Position numbers and translations under genes: made by a program. Below the pieces are notes generated by a model. The model searched no databases. It worked only from the letters and a program-made list of their open reading frames with translations, and had not been told where the DNA came from. 64,000 bases of DNA. Source: Synergistes jonesii. Its GTDB lineage: Bacteria > Synergistota > Synergistia > Synergistales > Synergistaceae. The DNA lies in the NCBI RefSeq assembly GCF_000712295.1, contig NZ_JMKI01000002.1, forward strand, positions 15 through 64,014, given 5' to 3'. Every line of letters starts with the position of its first letter. Within the stretch, counting starts at the first letter, position 1. Of the stretch, positions 1 through 64,000 are shown piece by piece.

Positions 1-291
1 CCGCATCCTGGCGGCCTCCAGGGCCGCAATGTCGGCGCTGACGGTATCGACTATCCTGTCCTGTGAAGATACATACCTCCTGAGAGCTCCTATCTCCGCC
101 GCCTGAGACTCCAGCATCTCCACAGTGTCGCGCCCGTCGGCGAGCGGAACGACATACGCCTCATCTGTCAGCAGATATCCCTTCGGCCGCAGTTCTATCT
201 TCCCTGTATCGCCCCAGCAGGTCGTTCCAGCGGACAGCGACGTCAGAATCATCAAGCCGGCCGACATCGCGCCTAATAACATTTTTCGCAC
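1..291 (-). CDS. Exported lysis protein, o-spanin-like (partial)
   Basis: This open frame starts at GTG 291 and leaves the window at the left edge after 97 codons. A strong GGAGG sits 9 bases upstream of the GTG, which favours it over the in-frame ATG at 282. The N-terminus is a signal-peptide-like hydrophobic stretch of about 20 residues ending at a cysteine (LSAGTTC), which could be lipidated although the lipobox is not canonical. The following segment (KIELRPKGY, VVPL) resembles Rz1-type outer-membrane spanins, and a helical stretch follows. It overlaps the preceding Rz-like gene out of frame, as Rz/Rz1 pairs do. The role in disrupting the outer membrane at lysis is inferred from context. 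Confidence 0.55.
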   Translation of the reverse strand, partial: MRKMLLGAMSAGLMILTSLSAGTTCWGDTGKIELRPKGYLLTDEAYVVPLADGRDTVEMLESQAAEIGALRRYVSSQDRIVDTVSADIAALEAARMR

Positions 292-529
292 TTTCAACCA
301 CCTCCGGCAATCTATTTCTCTCACTTTGGGCCTTCTCAATAACGCTTTTCAGCCTTTCGGCGGCGTCGTCAACGGCGGCCGTCTCCACAGGCGGCCGCGT
401 CGTTCCGTCTACGCCGTAGATCCGCGCCTGCCCCCACCGCCACAGATACCACCCGGCGGCCGCCAGCAAAACCGCCGCCGCGAGCAGCGCCCACCGGCGC
501 CGGCCGTCAGAGACCGCCCTCATTTTCAT
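161..529 (-). CDS. Rz-like inner-membrane spanin
   Basis: A protein of about 122 residues with one N-terminal membrane helix (about residues 13-34, alanine and leucine rich, followed by WYLWRWGQ) and a charged helical periplasmic part. Its end (DDSDVAVRWND) is typical of phage Rz-like i-spanins. The frame opens at 574, but upstream codons lie inside the preceding gene, so ATG 529 or 523 is the likelier start; neither has a clear Shine-Dalgarno sequence. It overlaps the preceding holin-like gene by about 20 bases and the exported protein at its 3' end. With that protein it would span the envelope and complete lysis. The family call rests on topology, C-terminal signature and position. Confidence 0.6.
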   Translation of the reverse strand: MKMRAVSDGRRRWALLAAAVLLAAAGWYLWRWGQARIYGVDGTTRPPVETAAVDDAAERLKSVIEKAQSERNRLPEVVESAKNVIRRDVGRLDDSDVAVRWNDLLGRYREDRTAAEGISADR

Positions 530-764
530 CGTCCGCGCGTCTTTTAGGGCGCGCCGGCCTTCGCACGGCTTCATAGCCCGACTTGCCGGCCGCCGCCGCG
601 AAGACGACCCCGCCGAAATAAATGCCCAGCTCCTTGGCGTTCGGGGGAATATCTTTCGTAAACAGCCAAGCGGCGACGAAAACCAGCAGATTCACCGCCC
701 ACGTCAGAATCGCGATCGGCTTAGTCCACGGCAATCCGTTCAGATAAACAAAAACCCTGTTCAT
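507..764 (-). CDS. Small two-helix membrane protein, holin-like
   Basis: An 85-residue protein with two predicted membrane helices (about residues 15-36 and 46-61) and a short basic, then acidic, cytoplasmic tail. It starts 4 bases inside the end of the preceding holin gene (ATG overlapping the stop), which indicates translational coupling. Size, topology and position between the holin and the Rz-like gene suggest a second holin or a holin regulator (antiholin). There is no sequence motif that fixes this role; it could equally be another small phage membrane protein. Confidence 0.5.
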   Translation of the reverse strand: MNRVFVYLNGLPWTKPIAILTWAVNLLVFVAAWLFTKDIPPNAKELGIYFGGVVFAAAAGKSGYEAVRRPARPKRRADDENEGGL

Positions 765-1123
765 TCGACGCCCCTCTTTCCTTCGTCCTTACAGCCCTTG
801 CAGGCTTTGTCGTCCAGCCCCAGCCTCCCGTCGATCACGCGCCTTACCCACGGCCGTCCGGCCGAGACGGCGACATAGACCGCCGCCAGCCTCCCGGCCT
901 CGCCCACGCCTAACTCGCACAGCCCCAGATAGACGGCCGCCCCGAGCGTGACGTCCGAAACATGGCCGACGATGAAGCGGTTCCACATAAACTTATCCTT
1001 CAGCCAGTGCTTGCTCAGGAAATCCACCGAAGACGTGATACAGGCGGCGATCAGCCCCGGCATCACGAGCAGGAAAATAGCCTTGAGCGAATCGAACGCG
1101 TCCTTTACCTCCTGCTGGCTCAC
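761..1123 (-). CDS. Phage holin, LydA/holin-S-like
   Basis: A 120-residue protein with a hydrophobic N-terminal helix (about residues 15-35), a central hydrophobic segment (about 55-72), a third weaker one (about 78-92) and a charged, cysteine-containing tail ending in basic residues. This layout fits phage holins that open the cytoplasmic membrane to release endolysin. It sits directly downstream of two peptidoglycan-degrading enzymes and upstream of the spanin-like pair. The exact family assignment is from general resemblance, not from a diagnostic motif. Confidence 0.6.
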   Translation of the reverse strand: MSQQEVKDAFDSLKAIFLLVMPGLIAACITSSVDFLSKHWLKDKFMWNRFIVGHVSDVTLGAAVYLGLCELGVGEAGRLAAVYVAVSAGRPWVRRVIDGRLGLDDKACKGCKDEGKRGVE

Positions 1124-1129
1124 CTCACC

Positions 1130-1507
1130 TCACCGCCCCCTGTAATCCCAGCGCGCGCGCCTGCCGCGCACGTCCACGTGGATCCCCCAGTCGTACAGGC
1201 CTATGCCGCCTTTGTCGAACTCTGGGATCATAGCGGCGAACTTAGCAAATTCCTTCGGCGAAAGCTTCGGGCAGTAAATATCGGCGGCTATGCCCTCCAG
1301 ATGCCGGCTGTTCCGCACGCCGCCGACGCGCCTGTTGTGCCGGACGCATCTGACCGCCGAATTGATGATGATGGGGACGCCGATCAGATCCCTCAGCGCC
1401 TGTAAAGCCGTCACCAGCTTCATGTCGATCGGCGCCGCGTCGCAATCTTTCCTTCCGCACCTACAGCGGAACTCCTTCCGCGAGAAATCCTTCGTTAGGT
1501 CTCCCAA
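1130..1507 (-). CDS. Phage M15-family peptidoglycan peptidase
   Basis: A 125-residue single-domain enzyme of the M15A (D-Ala-D-Ala carboxypeptidase/endopeptidase) type. The zinc-site signature is visible: SRHLEGIAADI with His69 and Asp76, then GIHVDV with His110. The N-terminus has three cysteines (Cys15, Cys17, Cys22), common in the small viral members. No signal peptide is present, so it needs the holin to reach the wall. It lies between the lytic transglycosylase and the holin, so the phage appears to carry both a glycan-cleaving and a peptide-cleaving enzyme. Expected activity is cleavage of cell-wall peptide bonds next to D-amino acids. Confidence 0.85.
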   Translation of the reverse strand: MGDLTKDFSRKEFRCRCGRKDCDAAPIDMKLVTALQALRDLIGVPIIINSAVRCVRHNRRVGGVRNSRHLEGIAADIYCPKLSPKEFAKFAAMIPEFDKGGIGLYDWGIHVDVRGRRARWDYRGR

Positions 1508-1510
1508 CGC

Positions 1511-2050
1511 CTACGCCTCTTTCAAGCGCCCTTCATACAGCCGCCACAGCGCGCAGACGTTCCGCGCGTAAGCGCTCCCGCTCCCAGCGCCATTGAAGCG
1601 GCCGGCGGCGGCGCGCACGATCGCGGCGTCGATCCCCCCGCCCGCTCCGAGCGCCAGGCGCACCGCATCATTGTGGCGCGCAAGCTCCTTGCGGAGCAGC
1701 ACGCCCAAATGCGCCGCGCCGAAGCGCACATTCTGATCCGGATCAAGCAGCGCCGCGACAGGGTCCTTCCTGGCCGCAGTCCCCATATAGCCCCAGGCCA
1801 GCGGCAGCATCAGCTGCATAAGCCCGTAGCTCGTGGCCACATCCTCGAGGGACAAGCCGCATGCATGGGCTATCTCGCGGCAGCGCGCCTCATACCTTTC
1901 CATATACTCCGGCTCGTGCCGCGTTGCCTCTGGGCCCCCGCCCGACTCCTGCTCGATCACCGCCAAAATCAAAGCCGGCGGACATCCAGTCTGCCGGCCC
2001 CACTTCTCCGCAAGCTCCCGCCAGCGGAAGACCTTCATATCGGCTTCCAT
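1511..2050 (-). CDS. Phage lytic transglycosylase (SLT-like)
   Basis: About 179 residues from ATG 2050; an alternative start is ATG 2038. The longer upstream frame overlaps the preceding gene and begins with a basic stretch typical of antisense or out-of-frame reading. The catalytic region has the SLT signature IEQESGG with the likely catalytic glutamate at residue 35, followed by SYGLMQLM, the usual second SLT motif. The end (residues about 140-165) keeps the RFNGAG-like and AYARNV features of goose-type/SLT lysozymes. It cleaves the glycan strand of peptidoglycan. It is followed after 3 bases by the M15 peptidase gene, so both are probably translated from one message as the lysis enzymes. 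Confidence 0.85.
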   Translation of the reverse strand: MEADMKVFRWRELAEKWGRQTGCPPALILAVIEQESGGGPEATRHEPEYMERYEARCREIAHACGLSLEDVATSYGLMQLMLPLAWGYMGTAARKDPVAALLDPDQNVRFGAAHLGVLLRKELARHNDAVRLALGAGGGIDAAIVRAAAGRFNGAGSGSAYARNVCALWRLYEGRLKEA

Positions 2051-2060
2051 TTCGCCCTTA

Positions 2061-2279
2061 TTACCCGTCCAGCTCCGCTTCCAGCGCCCGTATCTCTTCG
2101 CGTATCGCCTCGCGCGCGGCGTGGAACGCCGCAATATCGAACGGCGGGTTGAGTCCGGCGGCCACGTACTCGTTATACTTGGCTATCTTCCAGTCGCCCG
2201 TTTCTGAGGCGTTGCTCGTGAGGCTGAGCTTCAGCCTATAAATCTCGTTTTCTATTTCGTCCCATGTTCTTTCGCTCAT
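2061..2279 (-). CDS. Small phage protein of unknown function
   Basis: A 72-residue, soluble, mainly helical and acidic protein with a charged C-terminal helix (AIREEIRALEAEL). Similar short proteins with a GDWKI-type centre are common right after tail-fibre genes in phages of gut bacteria, but their function is not known to me. A good ribosome-binding site (GGAGAAAGA) precedes the ATG. It lies between the last tail gene and the lytic transglycosylase, with 10 bases to the latter's likely start. It could be a tail-fibre chaperone or a structural accessory protein; the sequence does not decide. Confidence 0.6.
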   Translation of the reverse strand: MSERTWDEIENEIYRLKLSLTSNASETGDWKIAKYNEYVAAGLNPPFDIAAFHAAREAIREEIRALEAELDG

Positions 2280-2297
2280 AATCTTTCTCCTTTTCGG

Positions 2298-3281
2298 CTA
2301 TCCGAGTAAAATTTGTAGACACAGGTTGGAAGCGCTCTCTGCAGAGCCGTGCGCCGAGAGGCCGTAACCGGTGCAGCGGGCGAAGCGCGTCGTAGAAACG
2401 ACGTCTCTCAGCCAAGTACCGTTTACTACCTGTCTGAAATTGATAAAATTGAACAGCGGCAACCTTTGATTGGCGTCTAAAACATCCGCTCCAGAAGAAC
2501 CGAATATCTTTGTGCCGAATAGTTCTACCTCGCTCAGCAGCGTCGCTCGGACGTCATAGACATCGTAAGCGCTCGCCGCCCCCATCATGGTCGGCAGTCC
2601 TGCCGCCACTGCGTTTGTATCGACGGCGTTGCTCAGCCAGCGCCTGTCCGTCAGCAGATGAGTGCCGAGCACCGAGTCGAGCCTTGATACCCTGTCGGGT
2701 ATCGTCGTAGTCCACATTTGCGAGCCTGCATAGCCGCCTGCCGTCGTATTTGTTCCGTTCATCGGTGCCGTCCCCAAAGCGCCCTTCGGCAGCATGACGA
2801 GATGGTGTGCGGCCATCGGCGTATCGCCGTATAGATATCGCGTGTCAAATCCGGCGATCGTCCAGTTGAGGTTGTACGTGCCGTCCTCTATCTTGAAATA
2901 ATCGCCGAGAAACAGGTTTTTGAACCTGCCCGCGCCGACCTCGTGTTCGGTGAGGAAAGCCTCCATATCGTTTACCGACCTCACCGTTACGCCCAGATTC
3001 TTGCCGCGGTAAATTCCGTTGCGGTTCATGGGATAGATATAAGAGAACCTCTCAACTATGGAGGTGACGGCATTTATGCTGTCAGGTGAAACGCCGAACT
3101 TCATCAGGTTGTTGTAGACATTGACGCCGTCTCCGATGAAATACTCCGTGCTGCCCGCATAGTTGCGGTCTTTTGTGATGCACAGCACTCCCTCGGGGAC
3201 GATCGGATTGTTGGCCGTCCAGTTGGCGTGCGTGTCTCGCGTCGGCGCGGTCATAGCCGCAGTTCTTGTCGGTGTCGTCAT
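2298..3281 (-). CDS. Phage tail protein with gut-phage receptor-binding-type C-terminus
   Basis: About 327 residues from ATG 3281, chosen because AAGGAGG lies 8 bases upstream; the longer frame to 3398 only overlaps the neighbouring gene. The first ~30 residues are low-complexity (Thr, Pro, Arg, Ala). A segment near residues 30-55 (EGVLCITKDRNYAGSTEYFIGDG) resembles the short repeats at fibre shaft ends. The C-terminal ~200 residues carry the pattern GGYAGSQMW, LGTHLLTDRRWLSNAV and a final WLRDVVS, which is common in tail proteins of phages of Clostridia and other gut anaerobes. It probably forms part of the adhesion apparatus. Enzymatic activity is not evident. Confidence 0.7.
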   Translation of the reverse strand: MTTPTRTAAMTAPTRDTHANWTANNPIVPEGVLCITKDRNYAGSTEYFIGDGVNVYNNLMKFGVSPDSINAVTSIVERFSYIYPMNRNGIYRGKNLGVTVRSVNDMEAFLTEHEVGAGRFKNLFLGDYFKIEDGTYNLNWTIAGFDTRYLYGDTPMAAHHLVMLPKGALGTAPMNGTNTTAGGYAGSQMWTTTIPDRVSRLDSVLGTHLLTDRRWLSNAVDTNAVAAGLPTMMGAASAYDVYDVRATLLSEVELFGTKIFGSSGADVLDANQRLPLFNFINFRQVVNGTWLRDVVSTTRFARCTGYGLSAHGSAESASNLCLQILLG

Positions 3282-3315
3282 TACATTGTTCCTCCTTAAT
3301 GTGTTTTCTCTTGTT

Positions 3316-4686
3316 TTAATTACCGTCGGCGGCGACTTTCCGCAAGGTATCCAGAAATTTGTCGTGGTTCTGCAAAGCCGTCGCGGTGACCGCCTCATTC
3401 TGAATGGGGACTAAGATGTCAAATTCTCCTTCGGGGAGCGTTCCGGTCGAATAGCCTGAAAAGCGAAGCCAACCGTCTCTTTCCGTGTGCTTGAATATTT
3501 CACAGCGCAGATATTTGCCGCCGAGTACCGCGTCAGTCATACCTTCAAGTTGGAAGGCTATTTTGACGGTCTGATTTTTACATAGCAGCGCCCAGAAGGT
3601 CGCCAGATACGCATAAAACTCCGTCCTGTCGCTGAAGGCGATCGTCGTCACCGCGCCGCGTCTTAGAGGCAGGCGCGCCAAATAGGTCACCTGCGCCTTT
3701 TCCTGCGCCGACATATACCTATAGCTCACGACATCGTCGCCGACGTCTATTACCTTTACGCCTGCGTCGTCTACTCCCACCACCAATGCGACGTGTCCTA
3801 TTTCGTTCCACAGCATTACGTTATCGGGGTGGTTGTCGTAGGATACGATATCGCCTGTTTTTACATTGCTCCACGCAGCGTTCGGCTTGTAAGAGCAACC
3901 GCGCTCGTGACAATAATAGGTTATGTCGTTCGCCGCTATACGATGCAGATTGAAAGCCGTGCCGTTATAATAATCGGCGCGGTCGGTCCAATCATAACCC
4001 CATGAGGCGTAACTGTTCACGCTGTTGCCGGCGTATACTGAAGCGTCAAAAAAAACGCCGCTGGTGACGAGGTCGACATAGCTGGAACAGTCTATCTGAT
4101 ACTTGCCCCCGGACAGCCCCAAGGCGACGACGTTGGTCGCGTTCGACCCGACATAGTCATTACCGTAATAAAACTTATCGTTGTTAAGGTAATAACTGAG
4201 CGCGCAGGCCAAAATACTGCCCTCGGTATATTCGTCGGCTCCCTGCATTATTGCGTCGCGCGTATTTGCCATCACGATCCCGCGGCACAGCTTTCTGGCG
4301 ATCGCGCCGCTGGAAAGCAGTAGCACGTCGTCTTCGTCCCTGTAAAATGGCGGGTGGGTGTTGCTCTCGATGACGTAGACGCCGGCGTAATGGTCGCCTT
4401 TTATGCTGCGGCCCAAAAGCTGCACGGTCATACCGGCGGAAAGAGTTCTGTCTGCTTTCAGTTCCGCCGCCGTCGTGTAAACAAGCATCGTCCCCTGTTT
4501 GTTGTTCGTGCCGTCCGTGTTGAGCAGCATCCATTCGGCGTCTATCCACCGCGACGAAGAAGCGGCGACGCGGCAGATGTAGGAATTCGCGCCGTAGCGG
4601 ACGACGTCGAGTCTTGAATACACTGTGCCTGCGACAAAATCGCCGCGAGGCACGGGCGCTATTCTGCGTTTATACGCTGTAGCCAT
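3316..4686 (-). CDS. Tail protein with NlpC/P60- or CHAP-like peptidase domain
   Basis: A 456-residue protein in three parts. Residues 1-60 (GTVYSRLDVVRYGANSYIC) resemble the short carbohydrate-binding-like module often at the start of phage tail proteins. Residues about 65-135 look like a fibre or base-plate segment. Residues about 195-345 form a cysteine-peptidase domain: Cys200 in YQIDCSSYVDL and His298 in EIGHVALVVGV fit the NlpC/P60 catalytic Cys and His. Residues after 345 form a separate C-terminal region. The enzyme would open the wall locally during DNA injection. It lies between the T7-type fibre and the next tail protein; the ATG follows an AGGAGG-like site. Confidence 0.75.
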   Translation of the reverse strand: MATAYKRRIAPVPRGDFVAGTVYSRLDVVRYGANSYICRVAASSSRWIDAEWMLLNTDGTNNKQGTMLVYTTAAELKADRTLSAGMTVQLLGRSIKGDHYAGVYVIESNTHPPFYRDEDDVLLLSSGAIARKLCRGIVMANTRDAIMQGADEYTEGSILACALSYYLNNDKFYYGNDYVGSNATNVVALGLSGGKYQIDCSSYVDLVTSGVFFDASVYAGNSVNSYASWGYDWTDRADYYNGTAFNLHRIAANDITYYCHERGCSYKPNAAWSNVKTGDIVSYDNHPDNVMLWNEIGHVALVVGVDDAGVKVIDVGDDVVSYRYMSAQEKAQVTYLARLPLRRGAVTTIAFSDRTEFYAYLATFWALLCKNQTVKIAFQLEGMTDAVLGGKYLRCEIFKHTERDGWLRFSGYSTGTLPEGEFDILVPIQNEAVTATALQNHDKFLDTLRKVAADGN

Positions 4687-4712
4687 GTTTTTTCACCTCC
4701 TTTACGAAACGT

Positions 4713-5933
4713 TTATGCTTCATAGCCGACGGTGACGGTGATGCATCCGTCTTCGTCCACATTCGAAATATCCGTTATGCTCGACCTCAAAGCGTTCAGG
4801 ATGTCGGTTTTGAGCATGTACCAGCCATAGGGGAGGGCGGCGGCGCCGTCGTTGAGGCCCCCCTGCGCGTCAATACCGACGAACGACGACAGACAGCCGT
4901 CGTATACTGTGTCCGCCTCCATTTCGCTCCCGCCTCCGTCAAGGAAGGAGGTCAGATTGACGAAAACGCTCTCAAGATACGCGCCGTCCGAAACGGTTTC
5001 CACCGACAGCGCGGCGTCTTCGCCGTCCTGAATCAGCGAGACGTCGGCGATGCTGCTTCTGCCGTCGTAAAGCTGTATCATCACGTAGTCCGTGAGTTGC
5101 AGGACGCCGTCTAAAATCCTGCCGAAACCCGTCATATCCGTATAACAGCCGCCGCCGTCCGTAATAAACGCCATGGAACTCAAAGACAAGACGTCTCGGC
5201 CGTCTTTGACGGCGATGGGGTCGAACAACATTCTGTAATCCCGGAGATTCGCGGCGATTTCGTCCGCTCTGGCCGCAGCGGTTTGCGCGTAAGAAGACAA
5301 GGCCTGCGCAAACCCTCCGGCCGCCGCGATACCCCCTTCAAGCCGTGTGAGAGCCGTCTCCGCCGCCGCCGCGCTCATCTCCGCCGACGTCTTCGCCCAA
5401 AGCGCCGCGTCGGCCGAACTTACGGCCGACGAAGCCGACCGCTGCGCCGCGTCGCGCGCCGAAAGCGCCTCCCCGTGCTTCTGCGCTATCTCCTCGTAGC
5501 GCTCGTGATTCTCCACCACCTGCGCCGCCAGCTCCTCTGCGGAAAGCGAATCGTCCACCGGCGCCGTGATGGCGCGCCCCGCGACTTCCGCCAGCTGCTG
5601 GATCTGGTACTCCAAATTGTCATAGGCGCCCTCCAGCGTCTCGGCCAAAAACTCACCGTCGTTCGGCAGCTTCGTACCCTGTGTGAAAGCCACCCAGCGC
5701 CGCAGCGTCAGCGTATACCCCGCAGGCAGAGCGTCCGCCGACGCGTCTGCAGGATAGATCAGCGTCTTCCCCGACACGCGGTACCCGCCGGTCAGCCGCT
5801 CCGGCGTACCGTCCGGAGCGGTAAGAAAAACCTGCATGTCGGCGGCCGAGGGTAGATCGAAAGGAAACGACCAGGTCCTCGAAAGGCCGTTCCCGACGCA
5901 GACGATCTTATTCGTCGCGCTCTCCACGCTCAT
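4713..5933 (-). CDS. Tail fibre protein with T7-type N-terminal attachment domain
   Basis: A 406-residue protein. Residues 1-125 match the T7 gp17-like N-terminal domain that attaches fibres to the short tail: the pattern FPFDLPSAADMQVFL, GYTLTLRR and TQGTKLPNDGEF is characteristic. Residues about 135-235 form an alanine-rich coiled region (many Ala, Ser, Glu). Residues from 245 on form a distinct C-terminal domain of unknown type. This gene is the main reason for calling the phage podovirus-like. Its start ATG at 5933 is preceded by GAAAGGGGGAA. A terminator hairpin lies just upstream. Confidence 0.85.
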   Translation of the reverse strand: MSVESATNKIVCVGNGLSRTWSFPFDLPSAADMQVFLTAPDGTPERLTGGYRVSGKTLIYPADASADALPAGYTLTLRRWVAFTQGTKLPNDGEFLAETLEGAYDNLEYQIQQLAEVAGRAITAPVDDSLSAEELAAQVVENHERYEEIAQKHGEALSARDAAQRSASSAVSSADAALWAKTSAEMSAAAAETALTRLEGGIAAAGGFAQALSSYAQTAAARADEIAANLRDYRMLFDPIAVKDGRDVLSLSSMAFITDGGGCYTDMTGFGRILDGVLQLTDYVMIQLYDGRSSIADVSLIQDGEDAALSVETVSDGAYLESVFVNLTSFLDGGGSEMEADTVYDGCLSSFVGIDAQGGLNDGAAALPYGWYMLKTDILNALRSSITDISNVDEDGCITVTVGYEA

Positions 5934-5956
5934 GCGCGATTCCCCCTTTCAAGCAA

Positions 5957-5992
5957 TCAAAAAAGCGCCCTCGCGAATGCGAAAGCGCTTGA
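5957..5992 (-). terminator. Rho-independent terminator upstream of the tail fibre
   Basis: On the minus strand a stem AAGCGC/GCGCTT with a GC-rich interior is followed by a run of T (plus-strand A run at about 5957-5964). It would stop transcripts coming from the toxin-antitoxin side before the tail-fibre gene. Confidence 0.65.
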
Positions 5993-6059
5993 AACTATAT
6001 TTCGGGGGGAAGTCCGCCCCCCATACGGCCGCTCTTCTTTACCCCCTTCCCGTACTCAA

Positions 6060-6085
6060 TAAAAAAGCCGCCCTAAGGACGGCGA
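6060..6085 (-). terminator. Terminator after the toxin gene (second)
   Basis: Minus-strand stem GCCGTCC-TTA-GGGCGGC followed by six T. Together with the hairpin at 6101-6129 it forms a tandem terminator insulating the toxin-antitoxin pair from the tail genes. Confidence 0.8.
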
Positions 6086-6100
6086 TTTCGTAAAATGCTA

Positions 6101-6129
6101 TAAAAAAGAGGGGCTCAAAAGCCTCCCTT
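6101..6129 (-). terminator. Terminator after the toxin gene (first)
   Basis: Minus-strand stem GGGAGGCT/AGCCCCTC followed by six T, starting a few bases after the toxin stop codon at 6132. Confidence 0.75.
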
Positions 6130-6131
6130 CG

Positions 6132-6407
6132 TCATAACTCGAAAACATCCGCATGCGACCCTGCAGCCGCTAAAAGCAAAAGCATATCCCCCTCTTTCGC
6201 GTAAACAAGCAGCCAGTCGGGGCGTATATGCAGCTCCCGAAAACCCTTCCACTCTCCGACAAGCGCGTGGTCCCTATACCTATCAGGCAGCGGAGCGTCG
6301 GCAACGAGTAGCGCGAGGATCTCGTCGTGAAGGGCGAGATTCGCGCCGCGCCGGATCATCCGCTTCAAATCTCGCTTATACCTCGAAGAATAGACGATCT
6401 CCCTCAT
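6132..6407 (-). CDS. YafQ/RelE-family mRNA interferase toxin
   Basis: A 91-residue toxin of the YafQ subgroup of RelE-fold ribosome-dependent endoribonucleases. The family layout is clear: YSSRYKRDLKRM at the start, the LPDRYRDHALVGEWKGFRELHI core, DWLLVY, and the HADVF end that carries the catalytic His-Asp region. It overlaps the antitoxin stop by 4 bases, so the two genes are translationally coupled, and it is followed by two terminators. The toxin would cleave mRNA on the ribosome when released from the antitoxin. Length matches the family. Confidence 0.92.
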   Translation of the reverse strand: MREIVYSSRYKRDLKRMIRRGANLALHDEILALLVADAPLPDRYRDHALVGEWKGFRELHIRPDWLLVYAKEGDMLLLLAAAGSHADVFEL

Positions 6408-6670
6408 CGTTCGACGCCCATGCTCTTGTACATCTCGGCAATATCCTTGCAGCGAGTGCCGCCGCCCGACAAAAGTTCATCCATCGCCGCCTTAGTCTCG
6501 GCGTTCGGCCTGGGGGCGGAAATCTCGAACGGAATACGCCATTCGCGCACCACCTTGCGCGCAAACAGATTTATAGCAACAGAAGAATTCATCCCCGCCT
6601 CCGCGCAAAAAGCGTCGAACTCCTTCTTCACCTCGCTGTCCATACGGACGCTCAAAGTAGTTTGGCCCAT
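6404..6670 (-). CDS. RelB/DinJ-family antitoxin
   Basis: An 88-residue antitoxin from ATG 6670, chosen because TGGAGGTG lies 7 bases upstream; the longer frame to 6718 runs through the promoter. The N-terminus (TTLSVRMDSEVKKEFDAFC) is the ribbon-helix-helix DNA-binding part of DinJ-like proteins, and NSSVAINLFARKVV is the second helix. The C-terminal half wraps the toxin. It should bind the 15-base palindrome just upstream and repress the operon with the toxin. The gene sits directly at the 3' end of the phage polyvalent-protein frame. Confidence 0.92.
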   Translation of the reverse strand: MGQTTLSVRMDSEVKKEFDAFCAEAGMNSSVAINLFARKVVREWRIPFEISAPRPNAETKAAMDELLSGGGTRCKDIAEMYKSMGVER

Positions 6671-6671
6671 G

Positions 6672-9600
6672 TTATACACCTCCAATACATTGTATTGACA
6701 ATATAACATATAATCCAAACAAAAGCCATAATTTCACATCACTTTTTTTCTCACTCCACCCCCCGCCCAGCGTAAGATACAGCCACGGTATAGACTCATC
6801 CTCGTTGAAATAGCGCAGGAAAGCTTCGGCTGCGCGGATCATCGCGCGGTTCGGCACCCCGAACCGGTAGCCGGCCAGAGTCGCGGCGGCCTCCGCCGCC
6901 TTGCCCCACTCCACATCCTCGCCCGACATCGCGCGCCCGCCCTGCTTATACGCCACCATGACCGCGCGTCCAACGCTGTCCAGCGCGCTCTGCACCGGTG
7001 ACATCTTCACGCCGAACTTAAAATCCGCGTCGACGAAATTCCCCAGCTCGCGCGCCACCGGCACCGTCGAAAGCGGAGCCAAAAGCAGCCGTCCCGCCGT
7101 CCACTTCGCCCAGGCCCACATCGGATCGTCATCCTCCGCATCTGGGCCGGAGCCGCGCAGCAGCGCCTCCGCTATACTCTGCGCGATCAGCACATACAGC
7201 GTATAGCTCGCCAGATCCTTCGTCTTATTGAACAGCCCGTGTTCATACTTCACCTTGCGGATCGCTTCGTTCTGCATCTGGTACATAACGCGGAACCAGG
7301 AATAAAACATCGTCGCCATCTGCCCTATAGTCCCCGAGCGTTCGAACGTCGACAGGTCCGCGATAGTCGAAGCGCTCTGCGTCTGTCGGATCACGCTGTC
7401 GGCGTAAGCCACAGCCTTCTCCTCCGCGCCGTACTTCGCCAGACCCATCTTATAGCACTGCACCCAGCCCGGCGCGTTGCACATATTCTGCATAAACGGA
7501 TAAATCGACAGCATCATATCCGCCGCCTTCGATATCCCGTGGTCGTTCGTCGTCCAATTCTGCCGCAGCTTCCGCACCTCGGAATTGCCGTTGTCCAGCT
7601 GCTCCCGCATAAAAGCCGAATGCTCCCGGCAGAAATCGAACGTCTCCTGCGGATGCGCCAGCCAGTCCATGATCGCCATCGCAGTATTCGCAAAGCCGAT
7701 CCTGTGCGCCAGCGGGAAATACCCCAGAGGCTGCATCAGCGCGCCTCCCAGATTGGCGCCCAAAGCGAACATCGCGGTGTTGCTCTTGAGCCCCTGCACG
7801 AACCGGTCGCCGCTTCCTCGCGCGACCCCGTTATTCTTCGTATTCGCGGCGACGTCGTTCAGCCAGTGGTTGAAATTCCGCAGCCCCCTCTCGCCGAGCA
7901 CCGACTTGATCACGCTGCGCACCGCGTCGCGGCGCAGTATCTTCCTTGCGTCGCGGACCGCCGGCGAAAGCTCGTAATCGTGAATCACATTGGCTACATG
8001 ATTATCCAGCACTGTAAACGAAAGCAGGGGAGGGCGCCCCAGCACATTCTCCGCGCGCGCCTTCCTATGCCCGTTCTTGGCGAACCGCTGCGCGTGATCC
8101 AGCGGTGCCGTCGCCATCACCTCCTGCCTTTCGCTCTGCGCCGCCGCGCTCTCCGAATAGCGCAGATCGGTGACGATCGGATAATAGCCGCCGCGCAGCT
8201 CGCCGAACTTAGTCCGCAGCTTCTGAGCCTCCACCTTCTCAATCGTCGTCCCCGTCAGCAGCTCGTGCACCTTGCGTACCTTCGGCCACATCTCCTCCAG
8301 CAGGTCCCACACGCCCTGCACATACCGCCAGTCCTTTTCCGTCAGCTGATCCTTTATCCTCTCTATATCCTTGTCCGTCCAGCCCCAGCCGTCCTTCAGG
8401 CGCGCGATATTATCCGCGTTCCCCATATTGAAAGCCGCGCAGATGATATTCTCCTGCGTGAACAGGCTCATCCTTCCAGTCTGGACATAATAAGGCTTCC
8501 CCGTCTTCTCATCCGTCTCGCGCCGGTACTCCGGCACGCCGATATCCCGCTTCTTCATATCGGCCCTGAAATCGCCGCCGTACACCTTTAGCTTGAGGTC
8601 GCGGAAAGCGCCGAACACCCTGTTCAGCTCGGCGTACTCGCGGGAGACCGCCTCGCGTATCGGCCGGAAGACGAAATCCTGCATCGGCCCGAAATCTTCA
8701 TATCCGTCAAGAGCTCTGCACATAGCCTCGGCAGTGTCCAGATCCGCGATGAAATCCGCCGCCAGTTTCGGGTCCTCCTTAGCGACCTCTACGACCGTCT
8801 TGCCGTGCACCTTCTTCTTGCCGTAATACCCCTGCGCGCGCGCGAGCACCTGCACGTCTATCCCCGCCAGATCCACATTCTTGGCGAGTGCGATAGTCTT
8901 ATTTTCGTCGCGCCCCGCCTGCACCATATTCTGAGTCGCCTTATAAACCTCCTCCAGCTCATCCATCCTCAGCGACTCATACTTGTGCGACTCGGCGGCG
9001 GAAAGCATCCACTCAGGCACCAGCAGGGGAGTCCCGTCCTCCGCCTGCTCCTTGATAAATTCATCCAGCGGCTTCGCCTGCTCCGTCATATCCTCAGGCT
9101 TCAGCGCCAGCTTGTCCTTATTCTTCCTCCGTTCCAGGTCGAGCCGCGAAAGCATCGCGTCCAACTGCCGCAGATACTCCGGCGTCATCCCGAACGTCCG
9201 CTTCCGCCCGCGCCCTTGATACTCCGCCAGCTTCTTTCTGATATACTCGGCCCGTCCGCGCGCTTTATACATGGCCCGCACCATCTCATGCGCGTACAGC
9301 TCCTTGCGCTTCGCGCCCTTATAGCGCCCCTCGTCGCGCGCCCGCAGCGCCTTATCCGCCTCCGCGCGGCTCTCTTTCTCCACCTTCACCCAGCCCGAGA
9401 CGTCGTAAAGCCTCTGCACCGTCATCGCGGTCACTGTGTTCCTGGTGGCGAGACGTGCGGCCCCCGCGGTCTCCTTCTTATTGACGCTCTTTTCTGTCTG
9501 CTTCTCAAGCGCCCTTTTCATGCGCGCGGCATTCTTGCGTTCGCGTTCCCGCTGTTTTCGCTCATCGAACTCCGCGCGCTGCCGCTCCGTCATCTTCTGG

Positions 9601-11036
9601 TACTTATCGCGCAGCGTCTCGGTGCGTTCCTCATACTGCGCCTTCAGCTTCTTCCTGAGTGCGGAAAGCTTTTCCCGCCCTTCCTTCTTTTCCTCCTGGG
9701 CTTCTGACCTGAGCTTATCCCGCAGCACCTTATACTCTGCCTTAAACTCCCGGATCGTCTCTTTGCGTGCTTCCGCTGCCGCTATCTCCACAGGCGACCG
9801 CACTGTGGAGTCCTTCATCAGCACCTTGAGCAGCGCTTCGTCAGACTCAAACGACACGCCCATACTGCTAAGCGCCTGCGCCGCCGTATCAAGGCCGAGC
9901 GCTGCGTCCTTCTTGAACAGCCCCGGGCCGGTCTTCTTTATAAGCTCCCTCGCCTGCTCCCTGCCTATGGCGGCTTCCACAGCTCGGTAAGAAAAACCGC
10001 CGTTTGCCCGTATCCAGGCCATCACGTTCTTCCTTGAGCGCGGATCTTCCCTTTCAGCTTTCGCAGCTTCGTCTGCCTCAAAGATATCGCGGAAAGCCTC
10101 GTGATAGGCTCTTGCTTCCTCGTCGTCCGCGAATTCAGGCTCCGCTTCGCTTTCCTCGGCTGCCTGCACTTCTTCGGACGCTGCCGCAAAATCCACTTCC
10201 GCTTCCGCGGCGATTCGCTCTCCTGTGTCGTTCGTTTCATAAAGAGCCGCCTCAGCCGCTGCGTCCATCGCCTCGAAAGACGCCGACTCATCCGCGAACT
10301 CATTCGCCATCGCCTCGCGCACCCGCGCGTCGATCTCAGAGCTTACGCTCCTGCGCCCCGCCACGGCGTCTATCATATCCTTCGCCGACTCAAAGCCCAG
10401 CGCTTTGGCCGCGACGGAAAGATCCGTCATGCCCTCTCCCGGCTTCTCCGCAAGCGTCCCCTCCGGCATCGCGGAAACCACATTCTCGCCGAACTCATCC
10501 AGCACCGCGTCCGCGGAAAGCCGCATCTCCGGGTTCTCCTCCATAACGGATATAGCCCGAAATCCCGCTTCCTCTACTACGGCGCGCGTGATCTCCGGCC
10601 GCAGCTCCTCCGCGCGATCCGCCATAGCCTTCCTGCGCTCCGGCGTCAGCTTCTCAAGCAAGTCGGAAAGCATATACTCCTTCGCCGCCTCGTATGGATC
10701 GTCGCCGAAATCCGGCGGGGCCCCCATGCTCTCAGCGTCTCCCTCCGGCAGGGCGGCCATAGCCGCGTCCATCTCCCGCTCCGCCTTCAGGCGCTCCACC
10801 GCTTCCTCCGTGGCCAGCATCCGGTCGAACACCTCGCGTATATCGTCCGACAGTTCCACGTCCAGCTCCGTCAGGCTCTTATAAATATCGCACAACCACT
10901 GCTTGAAGCGCCGGAAGACCGACAGCAGCTCCTTAGACGGCGCCCTGCCCTCTGCCAGATACTTCTCGAAGCCTCGCGCGAAATACTCCTGAGCCGCGCG
11001 GTCATACGCCCTCCCCGCTTCGGACCCCGTCTCCAT
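6672..11036 (-). CDS. Phage large polyvalent protein with LPD38-like C-terminus (5'-truncated)
   Basis: A frame of 1454 codons. The first ~90 residues (AQEYFARGFEKYLAEG, FKQWLCDIYKSL) look like the tail of a zincin-like peptidase domain found at the front of phage polyvalent proteins, but the catalytic part is missing. The frame stays open upstream to about 11,128 without a start codon, so the 5' end is probably lost. Residues about 100-560 are highly charged and helical, with a strong coiled coil of Arg, Lys and Glu. Residues from about 1000 on (SNTAMFALGANLGGALMQPLGYF, TMFYSWFRVMYQMQNEA) match the LPD38-type region of polyvalent proteins, which are injected with phage DNA. The last ~25 codons read into the toxin-antitoxin promoter, so the natural 3' end is also doubtful. 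Confidence 0.75.
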   Translation of the reverse strand: METGSEAGRAYDRAAQEYFARGFEKYLAEGRAPSKELLSVFRRFKQWLCDIYKSLTELDVELSDDIREVFDRMLATEEAVERLKAEREMDAAMAALPEGDAESMGAPPDFGDDPYEAAKEYMLSDLLEKLTPERRKAMADRAEELRPEITRAVVEEAGFRAISVMEENPEMRLSADAVLDEFGENVVSAMPEGTLAEKPGEGMTDLSVAAKALGFESAKDMIDAVAGRRSVSSEIDARVREAMANEFADESASFEAMDAAAEAALYETNDTGERIAAEAEVDFAAASEEVQAAEESEAEPEFADDEEARAYHEAFRDIFEADEAAKAEREDPRSRKNVMAWIRANGGFSYRAVEAAIGREQARELIKKTGPGLFKKDAALGLDTAAQALSSMGVSFESDEALLKVLMKDSTVRSPVEIAAAEARKETIREFKAEYKVLRDKLRSEAQEEKKEGREKLSALRKKLKAQYEERTETLRDKYQKMTERQRAEFDERKQRERERKNAARMKRALEKQTEKSVNKKETAGAARLATRNTVTAMTVQRLYDVSGWVKVEKESRAEADKALRARDEGRYKGAKRKELYAHEMVRAMYKARGRAEYIRKKLAEYQGRGRKRTFGMTPEYLRQLDAMLSRLDLERRKNKDKLALKPEDMTEQAKPLDEFIKEQAEDGTPLLVPEWMLSAAESHKYESLRMDELEEVYKATQNMVQAGRDENKTIALAKNVDLAGIDVQVLARAQGYYGKKKVHGKTVVEVAKEDPKLAADFIADLDTAEAMCRALDGYEDFGPMQDFVFRPIREAVSREYAELNRVFGAFRDLKLKVYGGDFRADMKKRDIGVPEYRRETDEKTGKPYYVQTGRMSLFTQENIICAAFNMGNADNIARLKDGWGWTDKDIERIKDQLTEKDWRYVQGVWDLLEEMWPKVRKVHELLTGTTIEKVEAQKLRTKFGELRGGYYPIVTDLRYSESAAAQSERQEVMATAPLDHAQRFAKNGHRKARAENVLGRPPLLSFTVLDNHVANVIHDYELSPAVRDARKILRRDAVRSVIKSVLGERGLRNFNHWLNDVAANTKNNGVARGSGDRFVQGLKSNTAMFALGANLGGALMQPLGYFPLAHRIGFANTAMAIMDWLAHPQETFDFCREHSAFMREQLDNGNSEVRKLRQNWTTNDHGISKAADMMLSIYPFMQNMCNAPGWVQCYKMGLAKYGAEEKAVAYADSVIRQTQSASTIADLSTFERSGTIGQMATMFYSWFRVMYQMQNEAIRKVKYEHGLFNKTKDLASYTLYVLIAQSIAEALLRGSGPDAEDDDPMWAWAKWTAGRLLLAPLSTVPVARELGNFVDADFKFGVKMSPVQSALDSVGRAVMVAYKQGGRAMSGEDVEWGKAAEAAATLAGYRFGVPNRAMIRAAEAFLRYFNEDESIPWLYLTLGGGWSEKKSDVKLWLLFGLYVILSIQCIGGV
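6683..6697 (-). promoter_or_regulatory. Palindromic operator of the toxin-antitoxin pair
   Basis: CAATACA and TGTATTG form a perfect 7+7 palindrome around one base, immediately upstream of the antitoxin ribosome-binding site and next to an AT-rich TATATT promoter-like stretch. Ribbon-helix-helix antitoxins autoregulate through such sites. Confidence 0.7.
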
Positions 11037-11109
11037 GCCGGAAGCAAGCCACCGGCGGAACCCATCCGCCGAAAGCTCATCCTTCCCCTCCTTGACACCA
11101 CTTGAATAT

Positions 11110-11147
11110 AAAAACGCGGCCGTGGTTTACTGCGGGCCGCGTTTTTC
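11110..11147. terminator. Bidirectional terminator at the prophage/host border
   Basis: The arms AAAACGCGGCC and GGCCGCGTTTTT flank a short loop, with T runs in both directions. On the minus strand it ends the radical SAM transcript (stop at 11,207). It sits inside the start-less upstream part of the truncated phage frame and so marks the junction. Confidence 0.85.
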
Positions 11148-11161
11148 TTATCCTTCTTCCT

Positions 11162-11195
11162 CTCGTCTGGCGGCCTCGCGCTACTGCCAGACGAG
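11162..11195. repeat. Perfect 10-base inverted repeat
   Basis: CTCGTCTGGC and GCCAGACGAG are separated by 14 bases, between the radical SAM stop and the border terminator. No T run follows on either side, so it is not a second terminator. It may be an mRNA 3'-end structure or part of the phage junction. Confidence 0.6.
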
Positions 11196-11206
11196 GCAAA
11201 ATCTCG

Positions 11207-12592
11207 CTAAGATTTCTTCGCCATTTTGCCCGTCCTCTGGACCCCCCAGCGGTTGGGAAGCGACTGCCATATCTCGTCGGCTACGAGCGCCCACCTTTGC
11301 GCCGTAAAAACACAGCGGTTGCAGTAGTCGCAGGCCTTCTCGGGGCTCTTCAGGTCCGTGGAATGAGCTCCGGATTCCTCTACCATATCGGTAAGGCGTC
11401 CTGGGTTGTCCAGCACCGGACAGGGGCGCAGCATATTCTCATTGAATGGTTGATTCCTGCGATAGGCCATGAAGAGCGGCGACCTGAAACAGTCGAGCAG
11501 AGGCTTCTCTTTTATGTTGGAATCTGAATAGTGGATAAACGCGCAGGGCTCGACGTCGCCGTTCGCGTTGATGTGGCAGTAGCCGCGTCCGCCAGCGACG
11601 CATCCGCCGACGGCGTCGCCGTCGTTCCAGAAGTCCATAGTGAATATCGGCTTCGTGCTGCGGAATTTGTGGATTTGATCGAACATGAACTTGCGCTGTT
11701 CGGCGGAGACGAGAAGTTCCGGCACGGCGTCCGCACCGATAGGCATATATGTAAAGAGCCAGGCGAACTTTGCGCCCATATCTATCATCGCGTCAAAGTA
11801 CTCCTCGCTACCTATGACCTCGACGTTCTTGCTCGTGTAGCAGCAGGAGATGCCAAATAGCAGTTTTCTGGCCTTCAGGCGCGCCATCGCTTCTATGACC
11901 TTGCGGTAAGTCCCTTCGCCGCGGCGCGAATCCGTCGCCTCTTCGAAGCCTTCGACGCTGAACGCGGGGACAAAGTTTTTGACGCGGAGCATCTCGTCGG
12001 CGAAGGCGTCGTCGATCAGCGTGCCGTTGGTGAACGCTAAGAAAGCGCAGTCGTTGTGCTTCTCGCAGAGACGGATGATGTCGGCCTTGCGCACGAGGGG
12101 CTCGCCTCCAGAGTAGAGGTAAACATAAATGCCGAGATCTTTTCCCTGTTTGATGATGCTGTCCAGCTGTTCGAAGCTGAGATCCAGCTTGTTGCCGTAC
12201 TCCGCCGCCCAGCAGCCGATGCAGTGCAGATTGCACGCCGACGTAGGGTCGATCAGAATGGTCCAAGGGATGTTGCACTGATATTTATCCTGCAACTTCA
12301 TCGTCTTAGGCGTGCCGATCAGTGTTCCGTTTATGATCGCGTTCGCCGCGAGTATCCTGCGCTGCCCGGCGTCGATGTCCGTCCAGAGGCTTTTCAGCAG
12401 TTTCGACCAGTTGCTGTTCGGGTCCGAGATCAGCTTTCTGACCCCCCTGGTCTCCAGCGTAACGGCGTTGCCATCCTTGTCATGCTTCTCCAACATATCC
12501 AGCAGCTTTGGAATGTTCGTCTCAGGATCTCTGTCCAGATAGCTGAAGAATTGTTTCATTGCAAATCCCTTCAGTGCTTCATAAGGATTCAT
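11207..12592 (-). CDS. Radical SAM/SPASM-type enzyme of unknown substrate
   Basis: A 461-residue enzyme. The radical SAM cluster motif CNLHCIGC (Cys120, Cys124, Cys127) is followed by YSGGEPL, the usual SAM-contact motif. A C-terminal cysteine cluster (GGCVAGGRGYC, VEPC, and later CDYCNRC) indicates auxiliary iron-sulfur binding of the SPASM type. The first ~100 residues are a helical extension. Proteins with a CIGCWAAEYG core are widespread in anaerobes, and to my knowledge no substrate is established. The start has AAGGAAGGAGA 5 bases upstream. It is monocistronic between an intergenic gap and its terminator; no precursor peptide was seen beside it. Confidence 0.85.
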   Translation of the reverse strand: MNPYEALKGFAMKQFFSYLDRDPETNIPKLLDMLEKHDKDGNAVTLETRGVRKLISDPNSNWSKLLKSLWTDIDAGQRRILAANAIINGTLIGTPKTMKLQDKYQCNIPWTILIDPTSACNLHCIGCWAAEYGNKLDLSFEQLDSIIKQGKDLGIYVYLYSGGEPLVRKADIIRLCEKHNDCAFLAFTNGTLIDDAFADEMLRVKNFVPAFSVEGFEEATDSRRGEGTYRKVIEAMARLKARKLLFGISCCYTSKNVEVIGSEEYFDAMIDMGAKFAWLFTYMPIGADAVPELLVSAEQRKFMFDQIHKFRSTKPIFTMDFWNDGDAVGGCVAGGRGYCHINANGDVEPCAFIHYSDSNIKEKPLLDCFRSPLFMAYRRNQPFNENMLRPCPVLDNPGRLTDMVEESGAHSTDLKSPEKACDYCNRCVFTAQRWALVADEIWQSLPNRWGVQRTGKMAKKS

Positions 12593-13061
12593 AAAAATCT
12601 CCTTCCTTTCAAAAAAATTATCTATAAAGCCCAGCCATCGTATAAAACTCGCCTATCTTTTTAAGTTATTTTACAACAAAAGCCGATAAATGCGCTAAGC
12701 GAAGCCGCCTCGCAAGACATCTACGCACTTTTCGGCGGACACATTCCTTCACAAATTTCTATCCAGGCTTTTATCCGTCACCGCAACAAAAAGACGCAAC
12801 GTTATGCACGCACATGTACCTTCGGCGCGGCAACGGTAACCGCCGGACATTTTTAACTTATCATATATCTAAATAAACAGCTACGCAAGTCAGACGCTCG
12901 TAAGATAGCATATAGATTTATTCTGGTAAGTTTTATTTACAAATTTTACGCCTTATATCGCCCGTCGCCTATACGCCATAGTTTTTTCAGTCGGCCGTTC
13001 CTCGCAATGTTTTCCCGGCGATACAGACGGAAATTTTTTTGCCCGCGCCCGCGCGTCACTC
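12593..13061. other. Intergenic stretch without a recognised gene
   Basis: About 470 bases between the radical SAM gene and dpaL, more AT-rich than its flanks. Open frames here are short and have no ribosome-binding site. It should contain the minus-strand promoter of the radical SAM gene; a TATACG-like box around 12,640 is possible but weak. I see no RNA structure that I recognise. Confidence 0.5.
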
Positions 13062-14276
13062 TTAATAACCCTTCGCTCCCTCCCACACTATCCTGCGATA
13101 GCTATCCGGGTCTGTGGCTCCTTCCGTCGAGAATAGCAGGACGCGCGAATTTCTGTCCAGTTGCAGCTCTTCGCGGAGCGGCGCAAGTTTCGCGTCCGTC
13201 GCTATCGAATGGAGCAGCCCGGCCGTCGCGGCTCCCGATTCGCCAGATATAACGCGCGTGTCGCCCGGCAGAGGCGCGCCGAGAACGCGTACTCCGTTCG
13301 ACGCTGCTTCGTCTGGGATCGATACGAACGCGAAGGCCTTATCCTTCAATATCTGCCACGACGTTATGCTCGGCTCTCCGCAGGCGAGCCCGGCCATTAT
13401 CGTGCGCATCTCTCCGCCGACCGCGCGCACCTCTCCGTCTCCGGCAAGCGCCGAACGGTAAATGCAGTCCGCCTGATCCGACTCGACGACTACGAAGAGC
13501 GGCGGATCGTTCGGATATTTGTTTGCAAAATAGCCGACGACGGCTCCGGCGAGAGAGCCGACCCCTGCCTGGATGAATATGTGCGTCGGCTGCGCGCCGG
13601 CTGCTTCGGCGAACTGTTCGTCGGCTTCGAGCGCCATCGTGCCGTAGCCCTGCATGATCCACGACGGGATCTCCTCGTAGCCCTTCCACGCGGTGTCCTG
13701 AACGAGCACTCCGCCAGGCGTCTCGGCTGCCTTTTTAGCGGCTTTGCGCACGCATCCGTCATAATTCAATTCTTCTATCGTGACGGCCGCGCCTTCCCTT
13801 TTTATATTCTCGAAACGGGGGCGGCGCGAGCCTTTCGGCATCATTATCACGGCCTTCTGCCCAAGCGTTTTCGCCGACCACGCTACGCCGCGACCGTGGT
13901 TTCCGTCAGTGGCGCTGAAGAAGGTTATTTCGCCTATCTCTTTCTTCAGCCCTGGCGAAGTGAGAGCGTCGTAAGTAAGGCTTCCTATCGGGCGCCCCGT
14001 GAGCTTTGAAATGTAACGCGCCATAGCAAAAGAGCCGCCGAGCACTTTGAAGGCGTTGAGGCCGAAGCGGAAGCTTTCGTCCTTAACGAACAGATTTTTC
14101 ACGCCGTAAAATTCCGCGAGGGCGTTCAGCGCGGCAAGAGGAGTTTTTTTATACTGCGGGAAGCTCTCGTGAAAGGCGCGCGCCGCCGAGACATTCTCCA
14201 GCGACATTATGCCGAGCTCCTTATCTTGCGTATCAGGAAGATTGTTCCCGATCCATTTGATGCCGTCCATGCCCAT
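13062..14276 (-). CDS. dpaL: Diaminopropionate ammonia-lyase
   Basis: A 404-residue fold-type II PLP enzyme that splits 2,3-diaminopropionate into pyruvate and two ammonia. The PLP lysine is Lys77 in FGLNAFKVLGGSFA; the acidic residues that give this family its specificity are present in SATDGNHGRG (Asp124) and VQDTAWKGYEEIP (Asp194). The glycine-rich loop GVGSLAGAVVGY holds the cofactor phosphate. Length equals that of the Escherichia coli enzyme. Two ATG codons compete: 14,276 is close to GGGGAG, while 14,270 has better spacing. It stands alone, next to a tRNA operon on the other strand, and fits an amino-acid fermenter. Confidence 0.93.
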   Translation of the reverse strand: MGMDGIKWIGNNLPDTQDKELGIMSLENVSAARAFHESFPQYKKTPLAALNALAEFYGVKNLFVKDESFRFGLNAFKVLGGSFAMARYISKLTGRPIGSLTYDALTSPGLKKEIGEITFFSATDGNHGRGVAWSAKTLGQKAVIMMPKGSRRPRFENIKREGAAVTIEELNYDGCVRKAAKKAAETPGGVLVQDTAWKGYEEIPSWIMQGYGTMALEADEQFAEAAGAQPTHIFIQAGVGSLAGAVVGYFANKYPNDPPLFVVVESDQADCIYRSALAGDGEVRAVGGEMRTIMAGLACGEPSITSWQILKDKAFAFVSIPDEAASNGVRVLGAPLPGDTRVISGESGAATAGLLHSIATDAKLAPLREELQLDRNSRVLLFSTEGATDPDSYRRIVWEGAKGY

Positions 14277-14431
14277 CCGCTCCCCGCGACAGAAATTTTT
14301 ATGACATATAAAAGACGCGCAAAATCAACGCCCGCCATTTTATTATAATGTATCTTCCGCCGTGCCGACAACGCGGAAAAACGCACGGGAGATGGTTAGA
14401 AAGCGCTGGAAAGCCGGCAGAATCCGAACGG

Positions 14432-14459
14432 TTGACATATCGAGAAAAAAAAGTATAAT
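14432..14459 (+). promoter_or_regulatory. Promoter of the Val-Asp-Phe-Gly tRNA operon
   Basis: Consensus TTGACA (14,432-14,437) and TATAAT (14,454-14,459) with a 16-base spacer that is almost all A, about 40 bases before the first tRNA. Confidence 0.9.
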
Positions 14460-14499
14460 TAACTCCGTTGTCGCTGGTGCGGTACGACGGTGGATTGTT

Positions 14500-14574
14500 G
14501 GGCGGGTAGCTCAGCGGGAGAGCATCTGCCTTACACGCAGAGGGTCGTAGGTTCGAAACCTATCCCGCCCACCA
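14500..14574 (+). tRNA. tRNA-Val (UAC)
   Basis: Acceptor arms GGGCGGG and CCCGCCC pair fully; the anticodon loop CTTACAC gives UAC. The T loop TTCGAAA and the encoded CCA are present. First of four tRNAs in one transcript. Confidence 0.97.
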
Positions 14575-14588
14575 TTAGAACAGCGAGT

Positions 14589-14665
<77 letters not shown>

Positions 14666-14687
14666 TTTAACTGTTCGCCGCTGCGAT

Positions 14688-14763
<76 letters not shown>

Positions 14764-14779
14764 ACTTTAGGAAATTGAC

Positions 14780-14854
14780 GCGGAAGTAGCTCAGGGGTAG
14801 AGCACAACCTTGCCAAGGTTGGGGTCGCGGGTTCGAATCCCGTCTTCCGCTCCA
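14780..14854 (+). tRNA. tRNA-Gly (GCC)
   Basis: Acceptor GCGGAAG pairs with CTTCCGC; the anticodon loop gives GCC; CCA is encoded and followed directly by a T run. Last tRNA of the operon. Confidence 0.97.
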
Positions 14855-14861
14855 TTTTTTT

Positions 14862-14875
14862 GTCCGAACGCGGAC
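14862..14875. repeat. Hairpin repeat GTCCGAACGCGGAC, copy 1
   Basis: A perfect 5-base stem with an AACG loop, just after a T run. The identical 14 bases recur at 18,452-18,465, also after a short T run. Confidence 0.6.
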
Positions 14876-14879
14876 AGAT

Positions 14880-14920
14880 GCCGCCGTTTTGCGCGATATG
14901 CGCGATCGGCGGCGGTTTTT
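14880..14920 (+). terminator. Terminator of the tRNA operon
   Basis: Stem GCCGCCG/CGGCGGC around a second small GCGCGATATGCGCG hairpin, followed by five T. It ends exactly where the convergent ygiQ gene stops. Confidence 0.85.
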
Positions 14921-16786
14921 CTAATCTACGAGCGCTTTAGGGCCGCGTCCTATCAGATCTCTTCTTCCTGCCTTTATCAGAGCCTTGCGCACGTAATTTT
15001 TATTTTCCGGCATCCAGTACTGGAGCAGGGCGCGCTGCATCCTGCGCTCCTCGGCGCCCCTCGGCACGTAGACCTTCTCCATCGTCATAGGGTCGAGGCC
15101 GGTATGGTAGATGCAGGTCGACAGAGAGCCTGGCGTCGGCGTGAAGTCCTGCACCTGCTCCGGGTGCAGCCCGCTGTCGCGTATGAATTCGGCGAGCTCG
15201 ACCGCATCTTTGAGCGTTGAGCCGGGATGGGCGGAGATGAAGTACGGCACGAGGAACTGCTTCAGGCCGAGCTTCTTGTTTATTTCGGCGTATTTTTTCA
15301 GGAATTCCTCGGTCACTTCGCGCGGAGGCTTGCGCATGTAGCGCAGCACGCTCGCGCTCACGTGCTCGGGCGCGATCTTCAGCTGTCCGCTTATATGCCA
15401 GCGGCAGAGCTCTTCGAGGAAAGCACTTTTTTTGTCGGCGAGTATATAGTCGTAGCGGAGACCGGAGCGGATGAAAACTTTTTTGACGCGCGGCAGCGCG
15501 CGCAGCCTGCGCAGTAGCGCGATGTAGCCCTCATGGCTCGCGCGGAGTTTACCGCAGGGACGCGGGTAAAGACAGGAGCGTCCCTTACATGCACCGCGCC
15601 TGAGGGAGTCCCCGCACTGCGGAGTCGTGAAGTTTGCTGTCGGGCCCCCTACGTCGTGTATGTAGCCTTTGAAATCGGGCAGGCGCGTCAGCAGTTCGGC
15701 TTCCTTTATTATCGATTCGTCGCTGCGGCGCTGTATTATGCGTCCCTGATGCGACGATATCGCGCAGAAGCCGCACTCGCCGAAGCAGCCGCGATGCGTC
15801 GTTATGCTGAATTTAACCTCTTTGAGCGCCGGCACCCCGCCGGCCGCGTCGTAGTCGGGATGCCACGCGCGCGCGTAAGGCAGGGCGTATACTGCGTCCA
15901 TCTCGCCGGTCGAAAGGGGGCGCGCCGGCCTGTTCTGAACGACGAGCCACGCTCCCTGGTCCTGTATCAGCCTTTTCCCGCGCAGCGCGTCGTTCTCGCC
16001 GTAGGATAATCTGAACGCCTCGGCAAATTTTGTCTTGTCGGATGACACCTCACCGAAGGAGGGCAGCGGGACGGCATCTTTCGCCGCGTTCGCGTCGTGA
16101 GTCTTCCAGCAAGTGCCGGGGATATCGCGCATCGACGAGACGCTTTCGCCGTCGGAGAGCCTCCGCGCTATTTCGAGCGAGGCGAGCTCTCCCATACCGT
16201 AAACGAGCAGGTCCGCGCGGCTGTCCGTCAGCATCGAACGGCGCACGCCGTCGCTCCAGTAGTCGTAATGCGCGAGCCGGCGCAGGCTCGCCTCGACGCC
16301 TCCAATGACGAGAGGTATATCGCCCCACAGCTCGCGAACTCTGTTCGAATAGACTACCGTCGCGCGATCGGGCCTGCGTCCCGCTTCCCCGCCCGGCGCG
16401 TAACTGTCCTCCCTGCGCTTTTTGCCTCCCGCCGTGTAGCGGTTCAGCATCGAATCGAGATTCCCGGCGGAGAGCATCGCGCAGAGGCGCGGCCTCCCCA
16501 TCCTGAGGAAGTCCGCCGTGCCGCGCCAGTCAGGCTGCGAAATTATTCCGATGCGAAAGCCGTGCGCCTCGAGCCAGCGCGCTATTATCGCATGCCCGAA
16601 GCTTGGATGGTCGACGTAGGCGTCGCCGGTGATTATAAGGACGTCGAGTTCGTCCCAGCCGCGCACGTCCATATCCGCGCGCGAAACAGGCAGAAAGGCC
16701 TCACGGGAAAGCCCCGCCGTTTTCTTTATCTTTGCCGCGCCGTAAGCGCCCTTCCCCGCTCCGCAGCCGCGTTTGCGAATTTCCAT
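14921..16786 (-). CDS. ygiQ: YgiQ-family radical SAM protein
   Basis: A 621-residue protein of the YgiQ family. Residues about 30-165 form the family-specific N-terminal domain (FLPVSRADMD, GDAYVDHPSFG, SQPDWRG). The radical SAM motif CFGECGFC is at Cys334, Cys338 and Cys341, followed by AISSHQGR. The C-terminal part contains the typical QVQDFTPTPGSLSTCIYHTG segment. The reaction catalysed by YgiQ proteins is not established to my knowledge. The start at 16,786 has AGAGGAAAA upstream and keeps the conserved N-terminus. It is divergent from the YgjP gene and convergent with the tRNA operon. Confidence 0.93.
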   Translation of the reverse strand: MEIRKRGCGAGKGAYGAAKIKKTAGLSREAFLPVSRADMDVRGWDELDVLIITGDAYVDHPSFGHAIIARWLEAHGFRIGIISQPDWRGTADFLRMGRPRLCAMLSAGNLDSMLNRYTAGGKKRREDSYAPGGEAGRRPDRATVVYSNRVRELWGDIPLVIGGVEASLRRLAHYDYWSDGVRRSMLTDSRADLLVYGMGELASLEIARRLSDGESVSSMRDIPGTCWKTHDANAAKDAVPLPSFGEVSSDKTKFAEAFRLSYGENDALRGKRLIQDQGAWLVVQNRPARPLSTGEMDAVYALPYARAWHPDYDAAGGVPALKEVKFSITTHRGCFGECGFCAISSHQGRIIQRRSDESIIKEAELLTRLPDFKGYIHDVGGPTANFTTPQCGDSLRRGACKGRSCLYPRPCGKLRASHEGYIALLRRLRALPRVKKVFIRSGLRYDYILADKKSAFLEELCRWHISGQLKIAPEHVSASVLRYMRKPPREVTEEFLKKYAEINKKLGLKQFLVPYFISAHPGSTLKDAVELAEFIRDSGLHPEQVQDFTPTPGSLSTCIYHTGLDPMTMEKVYVPRGAEERRMQRALLQYWMPENKNYVRKALIKAGRRDLIGRGPKALVD

Positions 16787-16869
16787 TCTTATTTTCCTCT
16801 GTTAAAATCATTTTAGCGCGGAATAAACCGCGTCGCGGCTTTACTACCCCGCCGAATGTATATATTATA

Positions 16870-17556
16870 ATGTCTATGGGCGCTGATTATATAGCCGTGA
16901 ACGGCATCCGCTTCGAGATAAGGAGAAACGCCAGAAGGAAAAATATCGCCGTAGGCGTAGACGACGGCGTTTATTTTGCGGCCGCGCCGCAACGTGTCTC
17001 GCGCAAAGAGCTCGAGTCGCTCCTGCTGAGAAATTTCGACGAGACTATCGAAGCGCTGAAGGAAAAGCTCGCCGCGCAGCGCGGCGGCGGACACAAATAC
17101 CGCGCAGGAGAGCTCTTTTACTGCCGCGGGGAGCTGTATCCTCTGGAAATTTCCGACGGTCCTCTGCGTTTCGACGGCAGCGCTTTCATTTCGGCGCCCT
17201 TCGGCGATGCCGACGCGGCGCGCAGCGCGTTCGAATTTTTTTACGCGCGCAAGACGAGGAGCATCGTGCAGGAGGAATTCCCCACATGGTGCAAGAGAAT
17301 CGGCGCGGGACCGAAGCGCGTGAACATAAAGAACGTCAGGACGCTTTGGGGAAGCTGCTCGGCGTCCGGCAGTATAACCTTCAGCCTGCGGCTCGCGCTC
17401 GTGGCGCCTCCGCTGATGGAGTATGTGATGATACATGAGCTTTGTCACTTTTTTGAGATGAATCACTCTAAAGACTTCTGGCTGCGCGTCGCGCGTTGGT
17501 GTCCCGATTACGCGGAGCGGCGCGCCGAGCTGAGGCGCAGCGGCTACACATGGTGA
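16870..17556 (+). CDS. YgjP/DUF45-family zinc metallopeptidase
   Basis: About 228 residues from ATG 16,870. The family signatures are WGSCS (160-164) and the zincin motif HELCH (189-193) followed by HFFEMNHSKDFW. The soluble M48-like YgjP domain is expected to be a cytoplasmic peptidase; in type I restriction clusters such proteins act as accessory factors, but no restriction operon is adjacent here. The longer frame from 16,732 runs into the divergent ygiQ start and was not used. There is no good Shine-Dalgarno site; TATAAT overlaps the ATG, so a leaderless start is possible. It is followed after 10 bases by the MBL-fold gene. Confidence 0.88.
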   Translation: MSMGADYIAVNGIRFEIRRNARRKNIAVGVDDGVYFAAAPQRVSRKELESLLLRNFDETIEALKEKLAAQRGGGHKYRAGELFYCRGELYPLEISDGPLRFDGSAFISAPFGDADAARSAFEFFYARKTRSIVQEEFPTWCKRIGAGPKRVNIKNVRTLWGSCSASGSITFSLRLALVAPPLMEYVMIHELCHFFEMNHSKDFWLRVARWCPDYAERRAELRRSGYTW

Positions 17557-17566
17557 GGCGCGAACG

Positions 17567-18415
17567 TTGAGCAAGGAGAATTCTTATCCCGATAATTTCA
17601 TAAGATATATAGGCACGGGCGGCGGGCGTTTCTCGATGATAAGGCAGCAGCGCGGCACCGGAGGAATTTGGATCGGCTGCCGCGGTCTCAGCGGCATAAT
17701 CGACCCCGGGCCGGGAAGCCTCGCGCATATCTGCGCGGCAAACCCCACGCTCCTCTCCGACGAGTTGGATTTTGTAATGCTGACGCATAAGCACGTCGAC
17801 CACAGCACCGACGCGAACGTGCTGATCGAATGCATGACGCAGGGGGGCTTCGAAAAAAAAGGAACGATAATAGCGCCCTCCGACGCGCTTTTCGGCGACG
17901 ACCGCGTCATAATGGAATATTCCCAGCGGCGCGCCGAACGCATACATATACCGCGCGACGGCAGTGTCATCGACATAGGAAACGGGCTCGCGGCCGAAGC
18001 GGTCGAGCACCTGCACCACGGCGTCGAGTGCTACGGCTATATCTTCCGCGCGCCCGGCGTGCCAGAATGGGGGATGATCAGCGACAGCAGGATGCTGCCT
18101 TCGTTCGCCCAGAGATATAAAAACTGCGAATTTATCTCAATGAACGTGACCTTCCCTGACAGGAAAAAACACCTCGACCACATCTCGATAGAAGAGGCGA
18201 AGGAGCTGCTTTCGCAGCTTAACGCGAAGAACGCGGTCTTCACTCACTTAGGCGCGATGATGACTTCGCCGGAGGGGAGGCATTTCCTGGAGGATCTCGA
18301 CACGGAAAGGACCGACGTCACCGCCGCCCGTGACGGCATGGTGGTCGACCTGGAAACCCACGAGATATCCTTCTGCGGCGAAAATTTTCCCGCGTCCGCG
18401 CCGTGGCAGCGCTGA
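17567..18415 (+). CDS. MBL-fold metallo-hydrolase
   Basis: A 282-residue metallo-beta-lactamase-fold protein starting at TTG 17,567, with GTGAGG about 9 bases upstream. The di-metal motif THKHVDH gives His74, His76, Asp78 and His79; a further His in HLHHG and HLGAMM near residue 225 complete the site. DPGPGSL is the usual first conserved acidic loop. The family hydrolyses phosphodiester, ester or lactone bonds; the substrate cannot be read from the sequence. It is probably co-transcribed with the YgjP peptidase 10 bases upstream. Confidence 0.85.
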   Translation: MSKENSYPDNFIRYIGTGGGRFSMIRQQRGTGGIWIGCRGLSGIIDPGPGSLAHICAANPTLLSDELDFVMLTHKHVDHSTDANVLIECMTQGGFEKKGTIIAPSDALFGDDRVIMEYSQRRAERIHIPRDGSVIDIGNGLAAEAVEHLHHGVECYGYIFRAPGVPEWGMISDSRMLPSFAQRYKNCEFISMNVTFPDRKKHLDHISIEEAKELLSQLNAKNAVFTHLGAMMTSPEGRHFLEDLDTERTDVTAARDGMVVDLETHEISFCGENFPASAPWQR

Positions 18416-18451
18416 ACGCGCTCTGCGCAGGCGCATCTTCCGCCCATTTTC

Positions 18452-18465
18452 GTCCGAACGCGGAC
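18452..18465. repeat. Hairpin repeat GTCCGAACGCGGAC, copy 2
   Basis: Identical to 14,862-14,875, again following a CATTTT stretch, just after the MBL-fold gene. The two copies bracket the ygiQ-YgjP-MBL segment in the same orientation. Confidence 0.6.
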
Positions 18466-18545
18466 GTCCGGATTTCCGCCCCTGTTAATATCCGAATTTT
18501 TGCATTATCATTATCTTGTATTGTATTACAGGCGGGAGGGATATG

Positions 18546-20723
18546 ATGCAGAACTGCGACGCGCTCGTCATAAAGAGGGAATCATCGGAAGAAACATTTT
18601 CCCCGGAACGTTTTTCGGCCCGTATGTCTGAGCTTTTCCCAAAGGCTTCGGCCGCCGAAGCGTGGATACGTTCGGGCATGCACATCCCCGCCGTTCTGAA
18701 GGATACGATATCCTCCTACAGGCTGATCTCGCGGCACAGGACGGCCGAGGGGCACGGGAAAGCCGACTGCCTACAGATAAAGCTCGCGCCCGGCGCGGAG
18801 CTTCTCCGTTCTGAAAAAAAGTGCCTGAATTTCATCCTCTCCTATATGAAAAAAGAATCCGCAGACGCGGCGCTGCTCGCGATAGTGCCGGCCGGAGGCG
18901 GAGGAAGCATTTCGCTCTTCGCGCTCTCGCCAGCAAGGCGCGGAGTCGTCATTCCTCAGGAGATCTTAGAGATGATGACGGTCGAGGGCATAAAAAACTA
19001 CCTCATGAAGGCCTGCCGTATCTCCCCGGCGGCGCTCGGCGGATATTTCTCCGACGACGCCATACTCTTCGACGACACGCCGATAGCGAAGGCGGCGAAG
19101 GAGATCGACGCGGCGCTCGACGCAATGCTCTTCTGCGACATCGCCTCCGGCTGCGGAGAGATAGCCGTGACCGCTGCGAAAAAAGTAGCGGCCGCGCGCG
19201 CCGGCCTGAACAAATATCTCCCACAGCGGCAGAACAGCGACGAAGACTTTTTCCTGCGCCGTTTCATCGAAAGCTCGCTCTTCGCCACCGACTGCAGCGA
19301 GGCTGCGGTCGACATCCTGAAGGCAAGGCTCAAGGCGCTATGTCCCGGCGCGAAGCTGCCAGAAGAACGCTTTGCATGGGGAAGCGTCCTCGTCGACGGA
19401 ATATTCGACGACGTAAAATTCGACCTGATAATTTCCAACCCGCCGCACCTGCGCGGCGGGCAGCTTTCCACGCTAAAGCCTCTGCTCTTCGGCTACTCCT
19501 CCTCGCGCTTCAACTCCGACGTCTACTGCTACTACGTCGAAAAATCCTACTCTATGCTCTCCGGGCGCGGATCTTCCGCAATGCTCGTCTCCGACAAATG
19601 GATGAAGACGAAATACGGCGAAGGGCTCAGGGATTTTTTCACCTTCCACAAGCCTTACGTCATAATGGATCTCGGAAGGCCGAAGGAGCTCAAAGGCGCG
19701 GCGACCGCCTTATCTGCGATATTCTTTTTCAGAGAACCGCAGAGTGGCGCGGCGAAATCCGTCGACGCATCCCTCGAACTGAAGGCGCCGCCCGCGTCGC
19801 TCTTCGACGAGGAGGAGGCGCAGGATAAGGAAGAGCGCGGCCGACCGGCGGCGCGCATCCTCGAAAACACTGCGCAGCAGCTCGTGCAGAAACTCATGGA
19901 GGAAAATGCGCCTCTTTCGCGCTCCGGCTTCGGCAGGGTCTACAGGGGCATACTCACCGGTCTGAACGAAGCGTTCGTGTTAGACGCCGAAAAGGCGCGC
20001 GAAATATCCGAAAGAGAGCCGGCTTCGGCTGAGCTTATCGTCCCCTTCTACTCGGGGCGCGACGTAAAGCGCTATTACCTTCCGCAGGAAAAAAGGTATC
20101 TGATCTTCATGCCGAAGGGCTTCACAGACGGCATGAGCGGCTTTTCGGACGGCTACGTCTGGCTCGCGAAAAACCACCCGCTGCTCGCGACGCACTTAGC
20201 ACGCTACGAGGCGAAAGCCGCCGCGCGCCGCGACCGCGGCGATTATTGGTGGGAACTCCGCCCGTGCGGCTACTACGACGTCTTCCGCAATAAAAAAATC
20301 ATCCTGCCGATCATATGCAGAAATATTTCCGCGGCGGCGGACCGGCGCGGCGTCTACGCCAACGACAAATGCTGCGTGATAGAGGGCGGCGACCCCTTCC
20401 TGATCGCGCTGTTGAATTCCTCTCTGCTCGATTTCGTCTTCAGGATGATATCGCCCGCACTGCTGAACGATTACTGCGAGCTCCGTCCCTCGATACTCGA
20501 AAAGCTCCCGATAGCGACGCCCAAAAGCGCGAAGGCTAAGGAGGCCGCGAGCAGAATCGCCGAAATGGGCGAAAAGCTCTCCGCGCTCTACGAAGAAAAT
20601 CCTCCTGCGAAGTACGGCTCTCCGCCCGAAGAAATACGCAACGCCGAGAGGGAGGCCAACCGCCTCGTTTACAGCCTCTACGGGCTTACTCCCAAAGAGA
20701 TAGCCGTAGTTGAAAATAACTGA
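18546..20723 (+). CDS. Orphan Eco57I-type N6-adenine DNA methyltransferase
   Basis: About 725 residues. ATG 18,546 is 5 bases from GGGAGGG; ATG 18,543 is also possible. The SAM-binding motif I is near residues 198-206 (CDIASGCGEIAVTA). The catalytic motif IV reads NPPH (298-301) instead of the usual NPPY, followed by GYSSSRFNSDVYCYYVEKSY and the LVSDKWMKTKYGEGLR segment typical of Eco57I/PglX-like enzymes. The C-terminal third (from about residue 440) resembles a TaqI-like target-recognition domain. The N-terminal 160 residues show no intact nuclease motif, and no restriction gene is adjacent. It is either a solitary modification enzyme or a type IIG protein that lost its nuclease. Confidence 0.8.
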   Translation: MQNCDALVIKRESSEETFSPERFSARMSELFPKASAAEAWIRSGMHIPAVLKDTISSYRLISRHRTAEGHGKADCLQIKLAPGAELLRSEKKCLNFILSYMKKESADAALLAIVPAGGGGSISLFALSPARRGVVIPQEILEMMTVEGIKNYLMKACRISPAALGGYFSDDAILFDDTPIAKAAKEIDAALDAMLFCDIASGCGEIAVTAAKKVAAARAGLNKYLPQRQNSDEDFFLRRFIESSLFATDCSEAAVDILKARLKALCPGAKLPEERFAWGSVLVDGIFDDVKFDLIISNPPHLRGGQLSTLKPLLFGYSSSRFNSDVYCYYVEKSYSMLSGRGSSAMLVSDKWMKTKYGEGLRDFFTFHKPYVIMDLGRPKELKGAATALSAIFFFREPQSGAAKSVDASLELKAPPASLFDEEEAQDKEERGRPAARILENTAQQLVQKLMEENAPLSRSGFGRVYRGILTGLNEAFVLDAEKAREISEREPASAELIVPFYSGRDVKRYYLPQEKRYLIFMPKGFTDGMSGFSDGYVWLAKNHPLLATHLARYEAKAAARRDRGDYWWELRPCGYYDVFRNKKIILPIICRNISAAADRRGVYANDKCCVIEGGDPFLIALLNSSLLDFVFRMISPALLNDYCELRPSILEKLPIATPKSAKAKEAASRIAEMGEKLSALYEENPPAKYGSPPEEIRNAEREANRLVYSLYGLTPKEIAVVENN

Positions 20724-20793
20724 CGAAGGGCATATCATTTACCTTCAAAGCCTGACCCGGCAACATCTGAAATCTGAGAGGTGTTATATAAAA

Positions 20794-21687
20794 ATGAAAA
20801 GCCGACGCATCGCAGCGCTGCTGATGCTTTCTTTGGTAGCGTTCATATGGGGTACGTCCTTCGTAGCGCAGATATTGGGGATGGAACATATAGGGCCATT
20901 TACTTTCTGCGCGGCAAGATATTTCATAGCTTCTATTTTTACCATAGCTTTCGCGGCATTTATGGGCATGAGAAAAACAGATGTTATGCCGAACGATACA
21001 TTTGCCTATGACTGGCGTTCCTGCTTAGTTCCCGGTGTCATCTGCGGGACTGTGCTCTTCGCAGGGACAGCCCTTCAGCAGACGGGACTGCTCTTCACCT
21101 CCGCAGGCAAATCCGCTTTCATAACGGCTATGTATATCGTCATAGTGCCTCTCTTTGGCCTCTTTGCTGGAAAGATACCTTCAAGGTCCACACTCCTGGC
21201 GCTTGCCGCAAGTACGGTTGGGCTGTATCTGATATCTGTAAAAGAAGACTTTTCTGTAGCCCCCGGCGACGCGCTGACACTGACAGGGGCTCTTTTTTGG
21301 GCGCTGCATATCATCGTCTGCGGTCATTTCGCCCAAAAATACGACGCGTTCAAATTATCTGCAATACAATTCTCGGCTGTCGCCGTTTTATCTGTGTTCT
21401 TTGCTCTGCTCATGGAAACGCCGCACTTGAATGAAATAATCATTTCCTGGAAGCCGCTGATATACTCAGGCCTCATATCAACATGCGTAGCATACACCAT
21501 GCAGATGGCGGCTCAGCGATACGTGCCGCCTGTCCAGGCAAGCATCATACTTATTTCCGAGTCAGTATTCGCGGCGCTCGCAGGCTTTCTGTTCTTAGGC
21601 GAATCCCTGACGGCACGCGAGATCACAGGATGCGTTATAATGCTTGCCGCCACGCTCACAGCGCAGATACAGGAAGCAAGGGCGTAA
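20794..21687 (+). CDS. EamA/DMT-family transporter
   Basis: About 297 residues from ATG 20,794, with GAGAGGTG upstream; the longer frame begins inside the methyltransferase gene. About ten membrane helices form two EamA repeats; the family motif FIWGTSFVAQ is at the N-terminus and the second repeat starts near ALFWALHIIVCGHFA. These are drug/metabolite exporters, often for amino acids or related compounds; the substrate is not predictable. Base composition is less GC-rich than the methyltransferase before it. A tRNA-Val gene follows with its own promoter. Confidence 0.88.
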   Translation: MKSRRIAALLMLSLVAFIWGTSFVAQILGMEHIGPFTFCAARYFIASIFTIAFAAFMGMRKTDVMPNDTFAYDWRSCLVPGVICGTVLFAGTALQQTGLLFTSAGKSAFITAMYIVIVPLFGLFAGKIPSRSTLLALAASTVGLYLISVKEDFSVAPGDALTLTGALFWALHIIVCGHFAQKYDAFKLSAIQFSAVAVLSVFFALLMETPHLNEIIISWKPLIYSGLISTCVAYTMQMAAQRYVPPVQASIILISESVFAALAGFLFLGESLTAREITGCVIMLAATLTAQIQEARA

Positions 21688-21738
21688 GACAAAAGATCTG
21701 TCTGTCCTGCATATGCGACCGTAATTTCCGATACAGAG

Positions 21739-21767
21739 TTGACAGAAAGCTCTTTCCGCTGTAGAAT
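21739..21767 (+). promoter_or_regulatory. Promoter of tRNA-Val (GAC)
   Basis: TTGACA (21,739-21,744) and TAGAAT (21,762-21,767) with a 17-base spacer, 17 bases before the tRNA. Confidence 0.88.
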
Positions 21768-21784
21768 TTTTTTCTGTCAGGCAG

Positions 21785-21859
21785 GGGCGGTTAGTTCAGA
21801 GGTAGAACGCTTCCTTGACACGGAAGAGGTCAGAAGTTCAATTCTTCTATCGCCCACCA
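21785..21859 (+). tRNA. tRNA-Val (GAC)
   Basis: Acceptor GGGCGGT pairs with ATCGCCC (one G-U pair); the anticodon loop CTTGACA gives GAC; CCA is encoded. Single-gene transcript with its own promoter and terminator. Confidence 0.96.
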
Positions 21860-21864
21860 TCGAT

Positions 21865-21902
21865 AGGAGCGGAGTCCGGCAAGAGCCGGGCTCCTTTTTT
21901 TG
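21865..21902 (+). terminator. Terminator of tRNA-Val
   Basis: AGGAGC/GCTCCT outer stem with an inner CCGGC/GCCGG stem, followed by seven T. Confidence 0.9.
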
Positions 21903-21951
21903 CCGATCCCTCTTCTTCTACCGGCGCGGCGCCGTACGGAGCGACGGGCCC

Positions 21952-22722
21952 TTAATCGCCGCGCTGCATGCCGCCGCCGATTATCGCCGCTCCTATCGCT
22001 CCGGCGTACTGCGCGAGCTTCGGCGACGTCACCCTTCGCCCGGTCTTTTTTTCGATAAGGGCCCTGAGCGTTTCGTTCTGCGCGCAGCCGCCGGTGAAGC
22101 AGATATCTCCGCTCTCTGAAATACGCGATAAAAGATTCACCGCCCTCTGCGCGACTGAGTCGAGCAGCCCGAGGCATATCGATTCCTTCGGCACGCCGCG
22201 CGCCAGAAGACCGATCACCTCAGATTCGGCGAAGACCGTGCACATGCTGCTTATCGGCTGCAGGGGCGTCCCCTCTGGTATACCGCAGAAATCCGCGAGC
22301 GTGCAGCCGAGATGCGCCGCCATGTTCTGCAAAAATCTCCCGGTGCCGGCGGCGCATTTGTCGTTCATCATAAAGTCCGCGACCCTTCCGTCAGGATAGA
22401 GCGATATGACCTTTGAATCCTGCCCGCCGATGTCGAGCACGGTGCGCGCCGTCGGCACGAGGTAGTGGGCGCCGGCGGCGTGGCAGGTTATTTCGGTCAC
22501 GCGCCGGTCGGCAGAAAACACGTTTCTTCCGTAGCCCGTCGCCGTGACGCGTACGTCGTGATCATGCGGTATGCGCCCGCGCCTCTTTATCTGAGCCACC
22601 GCCCTCGCCGCGCTCTCACGCGGCGCCCAGCCCGTAGGCGTGATGCAGCAGATGAAGCTGCGCCCGTTCCAGAGCGCGCCCTTCGTCGCCGTCGAGCCTA
22701 TATCCACTCCGACGTTCGGCAT
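21952..22722 (-). CDS. 2-hydroxyacyl-CoA dehydratase-type activator / double-cubane protein reductase
   Basis: About 256 residues from ATG 22,722, with GGAGATG upstream and the start 2 bases after the preceding stop. This is an ASKHA-fold ATPase of the HgdC/YjiL family: GVDIGSTATKGALW (phosphate 1), DIGGQDSK, and NDKCAAGTGRF and SMCTVFAESE, which supply the cysteines for the [4Fe-4S] cluster shared by the dimer. It uses ATP to inject low-potential electrons into its partner encoded just upstream. Length matches E. coli YjiL. The pairing with a single-subunit partner favours the double-cubane (DCCP/DCCR) type over a two-subunit dehydratase. Confidence 0.9.
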   Translation of the reverse strand: MPNVGVDIGSTATKGALWNGRSFICCITPTGWAPRESAARAVAQIKRRGRIPHDHDVRVTATGYGRNVFSADRRVTEITCHAAGAHYLVPTARTVLDIGGQDSKVISLYPDGRVADFMMNDKCAAGTGRFLQNMAAHLGCTLADFCGIPEGTPLQPISSMCTVFAESEVIGLLARGVPKESICLGLLDSVAQRAVNLLSRISESGDICFTGGCAQNETLRALIEKKTGRRVTSPKLAQYAGAIGAAIIGGGMQRGD

Positions 22723-22723
22723 C

Positions 22724-23875
22724 TTACAGCATCTCCGCGAAGGCGCCCAGCCTCGTGGCAAGCTGCCCCACGTCTCCCTGCGAATAGTCCGTTTCAACGG
22801 CTATGTACTGGGCTCCGTCCCCGGCGAGCGCGGTGCGGACGGAATAAGACTCTACGCTATAGGTGTGGCAGGCCTGAAGGATCACCTCTGCGACGCCGTC
22901 GGCGCGGTATTTTTTGATATAGTGCCGCAGCAGTTTGATTCTCTCTTTATTCGGCGACATGACGGAGCAGGGAATCGAAAGATATTTTTCGGACAGAGCG
23001 TCGATCGGCGGGATATCCTCGCTGACCTTGTAATGAGCGCATTTCAAATTGCCGCAGTTCTCGAAGCCGACGACCGTCGAAGCGCACTCGGGAGCCTCTA
23101 TCGCTTCGACTACCTTTTCGAGAGACTTGCCCATCGGACAGCCGGTAATGAGTATGCGGTGCGTCGCGACGTTTACGCGGCGCTTTCCCTCCATATAATT
23201 CTCCAGCAGCCTGTCTGTGAGAGCATTTACGCTCGCGACCGCCTTTTCATAGTCGAACGTAAATTTGAGGTAATCCGACACGAGCATTATCTCCTTGCCG
23301 GTAACCACCGCGTCCGGCAGCGTCGAAAGATTATAGAAGCGCAGCGCAGCCGCGTTTATCGAATTTCTCAGCGCGATGGAGGCGGATAATTTTTCGTCTG
23401 TGATACGCACGTCGAAACGCTCCTCTAAAACTTCCTTCAATCTGATTATTTCGTACTTCCACAGCTCAAGGCTCTTCGTATGTTCGGTCGTCTGAGGAAG
23501 CTGCATCACGTGGGTGGGACGCAGCGCGTCCAGCAGTTCGTACATTTTTTTCTTGCCGTCGCAGGTCGTTTCGCCGACTACCATATCGCAGAAATGAAAA
23601 TATGGGCACGTGTCGGTAAGGGCGAAGCCGTAGCTCGACTTGATGAGCGGGCAGAGGTTGCGCGGCAGATGCTTCTCCGCCGCCGATATCGGCTTTTCGC
23701 TCGTGCTGCAGAGCGACACCGCTATGCCGCCGGCCGCGTTTATAAGCTCCCACGGCGTAAAGGTGCAGTAGGTGCCGACTATCGGACGCCCCGCCTCTTT
23801 AAGCTCCTTCACCGCGACGGGCGCGTTTCGCACACCTTCGCGCATTTCTTCAAATATCTCGTCTATATCGTTCAT
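22724..23875 (-). CDS. 2-hydroxyacyl-CoA dehydratase-family protein, YjiM/double-cubane type
   Basis: A 383-residue protein, the same length as E. coli YjiM, belonging to the HgdB/FldB superfamily. Conserved cysteines occur in GTYCTFTPWELINAAGG, NLCPLIKSSYGF, GETTCDGKKK, NCGNLKC and QACHTY. That set, and a single dehydratase-like subunit paired with its activator, resemble double-cubane cluster proteins, which hold a [Fe4S4]-S-[Fe4S4] cluster and reduce small molecules such as acetylene or azide in vitro. No CoA-transferase or second dehydratase subunit is nearby. AAGGTGAT precedes the ATG. The physiological substrate is unknown. Confidence 0.85.
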   Translation of the reverse strand: MNDIDEIFEEMREGVRNAPVAVKELKEAGRPIVGTYCTFTPWELINAAGGIAVSLCSTSEKPISAAEKHLPRNLCPLIKSSYGFALTDTCPYFHFCDMVVGETTCDGKKKMYELLDALRPTHVMQLPQTTEHTKSLELWKYEIIRLKEVLEERFDVRITDEKLSASIALRNSINAAALRFYNLSTLPDAVVTGKEIMLVSDYLKFTFDYEKAVASVNALTDRLLENYMEGKRRVNVATHRILITGCPMGKSLEKVVEAIEAPECASTVVGFENCGNLKCAHYKVSEDIPPIDALSEKYLSIPCSVMSPNKERIKLLRHYIKKYRADGVAEVILQACHTYSVESYSVRTALAGDGAQYIAVETDYSQGDVGQLATRLGAFAEML

Positions 23876-24007
23876 GATCTATCACCTTGCAGATTTATTT
23901 TTAACGCAGACAACAAATATAGGAATTCACGCGGCCGCGAGGCAGCGCAAATTCCTGCCTGAGGCGCCTGACTATCCCGCTTATAAGAGTAGGGCTTATA
24001 CTGACGG

Positions 24008-24100
24008 TTATTTCTTGGAAAGGCCGAAGTATGAGTCCATGCAGCCATGCAGCACGTGCATCGCGTCAAATCCAGCGCGTCAAAGCATCGATAACGACAT
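24008..24100 (-). CDS. Candidate small ORF with in-frame UGA, upstream of the double-cubane gene
   Basis: A very strong Shine-Dalgarno sequence (GGGAGGTGGG) lies a few bases before ATG 24,100. The frame reads MSLSML, then UGA at 24,082, then RAGFDAMHVLHGCMDSY and a short end before UAA at 24,008. Read through, it gives a 30-residue peptide with one internal Cys; read as stop it is a 6-codon leader peptide. A TATGAT-like promoter box lies around 24,155. The cell has selA and selB, so selenocysteine is possible, but I do not recognise the peptide, and the pairing after UGA (a 4-base CGCG stem) is a poor SECIS candidate. It lies 132 bases upstream of the double-cubane gene. Confidence 0.25.
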
Positions 24101-24533
24101 GAACCCACCTCCCGCAAAAAAGCAAACGACTTGACCGGCTTATGCGGTATTTTATCATACTTTAGAGAGAATTTTTCACAGCGTCTATGTTCGCCCGCAC
24201 AATTGGGGCAGCGTCCGCGATTCTGCTCGCACTTATGCAGGCAAACCAAAAAAGCGGCGGCGCGGCGCGCCGTTTGAAAATGAAAATAAAAAATGCGACC
24301 GGCGCGCGGCGCGAAAAGCGCATGACGGGGCGGCGGCATAAAGGCGAATTTTCCCAGCCGCGGCTTTTACAGTTTCATCAGCTCAAGAGCGGAGCGCGCG
24401 CCGTCGTTCAGATTTTTCACCGTGGAGCGCTCCTCTGTCGAGCGGATCTTGCCAATGCCTGCGGCAAAGATGAACTGACATAAGAATGAAAAGAAAGATA
24501 AATATTTCACTTAAATAGCTCGCGCTCTTTTCT
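24101..24533. other. Intergenic stretch without a recognised gene
   Basis: The 5' half holds the minus-strand signals of the small ORF/double-cubane transcript. On the plus strand a TTGACC/TATCAT pair near 24,134-24,167 resembles a promoter. Open frames here are composition-driven, lack ribosome-binding sites and have no recognisable domain. Confidence 0.5.
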
Positions 24534-24562
24534 TTGCAATATCGAATGAAAGGGGCTACAAT
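24534..24562 (+). promoter_or_regulatory. Promoter of the class II aldolase gene
   Basis: TTGCAA (24,534-24,539) and TACAAT (24,557-24,562), 17-base spacer, about 45 bases before the aldolase ATG. Confidence 0.75.
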
Positions 24563-24607
24563 TAATGCACAGGCACCTTACTATAAAAATCTCAGGAGGA
24601 GATTCCA

Positions 24608-25870
24608 ATGGATGTAAATAGCAAAGCGTATCAGGAACTGCTGAAAAAGCGTCCGCTGAACGTGCAGGCACGCTTCGGCGACAGCGCGATGGGGCTGGTC
24701 AGCGGGCGTGATATAGCTGCGGCGGCCAGGGAAGTCGATTCCATCTGCCTTGCGGCGAACGCTCGCCATCCGCTCGTCATAAAGGCGGCGCTGCGCGCGG
24801 CGAAGAAGCTCAACGCCGCGATTCTCATCGAGCTCGCGAAATCAGAGTCAACATATTGCGGCACGACCTTCGAAAACGCGCCGGATTACGCGCTGAAATA
24901 TTCGGAAGAGATCGGACATGGAGCGGTCTTCGGCCTCCACGTCGACCATTACGCGATCAAGGGGCAGGCCGACGTGTTGAAGGCCGTAGGGCAGCTAACA
25001 AAGATAACGGCCAACGGATTCACCTCCGTCGCCCTCGACGCGTCGCACCTCGAAGACTACGAGAACTTCGCGGCTACGCGTGCCCTTGCGGGATGGCTGC
25101 CGACGGAGCTCGGCCTCGAGGTAGAAGTCGGAGAGATCAAGGGCCCAGGCGAGCTTTCAACGGTAGAGGAAGCCCTCTATTACATCGGCGGGCTGAACGC
25201 GTGGCAGATATTCCCCGACTATCTCGCTATATCGAACGGAAGCCTCCACGGTACCTATGACCCGGCGGTCGGCCAGATGGAAGGCATCGACCTCAAGCGC
25301 ACGAAGGAGATCGCCGACGCTATCGCACCCTTCGGCGTAGCGATAGCGCAGCACGGGATTTCCGGCACGCCGCTCGACAAGGTCTCGACCTTCCGCAAAT
25401 ACGGCATCCGCAAAGGCAACGTCGCGACGCTCTTCCAGAACGTCTACTTCGGCATCAAGATGGATCCCGATACCGGCAACGCGATCACCGAAGGCGGCAC
25501 CTACACGAAGGAAAACGACCGCGGCATCTCGAGGGAGCTCTGGGAAAAGATCGTGGCGGCCGGTGATGCGAAGGGCATGAGCAGAAAGAGCGGGGATTAC
25601 AAGAAGCTCAATCTGCCGTTCTGCGAGATGATTCTCGCCGAACCCCAGCCGATCATCGACAGAATCCTCGACGAGATGCAGTACTGGGCTGAGCGCTTCA
25701 TCAAGGCCTTCGGGGCCGAGGGCAGCGCCGACGCGGTAGCCGAGATCATGGCAAAGCGAGTAGACCAAAACGCGTCGCCTGACCGCAAGGTCCTCACGGA
25801 AAGAAAGAACTACACGAAAGCGACGGCTCCCGGCAAAGGCGGAAACGACGGAAAAGATCACGACGAATAA
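24608..25870 (+). CDS. Class II fructose-bisphosphate aldolase
   Basis: A 420-residue zinc aldolase of the long class II type. The metal/catalytic region GLHVDHYAIKGQ is at residues 109-120 (Asp113, His111 and His114), followed by SVALDASHLEDYENF and the phosphate-binding loop QHGISGTPL. LEVEVGEIKG is the conserved acidic strand. The expected reaction is reversible cleavage of fructose 1,6-bisphosphate in glycolysis/gluconeogenesis, although tagatose-type or related substrates cannot be excluded. It has AGGAGGAG before the ATG, its own promoter and a strong terminator, so it is a single-gene unit. The C-terminal ~25 residues are charged and probably disordered. Confidence 0.88.
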   Translation: MDVNSKAYQELLKKRPLNVQARFGDSAMGLVSGRDIAAAAREVDSICLAANARHPLVIKAALRAAKKLNAAILIELAKSESTYCGTTFENAPDYALKYSEEIGHGAVFGLHVDHYAIKGQADVLKAVGQLTKITANGFTSVALDASHLEDYENFAATRALAGWLPTELGLEVEVGEIKGPGELSTVEEALYYIGGLNAWQIFPDYLAISNGSLHGTYDPAVGQMEGIDLKRTKEIADAIAPFGVAIAQHGISGTPLDKVSTFRKYGIRKGNVATLFQNVYFGIKMDPDTGNAITEGGTYTKENDRGISRELWEKIVAAGDAKGMSRKSGDYKKLNLPFCEMILAEPQPIIDRILDEMQYWAERFIKAFGAEGSADAVAEIMAKRVDQNASPDRKVLTERKNYTKATAPGKGGNDGKDHDE

Positions 25871-25893
25871 ACGATTATTCGCACGGAATGTAG

Positions 25894-25928
25894 AAACGCG
25901 GGCCATGCAGAGCATGACCCGCGTTTTT
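25894..25928. terminator. Bidirectional terminator between aldolase and acyl-CoA ligase
   Basis: Stem AACGCGGG/CCCGCGTT with an inner CATGC/GCATG stem and a T run on the plus side. It serves both convergent genes. Confidence 0.88.
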
Positions 25929-25940
25929 ATGCGGTAGGGC

Positions 25941-27455
25941 TCATTGCTGTTTTTCTATTTTCATTTTGCGCAGCTCGCGGCGCAGAATTTTTCCCGTCGG
26001 CGAAAGCGGGTACTCGGTAACGAAACCTATCTTGCGCGGAACCTTATAGTGAGCGAGACGCTCCTTACAATACTCCATAAGCTCCTTCGGAGTCGCCTCG
26101 GCGCCTTCGTTCAATATGATAAAAGCCTTGACGAGCTCGCCGGCGACATTATTTTTCTCGCCGACGGCGACAGCGGCGTGGACCGCCGGGTGCGAGCAGA
26201 GGACCGCCTCGACTTCCTGCGGGTACACGTTGAAGCCGCTGACGATGATTATATCGGTCGCGCGGTCGACAATCTTTATATAGCCGTCGTCGTCGATGCG
26301 GACAACGTCGCCCGTGTTGAACCACTCGCCGCGGAAGCGGTCCTTCGTGTTGACCTCGTCGCGGAAGTAGCCGGGGACGACCGACGGACCCTTTACCCAG
26401 AGCACGCCTTCATCGTGAAGCCCGATAAGCTTGTTTTCACGGTCGCGGATCTGTACTTCATAGCCGGCGAAGGGCAGCCCGACCGTGCCGAGCTTCCTCG
26501 TATCCTCCGTGCGGTTGGCCGCGACGACCGGCGAGCATTCCGTGAGGCCGTAGCCTTCGATGATGCCCACGCCGAGATATTCCTTGCAGCGCTTGTCAAG
26601 CTGTATGTTGAGCCTGTCGCCGCCGGTAACGACGTGCTCTATGCCTCTCAGGCGCTCCCCCTTCTTCGCGAGGGCGCCGAGGAGGAATGACATTATCGTC
26701 GGCACGGCGATTATCTTATTTACTCCGGCTCCTTTAATCGCCGCGACGGTATTGTCTACCGGGACGAAGTTCGGCACAATCGCCTGTTTCATGCCTGCGA
26801 TGAGAGGCAGGATTCCCGCGATTATGCAGCCGAAGGTGTGGAAGTTAGGCAGTACGTTGAGAAAAACGGATTCTTCTTTCACGAGGCCCGGGATGTGGTC
26901 GCTTATCGGCGTGAGGTTGCCTATTATATTCGAATGAAGGCAGATGACGGCTTTCGGCAGCCCTGACGTGCCAGAGGTAGAGAATATAACCGCTGTTTTT
27001 TCGTCTTCAGGTTTTCCCATTCTGCCCTGCCATGACGGCAGAGGTCCTTCGAGCGTGGTGGCGACGAGAGGAAAATCGATCGGAAAGCCGTCCGCTTTTT
27101 TACAGCTTTCCTCCGTCAGCACGACTGCGTTCACGTCGAGCATTTTTATCGTGTTGATAAGGTTCGCAACACCGGTACGTGCGTTCAGCGGCGCGACCGC
27201 GCCGCCGAGGCGCCAGCACGCTATCGAAAGGGCGTGGACCATCGGCGAATTCGGCAGCAGCACCGCGACGCGCTGCCCCCTTCCGAAGCCCGCTCCCTTT
27301 AATTTAGCTTCGCAGTCGTCCGCAAGGGCAAGAAGGCGCTCGGCGCTCCACCACTCGCCCTGCCACCAGAAACAGGGTGATTTCTCTCTGCCGCGCCACG
27401 CGTCGGCTACTGCGTCCTCAAGGCGTTCGGACCTAAACTTTGTCGTAATCATCAA
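25941..27455 (-). CDS. AMP-dependent acyl-CoA ligase
   Basis: A 504-residue ANL-superfamily enzyme. The nucleotide loop FSTSGTSGLPKA is at residues 158-169, EGYGLTECSP is the A5 motif, and WFNTGDVVRIDDDGYIKIVDR contains the A7/A8 hinge. The catalytic lysine is in SPTGKILRREL close to the C-terminus. It activates a carboxylic acid with ATP and couples it to CoA (or another thiol). The hydrophobic acyl-binding region suggests a fatty or aryl acid, but the substrate is not readable. GGTGGGGTG lies about 10 bases before the ATG. No other fatty-acid gene is adjacent. Confidence 0.88.
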   Translation of the reverse strand: MMITTKFRSERLEDAVADAWRGREKSPCFWWQGEWWSAERLLALADDCEAKLKGAGFGRGQRVAVLLPNSPMVHALSIACWRLGGAVAPLNARTGVANLINTIKMLDVNAVVLTEESCKKADGFPIDFPLVATTLEGPLPSWQGRMGKPEDEKTAVIFSTSGTSGLPKAVICLHSNIIGNLTPISDHIPGLVKEESVFLNVLPNFHTFGCIIAGILPLIAGMKQAIVPNFVPVDNTVAAIKGAGVNKIIAVPTIMSFLLGALAKKGERLRGIEHVVTGGDRLNIQLDKRCKEYLGVGIIEGYGLTECSPVVAANRTEDTRKLGTVGLPFAGYEVQIRDRENKLIGLHDEGVLWVKGPSVVPGYFRDEVNTKDRFRGEWFNTGDVVRIDDDGYIKIVDRATDIIIVSGFNVYPQEVEAVLCSHPAVHAAVAVGEKNNVAGELVKAFIILNEGAEATPKELMEYCKERLAHYKVPRKIGFVTEYPLSPTGKILRRELRKMKIEKQQ

Positions 27456-27553
27456 TATTTAACACCCCACCAGATTTGTCGTCATAATTATCACAATATA
27501 GTCAGTTATTATACACGTAAAAAGTAAAAAACATGAGAATAACGCAATAAAAT

Positions 27554-29146
27554 TTATTCCTTGCCGATCCTGATCCTGCGTTGGAAGATTCCCTTGCCGT
27601 CGGCGCAGTGCACGAGTGCCATCGCCTTGTTGAGCGGCGTGTGGCTGCGCGGGTCTATCGTAAGGGTCGCGTGAGTCAGCGGAAGATTCCTCGTGGCGAG
27701 CAGCGTGTGGCGTATCGCTTCCCCGCGGAAGCCCGGCGCGTTCTCAAGCGCGGCGGCGACCCACATAACGCCGTCGTAGGCGAGCATCGCAGCCGTCGTC
27801 TCCTCCTGCGGGCACTCCTCGTTGTAAAGGCGCTTGTAATCCTTCAGCACCGAGCGAATCGCCGGATCGAGATAAGATACCTCGTTTATCCACCATGAGC
27901 CTGCCGCCGCGGCCCCGGCCAGTTCGTAGATTCTGTCCGCGTATCCTTCGCCGAGTATAAGCCCGCCGTAACCTGAGCTTCGCAGCGCCGAGATAAGCGC
28001 CGCCTTATCCTCCGTCCGCCCAGCTATTATAACGAGCTCAGCCCCGCTATCCGCCGCGGCTTTAGCGATCTGCAGGCGCCCGCGCGAGTCTATGTCGGCG
28101 AAAGGTATCTCCGCCGTTACGGAGACGCCGAAGGCCGCCGCCCATTTGCGCGAGGATTCGAAAATTTCCTTCGAAGGTCCGTCGGATATGTCGTAGCAGT
28201 AAGCGACGCTCTTAGTCAGCAGAGCCTGCGACGCGTAATACGACAGCATCTTGCCGCGGTAATTCATGTCGTTCGCGATGCTGAATGAGTAAAGGAAAGG
28301 CAGAGCGCCGTTCTGCATCTCCTCCTCTTCCGGGGGTGTCTGCGAGACGAAGACGAGCGGCACTTCAAGGCGCTCGGCCACGCGCGCAATCGTTTCCGCG
28401 CAGCTGTTGTCCGCCGCCATCATCATGAGAAAACTTTTATCGCTCATCGCGGATTCGACGGCCTTTTCCGCGGCGGCCGGATCCTTCGGCAGGTCGAAGC
28501 CTACGACCTTCAGAGCGTAGCCGCCCCTGATCGATTCCATCGCGTTCGCGCGCTCTACCGCGAGCTGAGCGGCGCGCAGACGCACGTGGGCGCTGCGGGC
28601 TCCGGCGCCCGACATCGGCGCGAAAAACGCGACGCGCAGTTCGTCCCCCACTGGCGTCCTCTGCCGCCCTATCTGGAAGAAGAGCAGCAGAAGAAAAGTT
28701 ATCGCTACGATTATCATTATGCCGCTGCTCAGATTTTTTTTGTCTCTGCCGGCATGCCTCGGCCTGCTTGCAATGCCTCCGCCTATCTGCTTGAGATTGC
28801 CAGGCACGGCGACGAAGTCCTTGCGCTCGGCTAAGCCCTCTTCGTCCGACCTTAGCGCGAGCGCGCAATTTATCAGCTCGGCAGTCCTCTCCGCCTGTTT
28901 CTCCGTAAAGCCCATGAGCTGGCGGAAACGCCGCTCCTCTTTTTTGCCTATAATAGGATTCTGCGAGCCGGGGCGCCAGCCGTCTCTCAAAAGCTGGCGC
29001 AGTGCAAAGGTGAGGTGAAAGACCTCGTCGGCCGCTTCAGAGCAGCGATTCTCCAGAAGCTGTGAAAGGCGGTCGGGGTCCTCTAAAATATTTACGCCGT
29101 ATTCCTCTGTCAGCTCCGCCATAACGCGGCGAAAATCGTCAGCCAT
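27554..29146 (-). CDS. Membrane-anchored type 1 periplasmic-binding protein with cytoplasmic N-domain
   Basis: About 530 residues from ATG 29,146 (GAGAGGTG upstream). Residues 1-~60 are helical (EEYGVNILEDPDRLSQLL, a pattern also seen in small effector-associated helical domains), and 60-140 are basic. A single membrane helix spans about 142-160. Residues ~165-530 form a Leu/Ile/Val-receptor-type type 1 periplasmic-binding domain (LRVAFFAPMSGAGARSA, PLVFVSQTPPEEEE, AELVIIAGRTEDKAALI). There is no signal peptide, no ABC permease and no histidine kinase domain. It probably reports an extracellular ligand to the cytoplasm or a partner. It is monocistronic and divergent from the DUF1850 gene. Confidence 0.7.
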   Translation of the reverse strand: MADDFRRVMAELTEEYGVNILEDPDRLSQLLENRCSEAADEVFHLTFALRQLLRDGWRPGSQNPIIGKKEERRFRQLMGFTEKQAERTAELINCALALRSDEEGLAERKDFVAVPGNLKQIGGGIASRPRHAGRDKKNLSSGIMIIVAITFLLLLFFQIGRQRTPVGDELRVAFFAPMSGAGARSAHVRLRAAQLAVERANAMESIRGGYALKVVGFDLPKDPAAAEKAVESAMSDKSFLMMMAADNSCAETIARVAERLEVPLVFVSQTPPEEEEMQNGALPFLYSFSIANDMNYRGKMLSYYASQALLTKSVAYCYDISDGPSKEIFESSRKWAAAFGVSVTAEIPFADIDSRGRLQIAKAAADSGAELVIIAGRTEDKAALISALRSSGYGGLILGEGYADRIYELAGAAAAGSWWINEVSYLDPAIRSVLKDYKRLYNEECPQEETTAAMLAYDGVMWVAAALENAPGFRGEAIRHTLLATRNLPLTHATLTIDPRSHTPLNKAMALVHCADGKGIFQRRIRIGKE

Positions 29147-29249
29147 TGCCGCACCTCTCATTCATTCAGTAGTATACAACAACAGGCCTTTAAATAATAC
29201 GATTGAAAAAGGGCCGGGCTGATGATATTCTGAGCACGGGGTGAGACAA

Positions 29250-29792
29250 ATGAACAGAAAAGCATTCGCCGCACTCTTTATTCTGCTGACGCTGCCGGCG
29301 GCGTTTTTCGCCGCGGCTCAGGGGTGGAGGGCCGACAATTTGTCAATACTCGATAAAGCCGGAAAAATAATTTTTTCCGCGCCCGTCCCCTTCGGCTTCA
29401 GATTCACCACGAGCTACATCCACTCTGTGGAGCGCACTCCCGTGGAAGACGAATACGCGCTCTGCGGAGGGAGGCTGTGGGTCTGGCAGGAGCGCGTCAA
29501 ATCGTCGAACGCGGGGATGCCCTGCCTCAAACCGGAACACGGGCTCTACATCAGCACGCCGGAATGGATGATATTCCAGGGAGGGCGCGAGTCGTGGGAG
29601 CGCTTCTTCCTGCGGGTCGGCAACGAGGAGTTCGGCCGCAATAAATTAAGGATGCCGCCTTTCGGCGAGACGGAGCTCTTCAAGCGATTGCCAGAAGAGC
29701 GCCTGACGATAGCGGCCTCGGCCGATGCCATCGCAAATTCCCGGACGACCGGCATCAAGGCGCTCTTCGGGAAAAAGCCTTCGGAAAATTAA
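29250..29792 (+). CDS. DUF1850 protein, TRAP-TAXI associated
   Basis: About 180 residues from ATG 29,250 (GGGGTGAG immediately upstream). An N-terminal hydrophobic segment (residues 4-23) exports or anchors the protein. The DUF1850 core TSYIHSVERTPVEDEY is clear. DUF1850 proteins commonly sit beside TAXI-type TRAP transporters and are thought to be accessory subunits, but a mechanism is not known. Here the TAXI genes are 1-4 kb away on the opposite strand. The gene converges with and touches the minus-strand membrane-protein gene (stops overlap by 4 bases). Confidence 0.8.
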   Translation: MNRKAFAALFILLTLPAAFFAAAQGWRADNLSILDKAGKIIFSAPVPFGFRFTTSYIHSVERTPVEDEYALCGGRLWVWQERVKSSNAGMPCLKPEHGLYISTPEWMIFQGGRESWERFFLRVGNEEFGRNKLRMPPFGETELFKRLPEERLTIAASADAIANSRTTGIKALFGKKPSEN

Positions 29793-29815
29793 AAAAGGCC
29801 CTCGAGCCCGAGGGC
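29789..29815 (-). terminator. Terminator inside the 3' end of the membrane-protein gene
   Basis: Minus-strand GCCCTCG/CGAGGGC hairpin followed by six T; the T run includes the stop codon of the gene. Confidence 0.75.
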
Positions 29816-30658
29816 GAAAAGCAGGGCTCCGCAACAGAAGATAAGGAATTTAAAACTTACAGGCAAACGCCGCAGTAAGCCGTCGGCTGCCGCCGCCACG
29901 CGCCGCGCCGACGGCATAACGCCCTCCTTTATTATAAAGACCTTCAGCCAAAAAAATAAAAAATCCGCGCCGAACATCGGCAGAGCGGAAAGGCCGAGAG
30001 AGAGTCCGACGTTTAGCGGGAAAAAGAGCGCGGCAATCGTAGCGGGATAGAGAAGCGCTTCAAGCGTCGCGCCGACCCCGGCGAAGCCGGCGCGCTTCGC
30101 CGCGCCATTGGGAGCGAGAACAATAAGGGAAAAGGCCAGCAGGACAAAGCCCGCTTTTCCGCACGCGTCAGCGCTTTCAAAGAGCAGCGGCGACGCATAG
30201 GTCTCAAAGGAAAGCAGCGCTCCCGGGAGGCCGCAAAGAGAGGCAAAGAGCAGGAATAAAGACAAAGAGGCCGCGAGCGCGGCGAAAAACTTTACCCCGC
30301 GGTCACAGAGAAGGGAAATCAAAATATTCTCGCCGGCCGCCAAACAGTCTAAGCGCGAAAGAATCACGGCAAGAAAAACGAGAGCGAAGAAAAAAAACAT
30401 TCCCCGCCGAAACGGCGCAAATGCCGGAAGGGAACCCATCGGAATAAAATAAAACGCGGCACAGAAAAATATCGCAGAAAAAAGGGAAAGGAAGCGTGCG
30501 CGCGGCACAAGTGCGGAGGCAACGCCGGAAGATGCTCCGTATCCTGCGTTCTCCGCTTTAAAAAACTTTTCTTCGAAGAGCGCGAAGAGGAACGAAAGCG
30601 AAATTGTTATATAAGCAAGAGCTATCGCTGACGCGATAAAAATAAACGTTCTATACAT
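29789..30658 (-). CDS. Polytopic membrane protein of unknown function
   Basis: A 289-residue, very hydrophobic protein with about eight predicted membrane helices (roughly residues 4-27, 56-77, 87-103, 121-143, 168-184, 202-226, 229-246 and 268-286). The helix count and a conserved-looking FFWLKVFIIKEGVMPSARR loop before the last helix recall subunit NuoH/HyfC of complex I-like enzymes, but no diagnostic quinone-site motif is evident and no hydrogenase or Nuo gene is nearby. It lies downstream of the TAXI transporter genes, separated by a terminator. Its 3' end carries a terminator hairpin. Confidence 0.6.
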   Translation of the reverse strand: MYRTFIFIASAIALAYITISLSFLFALFEEKFFKAENAGYGASSGVASALVPRARFLSLFSAIFFCAAFYFIPMGSLPAFAPFRRGMFFFFALVFLAVILSRLDCLAAGENILISLLCDRGVKFFAALAASLSLFLLFASLCGLPGALLSFETYASPLLFESADACGKAGFVLLAFSLIVLAPNGAAKRAGFAGVGATLEALLYPATIAALFFPLNVGLSLGLSALPMFGADFLFFWLKVFIIKEGVMPSARRVAAAADGLLRRLPVSFKFLIFCCGALLFALGLEGLF

Positions 30659-30705
30659 CTGGAAAATAAAATGCGCCGACTTGCGGCGCGAGTCGAGCCG
30701 TCGCT

Positions 30706-30735
30706 TAAAAAAAGAGCCGCCGTAAGGCGGCCCTT
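30706..30735 (-). terminator. Terminator after the TAXI binding protein
   Basis: Minus-strand GCCGCC-TTAC-GGCGGC followed by TCTTTTTTT, 20 bases after the stop at 30,752. Confidence 0.9.
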
Positions 30736-30751
30736 TTCCATCGGCTTCGTA

Positions 30752-31705
30752 TTACTTAATGAGCCCCTTCTCCTTGTAGAACTTCTCCGCGCCGGGATGC
30801 AGCGGAGCCGTAAGGCCGTCGAGGGCTCCCTTAAGGGTGATTTCCTTGCCCTTAGCGTGGACGGCCGCTATATCCTTCAGGTTGTCGAACATTGCCGTCA
30901 GGAAGTCGTATATCTGATCGGCGGGAACGGAATCATTGGTGATGAGTATCGCCATGACGGCCGGCGTCTTCGTGTCCTTGTCGATTCCTTTATATGTCTT
31001 CGCAGGAATCGTGCTGGGTACGAAGAAGGGGTAGGCCTTGTGCAGCTTCGCGAGGAAAGCGTCATCGAAGTTCAGCAGGTCGACGTCTTTGGTTGTCGTG
31101 AGGTCCATGATCGAAGCCGTCGGGAAGCCGGCGACGACGAATCCGGCGTCGATCTGATTGTCCTTGAAGCGGCTCGTTACCGCAGCAAAGTCGAGGAAGT
31201 CGGCCTTCTTAAGGTCTTTATAGGTGAGCCCTGCCAGCTTGAAGATCGCCTGGACGTCGCCTTCAACGCCCGAACCGGGGGCGCCGACGCCGACGCGCTT
31301 GCCTTTAAGGTCGGAGATGCTTTTGATCCCGGCATCCTTCGCAACGACGACCTGGACGTTTTCAGGGTAGAGAGAAGCTACCGTGCGGATGTTCTTAAGG
31401 GGTTTGCCCTGGAACATCAGCTCGCCGTTGTAGGCCCAGTGTGTGATGTCGTTCTGCACGAAAGCGATTTCGATGCCCTTAGTCGCGATGAGGTTCGCAT
31501 TCGCGACAGAGGCGTTTCCCGTCTCGGCCGTGCACTGAATCTTGCCGCCCTTTGTGACCGCGGAAGCGAGAGCTCCGCCCACCGCGTAGTATGTGCCGCT
31601 TGTGCCGCCTGTCGCGATCGACAGGTATGTCGCCGCCTGCGACGCCGTTGCAATCGAGAGAGCCGCTATCAGCGCGACCGTTGTTACGATGATACCCTTT
31701 TTCAT
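30752..31705 (-). CDS. TAXI-family TRAP transporter solute-binding protein
   Basis: About 317 residues from ATG 31,705, with GGGAGGAAAT upstream. A signal peptide (KKGIIVTTVALIAALSIATASQAA) precedes the mature domain, which begins with YLSIATGGTSGTYYAVGGALA, the hallmark of TAXI binding proteins. Further family features are AETGNASVANANLI, IAFVQND and KGKRVGVGAPGSG. It delivers a substrate (glutamate-, carboxylate- or amino-acid-like in studied cases) to the fused TRAP permease encoded 83 bases upstream. Transcribed with the permease and ended by the terminator at 30,706-30,735. Confidence 0.93.
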   Translation of the reverse strand: MKKGIIVTTVALIAALSIATASQAATYLSIATGGTSGTYYAVGGALASAVTKGGKIQCTAETGNASVANANLIATKGIEIAFVQNDITHWAYNGELMFQGKPLKNIRTVASLYPENVQVVVAKDAGIKSISDLKGKRVGVGAPGSGVEGDVQAIFKLAGLTYKDLKKADFLDFAAVTSRFKDNQIDAGFVVAGFPTASIMDLTTTKDVDLLNFDDAFLAKLHKAYPFFVPSTIPAKTYKGIDKDTKTPAVMAILITNDSVPADQIYDFLTAMFDNLKDIAAVHAKGKEITLKGALDGLTAPLHPGAEKFYKEKGLIK

Positions 31706-31787
31706 TTGTATTTCCTCCCTGTTTTTTTTTTGCAAAGCGGGACAGCCGGTCCCGCTTACCGCCTGTTTGTCTCCGCCGAACGAACGG

Positions 31788-33845
31788 CTAAGCCGCTTTA
31801 GCTTTCATCCTTGCCTTGGCAGTTTGAACAACGAAGATCAGGGCAAGGACCGCAAGCCCGAAGATATCGGACGCCGTGCCCGGTATCATCAATCCGAGGG
31901 CCCCTATGAAGGCGATTATGCGCATGTAGAACGCCATATGCGCCTTGAAGAAGCCTATAGTGAACATCGCGAGCAGGAAAACCCCTATCAAAGCCGTGCC
32001 TATGGCCTGCACCATTTCAATCGGCACGACGTCGATGAAGAGAAGCATCGGGCTGTAGACGTAGATGTACGGTACGAGAAAGCCCGCGAGCGCAAGCTTG
32101 AAAGCCGTAACTCCCGTCTTCATCGGGTCGGAGCCCGCTATGCCGGAACCCGCGTATGCCGCGAGCGCGACAGGGGGCGTCAGGTCGGCCGCGATGCCGA
32201 AGTAGAAGACGAACATATACGCCGCCATCGGCGGAACTCCGAGAAGGAAGAGCGCCGGCGCCGCCATCGTGCTCGTAACTATGAAGTTCGCCGTCGTCGG
32301 AAGTCCCATGCCGAGGATGAGGCTTGCGATCATCGTAAAGAAGAGCGTAAAGACCTTCGTCAGAGCGGCTGCTGCCGCCTCCGCCGCCATTGTGGCTCCC
32401 GGAAGCAGCGAGACTATCGACGAAAGGGCGACCGCTAGACCGCTTTCCGGGGTCACCTTCGCAAGAGAGACTATAGCGCCGGCGATTCTCAGCGCGAGCC
32501 CCGTCAGAGTGCCCATGCCGACGACCATTCCCACCGTCGCGCACGCGCAGGCCACGCCTATCGCGCCGCGCGCGCCGCTTTGGAACGCTTCGAATGTCCT
32601 CAGAGGCGTCAGCCGCGTCTCCTTATTGAGCCACGAGAGCACGAAGCTGATAAGGATGCCGTTGAACGCCGCCTTCAGCGGCGTATAGCCGGCAAGAAGG
32701 AAGTAAATGATCGCGATAAGCGGTATAAGAAGGAAGCCTTTCGACCTCAGCAGCGGCCAAATAGGCGGAAGCTGCGACCAGGGGATGCCCTTCAGTCCGA
32801 GGCGGCACGCTTCGAAATGCACCTGCACCATGACGGCGAAGTAGTAAAGCAACGCCGGGACGACAGCCGCTATAGCGACTTCGATGTAAGGGATGCCGAG
32901 TATCTGAGCCATGATGAACGCCGCTGCGCCCATGACCGGCGGCATTATCTGCCCGCCGGTCGACGCTACCGCTTCGACGGCGCCCGCAAAGTGCGGCTCA
33001 TATCCGACGCTTTTCATAAGAGGGATAGTAAACATGCCCGTCGTGCAGACATTCGCCACAGATGAACCTGAGACGGTCCCCATAAGGCCGGAGCTCACTA
33101 CCGCGACCTTCGCCGGGCCTCCCGTCGACCAGCCTGCGAGAGAGAGCGAGAGGTCTATGATGAACTTGCCGAGCCCCGTCTTCTCAAGCACCGCGCCGAA
33201 AAGGATAAACATAAAAACGAATGTCGAAGACACTTCCAGCGGCGTGCCGAAAATACCCTCCGTTCCCAGATACATATGGTTCACTATGCGCGCCACGTTG
33301 AAGCCGCGGTGCGCGATCACCGCCGGCATATACCGCCCGAAGTAACAGTAAAGCAGAGCCACTATCGCAAGGCCGGGCAGTATCGGGTTGGATATTCGCC
33401 TCGTAGCCTCGAGCAGCGTGACGATCAGAATAAATCCCATCACCAGATCCGCCCTCGTAGGCAGCCCGGCCCTCGTTACCAGATCGTTGAAGAAAACGAC
33501 GAGATACATCGCGCTCGCTACGCCGAACGCGGCAAATATGAAATCATAGAACGGGATGCCGCTCGTTTTCGACTGCTTCGACGACGCCGGGTAGAGAAGA
33601 AAGACCAGCGCCAGCGTGAACGCGAGATGGACGGCCCCTTGCTTTTGCGCAAGCAGCAGACCGAAACCGGAGGTATAAAAGTGGAAGCACGACATCGCGA
33701 CAGCCAAAACGGCGATCATCTTGCCCTGCCAGCCGGAAAGCGTCCTGAAGCGCGCTTCTGTGTCATATTTGCGCATCAATTCGTCAAGATCGACTTTTGA
33801 GCTTTCATCCGTCCGGTCGATTACCTTTGTTTCTGTTTCGCTCAC
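31788..33845 (-). CDS. TRAP transporter fused permease (small plus large subunit)
   Basis: About 685 residues from GTG 33,845, with GGGAGGA 7 bases upstream. Residues about 50-165 are the small DctQ-like membrane part and the rest is the large DctM-like part; this 4TM-12TM fusion is typical of TAXI systems. Family motifs include FVFMFILFGAVLEKTGLG, SSGLMGTVSGSSVANVCTTG and ASTGGQIMPPVMGAAAFIMA. It works with the binding protein downstream, driven by a sodium or proton gradient. A consensus promoter lies 157 bases upstream of the start, on the same strand. Confidence 0.93.
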   Translation of the reverse strand: MSETETKVIDRTDESSKVDLDELMRKYDTEARFRTLSGWQGKMIAVLAVAMSCFHFYTSGFGLLLAQKQGAVHLAFTLALVFLLYPASSKQSKTSGIPFYDFIFAAFGVASAMYLVVFFNDLVTRAGLPTRADLVMGFILIVTLLEATRRISNPILPGLAIVALLYCYFGRYMPAVIAHRGFNVARIVNHMYLGTEGIFGTPLEVSSTFVFMFILFGAVLEKTGLGKFIIDLSLSLAGWSTGGPAKVAVVSSGLMGTVSGSSVANVCTTGMFTIPLMKSVGYEPHFAGAVEAVASTGGQIMPPVMGAAAFIMAQILGIPYIEVAIAAVVPALLYYFAVMVQVHFEACRLGLKGIPWSQLPPIWPLLRSKGFLLIPLIAIIYFLLAGYTPLKAAFNGILISFVLSWLNKETRLTPLRTFEAFQSGARGAIGVACACATVGMVVGMGTLTGLALRIAGAIVSLAKVTPESGLAVALSSIVSLLPGATMAAEAAAAALTKVFTLFFTMIASLILGMGLPTTANFIVTSTMAAPALFLLGVPPMAAYMFVFYFGIAADLTPPVALAAYAGSGIAGSDPMKTGVTAFKLALAGFLVPYIYVYSPMLLFIDVVPIEMVQAIGTALIGVFLLAMFTIGFFKAHMAFYMRIIAFIGALGLMIPGTASDIFGLAVLALIFVVQTAKARMKAKAA

Positions 33846-34001
33846 AAACGATTCCTCCCTCACAGGAAAAATAGAGGCGTTAAGCCGACGCGTGAAAACA
33901 GCGCATCCAAGCGTATTAAGCCAGAAAACTTTTGAAGCAGAAGCCGCTCACCCGCCTGCCTTTAACACTGTTTTACGCAATCAACAAAAGCCACCGCAAT
34001 T

Positions 34002-34031
34002 ATTATATATTTTTTTTTAAAATTATGTCAA
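34002..34031 (-). promoter_or_regulatory. Promoter of the TAXI TRAP operon
   Basis: Perfect TTGACA (34,026-34,031 on the minus strand) and TATAAT (34,002-34,007) with an 18-base spacer made almost only of A and T. It is divergent from the EF-G promoter. Confidence 0.9.
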
Positions 34032-34090
34032 TAATGGCGTTCAGCGGAGAGTTTACAAAGATACAGATCAACGCTATTTTTGTTTTTTCC

Positions 34091-34119
34091 TTGACGTAAC
34101 CTTACATTGCAATTATCAT
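34091..34119 (+). promoter_or_regulatory. Promoter of the EF-G-II gene
   Basis: TTGACG (34,091-34,096) and TATCAT (34,114-34,119), 17-base spacer, 62 bases before the ATG. Confidence 0.82.
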
Positions 34120-34180
34120 CAAAGAGTTGAAAGCGTATCATATCTATCCGGGCTTCAACAGCATAAAAGGAGTGAAAGTA

Positions 34181-36268
34181 ATGGGGACACGCAAACCTGA
34201 GGATATTCGCAGCATAGCGCTCATTTCACACGGGGGCGCGGGAAAGACTACTCTTAACGAGGCTTTTCTTTTTGACGCCGGCTTGATTTCGCGCATGGGC
34301 AGAATCGAGGACAAAAACACCGTTTCCGACTTTGATTCGGAAGAACAGAAACGCGGCATTTCTATCAGCACATCGCTTTCGACTATTCCCTATAAAAATA
34401 AAACTTTATATATACTCGACACGCCGGGCTTCGCGGACTTCGTCGGAGAGCAGCGCTGTGCGATGCGCGTGGCCGACGGCGCCGTCGTTCTCGTAAACGC
34501 TACCGCCGGTGTCGAAGTCCAGACCCAGAGCGTCTGGGAGTTCGCGCAGTATTACGAGACTCCGGCGTGCTTCTTCATAAGCAAACTCGACAGAGAAAAT
34601 ACGGATTTTGACGACGTCGTCGCCGACATCCAGGAGAACATTTCAAAGAACGCCGTACCGCTCTACCTGCCAGTCGGAAACCAGCTGAACTTCAAAGGCG
34701 TCGTCAACGTCCTTACAAAGAAAGCATATATGTACAAGGGCGACGGCGGCAAGGAATTTACCGAAGGCGACGTTCCCGCCGACATGGCGGACGCCGTCGA
34801 AGCCGCGCGCGAAGCCCTCATCGAACGCGCGGTGGAGGCCGACGACGAAATTATGATGCGCTACCTCGACGGCGAAGAGATTTCTCTCGACGAACTTCTC
34901 GCCGTACTCCGCAAGGCCGTCTGCGCGCGCCAGCTCTTCCCCATCATCCCGGGCTCGGGCTCGGCTAATATCGGCGTTACTCAGCTGATGGATCTTATAG
35001 CAGATTACATGCCGTCGCCGAAGGATATGCTGAACCGCACCGCGCTCAAAGGAGAAGAGGTCGTCAACGTCCCGCCCGACGAAGACGGCCCCTTCCTCGG
35101 CTTCGTCTTCAAGGTCATGGTCGACCCGTACGTGGGAAAGCTTTCCTTCGTAAAGGTCTTCTCCGGCAAGCTGACGAGCGACCAGAGCGTTTACAACGTC
35201 ACCGAAGAGCAGGAAGAGCGCATCAGCTCCTTCCGCTTCATGAGAGGCAAGGAGAGCGTCGAAGGCAAGGAGATCGTCTTAGGCGACATCGTAGCCATCC
35301 CCAAGCTTGAAAGCACGATAGCGGGAGACACGCTCGGCACGAAGGGCGAAACGCTGCAGTTCCGCCCGATTCAGTTCCCGAAGCCCGTCTACAGCGTCGC
35401 CGTAATGCCAAAGAGCCGCGCCGACGAAGACAAGCTCGGCAACGCGATAGCGAAGATGTTGAAGGAAGACCGCACTCTGTCGTTCGTCAAAGACCCGAAG
35501 ACGAACGACGCGGTCCTCTCGGGAATGGGGGACATGCATCTCGACATCATGCTCTCGAAGATCAAAGAGCGCTACAAGGTGGACCTTGACACGCGCCTGC
35601 CTAAGGTCCCCTACCGTGAGACGATCAGGAAAAAGGCAAGTGCGCAGGGCAAGCATAAGAAGCAGTCAGGAGGACGCGGACAGTACGGCGACGTCTGGTT
35701 CGAGCTCGCGCCGCTCGAAAAGAACGCGGGCATAGAGTTCATCGACAGAGTCGTCGGCGGCGCGGTCCCCAAGAACTACATCCCGGCCGCGGAAAAGGGG
35801 CTGCGCGAGGCCGCAGCGCGCGGCTACCTCGCCGGATATCCCGCGACGGATTTCTCCTGCGCGATTTTCGACGGCTCCTATCACGAAGTCGACTCCTCGG
35901 AAATGGCGTTCAAGATCGCCGCCTCTCTCGCCTTCAAAAACTGCATGGAGAAGGCTAACCCGGTCATCATGGAGCCGGTGATGAACGTCGAGGTCACGGT
36001 CCCCGAGGAATGCCTCGGCGACGTAATGGGAGACTTCAACAGCCGCCGCGGCCGCATCATGGGTATCGACAGCGAGGGCAAGCTGCAAATCGTGAAGGCG
36101 CAGTGCCCGCTCTCCGAGATGTTCCGCTACGCGATAATACTTCGTTCGATGACGTCGGGACGCGGTTCTTTCTCGATGGAATACAGCCACTATGAGGAGC
36201 TGCCCCCCGATATAGAGAAGAAGGTCATCGAGCAGGCGGCTCAGGAGCGCAAGGAAGAGGAAGAATAA
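34181..36268 (+). CDS. Elongation factor G-like GTPase, second type (EF-G-II)
   Basis: About 695 residues from ATG 34,181 (AAAGGAG upstream). The P-loop reads SHGGAGKTTLNEA instead of the AHIDAGKTT of canonical EF-G, as in the second EF-G type of Thermus and Thermotoga. Domain order is GTPase (1-280), domain II (~300-390), III, IV and V; domain IV keeps GGRGQYGDVWFEL, and C-terminal SRRGRIMGIDSEGKLQIVKA is intact. NTVSDFDSEEQKRGISI is switch I. Proteins of this type bind ribosomes, and their exact role in translation is less clear than that of FusA. Own promoter and terminator make it a single-gene unit. Confidence 0.9.
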   Translation: MGTRKPEDIRSIALISHGGAGKTTLNEAFLFDAGLISRMGRIEDKNTVSDFDSEEQKRGISISTSLSTIPYKNKTLYILDTPGFADFVGEQRCAMRVADGAVVLVNATAGVEVQTQSVWEFAQYYETPACFFISKLDRENTDFDDVVADIQENISKNAVPLYLPVGNQLNFKGVVNVLTKKAYMYKGDGGKEFTEGDVPADMADAVEAAREALIERAVEADDEIMMRYLDGEEISLDELLAVLRKAVCARQLFPIIPGSGSANIGVTQLMDLIADYMPSPKDMLNRTALKGEEVVNVPPDEDGPFLGFVFKVMVDPYVGKLSFVKVFSGKLTSDQSVYNVTEEQEERISSFRFMRGKESVEGKEIVLGDIVAIPKLESTIAGDTLGTKGETLQFRPIQFPKPVYSVAVMPKSRADEDKLGNAIAKMLKEDRTLSFVKDPKTNDAVLSGMGDMHLDIMLSKIKERYKVDLDTRLPKVPYRETIRKKASAQGKHKKQSGGRGQYGDVWFELAPLEKNAGIEFIDRVVGGAVPKNYIPAAEKGLREAAARGYLAGYPATDFSCAIFDGSYHEVDSSEMAFKIAASLAFKNCMEKANPVIMEPVMNVEVTVPEECLGDVMGDFNSRRGRIMGIDSEGKLQIVKAQCPLSEMFRYAIILRSMTSGRGSFSMEYSHYEELPPDIEKKVIEQAAQERKEEEE

Positions 36269-36288
36269 TTTTCCGCATGACAACCGAA

Positions 36289-36317
36289 GGGCGCTCTCCA
36301 CGGAGGGCGCCCTTTTT
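36289..36317 (+). terminator. Terminator of the EF-G-II gene
   Basis: Stem GGGCGCTC/GAGGGCGCCC followed by five T. Confidence 0.9.
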
Positions 36318-36349
36318 AATTCTCGGTCAATGCGAGTAGAGTGTGAACG

Positions 36350-37504
36350 ATGTCGAAAAAAAACGCGCAGATATTTTTGATCTTCATCGCCTATTACAGC
36401 ATCAGCTGCCTATCCAACGCCTATTTCCTCTTCGGCCCCTTCTATGAAAAGCTGGGCGCGACGCCGCGCGAGGTCGGGCTTTTCTTCAGCGTTTTTTATC
36501 TCGTCATGCTTTTATGCCGGCCTCTCGGCAGCGCGGTGATGGAGAGGCTCGACATAAGGCGCACAATGATCGCAAGCGCCGTTATGAGCGCGGCGGCGAC
36601 AGCCGGCGTCGCCCTTTCGCTCGGCAACGCGACGTTGCTCATCTTCTTCCGCGCGCTGACGGGGGTGGGCGTCAGCGTGATGATCGTCGCAAACATCGCC
36701 GCGCAGTCGATACTGCTCGACGACGAGAAGACGCGCGGCGTCGGCATCGCACTATTCACGACCGGCTCGATGTTTCCCATCGCCACCGCGGTGCCTCTCT
36801 GCGAATGGTTCCTCTCGCGCGGCTGGGACGGCGCGTTCATCTGGACTCCCGTAGTATTTTCCCTGCTCTGCGCAGGCGCCTCTTTCTTCGTCGAGGATCT
36901 CAAATACAGCGCGAAGAGCGGCAAAGAATGGGGCGGCTATTCGGATCTGTTCAAGAGCCGCGGCGTCATGCTGCTGCTCGCCACAGCGGCCGTAATGTCC
37001 CTTGCCGACACTATGACTCTTTCTCTCGCTTCGCTCGCCGAGGAGCTGGGGGTCGCCGCCTCCTGCTTCATGGTCGCCGAAGCAATATCCGCGGTCTTCA
37101 TCCGCACCGCCGGCTTCCGCTTCGTATCGCGCGTCCCGCGCACGAAGTTAGCCGCCCCCGCGGCGGCCCTGATGGGCTTCATACTCGTCGCGGTCTCATT
37201 CAGCGGCTCCCCTATAACCTTCGCTATATGCGGCCTCCTCTTCGGCTTCGGCATAGGGGTAGGGTTCCCTACGGCGCTGTCGCTCGTCGGCGACATGCTG
37301 CCGATGCGCTATTACCCTAAAGCTACGGGGCTCGTGCTGCTCGTTATAGATATAGGCTGGATGGCCACGCCGATGATCTTCGGTTTTGCGTCGCCGCTCT
37401 TCGGCACGGTAGGCGCCTTCCGCATGATCGGCGCCGCGGCTTTCGCCGTGTCGGCGCTGCTCTACTTCACTAAATGGCGCGGCGTGAAGTTCGAAAAATA
37501 TTGA
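36350..37504 (+). CDS. Major facilitator superfamily transporter
   Basis: A 384-residue protein with twelve predicted membrane helices in two halves joined by a charged loop near residues 185-205. The first half carries the MFS loop 2-3 signature in variant form (RPLGSAVMERLDIRRTMI). The closest general type is the small-molecule exporter/YfcJ-like group, but no substrate signature can be read. It converges with the trmB gene; the two stops are 1 base apart, with no separate terminator visible. Confidence 0.85.
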   Translation: MSKKNAQIFLIFIAYYSISCLSNAYFLFGPFYEKLGATPREVGLFFSVFYLVMLLCRPLGSAVMERLDIRRTMIASAVMSAAATAGVALSLGNATLLIFFRALTGVGVSVMIVANIAAQSILLDDEKTRGVGIALFTTGSMFPIATAVPLCEWFLSRGWDGAFIWTPVVFSLLCAGASFFVEDLKYSAKSGKEWGGYSDLFKSRGVMLLLATAAVMSLADTMTLSLASLAEELGVAASCFMVAEAISAVFIRTAGFRFVSRVPRTKLAAPAAALMGFILVAVSFSGSPITFAICGLLFGFGIGVGFPTALSLVGDMLPMRYYPKATGLVLLVIDIGWMATPMIFGFASPLFGTVGAFRMIGAAAFAVSALLYFTKWRGVKFEKY

Positions 37505-37505
37505 T

Positions 37506-38438
37506 TTATTTCGCCTCGATGAGCGCGGCCATCAGGGCCGCCCTCATCGCAGGCGTCCTGAACGGATGCCCGACCGAGTCGACCTTTATCGTAATGCCGC
37601 GCGGGCTTTTAAGGAGCTTTATATAGAAATGCTGCTCGAAGCCCTCGTCCGCGGTGATCACGAGCATCAGCGCCGCGTCCTCGCCGGAGAGGAAGGCGTC
37701 GCGGTATACCCAGTGCCCGCTTCCATCCGCGGCGGCGCCCTCGCGCCCCTTCAACGCCTCCGCGACTTCCTTTACGTTTTTTTTCGTATCAGCTTCGCAC
37801 CCCATCGGCCAGCTCTCCTCCTTTTTGATTTCTTCTTTAAGCGCTGTTTCCTTGCGCACCACCAGACGCCACGTGTCCTTGCCCATAGCCTTCCATTTGC
37901 GCTCGTATTTCGTGATATAGGGGCGTTCGGGATTCCTCTCCAGCGCTTGCGCCCGAAAGGATGGCGCCGCGTCGAAAGCCTCGGCCGCCTCTTTAGCGTA
38001 CCATTCGACGTCGGTCGCCAACTCGAAGGCCCCGCCGGGAGCTATAAGATAATCCATCAGCCCCGAGAAGGAGGGCACGGTCACGCGGCGCTGAGCGTGG
38101 CGAGCCTTAGGCCACGGGCAGGGGAAGTTCATATAGACGCGCTGGGCGCTCTGCGGCGCAAAGCAGTGGCGCAGCAGGAAGCGCGCGTCGCCGTGCATCA
38201 GGCGCACGTTCTCCAGCCCGGCCGACATCACGCGGCGCGCGCCCTTGGCCGCGCAGAGCTGCGAGACCTCTATGCCGACGACTAAAGCGTCCGGGCTGCC
38301 CTTAGCGAGGAATTCAAGAAATTCCCCGTTGCCGAAGCCTATCTCGACAAGCAGGCGCTCGTGCGGGAATATCCCCTTCCAATCGACCGGCAGCTTTTCG
38401 TTTTGGGCGACGATCACTTTGTTAAGATTCCAAAACAT
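37506..38438 (-). CDS. trmB: tRNA (guanine-N7-)-methyltransferase with C-terminal extension
   Basis: About 310 residues from ATG 38,438 (CGGAGAAAG 3-7 bases upstream), overlapping the rsmA 3' end by 17 bases. Residues ~25-210 are the TrmB class I methyltransferase: VEIGFGNGEF (SAM site), VVGIEVS, and the substrate motif NFPCPWPKARH, in which the usual FPDPWPK aspartate is Cys. The last ~95 residues are an extra domain known from TrmB of several deep-branching and anaerobic lineages. The enzyme makes m7G46 in tRNA. It is co-transcribed with rsmA. Confidence 0.88.
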   Translation of the reverse strand: MFWNLNKVIVAQNEKLPVDWKGIFPHERLLVEIGFGNGEFLEFLAKGSPDALVVGIEVSQLCAAKGARRVMSAGLENVRLMHGDARFLLRHCFAPQSAQRVYMNFPCPWPKARHAQRRVTVPSFSGLMDYLIAPGGAFELATDVEWYAKEAAEAFDAAPSFRAQALERNPERPYITKYERKWKAMGKDTWRLVVRKETALKEEIKKEESWPMGCEADTKKNVKEVAEALKGREGAAADGSGHWVYRDAFLSGEDAALMLVITADEGFEQHFYIKLLKSPRGITIKVDSVGHPFRTPAMRAALMAALIEAK

Positions 38439-39285
38439 TTCTTTCTCCGTTGTCACTGTTCTTCAAAACAAAGGCGGGCTCTTGCGCGAGCTCGAACCAT
38501 TTTTCCAGCGGAAGCTCCTCCGCCCTCGCGGTCGGCTTCAGCGAGTGTCGCGAAAGTATGCGGAGCGCCGATTCCCTCGTCATGCCGCAGGAGGCGCACC
38601 AGTTGTTGCAGAGCGTCTTGCGCCTCTGCGTGAAGGAGCGCGCGAGCAGCGAGCGCCACGTACTGTCGTTCGCTATGTCCGCGTTCTTTTCGATTTTTAT
38701 CTCAACGACGGCGGACATCACCTTCGGCCTGGGATGAAACGCCGCCGGCGGGACTTTGCGCAGCACGGCGGCGCTGCCCATCGCCTCGGCCGTTATTCCG
38801 AGCGGCGAGCGCTCCCTGCGGCACGCCGGCGAGACGACGCGCTCGGCCGCTTCGAGCTGCAGCATCAGCAGCATGTAATCCATGCCGCGCGGCGCGAGCC
38901 GCTCAAGGAAGGTCCAAATGAGCGGAGTCGTTATATGATACGGCAGGTTCGCGACTATCTTCGACGGGCGCTCGCCAAGCCCGCTTTCATAATCGAATCT
39001 CAGCGCGTCGCAGAAGATCGGGCGGCAGCGCCCGTCGTGCGACGCTATGTTTTCGAGGCGTTCGCGCAGCCGTTCGTCGACCTCGATGGCGTAAAGCCTC
39101 TTTAGCGGCGTCCTCAGAAGAGCGCGCGTGAGGACTCCGTCTCCGGGGCCGATCTCGAGGACGACGTCGCGGCCGGAAAGCCGCGCGCGTTCGGTGATGA
39201 AGTCGGCGAGGCTCTCGTCTATCAGAAAATTTTGTCCGATATCTGTGTTATGCACAAAGCGTTTTTTCTCAGCCACTTGCAACAC
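38422..39285 (-). CDS. rsmA: 16S rRNA (adenine(1518)-N6/adenine(1519)-N6)-dimethyltransferase
   Basis: A 287-residue KsgA/RsmA enzyme. The N-terminus has the family NTDIGQNFLID, the SAM motif VLEIGPGDGVLT, and the catalytic motif NLPYHI. The C-terminal part keeps FHPRPKVMSAVV and the FTQRRKTL region that contacts 16S rRNA helix 45. It dimethylates two adenosines late in 30S assembly. The first codon is GTG 39,285; TTG 39,282 or GTG 39,276 are alternatives and none has a strong ribosome-binding site. It is followed by the overlapping trmB and is divergent from lepA. Confidence 0.94.
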   Translation of the reverse strand: MLQVAEKKRFVHNTDIGQNFLIDESLADFITERARLSGRDVVLEIGPGDGVLTRALLRTPLKRLYAIEVDERLRERLENIASHDGRCRPIFCDALRFDYESGLGERPSKIVANLPYHITTPLIWTFLERLAPRGMDYMLLMLQLEAAERVVSPACRRERSPLGITAEAMGSAAVLRKVPPAAFHPRPKVMSAVVEIKIEKNADIANDSTWRSLLARSFTQRRKTLCNNWCASCGMTRESALRILSRHSLKPTARAEELPLEKWFELAQEPAFVLKNSDNGERNVLES

Positions 39286-39415
39286 GCACTTTCAGAAATT
39301 TGCGGCGGCAGACGCGCCGCTATGTATTTTATCATCGAAGGGGGATTTTATCATTGCGGTCCCGCGCATTTATCGGATAAAATAGAGCGCGGCTTTGAAG
39401 GAGTGAGTTTTCGCT

Positions 39416-41227
39416 GTGAAATACGACAATATAAGAAATTTCAGCATAATAGCCCACGTAGACCACGGAAAATCGACGCTCTCCGACCGTCTGCTCGAGG
39501 CTACGGGAACTATAGAAAAAAGAAATATGAAGGCGCAGCTTTTAGACCGGCTGGAGATAGAGCGCGAACGCGGCATAACGATAAAATCCGTCCCCGTGCG
39601 CATGGATTATAAAGCGGCCGACGGCGGGAACTATGTGCTGAATCTGATAGACACGCCGGGGCACGTGGACTTTTCCTACGAGGTCTCGCGCTCTCTTGCA
39701 GCGTGCGAGGGAGCCGTGCTCGTAGTCGACGCGGCGCAGGGCGTGGAGGCCCAGACCGTCGCGAACAGCTATCTCGCGGCAGACCTCGACCTTGAGCTCA
39801 TCCCGGTGCTGAACAAGATAGACCTCCCTTCCGCCCACCCCGAGCAGGTGAAGCGCGAGCTCGAGGAGATCATAGGGATAGACGCCGGCGACGCGGTGCC
39901 CGTATCGGCGAAGACCGGCGAGGGCGTCCCGGAGTTGCTCGAACGAATCGTGCGCGACATCCCGGCGCCCTCCGGCGACGCATCGGCGCCGCTTCAGGCT
40001 CTTATTTTCGATTCGGTCTACGACAATTACCGCGGCGTAATCTGCTACGTGCGGGTCGTCAACGGGACTCTTTCAGCCGGGCAGAACGTCCGCTTCATGG
40101 CGACTGCGCAGGATTATGAGTTGACGGAGGTCGGAGTCTTCAAGCCCGAGATGATTCAGGTCGGGGCCCTCGGCCCGGGCGAGGTCGGCTACATCTGCGC
40201 CAGCATAAAGACCATCGACGAGGCGCGCGTCGGCGACACGGTGACGGAGAGCGCGAGGCCGGCCGCAGAACCCCTCGCCGGCTACAAAAAGGTGAAGCCT
40301 GTGGTCTTCTGCGGATTTTACCCGATAGAACGCGAGGACATAAACCAGCTGCGCGAAGCGCTGGAAAAGCTGCAGATCAACGACTCCGCGATCAGCTTCG
40401 AGCCGGAAAATTCCGCCGCGCTCGGCTTCGGCTTCCGCTGCGGCTTCCTCGGCCTACTGCATATGGAGATAGCGAAGGAGCGCCTCAGCCGCGAATTCGG
40501 CGTCGACCTCGTGGCTACGGCGCCGAACGTCGTCTATCAGATACTCCTCACGGACGGCTCCGTGAAAGAGGCGCACCGCCCGTCGGATTTTCCGGAACAG
40601 GTGCGCATCGAGGAGATTCGCGAGCCCTATATAAAGCTTTCGATATTCATGCCCGACCAGTTCGTCGGCGCCGCGATGCAACTCTGCCAAGAAAAGCGCG
40701 GCAGCTACTCCGGTATGGACTATATAGCGCCGGAGCGCGTACGCCTTACTTACGACATGCCGCTCGCCGAGTTCATTCTCGACTTCCACGACAGGCTCAA
40801 ATCCTGCACGCGCGGATATGCGTCGCTCGACTACGAGCACGTCGGCTTCCGCGCGGCGAATCTCGTCAAGGTCGACGTGCTGCTGCAGGAGGAACCGGTG
40901 GACGCTTTTTCGTTCATATGCCACGCAGACCAGGCTTACCACAGGGGGCACGCAGTGGTCGGCAAGCTCAAGGAGCTCATCCCGCGTCAGCTCTTCGAAG
41001 TGCCGGTGCAGGCGGCGGTCGGCAAAAAGGTCATCGTGCGCATGAACATAAAGGCCGTGCGCAAGGACGTCCTCGCTAAATGCTACGGCGGCGACGTCAC
41101 GCGGAAGCGCAAGCTGCTCGAAAAGCAAAAGGAGGGCAAGAAGCGCATGAAGCAGGTGGGACACGTTTCGATCCCGCAGGAGGCCTTCCTCGCCTTCATG
41201 GACGTTACGAAGTCCGAGGAAAATTAG
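39416..41227 (+). CDS. lepA: Elongation factor 4 (LepA) GTPase
   Basis: A 603-residue back-translocating/biogenesis GTPase. It starts at GTG 39,416 with AAGGAGTGA 9 bases upstream. The P-loop AHVDHGKST, switch region [18 protein letters not shown] and NKIDLPSA are intact. The LepA-specific C-terminus is present ([29 protein letters not shown] in the last third, and the final [27 protein letters not shown] part). It acts on the ribosome under stress and in 30S assembly. hemW follows after 8 bases, a conserved gene pair. Confidence 0.96.
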
Positions 41228-41235
41228 CGCGGCCG

Positions 41236-42342
41236 ATGCCCCCGAAATCCCTTTATATCCACGTGCCCTTCTGCGAGCGTAAGTGCGCCTACTGCGCGTT
41301 TGCAAGCGCCGTGCCGAAAAAGGGGGAGCGCGGGCTTTATCTGGAAGCGCTTGCCAAGGAGTTCGACATCCGCCTGCGGGGAACGCGGCTGAAGCTTGAG
41401 ACCTGCTACGTCGGAGGCGGCACGCCTACGGCGCTTTCTCCGGCGCAGTGGAATTCGCTCGTCGCCACAGTAGAAAAACATTTCGACTTCGCGCCCGCCG
41501 CCGAGGTCACAGTCGAGGCCAATCCTAATTCTCTAACCGCGGAACACCTGAAGATATGGCGCGACTGGCGCGTCACGCGCGTCAGCATAGGAGTCCAGAG
41601 CTTCGACGACGCAGAGCTGAAGCTGATGGGGCGTCTGCACGACGCCGACGGGGCGCGGCGCGCGATCGCAGCGGCGCTTTCCTGCGGCTTCGACGTCGGC
41701 GCCGATCTCATCTTCGGGCTGCCGCGCCAGACCTTCCGCGGATGGGGGCTCACGCTGCACGAAGCGGCGCACCGCGGCTTGTCGCATATCTCTTTGTATC
41801 AGCTGACTCTTGAAGAAGGCACGCCTTGGGCGTCGCTCGACGAAAAGCTGCTCGGCGACGGCTACGCCGCCTACCGCTGGGCGCAGTGGTACCTTCCGCG
41901 CAGGGGATATGCGCAGTACGAGGTCGCAAACTTCGCCGTGCCCGGACGCGAGAGCCGCCACAACGCAAATTACTGGCGCGAGGGAGAATATATCGGAGCC
42001 GGCCCCGCGGCGGTCAGCTACACGGCCGGGCTCCGCAGCAAAAACTACGGCTCGCTCGCGCGCTACGCCAAGAGCCTTGAGGAGGGCGCGCTTCCAATCG
42101 AAGAAAGCGAAGAGCTGACCGCCGAAAAAAGCGCGAGGGAGGCGGCCGTGCTCGCCCTTCGCATGACGGAGGGCGTCTTTGCGGAAAATTTTATAAAGAG
42201 GTACGGCGAAAAAAATTACCGCAGCGTCTGTTCCGCGATGCAAAAATTCCCGCGCGCCCTATACGAGATCGACAACCGCGGCATAAGGCTGACAAAAAAG
42301 GGGATGCGCGTCGCAAATATAATTTGGTCTGAGATAATATAG
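41236..42342 (+). CDS. hemW: HemW-like radical SAM heme chaperone
   Basis: About 368 residues from ATG 41,236, right after lepA; a longer frame back to 41,080 lies inside lepA and was rejected. The radical SAM motif CERKCAYC (Cys13, Cys17, Cys20) and YVGGGTPT are clear. EANPNSL, RVSIGVQSFDD, GFDVGADLIFGLPRQT and SHISLYQLTLEEGTP follow the HemW/HemN order. Proteins of this family without the HemN-specific residues are heme-insertion chaperones rather than coproporphyrinogen dehydrogenases. The lepA-hemW coupling seen in many bacteria supports the call. Confidence 0.9.
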   Translation: MPPKSLYIHVPFCERKCAYCAFASAVPKKGERGLYLEALAKEFDIRLRGTRLKLETCYVGGGTPTALSPAQWNSLVATVEKHFDFAPAAEVTVEANPNSLTAEHLKIWRDWRVTRVSIGVQSFDDAELKLMGRLHDADGARRAIAAALSCGFDVGADLIFGLPRQTFRGWGLTLHEAAHRGLSHISLYQLTLEEGTPWASLDEKLLGDGYAAYRWAQWYLPRRGYAQYEVANFAVPGRESRHNANYWREGEYIGAGPAAVSYTAGLRSKNYGSLARYAKSLEEGALPIEESEELTAEKSAREAAVLALRMTEGVFAENFIKRYGEKNYRSVCSAMQKFPRALYEIDNRGIRLTKKGMRVANIIWSEII

Positions 42343-42399
42343 AATTTCCGAGATTTTCATATACAATTAACGAACAAATAAGTTACCGGAGGATTTCCC

Positions 42400-43833
42400 G
42401 TGGACGCGAAACTTCAGCAGATTATGAGACAAATACCTTCCATGGACAGGCTGCTCGCTCTGCCGTGGGTTGCGGAATACGAAAAAAAGCTCGGGCGCGA
42501 AACCGTGAAATCGCTGCTCTCCGAGCTGCTCTCCCGCCAGCGCGCCGAAATAGTCAAAAACAGCGACACGGCCTTCGACGCGGGCACGATAGCGGAGGAC
42601 GCGCGCAAACTGATGAAAAAGAAAGCGACGCCTTCGCTGCGCCCGGTGGTTAACGCTACCGGCGTCGTGATACATACGAACCTCGGCCGCTCGCTGCTCG
42701 CCAAGGAAGCGATCGACGAGGTCGTGAGCGTCGCCGGCTCTTACAGCACGCTCGAATATTCGCTCGAAGAGGGCGCGCGCGGGCATAGAAACGATCACGC
42801 GGAATGGCTGCTTAAAAGGCTGACCGGCGCGGAGGCCGCGATCGTCGTCAACAACAACGCGGCGGCCGTCATACTCGCGCTCACGGCGCTCGCCAAGGAT
42901 AAAGAATCGATCGTCTCGCGCGGCGAGCTCGTCGAGATAGGCGGCTCCTTCAGGATACCGGAGATAATGGCCCTTTCGGGGACAAAGATGGTCGAGGTCG
43001 GCACCACTAACAGGACTCACCTCGGCGACTACGAAGATGCGATAACTGACGAAAGCGCGATGCTTTTAAAGGTGCATCCCTCGAACTACCGCGTCGCCGG
43101 CTTCCACTACTCGGTGCCGCGCGAGGAGCTGGCCTCTCTCGCACATTCCCGCGGGCTGATTTTGATGGAAGACCTCGGCAGCGGCATGCTGATCGACGCC
43201 TCGGCGGCCGGGTTGTCGAGCGAAAACGACCCGACCGTCGCCCAGTCGCTGAAAGCCGGCTGCGACGTCGTGACCTTCTCCGGGGACAAGCTGCTCGGCG
43301 GGCCGCAGATCGGCGCGATCGTCGGCAAAAGAGAGCTCATAGAAAAATTGAAGGGGCAGCAGCTGCTGCGCGCGCTGCGGGTCGACAAAATGACGCTCGC
43401 CGCCTTCGAAGCGACGCTGAGGCTCTATCTGCGCGGCGACGAACGCTCCGTGCCGACCGTAGAAATGATATTCAGGACGGAGGAGGAGCTTCGCGCCGGC
43501 GCGAGAAAGCTCGCGAGGAGGCTGCGCGCCCTGCTCAAGACGACGAGGCTGCTGCGCTATTCGCTGGAAGTCGTTCCGGCGAAGGACGCCGTCGGCGGCG
43601 GGAGCTTCCCGCAGGCGGAACTGGCCGGCTACGCCGCGGCGCTCGGCATACCTGAGATGGGCAGCGCCGGAAAGCTCGCCGAAAGGCTGCGCCTCTGCTC
43701 CGTACCGGTCGTCGCCGGAGCGGCGGACGATAAAGTCCTCTTCCACATCCGCACTCTGAGAGAGGGCGACGACGAACGCATAGCCGCCGCGCTTTCCGAA
43801 GTACTTGAGATCGGAAAAGAGGGCGGCAATTGA
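42400..43833 (+). CDS. selA: L-seryl-tRNA(Sec) selenium transferase
   Basis: A 477-residue PLP enzyme that converts seryl-tRNA(Sec) to selenocysteyl-tRNA(Sec) using selenophosphate. It starts at GTG 42,400 with CCGGAGG 7 bases upstream. The N-terminal tRNA-binding helices precede [26 protein letters not shown] is the conserved active-site segment, and the PLP lysine is Lys297 in [11 protein letters not shown]. Length is normal. The stop codon overlaps the selB start by one base, so the pair is translated together. selC and selD are not in the window. Confidence 0.97.
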
Positions 43834-45740
43834 TGCACGACGAATACCCCTTCATCATCGGCACCTCCGGGCACATCGACCACGGGAAGACGGCGCTCGT
43901 AAAGCGCTTAACTGGGGTCGACTGCGACCGCCTCGGCGAAGAGAAAAAGCGCGGCATGACGATAGAGCTCGGCTTCGCGCCTCTCACCCTGCCCTCCGGG
44001 CGCACCGTCAGCATCATCGACGTCCCGGGACATGAAAAATTCATCAGGCAGATGGTCGCCGGCGCCGCCGGGATCGACGCCGTCATGCTGGTGATAGCTG
44101 CGGACGACGGCGTCATGCCTCAGACGCGCGAGCATCTGGCGATAATATCGCTGCTCGGCATAAAAAACGGCCTCACGGTGATCAACAAGACGGACCTCGT
44201 CGACGGCGAAACGCTCGAACTGGCGATCGACGACGCGAAAAGCGCGCTCGCAGGGACGTTCCTCGAAGAGAAGCCGATAATCCCCGTATCCGCTCTGACG
44301 GGCGCGGGAATCGAAGAGCTGAAGGGCGCGCTGCAGAAGATGACTGAAAGCGCGCCTACGCGCAGCAAAAAGGGCGCCTTCTTCCTGCCAGTCGACAGGG
44401 CCTTCCACATCTCAGGCTTCGGCACCGTCGTCACGGGGACTGCGATAAAAGGAGAGCTGCGCGAGGGCGACGAAGTCGAGATAATGCCCGGGGGAATCAT
44501 TTCGAAAGTGCGCTCCGTCCAGGTCCACGGAGAGGCGGTCGAGCGCGCGACGGCCGGACAGCGCGTCGCGGCGAACCTCGCCGGCGTTTCGCTAGGCGAC
44601 ATAAAGCGCGGCGACGTCGTAGCGGCGAAGGGCTGCTTCTCCGCCTCACAATGCCTCAACGTCTCTATAAGGGTGCTTCGCGAAGCGGAGCCGATAAAGC
44701 ACTGGCAGAGGATGAGGCTGCACGTCGGGACGTCGGACAGCGTCGTCCGCGTCTGTCTGCTCGACCGCGAGCGGCTGCTGCCCGGCCGCCGCGCGCAGGC
44801 GCAGCTGATCACCGAAGAAGCGGTAGTCACCCACCTTGACGCACGCTTCATACTGCGAAACTACAGCCCGCTCGTCACGGCCGCCGGAGGAAAAATTTTA
44901 ACGACGGCGGGCGAAAGGCCGAAGAACAAAGCGGCCAAAGCCGCACTGCTCGAATGCCTGAACAGGCTGGCCGAGGAGCCGCCGCTCAAAGAGAGGATAC
45001 TTGCGCTGATAAATTACCGGGAAGTCATGGGCGCGGCGGAAGCGGCGAGGGCGAACGAAATGACCCAGCCGGAGCTGATGCGCGCGATATCTCCCTTAGA
45101 AGCTAAGGGGGGGCTTTTCGTCGTGCGCGGCGGCGACGCCGCGCTGATCTCAAAAGACAAATTCGAAAGCCTGACTAAAAGCCTGACCGCGCTGCTCTCG
45201 GCCTTCCACGGCAAGCATCCCGAGAGAATCGGCATGCCGGCGGAGGAATGCGCAAAGGCCCTTATGCTCTCGGATATAAGATTCGCGAAGGAGCTGTTCG
45301 AACTCCTCGGCAAGCGCGGAGTCATATCGTACAAAGACGAACGCGCGAGCCTCGCCGGCTTCGCTCCCTTCGACGAGGAAGCCTTCGCCGCGAAGGCCGA
45401 AGCGCTGAAAAAATTCGCGCTGAAGGCAGGCTACAGCATGCCGACGATCGAAGAGGCCCAGAGCGCGCTCGGCTTCTCCGGCGATGAAATGCGGCGCGTA
45501 ATATCTTCTCTCAAAGAGAAAAAGGAACTCGTGCTGATAACGGGCGGCTTCATCTGCCTGCGCGAAATCGAGCGGGATTTCAGAAAAAAGCTCGAAGATA
45601 TCGCAGGGGAGATAACTCTCGCCGCTGTCAGAGACGCTACTGGCAGCAGCAGAAAATACGCTCTGCCGATGCTTGAATATTTCGACGGGATCGGGGTGAC
45701 GAGAAGGGTCGGAGACAAAAGAATCCTGATGAAAAGATAA
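43833..45740 (+). CDS. selB: Selenocysteine-specific elongation factor
   Basis: About 635 residues from ATG 43,833, which overlaps the selA stop (TGATG). The GTPase part has [44 protein letters not shown] and NKTDLVD. Domains II and III follow, and the C-terminal ~260 residues form the winged-helix repeats that bind the SECIS hairpin in mRNA (ending with [25 protein letters not shown]). It carries Sec-tRNA to UGA codons that have a SECIS element. Its presence means the organism decodes UGA as selenocysteine somewhere. Confidence 0.97.
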
Positions 45741-45801
45741 GCCTTTCGGCAAAAACTCTCTAAATTTTTGAGCAAACCTCAATAACGGGGCACTTTCTAT
45801 T

Positions 45802-46434
45802 CTATTTGAAGTGCGCTTCAGCACTGTCTTTGCCGCTATTATAATGGGTTATCACTGCTTTTTCAGCCCCGATTGGGTCTCCATTTTCTATAGCTTTTAT
45901 TATCATTTCATGTTCTTTGACTATTATATTAGCCCACTGGCTATTACAGTACATACAATCTCTTTTAGAACGAATTCCATCCCAAAGAAAAAAGAAATGT
46001 TTTTTCATTATAACATTATTGTAATTTTCTGTGAGTTTCTTATGGAACTCGTCGTTAATGTGGCAAAAAAAGACCTTGTCGTATGATAGAATGTTCTTTC
46101 TTAGTTCCTCATTAATACTATATAATTTTTTCAGGTCAACGAGAAAAGGCCGTTTTGCGAGTTCTTTTACAGCGTAGCTTTCCAAAACGCGTAGTACTTC
46201 TAATATTTGTATATATTCATTGATAGTTAGATTACTGACAGCATAGCCAGTTTTAGGGGTATGGATGACAATGCCTTCAGTAGCTAGTTTCCGTAGCGCT
46301 TCCCTTATAGGGGTTTGGCTCATACATAAATCAACAGCTAAAGAATCAATATTTATATGCATACCAGGTAGTAAGTGATGTTGTTCAATGAGCATTTTTA
46401 TGCTTCTTGACGCCTGATCTGCTAACGATGGCAT
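45802..46434 (-). CDS. GntR-family (FadR/FCD-type) transcriptional regulator
   Basis: A 210-residue regulator. Residues 1-70 form the winged helix (LCMSQTPIREALRKLATEGIV and the wing HTPKTGYAVSNL). The C-terminal helical domain (from about 75) with its histidines (HINDEFHKKL, HEMIIKAI, THYNSG) is FCD-like, binding a metal-coordinated carboxylate. It is divergent from the dehydrogenase-aldolase-symporter-hydantoinase genes across a very AT-rich gap and is the probable pathway-specific repressor. Its codon use is visibly AT-rich compared with selB beside it, as expected for imported DNA. Confidence 0.88.
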   Translation of the reverse strand: MPSLADQASRSIKMLIEQHHLLPGMHINIDSLAVDLCMSQTPIREALRKLATEGIVIHTPKTGYAVSNLTINEYIQILEVLRVLESYAVKELAKRPFLVDLKKLYSINEELRKNILSYDKVFFCHINDEFHKKLTENYNNVIMKKHFFFLWDGIRSKRDCMYCNSQWANIIVKEHEMIIKAIENGDPIGAEKAVITHYNSGKDSAEAHFK

Positions 46435-46712
46435 GCAAAATCACCTTCTCTTTATATAAAGGTACTATGTAGTAGAGTATATTATATATCATAATATAGT
46501 TAAATATAATAATTTAGTATAATATATTTTATTAATAATATAATATCTTTGTATTAATATATCATATTTATTCTATAAGATTTACTATAATTAATAATAT
46601 TTTATATTGTAATTAAAACTACAGTTGATATACTCAATCCCGTACAGACGAAAAGGTGCATATTATTTTCTAATTTTATTGCAGTAGCAATTAGAGCTTA
46701 AGGAGGAACATT
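46435..46712. promoter_or_regulatory. Extremely AT-rich divergent regulatory region
   Basis: About 280 bases between the GntR gene and the dehydrogenase gene, almost entirely A and T from about 46,480 to 46,620, with many TATAAT-like boxes so that no single promoter can be assigned. It most likely contains promoters in both directions and the GntR operator; the composition would also attract H-NS-like or other AT-binding proteins. Confidence 0.6.
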
Positions 46713-47651
46713 ATGCAAATGTTACGGAAAAAAGTTTTGCTTATTGAACCAACTATACACCGGCTTGGAATAGAGTTGCTCCAGACGAAGGTAGATATAG
46801 TAATGGCTCCCGATGGCAAAGAAGACACTTTAATAAGATACTTGCAAGATGAGGGTATTGAAGCCTTGATAGCTAGGGTTGAGTTAATTACGAAGAGAGT
46901 GATAGATAGCGCAGCTGGACTGCGAGTGATAGGTCAGCATGGAGCGGGGCTAGACAACATAGATGTAAAAGCTGCGCAGGTAAGGGGGATAAGAGTCGTC
47001 AATGCACCTGGCGTAAATGCTATTTCAGTAGCAGAACATGTAATAATGCTTATGCTCGGTGTAAGTAAGCGTATAGTGTCATCAGACACAGCTGTTCGTA
47101 GCGGAGACTGGTCCTTTAGGAACCGCATGGTACCAATTGAAATGAACGGTAAGACTCTGCTTCTGCTTGGATTGGGAGCAATAGGTAGAAATGTTGCACA
47201 GAAAGCGCGCACAGCGTTTAATATGAAAATATATGCATACGACCCGTTAATATCAGAGCTTGAGATGAGAGCGCTTGGCGTAGAAAAAGTGAATAATATA
47301 TCAAAAGCGCTCCCCATAGCGGACTACGTCAGCATACATGTACCACTTATGGAGTCCACAAAAGGCATGATTGGTGAAAAGGAACTTCGTAGCATGAAGG
47401 AGTCTGCATATATAATCAACACCTCAAGAGGCCCCCTTATCAATGAAAAAGCTCTTATTGACGTGCTGAAAGAGAATCGTATTGCTGGCGCTGGCCTCGA
47501 CGTATTTGAACAAGAACCGCCCTCGACAAGCAATGGTTTATTTTGTTTGCCTAACGTAATAGTTACTCCGCATTTTGCCGGCGACACAGAAGAGTCTAAA
47601 CAAAGAACAACAATGACAATTGTTAAGGCTGTACTCAACGCATTAGCATAG
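46713..47651 (+). CDS. D-isomer-specific 2-hydroxyacid dehydrogenase
   Basis: A 312-residue NAD(P)-dependent oxidoreductase of the phosphoglycerate/hydroxypyruvate reductase family. The Rossmann motif GLGAIG is at residues 153-158, and the catalytic triad Arg-Glu-His is visible: Arg239 in INTSRGPLI, Glu268 in VFEQEPP and His287 in TPHFAG. GQHGAGLDNID is the typical substrate loop. Substrate is open: it would reduce a 2-oxo acid such as glyoxylate or hydroxypyruvate to the D-hydroxy acid, or the reverse. AAGGAGG lies 6 bases before the ATG. First gene of the island's plus-strand series, with the aldolase 103 bases later. Confidence 0.9.
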   Translation: MQMLRKKVLLIEPTIHRLGIELLQTKVDIVMAPDGKEDTLIRYLQDEGIEALIARVELITKRVIDSAAGLRVIGQHGAGLDNIDVKAAQVRGIRVVNAPGVNAISVAEHVIMLMLGVSKRIVSSDTAVRSGDWSFRNRMVPIEMNGKTLLLLGLGAIGRNVAQKARTAFNMKIYAYDPLISELEMRALGVEKVNNISKALPIADYVSIHVPLMESTKGMIGEKELRSMKESAYIINTSRGPLINEKALIDVLKENRIAGAGLDVFEQEPPSTSNGLFCLPNVIVTPHFAGDTEESKQRTTMTIVKAVLNALA

Positions 47652-47754
47652 CAGTATGGGTTTCACGGGTTATTACTGCGTTTATAGAGTCTTTCCAGTG
47701 ACGACTAATATATTCAAGCAACAAATAACATAAATCAAAGAGGAGCTGATAACA

Positions 47755-48636
47755 ATGAAATTGAAAGGTATTATCACAGCGCTGGTCACACCCCTGCTGG
47801 ACGGAGAAGCAAAGCTAAACAAACCCGTCCTCCAGGAAATTACAGAATATGCTATATCAAATGGAGTTCACGGTGTGTGTGTTCTTGGAGGCACTGGAGA
47901 ATACTGTGCATTAACTGATGAAGTCAAGACGTCTGCAATTGAGACAGTTGTTGAAAAAGTTAATGGCAGAGTCCCCGTCGTCGTTGGAATTGTCGAGCCG
48001 GGAATCGGGCAGACTATTAAAATGGTAAGGAAAGCGAAAGAAATAGGAGCGGACGTTGCGATGGTAGTCAGCCCTTACTACGTAAGCGTCTCTCAAGAAG
48101 GGCTCATTGATTACTACAGCAAAATATCGGACACAGCGGATATTCCACTCGTCTTATATAACGTACCTTACCGCACGGGCACTAATATCGAACCACAGAC
48201 TGTATCGACAATAGCGGATCAATGCAACGTCATAGGCATTAAAGAATGTAGCCCTAACATGGCACAGGTCCAAAAACTGATATCACTGTGCGGCGACAAA
48301 ATATCGCTTCTTTCCGGTGAAGATCTCTTTGTCGTGCTGGAAATGACTTTTGGCATTGAGGGCGGGATACTTGCCAGTGCGTCAATAATCCCAGACAAAT
48401 GGGTAGAAATATATGATGCAATGAAAAAGGGAGATATAAAAGGAGCAATCGAACGTCACACTAAACTTCTTCCGTTCTTTAGCGCTATGTTCTCGGAATG
48501 CAATCCTGGCCCGCTGAAGGCATCCATGGAATTGAAGGGTTTCAATGTTGGGCCCGTTGTGTCCCCGCTGACACAAATCAAAGAAGAAAACCTTGCTAAG
48601 CTTAAGGCTGTAATGAAAGATATGAGAATGATATAG
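47755..48636 (+). CDS. DHDPS/N-acetylneuraminate lyase-family aldolase
   Basis: A 293-residue class I aldolase. The Schiff-base lysine is Lys163 in VIGIKECS, and Tyr135 in VLYNVPYRTG is the proton relay. The pyruvate-carboxylate loop reads GGTGEY (residues 45-50) instead of the GTTGE of DHDPS, so a biosynthetic DapA role is less likely. Such enzymes cleave or form 2-oxo-acid substrates releasing pyruvate (for example 4-hydroxy-2-oxoglutarate or 2-keto-3-deoxy sugar acids). The location between a hydroxyacid dehydrogenase and a symporter suggests catabolism. AGAGGAG precedes the ATG. Confidence 0.88.
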   Translation: MKLKGIITALVTPLLDGEAKLNKPVLQEITEYAISNGVHGVCVLGGTGEYCALTDEVKTSAIETVVEKVNGRVPVVVGIVEPGIGQTIKMVRKAKEIGADVAMVVSPYYVSVSQEGLIDYYSKISDTADIPLVLYNVPYRTGTNIEPQTVSTIADQCNVIGIKECSPNMAQVQKLISLCGDKISLLSGEDLFVVLEMTFGIEGGILASASIIPDKWVEIYDAMKKGDIKGAIERHTKLLPFFSAMFSECNPGPLKASMELKGFNVGPVVSPLTQIKEENLAKLKAVMKDMRMI

Positions 48637-48742
48637 AACTATATTCCTTTAGCCAAGATTTTAAATGGTATGTAGTTCTGAGTTTTTGTACTAATAAGTT
48701 ACGGGTTTTTAAGAAAAAACTGTTTTAAAGGAGGCGTTTTAT

Positions 48743-50170
48743 GTGAGTAAAGAACATATCTATCTCGTGGGGATACTTGCGTACATCAGCTTGTTGGTGA
48801 CCATCGGTTTCCTGGCTAGGAGACGTGTAAAAAGTGCTGCTGACTTTCAGCTTGGTGGTGGTAAAATTCCAACATTTGTTCTTGTTGGCACGTTGGTAGC
48901 TAGTTGGCTTGGCTCTGGCACTGTCGTTGGTTATGCATCAAGAGTTTATTATTTTGGTCTCGGCGGTGTATGGTATGCGTTGGCCTGTCTTTTCTCTGTT
49001 GCCTACTTCACAATCATAATTGGCAGAATTCGTTCAATACCAGCACGTACCACACCCGAAATGCTTGAGCTTCGCTATGGGAAAACCGCAAGGAAATGGG
49101 CGGTGCTCCCTGTTTTCCTCGGTCAGGCAACGATAGGCGCCTATCAGATTAAAGCTGTAGGCTACATATTTGAGATATGCTTTGGGATAAGCTCTGACCT
49201 CGCTACTGTGATAGGTACAGGGATTATTATCGGTTATACGTTCCTGGGTGGTTTCTTTGCTGTTGCATGGTCCGATGTCTGTCAGTCGTGCATTTTTATG
49301 GTTGGTATGATGCTGGCAATACCTTTTGCTATAAATAACGCAGGTGGCTGGAGCGGTATGATTGCGGCGTTGCCACAGGGATACCTATCAATATTCAATG
49401 TACCATTCATTACTGTGCTTGGCATTTTTGTACCGACCGCATTATTAGGTGGAACTTCTATGTTTATGTACCAGCGTGCGTGGGCAGCAGAGAGTGTGGA
49501 AGCTGCAAGAAAAGGTGCCGCGATAAATTTCTGCGGGGCCGCGTTCATTTACACGCTCGTGCTCATTCTTGCTCTATCGGCGGTAGTAACCTGCCCCGGC
49601 ATCAAAGGAGATACGGTCGTGTTTTCAGTAGCGACGCAGCTTCCTGTTATTATAGGACTGATGCTTGTTATCAGCTGCGCGGCAGTGTTCATTTCAACAG
49701 GAGACTCTTTGCTGCTTGCAGCATCAGCAGTATTCGTGCGCGAAATATACATGTCGAACAGAGAACCTGATGACAAACGAGAACTTCTGGCAACAAGAAT
49801 CACTGTCGTCGCCATAGGCGTAGCTGGCTTGTTGCTACTCCGCTTTTACCCAACCCTAATTTCCCTCATGATGCTGGCCTACTCTGTTGAAGGTGCTGGG
49901 CTACTTTGCCCGCTCATAGCTGGTATGTATTGGAAAGGTGGTACAGAAAAAGGTGCCGTCGCAAGCATTGTGACCGGTCTAACAATAATCATTTTGTGGG
50001 AAGCTTGCGCGCGCTCTGGAGTGCCGTTTGCTAAGGCATTTCATTCATCGCTTATCGCGGTACCGGCTGCGGCAGGCGCCTACTTTGCAGTCTCTATGGT
50101 GACTAACAACGATTCCGCCCGTGTTGAGAAATTCTTTGGCTATTTTGATGGGTTAAAAAAACACTCATAG
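48743..50170 (+). CDS. Sodium:solute symporter (SSS family)
   Basis: A 475-residue protein starting at GTG 48,743 with AAAGGAGGCG upstream. Thirteen predicted membrane helices; SSS features are ADFQLGGGKIPTFVLVGTLVASWLG-type helix 2 start, YFGLGGVWYALACLF, and GYTFLGGFFAVAWSDVCQ in helix 6 with the conserved Gly-Gly. It imports an organic solute with sodium. The position inside the catabolic block makes the HyuAB substrate the likely cargo (inference). Codon use is AT-leaning like its neighbours. Confidence 0.92.
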   Translation: MSKEHIYLVGILAYISLLVTIGFLARRRVKSAADFQLGGGKIPTFVLVGTLVASWLGSGTVVGYASRVYYFGLGGVWYALACLFSVAYFTIIIGRIRSIPARTTPEMLELRYGKTARKWAVLPVFLGQATIGAYQIKAVGYIFEICFGISSDLATVIGTGIIIGYTFLGGFFAVAWSDVCQSCIFMVGMMLAIPFAINNAGGWSGMIAALPQGYLSIFNVPFITVLGIFVPTALLGGTSMFMYQRAWAAESVEAARKGAAINFCGAAFIYTLVLILALSAVVTCPGIKGDTVVFSVATQLPVIIGLMLVISCAAVFISTGDSLLLAASAVFVREIYMSNREPDDKRELLATRITVVAIGVAGLLLLRFYPTLISLMMLAYSVEGAGLLCPLIAGMYWKGGTEKGAVASIVTGLTIIILWEACARSGVPFAKAFHSSLIAVPAAAGAYFAVSMVTNNDSARVEKFFGYFDGLKKHS

Positions 50171-50504
50171 TGAGCGACATAGGCATATAAATATTTTCCC
50201 CGCTTAAACCTAATTGAGTATTATTTGTCTACTTTGGGGAGAGCGCATGCGGGGCGTAATGGAATATATAACGTTATTCATTCCGCCCCGCATTATTGCA
50301 TACATAATGCAAATATCAATGCCGTTTACTATGGGATTAATTCTTAGGAACGACGCGCCTCTCTTCAATAGTACCGCTATATCCAGTAACACAAAATAGG
50401 AACATATCGAATGCCATTTTTGGCATTACTGGAAATCTCCTGTCAAAAATCGAATTGAAGAGTCTTATCCCAGATGTTGTATGTAATAAAAGAAAGGTGA
50501 AAAA
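50171..50504. other. Regulatory spacer between symporter and hyuA
   Basis: 334 bases with no supported gene; short frames here are by-products of the inverted repeats. It contains the large dyad at 50,247-50,293 and a small hairpin ATGCCA-TTTT-TGGCAT at 50,411-50,426. A separate promoter for hyuA is likely. Confidence 0.55.
50247..50293. repeat. Inverted repeat upstream of hyuA
   Basis: ATGCGGGGCG (50,247-50,256) and CGCCCCGCAT (50,284-50,293) are perfect complements with a 27-base AT-rich loop. No T run follows, so it is not a plain terminator. The GC-rich arms stand out from their AT-rich surroundings. Confidence 0.65.
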
Positions 50505-52568
50505 ATGTTAAAATATCGTCTTGGAATTGACATTGGCGGAACATTCACAGATCTTAACCTGATCGATAATGACGGCAAGGTCGTCGACACTTTTAAAGTG
50601 GCTACGACCCCCAAAGACCCTGTTCAGGGCATTCTCAACGGGCTCGACATCCTTTTCAAGAAAGGCATTGCTCCAGAAGATATCGACTACTTTGTACACG
50701 GAACAACAATAGGATTGAATACACTTCTGCAGAGGGTCGGCTCAGAACTTGCGCTGTTCGTAACCGACGGTTTCCGCGACCTGCTGAACCTCCAGCGCCT
50801 CAGGTTGCCTGTACCGTACGACTTCCGTTCACGCCTTACAGAATCCCTTATCCCCCGCGAAAGGGTATTCGAAGTTAAAGAAAGGCTTCTTTACGACGGA
50901 AGCGTCCATAAAAAACTTAACATGGACAGTCTTGATGCGGCTATTGATAAAGCGGTTAAATGCGGCGTTAAAGGTGTTGTTGTATGCTTCCTGTACAGCT
51001 ACAAGAACGACATGCACGAAGAAATGGCTTGCAAGCGGATTGCGGAGAGAGCACCCGAGCTCAACGTATGCGGTTCTTCGGCTCTGTGGCCACAGACGCG
51101 TGAATATGAGCGCTGCGTGGTTGCGACTGTCAACCTATACATCCAAGAGAAAGTTAAGAAGTATTTCCAGCAGCTTGAAAGCGGGCTCAGGAAAGCGGGA
51201 CTCAAAGCGCTGCCGTTCATCACACAGTCTAACGGCGGTATCATGGATATGGAACGCGCAGCCAATGAACCTATAAAGACACTTTTCTCCGGCCCGGCTT
51301 CCGGTATAATCGGAGCGGCGCATATAGCCAGATCAGCAGATAAAGCCAACCTTATCACGATAGATGTCGGCGGGACAAGCGCGGACATTTCCGTCATTGA
51401 AGACGGCAAGCCCATGTTCACTCAGAGCAGCGAAACCGGCGGTTTACCGATTCTTATTCCGACGATATCAATCGACGCTATCGGTGCCGGCGGCGGCTCC
51501 ATCGCATGGATAGACAGCGGCGGCCTTCTCAAGATCGGGCCTGTTTCCGTCGGATCTGACCCGGGCCCCGCGTGCTACGGTTGGGGCAATGAAACGAAAC
51601 CCGCTCTTTCCGACGCGTTCCTTCTCTGCGGATACCTGAACCCGAAACGCTTTGCAGGCGGACGCCTCCCACTGTATCCGGAGCTCTCCGAAAAAGTAAT
51701 AAAGGAACTTTCCAAGTACCTGAAACTCGACACGCTCAACACGGCAGACCGCATTGTCCAGGTCGCGGTTACAAAGATGTACTCTGAAATCAACAGCATC
51801 CTGGAACAGAAGGGTATCGACCCGCGCGACTTCAGCCTTCTTGCGTTCGGCGGAGCGGGCTCTGTCGTCGGCAACTTCCTGGCAGAAGAGCTGCATATAG
51901 GCAGCGTCCTTGTTCCTCCTACGCCCGGCACACTCTGCGCTCTCGGCGCTCTTAATGCCGACTTCCTCAACGACGTCGTATCGTCAGAGCACTCGCTGCT
52001 TAGAAGCATCCCGATGGATGAACTCCGTGCCAAATTCGCCGGCATGAACGCTAAAGCGGAAAAATGGATTAAGGAGCAGAATATCGATAAGTACATCGAA
52101 AAAACACAGTATCTGCTTTCCATGGACGTGAGATATCACGGACAGTCTTATGAGACAGAAATGATAATCGAACCTGCATGGCTTAAATGCGAGACGCACG
52201 CGGAGATCGAAAAAGCTTTCCATGATATGCACAAGCGTTATTACGGACACTGTGACACCAACGCAGAAGTTGAAGTAGTCAATCTCAAGGTCCGTGCTCT
52301 CGGTATTACACATAAACCGCCATACGCACTGGCAGAAGAAGCAAAAGAACCCGCGAAATCGGAAACAACACGCAGGGTCATACTCAAAGGCAAGGTTTAT
52401 ACAGCGGATATTTATTCACGTACAGACCTGAAGTTCGGGCACTGCATCTCAGGACCGGCCGTTGTCGAGCAGGACGACAGCACAACAATAATACTGGACG
52501 GCTGGGAAGGCAAGATCAACCGCTGCGGCAACCTGATCATCACCCGCAAAGAAAGCATCAAAGGATAG
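50505..52568 (+). CDS. hyuA: Hydantoinase/oxoprolinase subunit A (HyuA family)
   Basis: A 687-residue ASKHA-fold ATPase subunit. The phosphate 1 loop is IDIGGTFTDLNLID at the N-terminus, VHGTTIGLNTLLQR is the family signature, and phosphate 2/adenosine regions follow (LITIDVGGTSADISVI, DAIGAGGGSIAWID, SDPGPACYGWG). With HyuB it forms an ATP-dependent enzyme that opens lactam or hydantoin rings or carboxylates ketones, depending on the member. Length fits HyuA of N-methylhydantoinases. AAAGGTGA precedes the ATG. It is followed after 17 bases by hyuB. Confidence 0.9.
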   Translation: MLKYRLGIDIGGTFTDLNLIDNDGKVVDTFKVATTPKDPVQGILNGLDILFKKGIAPEDIDYFVHGTTIGLNTLLQRVGSELALFVTDGFRDLLNLQRLRLPVPYDFRSRLTESLIPRERVFEVKERLLYDGSVHKKLNMDSLDAAIDKAVKCGVKGVVVCFLYSYKNDMHEEMACKRIAERAPELNVCGSSALWPQTREYERCVVATVNLYIQEKVKKYFQQLESGLRKAGLKALPFITQSNGGIMDMERAANEPIKTLFSGPASGIIGAAHIARSADKANLITIDVGGTSADISVIEDGKPMFTQSSETGGLPILIPTISIDAIGAGGGSIAWIDSGGLLKIGPVSVGSDPGPACYGWGNETKPALSDAFLLCGYLNPKRFAGGRLPLYPELSEKVIKELSKYLKLDTLNTADRIVQVAVTKMYSEINSILEQKGIDPRDFSLLAFGGAGSVVGNFLAEELHIGSVLVPPTPGTLCALGALNADFLNDVVSSEHSLLRSIPMDELRAKFAGMNAKAEKWIKEQNIDKYIEKTQYLLSMDVRYHGQSYETEMIIEPAWLKCETHAEIEKAFHDMHKRYYGHCDTNAEVEVVNLKVRALGITHKPPYALAEEAKEPAKSETTRRVILKGKVYTADIYSRTDLKFGHCISGPAVVEQDDSTTIILDGWEGKINRCGNLIITRKESIKG

Positions 52569-52585
52569 CATAAGAGGAGGCGAAA

Positions 52586-54556
52586 ATGATGCGTACTGAC
52601 CCTGTATCACTTGAAATAATGCGGAATTACTATCTCTCTATTGCAAACGGCATGGCCGCCGTAATAGAACGTACATCTTACACATCATTCATTAAGGAAA
52701 CGGCTGACTTTGGAGCCGCACTTATCGCGCCGACCGGAGAGTTCTTCATATATCCGCGTAATGTTGGAGTAACAATCTTTGTCGGGCTGAACCTTCTGAG
52801 AGCAGTGGAAGAATGCGGCACGCTGGAACCCGGAGATATCATCATTTTCAACGACCCCTATACATCAAACGGTTTCGCCTCGCACCTTCCCGACATCCAG
52901 GTATTCAAACCCGTATTCTATAAGGGGAAAATCGTTAACTATTCATGGGCGTTTGTCCACTGTAGCGATATCGGCGGCCTTGCTCCCGGAAGTATCTCCC
53001 CGCTCGCCAATGACATCCACCAGGAAGGGCTGAGAATGCCTCCTGTAAAGCTCTTCAAACGAGGAGAACCAAATAAAGAAGTCGAGACGCTTATTTACGC
53101 AAACTGCCGCATACCGACGCTGAACCACGGTGACGTGAATGCGATGGTTGCAGCCGTCAACACAGGAGAAAAGAGAATGCTTGAAATGATAGAGAAATAC
53201 GGTATAGACGCGGTGGACGCCTCTATGCTTGACCTTCTCGATCAGGGCGAGCTCAGAGCCAGACAGGTTATATCAAAACTGCCAGACGGTGATTACAAAT
53301 TCGCCGACTACCTCGATGACGACATGGCATCCGATGTTCCTATCAGACTTGCTCTTACGCTGAAAGTTAAGGGCGATGAGTTCATCATCGACTTCTCAGA
53401 ATGCGACCCTCAGGTCTGCACGGCTTTCAACGTACCCTCGTGCGGCACAAAACATTCATACCTCTATCAGGGGCTGATCAACTACATCTTTAGCGAAGAC
53501 CCATATATCCCCATCAATGGAGGCATTGCGAGACCTATATCCGTAATATCGCCTAAGGGATGCATCACAAATCCGGAATATCCAGCAGCTGTAGGCACTA
53601 GGCATCCTGTCAGCGCAAGACTTTACAGCGCTGTTCTCGGAGCGCTCTCACAGATCGTTCCCGACAGAGTCCCTGCGGCGGGAGCCGGTCAGGCTGCAAT
53701 GATAGTTCTTTCGACGCCGGAAGATGCCCCGAGAGTCGGGAGAAAGATTACAGTTGTCCAGCCTATGAACGGAGGCAGCGGCGCCCTCGGAGACAAAGAC
53801 GGCGCGGACGGACAGGATCACGTTGCCGGCTTCCTCAAGAATACACCTATCGAGATACTCGAGCAGGAAGTTGACACCATCGTTGACAGATATGAACTTA
53901 TTCCTGACACGGCCGGTCCCGGAGAGCACAGAGGCGGATATGCGATTCGCCTTGACTTTGAAATAGTCAAAAACAATTCAATTGTTACGGCCCGCGGTCT
54001 TGAAAGAATGAGATTTGAACCTTGGGGACTCGCCGGCGGGAAAGCAGGATCGCTCTGTGAAGTTAAACTCAATCCTGATACAAAGGGTGAAGAAGCACTT
54101 CCGAAGATCAGCGTTCTCAACCCCGTTCGCGGAGATGTTATCAGCATCCGCACTCCTGGCGGCGGTGGTTGGGGTGATCCGTTCCTCCGTCCGACAGAGC
54201 TTGTCCTGAACGAAGTCAGAGGAGAGCTTCTCAGCCCCGAGAAAGCAAAGGAAGCCTATGGCGTAATCGTTAAGAAACAGGATGGTTTCTATGTAGTGGA
54301 TGAAGAAGCTACAAAGAAATATCGTGAAGAGAACAAGACGACCGAAATAGAACAGTGGAATTTCGGCAAAGCCCGCAGGGAATATGAGTCACGCTGGACT
54401 GCCGAAGCAAGCGCCAAGCTTGCTGTGAAACTCCAGGAACTTCCCCCCTTTGAAAGGTCGCTGCGTAAACACCAGATGCACAAAGTTCTGGATAAGAGAT
54501 GCGGCAGCGGTCCGGTAACGGTCGAAGCCATTGAAAAGGCTTGGGGCGAATTCTAA
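52586..54556 (+). CDS. hyuB: Hydantoinase subunit B (HyuB family), extended form
   Basis: A 656-residue partner of HyuA, with GGAGGCG 4 bases before the ATG. Family signatures: ERTSYTSFIKE, NDPYTSNGFASHLPDI, VHCSDIGGLAPGSISP, GGIARPISVISPKG, and GPGEHRGGYAIR. The last ~110 residues, after GGGGWGDPFLR, are an extra charged segment; many HyuB proteins end near residue 570. The longer form approaches acetone-carboxylase-type subunits, but the third (gamma) acetone-carboxylase subunit is not present, so an ATP-dependent amidohydrolase is the better guess. Substrate unknown. Confidence 0.88.
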   Translation: MMRTDPVSLEIMRNYYLSIANGMAAVIERTSYTSFIKETADFGAALIAPTGEFFIYPRNVGVTIFVGLNLLRAVEECGTLEPGDIIIFNDPYTSNGFASHLPDIQVFKPVFYKGKIVNYSWAFVHCSDIGGLAPGSISPLANDIHQEGLRMPPVKLFKRGEPNKEVETLIYANCRIPTLNHGDVNAMVAAVNTGEKRMLEMIEKYGIDAVDASMLDLLDQGELRARQVISKLPDGDYKFADYLDDDMASDVPIRLALTLKVKGDEFIIDFSECDPQVCTAFNVPSCGTKHSYLYQGLINYIFSEDPYIPINGGIARPISVISPKGCITNPEYPAAVGTRHPVSARLYSAVLGALSQIVPDRVPAAGAGQAAMIVLSTPEDAPRVGRKITVVQPMNGGSGALGDKDGADGQDHVAGFLKNTPIEILEQEVDTIVDRYELIPDTAGPGEHRGGYAIRLDFEIVKNNSIVTARGLERMRFEPWGLAGGKAGSLCEVKLNPDTKGEEALPKISVLNPVRGDVISIRTPGGGGWGDPFLRPTELVLNEVRGELLSPEKAKEAYGVIVKKQDGFYVVDEEATKKYREENKTTEIEQWNFGKARREYESRWTAEASAKLAVKLQELPPFERSLRKHQMHKVLDKRCGSGPVTVEAIEKAWGEF

Positions 54557-54630
54557 ATCATAAAGCTTTAAAATAACAGATTTCCGCATAACGGAGCCTA
54601 TGAGGAAAAGTCTGTAAATATGTAATAAGC

Positions 54631-54674
54631 AAGCCTCCTATGGTAGTATCAAATTAAAGTACCATAGGATGCTT
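54631..54674. repeat. Strong inverted repeat ending the island
   Basis: AAGCCTCCTATGGTA (54,631-54,645) pairs with TACCATAGGATGCTT (54,660-54,674) with one mismatch and a 14-base loop, followed by TTGTTC. It could terminate the hyuAB transcript, but the T run is weak. Confidence 0.6.
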
Positions 54675-54970
54675 TGTTCTGGTACGCAGGGAAAAAGAAG
54701 TTGGTAACGTATAATATTATGCCTAGATCCAAGGTCAAGATCGTGGGCAAGACACCCAAGGCGACCATGCGCAGGAAGACAAAAACTGCCCGTGATATCC
54801 GTTGTAGAATCCGTGTAGTGGAAACCTTCCCGGATGGGAACTCCACCCTGATACTGATTTGCGCTTAGCTGCGGCACGTAGCCGGCGCCCAGTGGGGTAA
54901 CAAAAAGTACAATTAATATAAAGCACTCGGAGGTGGCTACGGGTACTCCCCTATTGCCGGCTGACTTCAT
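54638..54970 (-). pseudogene. Possible degraded membrane-protein gene
   Basis: Two overlapping minus-strand frames each look protein-like over part of their length. The frame from 54,970 gives a hydrophobic stretch (CFILIVLFVTPLGAGYVPQL) and then turns irregular; the frame from 54,846 gives RISRAVFVFLRMVALGVLPT and a second long hydrophobic run ending at 54,649. Joined by a frameshift near 54,800-54,850 they would make one ~100-residue protein with two or three membrane helices. I cannot name a family, there is no clear ribosome-binding site, and its 3' end overlaps the inverted repeat. Chance frames remain possible. Confidence 0.25.
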
Positions 54971-55080
54971 TCAGTCGAGGCCCGCAAAATAATTTGCGCA
55001 TAAACCTTGACAGCGCCTCCGAAAGATACTGTTTAAGCGGAATTCTCACTGTGAAGCGCACTGGAAAGCGCAGTACGGCC

Positions 55081-56319
55081 TCATCCTTTCATCTCCGCGA
55101 GGTAGGGCATCAGATACATCCTTTCTCCTTCCTCGTGAAAGCTGAAGCCGATATTGTCGCCGGAGCTCGTCGTAAATTCCGCGTCGCCGCGCTCCCTGAC
55201 GACAAAGCCGCTTCGCGCGAGCTCTCCCTCGAAATAGGAAAGGTTGAAATTATTCGCCGAGCAGCTTGGATATTCGCTCAAAAGCCTCTTCATCGACACA
55301 GCCCCCGCGTCGAAATAAAAATACGTCCCGAGAGCTGCCGCGCCCGGCGCAAAATACTTTTTCAGATCCGCGAGCAGAAACGCTTCGCTGTAAAAGTTAT
55401 GCTCGTTGACGGCGAAGAAGTCGATATTCAAATTCACGCAGCCGGGCTTAAGCGGCAGATTCACGCTGCTGTCCGCGATGTAAAGGATGTCGCGCCCGAA
55501 AGCCTGCCGTTCGATCAGCTTCTTATACATTAATAGAGTCTCGGGGTACTTGTCGACGACGATATACTTTCCGCGCGGGTCCAGATACTCCTGATGATTG
55601 TGCATAAAGAACCACGCGTTCGCGTGCGTCTCGATCGCGGTGCGCCCGCGCATATCGATTCGCGCGAGGCGCTCCGTCATCCAGTTGTATGAGCTCTGGA
55701 AGAGGGAGATCAGATGCGGCGGAAGATTTTTATACATCTCCCTCTCAGTGTCCGGCTTGTCGTAAAGGTCCCTGTTTTTGTTCGGAGTCAGCAGGACGCC
55801 GTCTTTTATATCGGCGCGATAGCCGCACGCGCATTTAAAAGAGCCGCTGAAAACGGAACGGCTGTCCATGTCGGCCCCTGAGATCCGCAGCGCACCGCCG
55901 CAGAGGGGACAGCAGAGCAGATCGAGCATAGAAAGCGGGACGCCGGAGCCCGCGTTCGGCGAAGCGGCCCTTCTGCGAAGCTCCGCTATGCGCGCATCCA
56001 GACGCGCGGCTACGCCGGACAACCTATCGCACTCTCTCAGACAGTGATTTTTCTTCTCCTCGCAGATAGAGCAGAGCTCCTTCAGGTCTTCTCCACTTGC
56101 GAAGTAAGAGACCCTGCGGAGCGAAAGTACCCTGTGTATCTCATGCAGAGAAAATTCCATTTCGCGCAGCTCGAGAATCATCTCAATGTCGCGCCGAGTC
56201 CGCTCGTCGAATACCCGCTGAGAACCTCTCCGCTGCGGCACAAGCAGCCCTAACGAGACATAATAATTCACGGTATCGACAGAGAGCCCGTATTCCTTCG
56301 CTACTTCGCCTATTTTCAT
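55081..56319 (-). CDS. MerR-type regulator fused to zinc ribbon and degenerate methyltransferase fold
   Basis: About 412 residues from ATG 56,319 (MKIGEVAKEYGLS). Residues 1-70 are a MerR winged helix (DTVNYYVSLGLLVPQRRGSQRVFD), and ~75-115 a helical linker. Residues ~135-180 hold a zinc ribbon (CCPLCGGALRI, FKCACGYRADIKDGVLL) like that of the rRNA methyltransferase RlmA. Residues ~185-412 follow the class I methyltransferase plan, but the glycine-rich SAM loop is replaced by TAIETHANAWFF; YIVVDKYPE and DILYIADSSVNLPL match the later strands. It is probably a regulator that senses a ligand through a former enzyme domain. A dyad operator lies in its own promoter, divergent from hisD. Confidence 0.75.
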   Translation of the reverse strand: MKIGEVAKEYGLSVDTVNYYVSLGLLVPQRRGSQRVFDERTRRDIEMILELREMEFSLHEIHRVLSLRRVSYFASGEDLKELCSICEEKKNHCLRECDRLSGVAARLDARIAELRRRAASPNAGSGVPLSMLDLLCCPLCGGALRISGADMDSRSVFSGSFKCACGYRADIKDGVLLTPNKNRDLYDKPDTEREMYKNLPPHLISLFQSSYNWMTERLARIDMRGRTAIETHANAWFFMHNHQEYLDPRGKYIVVDKYPETLLMYKKLIERQAFGRDILYIADSSVNLPLKPGCVNLNIDFFAVNEHNFYSEAFLLADLKKYFAPGAAALGTYFYFDAGAVSMKRLLSEYPSCSANNFNLSYFEGELARSGFVVRERGDAEFTTSSGDNIGFSFHEEGERMYLMPYLAEMKG

Positions 56320-56338
56320 TTTCGTCACCGCCTGAGCT

Positions 56339-56371
56339 ATTCTATCAAAAAACATTGAGCGCACTCAATGT
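56339..56371 (-). promoter_or_regulatory. Promoter and dyad operator of the MerR-fusion gene
   Basis: On the minus strand TTGAGT (56,363-56,368) and TAGAAT (56,339-56,344) are separated by 18 bases. The perfect dyad ACATTGAG-CGCA-CTCAATGT (56,352-56,371) overlaps the -35 box and the spacer, as expected for a MerR-family autoregulatory site. Confidence 0.72.
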
Positions 56372-56467
56372 TTTTCCGGAAAAATAAATTTCCGCGCGGT
56401 TGACATCGAGAATACTCGCAGCGTTAAACTTCGCGCAAGTATATAATTATCGCAAGGGGGAATCGCA

Positions 56468-57736
56468 ATGAAAGTAATAAAGGCGTCAAAAGAACGGCCT
56501 CTTTCAGCCGCAAAGGATCTGCGCGCCGCCGTGGGCGCGATAATCGACGACGTGCGCGAAAACGGAGACGAGGCGCTGCTGAGATATAACGAAAAATTTG
56601 ATTCGTGCAGGCGGAGCGCGCTGAGAATCTCAAAGGAAGAGATCGCCGAAGCCTACGCGCAGCTTTCAAATGAAGAAATCGACGACATAAGAGAGGCGGC
56701 CGAAAACATCAGAGGCTTTGCGGCCGCGCAGAGGGCGACGCTCAAAGAGCTGCCGGCCTATTCTCCTAAGCCGGGCATAACTCTCGGGCACAGAATCATC
56801 CCGGTGCATTCCTGCTGCTGCTACGTTCCCGGAGGAAACTACCCGCTCTACTCCACCGCGCTGATGCTCGCGATCCCCGCAAAGGCGGCTGGGGTCCCAC
56901 GCGTCGCGGCCTGCTCTCCGACTATGAAGGGCACCGACAAAATTTCTCCGAAGACGCTCGCCGCGATGGACATCGCCGGCGCAGACGAAATATACGCCGT
57001 CGGCGGCGCTCAGGCGATCGCCGCCTTCTGCTACGGCACCGAACAGATCAGCCCCGTCGATATGATCGTCGGCCCCGGCAACAGCTACGTGGCGGAGGCC
57101 AAGCGCCAGTGTTATGGGCAGGTCGGCATCGACTTCGCCGCTGGGCCAAGCGAGCTCCTGATCATCGCCGACGGAACGGCGGACGCCGAGATCGCGGCGG
57201 CGGACATATTGGCGCAGAGCGAGCACGACCGCGTCGCACGCGGAATAGTGATCACGACGAGCGAAAAGTTCGCGGAAGAGGTGGTCGCGGAGGTCGAAAG
57301 ACAGCTCGACGAGCTGCCCACGGCGGAAATCGCGCGCTCGTCGTGGAACGATTACGGAGAGGTGTTGTTAGCCGATTCCCTTGACGAAGCGATCCGCGCG
57401 GCGAACGACGCCGCGCCGGAACACCTTGAGATACAGACCGCCGACGGCGAAAAAGTCGCCGAAAAACTTTACAACTACGGTTCCCTCTTCATCGGCGGCA
57501 ACACCGCCGAGGTGTTCGGCGACTACGCGTCCGGCACGAACCACACGCTGCCGACGATGCGCGCCGCAAGGTACACGGGCGGCGTATGGGTCGGCACATT
57601 TTTAAAGACCTGCACGCATCAGAGCTTCACGGCGGAAGCGATGAGGGAGCTGGCGCCGCTTGTGACGCGCCTCGCGCGCGGAGAGGGGCTCGAGGGGCAC
57701 GCAAGGGCGTCGGAAAAAAGATTCAATAAGAAGTAA
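56468..57736 (+). CDS. hisD: Histidinol dehydrogenase family protein
   Basis: A 422-residue NAD-dependent HisD-fold enzyme. The signature CYVPGGNYPLYSTALMLAIPAK and the GPSELLIIAD segment are present, and the zinc ligands correspond to Gln and His of AQSEHD, Asp of FGDYASGTNH and His of LEGHARASEKR. Histidinol dehydrogenase makes histidine in two oxidations. No other his gene is near, and a group of HisD homologues acts on other alcohols (for example sulfopropanediol), so a non-histidine role is possible. GCAAGGGGG lies before the ATG; a TATAAT at 56,442-56,447 may be the -10 box. It is divergent from the MerR-fusion gene. Confidence 0.82.
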   Translation: MKVIKASKERPLSAAKDLRAAVGAIIDDVRENGDEALLRYNEKFDSCRRSALRISKEEIAEAYAQLSNEEIDDIREAAENIRGFAAAQRATLKELPAYSPKPGITLGHRIIPVHSCCCYVPGGNYPLYSTALMLAIPAKAAGVPRVAACSPTMKGTDKISPKTLAAMDIAGADEIYAVGGAQAIAAFCYGTEQISPVDMIVGPGNSYVAEAKRQCYGQVGIDFAAGPSELLIIADGTADAEIAAADILAQSEHDRVARGIVITTSEKFAEEVVAEVERQLDELPTAEIARSSWNDYGEVLLADSLDEAIRAANDAAPEHLEIQTADGEKVAEKLYNYGSLFIGGNTAEVFGDYASGTNHTLPTMRAARYTGGVWVGTFLKTCTHQSFTAEAMRELAPLVTRLARGEGLEGHARASEKRFNKK

Positions 57737-57814
57737 ACGCAAGACCGGCCAACAGCCGAATCGTCGAATATATCAAGAGCAGACAGATCGATATTCCCCC
57801 ACGCTGTGAGGCGA

Positions 57815-57855
57815 TAAAAAGAATCAAGGGCTCGGCTGCAAACGCCGAACCCTTG
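57815..57855 (-). terminator. Terminator of the Leu-fMet-Met-Pro tRNA operon
   Basis: Minus-strand CAAGGGTTCGGC pairs with GCCGAGCCCTTG, followed by ATTCTTTTT, just after tRNA-Pro. Confidence 0.88.
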
Positions 57856-57862
57856 ATATAAC

Positions 57863-57940
57863 TGGTCGGGGCGAGAAGATTTGAACTTCCGACCTCATGG
57901 TCCCGAACCAAGCGCGCTAACCAGACTGCGCTACGCCCCG
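57863..57940 (-). tRNA. tRNA-Pro (CGG)
   Basis: Acceptor CGGGGCG pairs with CGCCCCG; the anticodon loop TTCGGGA gives CGG; CCA is encoded. The anticodon stem CTTGG/CCATG has a T-T mismatch at 28:42, unlike the usual CCAAG. Confidence 0.92.
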
Positions 57941-57988
57941 TAAAAGCTTTGATATAAAAGCCTCTTACAACTGAGAGGCTGGATCCGC

Positions 57989-58065
57989 TGGTGGCGCTAA
58001 CTGGACTCGAACCAGTGACCTGTCGGGTATGAACCGAATGCTCTAGCCAACTGAGCTACAGCGCC
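57989..58065 (-). tRNA. tRNA-Met (CAU), elongator
   Basis: Acceptor GGCGCTG pairs with TAGCGCC; loop TTCATAC gives CAU; the core matches bacterial elongator tRNA-Met rather than tRNA-Ile2. The anticodon stem TTCGG/CCGAC has a T-C mismatch at 27:43. Confidence 0.92.
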
Positions 58066-58070
58066 ATAAT

Positions 58071-58147
58071 TGGTTGCGGGGATAGGATTTGAACCTATGA
58101 CCTTCGGGTTATGAGCCCGACGAGCTTCCGTACTGCTCCACCCCGCG
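58071..58147 (-). tRNA. tRNA-fMet (CAU), initiator
   Basis: The initiator features are present: unpaired position 1 (C against A72) and three G-C pairs in the anticodon stem (TCGGG/CCCGA). CCA is encoded. Confidence 0.95.
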
Positions 58148-58155
58148 ATGCCAGC

Positions 58156-58242
58156 TGGTGCCGAGAGCGGGATTTGAACCCGCACGAACTTTACGTTCGC
58201 AGGATTTTAAGTCCCGTGCGTCTACCTTTCCGCCACCCCGGC
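58156..58242 (-). tRNA. tRNA-Leu (UAA)
   Basis: Long variable arm (GCGAACGTAAAGTTCGT), anticodon loop CTTAAAA giving UAA, acceptor GCCGGGG/TCTCGGC, encoded CCA. First gene of the operon. Confidence 0.96.
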
Positions 58243-58253
58243 CAACGGAAAGT

Positions 58254-58281
58254 ATTATACCATTTTTTCTTGCCCCGTCAA
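58254..58281 (-). promoter_or_regulatory. Promoter of the Leu-fMet-Met-Pro tRNA operon
   Basis: Minus-strand TTGACG (58,276-58,281) and TATAAT (58,254-58,259), 16-base spacer, 12 bases upstream of tRNA-Leu. Confidence 0.88.
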
Positions 58282-58302
58282 TACGGGAGAAATCCCATAA
58301 AT

Positions 58303-58350
58303 CTCAAAGGCGCGATGCGCCTTGACAACATATCGCAGGCGGCATTAATA
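58303..58350 (+). promoter_or_regulatory. Promoter of feoAB with overlapping dyad
   Basis: TTGACA (58,322-58,327) and TTAATA (58,345-58,350), 17-base spacer. The dyad AAGGCGC-GAT-GCGCCTT (58,307-58,323) runs into the -35 box and could be an operator for a metal-responsive repressor; it does not match a Fur box that I recognise. Confidence 0.6.
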
Positions 58351-58396
58351 TTTACAAGTTCGGTTAGTTACAGGCAACAAATCGCAGGAGCTGACT

Positions 58397-58633
58397 TTGC
58401 AGATGAATTTGATCGAAATGAAAAACGGCGAGAGCGCGGTCATAAAAGTACTTCCGAACGGAGAAGCCGCGCAGCGCCTTGAAGCGCTCGGGCTCCACGG
58501 GGGCAAAACGATAGAAAAGTTGTCCTGCATGCCGTTCGGCGGCCCGGTCACGGTATTGCTCGACGGGCGTCAGTTCGCGATATCCCACGGGATAGCGGAA
58601 CAGATCGAAATAGAGATACAGCCTGCGGGCTGA
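58397..58633 (+). CDS. feoA: FeoA-domain protein
   Basis: A 78-residue SH3-like FeoA protein. TTG 58,397 is 6 bases from AGGAG, while ATG 58,403 is 12 away, so the TTG start is preferred. The core (AAQRLEALGLHGGKTIEKLSC, GGPVTVLLDGRQFAIS) is the usual beta-barrel. It associates with FeoB at the membrane and is needed for ferrous iron uptake, probably by affecting complex assembly or GTPase activity. feoB starts 14 bases later. Confidence 0.92.
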   Translation: MQMNLIEMKNGESAVIKVLPNGEAAQRLEALGLHGGKTIEKLSCMPFGGPVTVLLDGRQFAISHGIAEQIEIEIQPAG

Positions 58634-58647
58634 CGGCCGAAGCGGGT

Positions 58648-60426
58648 ATGGGCTGCAAAGATTGCGGAGCCTGCTCCGCCGGAGAGACACCTATAAGAGA
58701 GGACGGACGCATGCGCATCCTGCTGATGGGAAACCCCAATGTCGGCAAGAGCGTATTTTTTTCGCGCTTAACGGGCGTCCATGCGCTTTCGTCGAACTAT
58801 CCTGGTACGACGGTCGGTTTCACGCAGGGCGTGATCAGACATAAAGGTCTCTGCGCCGACCTCATCGACGTGCCCGGGGCCTACACGCTCGACCCGACGA
58901 ACGAGGCCGAGGAGATAGCGCGCCGCATAATAAACGAAGGCGCGGACCGCGTCATCCTCGTCATCGACGCGACGGCGCTCGAACGTAACCTCGTTATGGC
59001 GCTGCAAGTGCTGGCTTATCACATTCCGACTATCATAGCCCTCAACATGACGGACGAGGCGCGGCACAAGGGGATACTGCTTGACGTCGAAAGGCTCGAA
59101 AAGGAGCTGGGCGTGCCCATCTACAAGACCGTCGCGACGACGGGCAGCGGAATCAGCGATATCGTGGACAATATGGACAAGGCTCGCGTAAGCGGCATTA
59201 CAGCGATGACGAAGGAAGAGCGCTGGCAGAAGATAGGGCACATCATCGCGGAGGTGCAGACTGTGACGCATCGCCATCACACGCTGCTCGACCGCGCGGA
59301 GGACATATCTGCGCACCCTCTCTTCGGCGGGCTCGCCGGCATCGTCATCCTGACGCTCAGCTTCACTCTGATACGCTTCCTCGGCGAAGGACTTGTCGAT
59401 CATATATTCGATCCGATTTTTGAAAACCTCTGGCTTCCGCTGCTGAATAAATTGTCCGCGTTCCTCGGAGAGGGTTATCTGCGCTCGCTGCTGATAGGCC
59501 GGCTCTTCGACGGGGCGATAGACCTCGAACAGAGCATGGGAGTGCTTTCTACGGGCTTTTACGTGGAATTCGGAATGGTGCTGCCTTATATAATCGCCTT
59601 CTACGCGGCGCTCTCATTCCTCGAGGATCTGGGCTACCTGCCGCGCCTCGCTGTCGTATTCGACGCGCTGCTGCACCGCTTCGGCATCCACGGCTACGCT
59701 ATAATCCCCACGCTGCTCGGCTTCGGCTGCAACGTTCCGGGTATACTCGCGACGCGCGTGCTCGAATCGAAGCGCGAGCGCTTCATCGCGGCGACGCTTA
59801 TCTCGGTAGGCGTTCCCTGCGTGTCTATACAGGCCATGCTGGCGTCGACGCTCGGCCCTTTCGGCGTGAAGTACATCGCTTCGGTCTACGTCGTCCTGCT
59901 GATAGTATGGCTGATACTCGGACGGCTGATGAACCTGACTCTTTCCGGCTTCAGTCCAGAACTGATAGTCGAGATACCGCCTTACCGCATTCCTTCGCTC
60001 AAGGCCTGGATGGCGAAGCTGTGGTTCCGCATCAAGGACTTTTTCCTCGAGGCGACCCCTCTCGTGCTGGGCGGCATTTTTCTCGTAAACATACTCGACA
60101 TGGCGGGGATTTTGGAGCGCATCGGCCGCGCGCTGACGCCCTTCTTCCACAAGGTCCTGGGGTTGCCGCCGTCGACGGCAGTGCCGGTCGTCATGGGGAT
60201 GTTCCGCAAGGACATAGCTATGGGACTGCTGATCCCGCTGAACCTTACCGCCCACCAGATGCTCGTCGCCGTAATAGTGCTCTCTATGACTTTCCCCTGC
60301 ATCGCGACCTTCGTCGTGATGTGGAAGGAGCTCGGCGCGCTGCGTATGCTCGAGGCGAGCGCGCTGATGATATGCTCCGCGGTTGCGGCCGGCGCGCTTC
60401 TCAATCTCTTACTTGCCGCGCTTTAA
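58648..60426 (+). CDS. feoB: Ferrous iron transporter B
   Basis: A 592-residue FeoB. The GTPase part has G1 GNPNVGKS (28-35), G2 in YPGTT, G3 DVPGAYTL and G4 NMTDEA. The membrane part has gate motifs with conserved cysteines (GFGCNVPGILATR and VGVPCVSIQA). Ahead of the GTPase lies a short extension with Cys3, Cys6 and Cys9 (CKDCGAC), which could bind a metal or a small iron-sulfur cluster. It is shorter than E. coli FeoB and has no FeoC-like tail. It imports Fe2+ across the cytoplasmic membrane in anoxic conditions. Confidence 0.95.
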   Translation: MGCKDCGACSAGETPIREDGRMRILLMGNPNVGKSVFFSRLTGVHALSSNYPGTTVGFTQGVIRHKGLCADLIDVPGAYTLDPTNEAEEIARRIINEGADRVILVIDATALERNLVMALQVLAYHIPTIIALNMTDEARHKGILLDVERLEKELGVPIYKTVATTGSGISDIVDNMDKARVSGITAMTKEERWQKIGHIIAEVQTVTHRHHTLLDRAEDISAHPLFGGLAGIVILTLSFTLIRFLGEGLVDHIFDPIFENLWLPLLNKLSAFLGEGYLRSLLIGRLFDGAIDLEQSMGVLSTGFYVEFGMVLPYIIAFYAALSFLEDLGYLPRLAVVFDALLHRFGIHGYAIIPTLLGFGCNVPGILATRVLESKRERFIAATLISVGVPCVSIQAMLASTLGPFGVKYIASVYVVLLIVWLILGRLMNLTLSGFSPELIVEIPPYRIPSLKAWMAKLWFRIKDFFLEATPLVLGGIFLVNILDMAGILERIGRALTPFFHKVLGLPPSTAVPVVMGMFRKDIAMGLLIPLNLTAHQMLVAVIVLSMTFPCIATFVVMWKELGALRMLEASALMICSAVAAGALLNLLLAAL

Positions 60427-60452
60427 ATTATAAAATGGAGAAAGTTTTTGCG

Positions 60453-61325
60453 ATGAACATTTTAAAAAACACGCTGCCAGCATTAATCGCGGCAATCGTT
60501 GCGGCGGCTTCGCCGGCCCTCGCAGACGTCGTGCTCACGGCGCCCCCGGAAGCAGGGATAGGGCAGCCTTTCATCGCGGAGCTCGAGGCCGACGGCGAAG
60601 AGCTATCCGACGTCAGGCTGCACTGGCTCGGACACGACGCGATACTCTCGCCCTTATCCAAAGAAAACGGCGTGCAGAGATTTTCCGCGATCGTCGGAAG
60701 TGATCTGAAAAACGCGAAGGCGGGGAACTTCCCGCTCGCGGTGACCTTCACGGCCGGCGGCAAAAGCGGCGAGATAAGGCATTCGATAAAGCTGACGCCG
60801 AGAAAATATCCGTCGGAAAAGCTGACCGTCGATCCCACTAAGCTCTCTCCGCCAAAGGAAGCGACGGCGAGGATAGAGCGCGAAGCGAAGGAGGGGCGCG
60901 CCGCCCTGATGACGAACAGCGCGGGAGGCGCTCCGGCACTGCCCTTTGTCCGGCCGGTTCCCGGCTCCTTCAGCTCAGTCTACGGCAAGAGCCGTTACTT
61001 CAACGGCACTTTCCGTGGGCGCCACGGCGGAGCCGACCTGCGCGCGAAAGAGGGCACTCCGGTGAGGGCCGCCGCCGCGGGGCGGGTCGTACTGACGGGG
61101 GATTTCTGGTTCGCTGGCAAATGTATTTACGTCGACAACGGCGCCGGGCTCGTGACCTTTTACTGCCACCTTTCTAAGATAAACGTCAAAAAGGGAGAGA
61201 TGATAAACGCCGGAGAGGTGATAGCGCTCTCCGGCAAAACGGGGCGGGTTACAGGCCCCCATCTTCACTTCTCCGTCGCGTGGCGCGGCGAATTCTTCGA
61301 TCCGGCTCCACTTCTCGCCGACTGA
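60453..61325 (+). CDS. Secreted M23/LytM peptidoglycan peptidase
   Basis: About 290 residues from ATG 60,453, preceded at 12 bases by GGAG; the earlier ATG 60,435 has no ribosome-binding site, and the longer frame lies inside feoB. A signal peptide (residues 1-22, ending ASPALA) precedes a beta-rich domain, and the LytM peptidase occupies about residues 165-290: RGRHGGADLRAKEG gives the first His and Asp, and GPHLHFSV the HxH pair. It cleaves cross-links in the wall from outside the membrane. All zinc ligands are present, so it is likely active rather than a regulatory LytM. Confidence 0.9.
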   Translation: MNILKNTLPALIAAIVAAASPALADVVLTAPPEAGIGQPFIAELEADGEELSDVRLHWLGHDAILSPLSKENGVQRFSAIVGSDLKNAKAGNFPLAVTFTAGGKSGEIRHSIKLTPRKYPSEKLTVDPTKLSPPKEATARIEREAKEGRAALMTNSAGGAPALPFVRPVPGSFSSVYGKSRYFNGTFRGRHGGADLRAKEGTPVRAAAAGRVVLTGDFWFAGKCIYVDNGAGLVTFYCHLSKINVKKGEMINAGEVIALSGKTGRVTGPHLHFSVAWRGEFFDPAPLLAD

Positions 61326-61343
61326 CGGCGGCGGTCCGGAAGC

Positions 61344-62057
61344 CTATTCGTCTGAAACGTTTTCTCTGCGCCAGAGGCACTTGTCCCTGCGCGAGCAGAC
61401 GGCGCACATCTTTACGCTCGGCTCTCCGCCGTAGTGCGGCCCGATTCCCGTCAGCGATGATTCTGAGAGATGCGGGATCAAAAACGACGCGTCATTGAGC
61501 GTCAGCCCTATCATCTCACCGTGCGCGAGACGGTAGAGGTCGCGTTGTCCTTCGACGCTCCAGCCGGGCACGGAGCCCGGCTGCATCACCGGCCCTGCGC
61601 CCCAGCCCTTCGAAGCCGCTATTTCGCTCACTCGCGCGTGCGCCTTCGACGACAGCCCCGCAAGGGCGAGCACGCCAAAGACGTCGAGATAGTACATCAG
61701 CAGATAGTCGCCGGCCTTCTCGCTTTCGCGCATGGAGTCGATCAACCGCGAGCCGACCGTGCAGAGCAGAATCGCAACTTCCTCGGCCGGCGCCAGCAGC
61801 CCCGCCTTGGGGCCGACGAAGAGCTTCTCGCACCTTCCGCCTTCCCGCGATATTACTATATAGCCATCCCCATCGCTCTCTTTTTTGTAAATTTCCAGCG
61901 CACTCCGCATGTCGAGGCAGACGAGCCCCTTTTCATAGGCGCGCTTGACGGTGTTTATCATATCTTCGGAGGGCTTTCTCTTGCGCCCCTTTTTGAGGGC
62001 GTTTGAGATCATCTCTTCCCAGCCGAAGGAAACGCCGCTGATTTCTAAAATTTCCAT
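61344..62057 (-). CDS. Methionine-synthase activation domain-like protein
   Basis: A 237-residue protein resembling a stand-alone vitamin B12-dependent methionine synthase activation domain: the SAM-contact segment reads MQPGSVPGWSVEGQRDLYRLAH. The C-terminus carries a cysteine set (CAVCSRRDKCLW) that could hold an iron-sulfur cluster. The ATG has GGAGAAAGG upstream. Downstream of a RamA-like activator, it probably helps reactivate a corrinoid methyltransferase or supplies a regulatory domain for one. No MetH catalytic modules are present. It converges with the LytM gene, with 18 bases between stops. Confidence 0.8.
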   Translation of the reverse strand: MEILEISGVSFGWEEMISNALKKGRKRKPSEDMINTVKRAYEKGLVCLDMRSALEIYKKESDGDGYIVISREGGRCEKLFVGPKAGLLAPAEEVAILLCTVGSRLIDSMRESEKAGDYLLMYYLDVFGVLALAGLSSKAHARVSEIAASKGWGAGPVMQPGSVPGWSVEGQRDLYRLAHGEMIGLTLNDASFLIPHLSESSLTGIGPHYGGEPSVKMCAVCSRRDKCLWRRENVSDE

Positions 62058-62079
62058 ATCCTTTCTCCCCGCAGGGACA

Positions 62080-63675
62080 TCAGTCGAATGAGAGGTTTTT
62101 TACGAAGGTACGCTGAAAATCCCTGTGCGTCGCAAGCTCGATATGCCTTGCGTCCTTTGCCACGGCTAGGGCTTCTTTCCACAGCTCGGGACGGATTATG
62201 AACTCTATCGCGCCGAGTCCAGAGCTGTTGCCCACAGACGTTATCTTTTCACGTGCGATGCGCGGCAGTATGCCTATACGCATCGCGTTCTCGACCGTTA
62301 TATAATTTCCGAAGGAGCCGGCCACGTAAAAGCGGGCGACATCGCCGACGCTTTTGCCGGCTTCTTCGAGCATCAGCTCGACGCCCGTCGCTATCGCGCT
62401 CTTTGCGAGCTGCACCTTGCGGATATCCTTCTGCGTGATATAGACCCCGCCTCTTTTGCCGCGCGACAGCAGGAAGCGTTTCTTATCCGCTTCGAGCCTC
62501 GTGGAAAAATCCGTCCCCTCTGGCAGAGATTTAGCGAACTTCCCGCTTGCGTTGATCACCTTTTCGTCGAGCAGGACGCCTACCGCGTCGACTAAGCCGG
62601 AGCCACAGACTCCGACCGCCGGCGTCCCGTCGACAGTGGAGACGGCCAGCCTGCCGTTTTCGCTTTTGACATGGTCGACGGCGCCGCCGGCCGCGCACAT
62701 CCCCTGGGAAATCATTGCGCCTTCGAGCGCCGGCCCGGCGGCAGCCGAGCAGCAGAGAAGAAAATCGCGGCAGCCGAGCACCATTTCGTTGTTCGTCCCG
62801 ATGTCTACCAGCAGAGAAAGCTCCTTCCTCTTCGCCATTCCCGTATAGACTATGCCGGCCGTTACGTCGCCGCCGACGAAGCCGGAGATGTTCGGCATGA
62901 GGGCCACGGGCGTGCGAGGCAGGAGCGCGAGATTCATATGCGACGCCGTGAGTATCGGGAAGGTTTTGAACATCGGCTCAAACGGCGCCCTTCCGATGCT
63001 CTTCGGCGACACGCCGGCGAAAAGGTGCTCCATAGTGGCGTTAGCCGATATTACGACCTCGCTTATCTCCTCTTCGGAGACCGACGCACTCCTCTGTAAA
63101 TTAAAAATGAGCCTGTTTATCGCACCGACGACCTTGGCCTTAAGGATGGAAAGCCCCTCCTCGCTTTCCGACGCGAAGCTTATGCGCGAAATCACGTCGG
63201 CCCCGTAAGCCGACTGCGGATTGGCGGAGGAGGAGACGGCCGTCGTAGCCGCGGCGCTTTTGTTTACCAGATAGGCGACGAGGGTCGTGGTCCCAATGTC
63301 GACGGCGACGGCGTATTCGGCCCTTCCGGCGCAGCGAGCCTGAGGGTGCGCGAAGCCGGCGGGCGTTTTCGCGCCGCACGGATCGGCGTCTACCCTTTCG
63401 ACGGTCATTCCGCGCTCGGCTCTCGTCACGCACGCAAGCCTTATTCCCGCCCTTATTTCTTCGTCGCTGAGAAGCAGACGCTCGCCGTCCGTGCATTCGG
63501 GGACGACCCTTGTGACCTTCACCCTGCACTTGCCGCAGGTTCCCCTGCCTCCGCACGGCTGATCAAGGGGCGCTCCGCAGCGGGCCATGAGCTCGCCCAG
63601 CGTTTCACCCTCGCGCGGCTCCGCGTCGGTGCTGGTGATTATGCGAACGTATTTCTTCTCGTTCTCCTCCAACAT
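62080..63675 (-). CDS. RamA-like corrinoid activation protein (2Fe-2S plus ASKHA)
   Basis: About 531 residues from ATG 63,675 (GGGAGGGGGAG upstream). The N-terminal ferredoxin domain has the [2Fe-2S] ligands Cys41, Cys47, Cys50 and Cys82 (CGGRGTCGKC and the later ACVTR). From about residue 115 it is an ASKHA-type DUF4445 domain: YAVAVDIGTTTLVAYLV, SLLVDIGTNNEMVLG, and VCGSGLVDAVG. Such proteins use ATP to reduce inactive Co(II) corrinoid to Co(I) in methyltransferase systems. It lies in an operon with the activation-domain-like protein; the matching methyltransferase is presumably beyond the right edge. Confidence 0.9.
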   Translation of the reverse strand: MLEENEKKYVRIITSTDAEPREGETLGELMARCGAPLDQPCGGRGTCGKCRVKVTRVVPECTDGERLLLSDEEIRAGIRLACVTRAERGMTVERVDADPCGAKTPAGFAHPQARCAGRAEYAVAVDIGTTTLVAYLVNKSAAATTAVSSSANPQSAYGADVISRISFASESEEGLSILKAKVVGAINRLIFNLQRSASVSEEEISEVVISANATMEHLFAGVSPKSIGRAPFEPMFKTFPILTASHMNLALLPRTPVALMPNISGFVGGDVTAGIVYTGMAKRKELSLLVDIGTNNEMVLGCRDFLLCCSAAAGPALEGAMISQGMCAAGGAVDHVKSENGRLAVSTVDGTPAVGVCGSGLVDAVGVLLDEKVINASGKFAKSLPEGTDFSTRLEADKKRFLLSRGKRGGVYITQKDIRKVQLAKSAIATGVELMLEEAGKSVGDVARFYVAGSFGNYITVENAMRIGILPRIAREKITSVGNSSGLGAIEFIIRPELWKEALAVAKDARHIELATHRDFQRTFVKNLSFD

Positions 63676-63712
63676 GCTACTCCCCCTCCCGGCCGTCAAC
63701 ACAAGGGACGTC

Positions 63713-64000
63713 TCAGCCGTTATCGGAAACGTCAAAGAAGATGTGTGTTGAAAGATGAATTTTCCGTATCCCTCCGGCTATCGTCGCCTCGGTGTCCTCA
63801 CGTTTATACGTTACCGTGGGATTTTTGGCGCCGGCGTCCATAGCGCGCGATTTGATCCACGGTACTATTGTATTTATAGTATCATTTACGGCGTTATCTA
63901 TAAACTCATAATCTTTTATTCCAAAAGGAAGATGGGCGCGGTAGCCGCCCTCGGCTGCAAGGGGCGTGATGAGCACCGCGTAGCGCAGGAAGAAGGTGCC
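63713..64000 (-). CDS. C-terminal fragment of an unidentified gene (cut by the window)
   Basis: A minus-strand frame is open from the right edge to a stop at 63,713, giving 95 codons without its start; the GTG at 63,976 is in frame but no ribosome-binding site makes it a true start. The visible part (TPLAAEGGYRAHLPFGIKDY, TINTIVPWIKSRAMDAG, TYKREDTEATIAGG) is soluble and mixed alpha/beta. I do not recognise the family. Its stop lies 38 bases before the RamA-like start, so it probably belongs to the same operon. Confidence 0.6.
   Translation of the reverse strand, partial: GTFFLRYAVLITPLAAEGGYRAHLPFGIKDYEFIDNAVNDTINTIVPWIKSRAMDAGAKNPTVTYKREDTEATIAGGIRKIHLSTHIFFDVSDNG

Follow-up and report, generated by a model that had tools for sequence, protein, structure and literature searches.

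The window, which is the whole 64,000-nucleotide stretch of Synergistes jonesii DNA that was analysed, contains a gene for a 412-residue regulator and, divergent from it, a gene for a hisD-like dehydrogenase. The features of these genes and of the region between them are listed in Table 1. The regulator frame starts with an ATG at 56319 and ends with the stop codon at 55081-55083. A longer GTG start at 56364 (427 aa) is unlikely, because the homologues share the Met start and the GTG would fall within the dyad upstream of the gene. In addition, the window holds a catabolic cluster at 47755-54556, encoding a dihydrodipicolinate-synthase family protein, a sodium:solute symporter and hydantoinase A and B. 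Four tRNA genes (Pro, Met, Met, Leu; 57863-58242, minus strand) lie just after the hisD-like gene, and genes for a FeoB-type iron transporter (58648-60426) and for a RACo-type corrinoid activator beside a 237-residue gene (62080-63735) are also found.

Table 1. Positions of the regulator, its putative operators and the divergent promoter in the window.
Feature	Position	Strand	Basis or remark
Regulator gene, 412 aa	55081..56319	-	MerR winged helix, zinc ribbon and degenerate class I methyltransferase-like domain
Methyltransferase-like domain, residues 193-412	55084..55743	-	Profile-profile match to intact-loop relatives
Replaced SAM loop ETHANAWFF, residues 230-238	55606..55632	-	Alignment to ELGTGSGFF of intact relatives
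Trm112-like zinc ribbon, residues 130-178	55786..55932	-	Profile matches; C137, C140, C163 and C165 invariant
Long helix after the MerR domain, residues 76-118	about 55966-56094	-	Confident part of AlphaFold model
MerR DNA-binding domain, residues 1-70	56110..56319	-	Pfam PF13411, E=1.2e-12, above cut-off
Regulator -10, TAGAAT, 18-bp spacer	56339..56344	-	
Upstream operator (putative), perfect dyad ACATTGAG-N4-CTCAATGT	56352..56371	.	Genome scan and recurrence upstream of relatives
Regulator -35, TTGAGT, within the dyad	56363..56368	-	
-35 of hisD-like promoter, TTGACA	56400..56405	+	38.5 bp from dyad centre
Second, degenerate operator (putative), ACATCGAG-N4-CTCGCAGC, in long spacer	56403..56422	.	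Top-scoring offset of a leave-one-out PWM in all 13 promoters
-10 of hisD-like promoter, TAAACT, 19-bp spacer	56425..56430	+	
hisD-like dehydrogenase gene, putative target	56468..57736	+	PF00815, E=1.1e-153; divergent from regulator

The earlier note on this DNA had claimed a MerR winged helix, a zinc ribbon and a methyltransferase-like region in one protein, and the three parts are borne out by the Pfam match, by Trm112-type matches and by relatives, respectively. The zinc ribbon matches Trm112p in Pfam at a sub-threshold E=0.0043 and Trm112_arch in NCBIfam at E=9e-7, below the cut-off of that model, and also matches PDB 6zxw. The methyltransferase region was undetected in family searches from the window protein alone and was established via relatives. 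AlphaFold models of the whole regulator and of residues 126-412 (four sequences) were of low confidence past the MerR part, with C-terminal pLDDT mostly 25-50 and pTM of 0.34 and 0.47, and Foldseek with the low-confidence C-terminal model found no match at E<=0.001.

A contig scan revealed three relatives of the regulator with 51-64% identity. Whole-genome searches detected family members in 12 genomes out of 188 from the same phylum and in 74 out of 394 from the order to which a clostridial relative belongs, and 82 loci among the matches were read and aligned; a plasmid search gave remote relatives only. In many distant relatives that share the domain order the SAM loop is intact, ELGTGSGFFLR. 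Pfam Methyltransf_25 was matched by 25 of 25 such proteins (best E=2.5e-10), and their profile matches 16S rRNA methylases in PDB. With the MerR domain and zinc ribbon removed, the methyltransferase part of the window clade matches that of the intact clade at E=1.5e-25 (hhalign). In this alignment ETHANAWFF falls on ELGTGSGFF of the MerR-methyltransferase homologues, in agreement with the previously proposed replacement of the SAM loop, and the three glycines are exchanged for H232, N234 and W236. E230, F238 and D256 are retained in the window protein, wherein the invariant D256 supplies the acidic residue that closes strand 2 in class I methyltransferases. Judged from these alignments, the window protein can be regarded as homologous to class I SAM-dependent methyltransferases through a Rossmann-like domain.

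RlmA, the 23S rRNA m1G745 methyltransferase, likewise has a class I methyltransferase domain preceded by a zinc ribbon, but it lacks a MerR domain and its SAM loop is intact. The likeness to RlmA claimed for the window protein holds for the intact-loop relatives, which align with the E. coli enzyme over ribbon and methyltransferase (hhalign probability 92%), but not for the window clade, for which hhalign gave no match to E. coli RlmA. Uncharacterised clostridial MerR-methyltransferase proteins near MefA-like MFS transporters share the full-length domain order and a common ancestor with the window protein; they differ from it in the intact ELGxGxGFF and in having an efflux neighbour rather than hisD or a permease. 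Across the family, the type of neighbour goes with the type of loop. A MefA-like MFS transporter adjoins 25 of the 32 intact-loop loci (L084-L132) and none of the other members in the fetched stretches. The window clade adjoins hisD-like genes and an APC amino-acid permease, and regulator, hisD-like gene and permease are linked in many genomes. A remote homologue in Vescimonas fastidiosa adjoins a sodium:solute symporter and an ornithine cyclodeaminase.

The glycine-rich SAM loop (E/DxGxGxG) is absent throughout the loop-less branch, and across the window clade all three glycines are replaced, one of them by an invariant Trp. In a 75-row tree whose root is not fixed, a 99% branch splits 29 intact-loop from 44 loop-less members. 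Ordinary methyltransferases possess a glycine-rich SAM loop, so the simplest reading of this tree is that the loop was lost once in the family. Homologues with an intact loop and rRNA methyltransferase activity had been named as evidence against a dead enzyme. The intact-loop homologues do exist, but they are fused to MerR and adjoin efflux pumps, and nothing points to rRNA methylation by them; they show a loss of the loop, which does not make the window protein an enzyme. With the glycine loop gone, methyl transfer by the window protein has very probably ceased. However, methyltransferases with unusual SAM loops exist, and the loss is therefore no proof against SAM binding. An altered pocket of the domain might still accommodate SAM, SAH or another nucleoside, so that the regulator would report methylation status rather than a substrate of the module; E230, D256 and the A282-D283 region, which usually contact the amine, ribose and adenine of SAM, are indeed conserved, and the intact relatives have the full loop. 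We regard this as quite unlikely, because the conserved Trp and other residues take the place of the loop glycines across the window clade, and a connection with methylation is not evident for the putative targets, which are a dehydrogenase and an amino-acid permease. It is highly improbable that the protein is a bifunctional transcription factor and enzyme that methylates with an unusual SAM loop: active HTH-methyltransferase fusions such as ArsRM are known (PMC10190100) and intact-loop homologues exist, but conserved bulky residues have replaced the loop clade-wide and no gene for a methylation substrate lies nearby.

The promoter of the regulator gene with an 18-base spacer and the perfect N4 dyad, both described in the earlier note, were found as TTGAGT-N18-TAGAAT and ACATTGAG-CGCA-CTCAATGT. 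The perfect dyad match is the single one in the whole genome, and 0.15 dyads at up to 3 mismatches are expected per window. Conservation upstream of orthologues had been suggested as a test of the dyad, and the outcome was not against it: relatives in Synergistales and Clostridia have ACMTTGAG-N4-CTCAAKGT or a similar sequence upstream. TTGAGT forms bases 4-9 of the dyad, and 10 of 11 loci have a -10 after it. The spacer between the two is 18 bp in the window but 17 bp in nearly all relatives. Since the dyad contains the -35 of the regulator, it suits autorepression.

The same dyad stands in a fixed relation to the divergent promoter. In all 13 promoters examined, of hisD-like or permease genes, its centre lies 37.5, 38.5 or 39.5 bp upstream of the target -35, and in all 13, from two phyla, TTGAC is combined with a 19-bp spacer, against a total of 0.01 promoters of such geometry expected from shuffled sequences; the 13 promoters are partly related by descent and the counts overstate independence, but they span two phyla and two different genes. 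When a weight matrix built from the upstream dyads was moved across the target promoters in leave-one-out fashion, the best score fell on a single register in 13 of 13, a 20-mer from the fourth base of the -35. Without the columns overlapping the -35, this spacer copy has a mean score of -2.2 versus -26.7 (sd 2.4) for shuffled spacers (0/5000); in the window its left half is clearer and its right half weak. Classical MerR operators occupy the same position, inside the -35/-10 spacer (review PMC9909328). The centres of the two sites are 50-52 bp apart, which places them on one face of the helix at a distance of about five turns. A search of the GrdX-linked and SSS-linked clades did not find the two-site geometry, and G570 (L140) keeps the 19-bp promoter with no clear dyad.

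A search for the dyad elsewhere in the genome, which had been recommended earlier, yielded one further near-perfect copy, on contig C26, with two symmetric changes. It sits in front of an APC amino-acid permease gene, 38.5 bp upstream of the -35, and orthologues of this permease (58-80% identity) adjoin the regulator in relatives. At this permease no regulator gene faces the site and the regulator-type -35 and -10 are gone, while the dyad is perfect in its symmetry and the distance unchanged, suggesting that the role of the upstream dyad extends beyond autoregulation to the target promoter. The view of the dyad as the regulator's own operator thus stands in part: it recurs in relatives and holds the regulator -35, but it is also the upstream half of the two-site arrangement of the target. 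Occurrence of the same site pair before the permease on another contig points to a two-promoter regulon. In whole-genome scans at zero mismatches, the composite site was found at the hisD-like and the permease promoter in the own genome, at one each in G145, G188, G189, G012 and G045, and nowhere else; the pattern with N25 matches only the 37.5-bp promoters of G012 and G045, and that with N26 the rest. One-mismatch matches are few, and one in G071, inside a coding frame, was taken as chance.

The divergent gene had been called hisD-like, and its product matches PF00815 (E=1.1e-153). Like HisD and HpsN, with which it shares the fold family, it has the zinc ligands Gln, His, Asp and His and the catalytic Glu-His pair, but it differs in its motif GNYPL, where E. 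coli HisD has GSAPL and the sulfopropanediol dehydrogenase HpsN has GRY[A/S]H (PMC11382572), and in forming a separate clade. As in HisD, Leu occupies the axial position (motif from PMC11382572). Twelve regulator-linked copies form one clade (98/96) apart from E. coli HisD, with long branches. A his cluster (hisZ-G-B-A-IE-H-F plus hisC) lies on contig C27 (8000-20000; L134) without hisD, and the genome has only two hisD-like genes, both outside this cluster and one of them that of the window. After the other, at C26:57224-58441 (L035 9255-10466), come genes for a further APC permease and an IclR-like regulator, and this set is a parallel module under a different regulator. Because the his cluster has no hisD, a biosynthetic role was kept in consideration, in which the enzyme would be the histidinol dehydrogenase, the permease would import histidine, and histidine or histidinol would be the effector. 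The intact active-site residues and the axial Leu fit such a histidine regulon, which we nevertheless consider unlikely: G188 has a second HisD that clusters with the E. coli enzyme, and the linked copy falls in another clade (on long branches); in L004, L006 and L140 the genes linked with hisD include those for an Amidohydro_3 enzyme and a GPH transporter, which suits catabolism.

Taken as a whole, the protein is probably a MerR-type ligand-responsive regulator that acts through two operators as activator of the hisD-like/permease module and as autorepressor, and in which a repurposed methyltransferase domain would receive the effector. A dimer on the strong upstream dyad would repress the regulator's own gene, and a dimer would also bind the weaker copy within the 19-bp spacer of the divergent promoter; given the spacing of about five turns on one face, the two dimers probably cooperate. 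The zinc ribbon and the class I methyltransferase domain without its glycine loop would form the effector-binding part. Upon binding of the effector, the long spacer would be distorted in the classical MerR way and the hisD-like dehydrogenase switched on. The regulon would then serve uptake, by the permease, and oxidation, by the hisD-like enzyme, of one compound. The effector is most likely this compound or its product, and probably an amino acid or amino-alcohol.

Several elements of this proposal have precedents. CarH/LitR proteins consist of a MerR domain and a B12-binding domain; they resemble the window protein in joining a MerR DNA-binding domain to an enzyme-derived sensor domain, but theirs is a cobalamin-binding domain rather than a methyltransferase fold, and the operators differ. 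The activators MerR, CueR, BmrR and EcmrR (PMC9909328) share the winged helix, the dyad in a 19-bp spacer, the divergent target and the expected activation by DNA distortion. In contrast, the effector part here is a zinc ribbon plus methyltransferase-like domain, and a second, stronger dyad holding the regulator's -35 lies five turns upstream. ArsRM, an HTH regulator joined to an arsenite methyltransferase (PMC10190100), is also a transcription factor-methyltransferase fusion, but with ArsR instead of MerR and with an active methyltransferase where the window protein has lost the SAM loop. The MerR mechanism and HTH-methyltransferase fusions are thus already known. No MerR-methyltransferase fusion, with or without the loop, no two-site arrangement and no GrdX-linked MerR was found in the open-access literature searched, and the review of MerR regulators (PMC9909328) makes no mention of methyltransferases. 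The locus offers a complete, testable set of regulator, operators and regulon for a MerR family with an ex-enzyme effector domain. The hisD-like/permease module is widespread among amino-acid-fermenting anaerobes, and the locus also gives a route to its substrate. Moreover, since the family has both intact-loop and loop-less members, an enzyme domain becoming a sensor can be studied directly.

More tentatively, these proteins may make up a large, undescribed MerR family that arose by fusion to a zinc-ribbon methyltransferase, first for drug efflux with an intact loop. One loop loss would have been followed by radiation into metabolite sensors of amino-acid or amine catabolism, with hisD-like/permease, SSS symporter and GrdX neighbours. 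The window clade would have evolved the two-operator arrangement of five helical turns, where a single dyad is used for autorepression as well as for cooperative activation of the target.

Two further groups were noticed. One (L086-L108, 13 loci) has a third loop type, GPFxFNFLL, and in most of these loci the regulator faces a divergent GrdX-family gene; some carry dyads of their own, e.g. AGGTGAACNNNGGTTCACCT in L094. GrdX is a glycine-reductase-associated family, and a role of the GPF-loop proteins in regulating glycine/sarcosine/betaine reductase metabolism is possible. The other is a sister clade (L009 and L010) beside a PutP-like symporter, with a different dyad, TTTCTATAGT-NN-ACTATAGAAA, at the regulator start, which has the core AGTNNACT in common with the window dyad.
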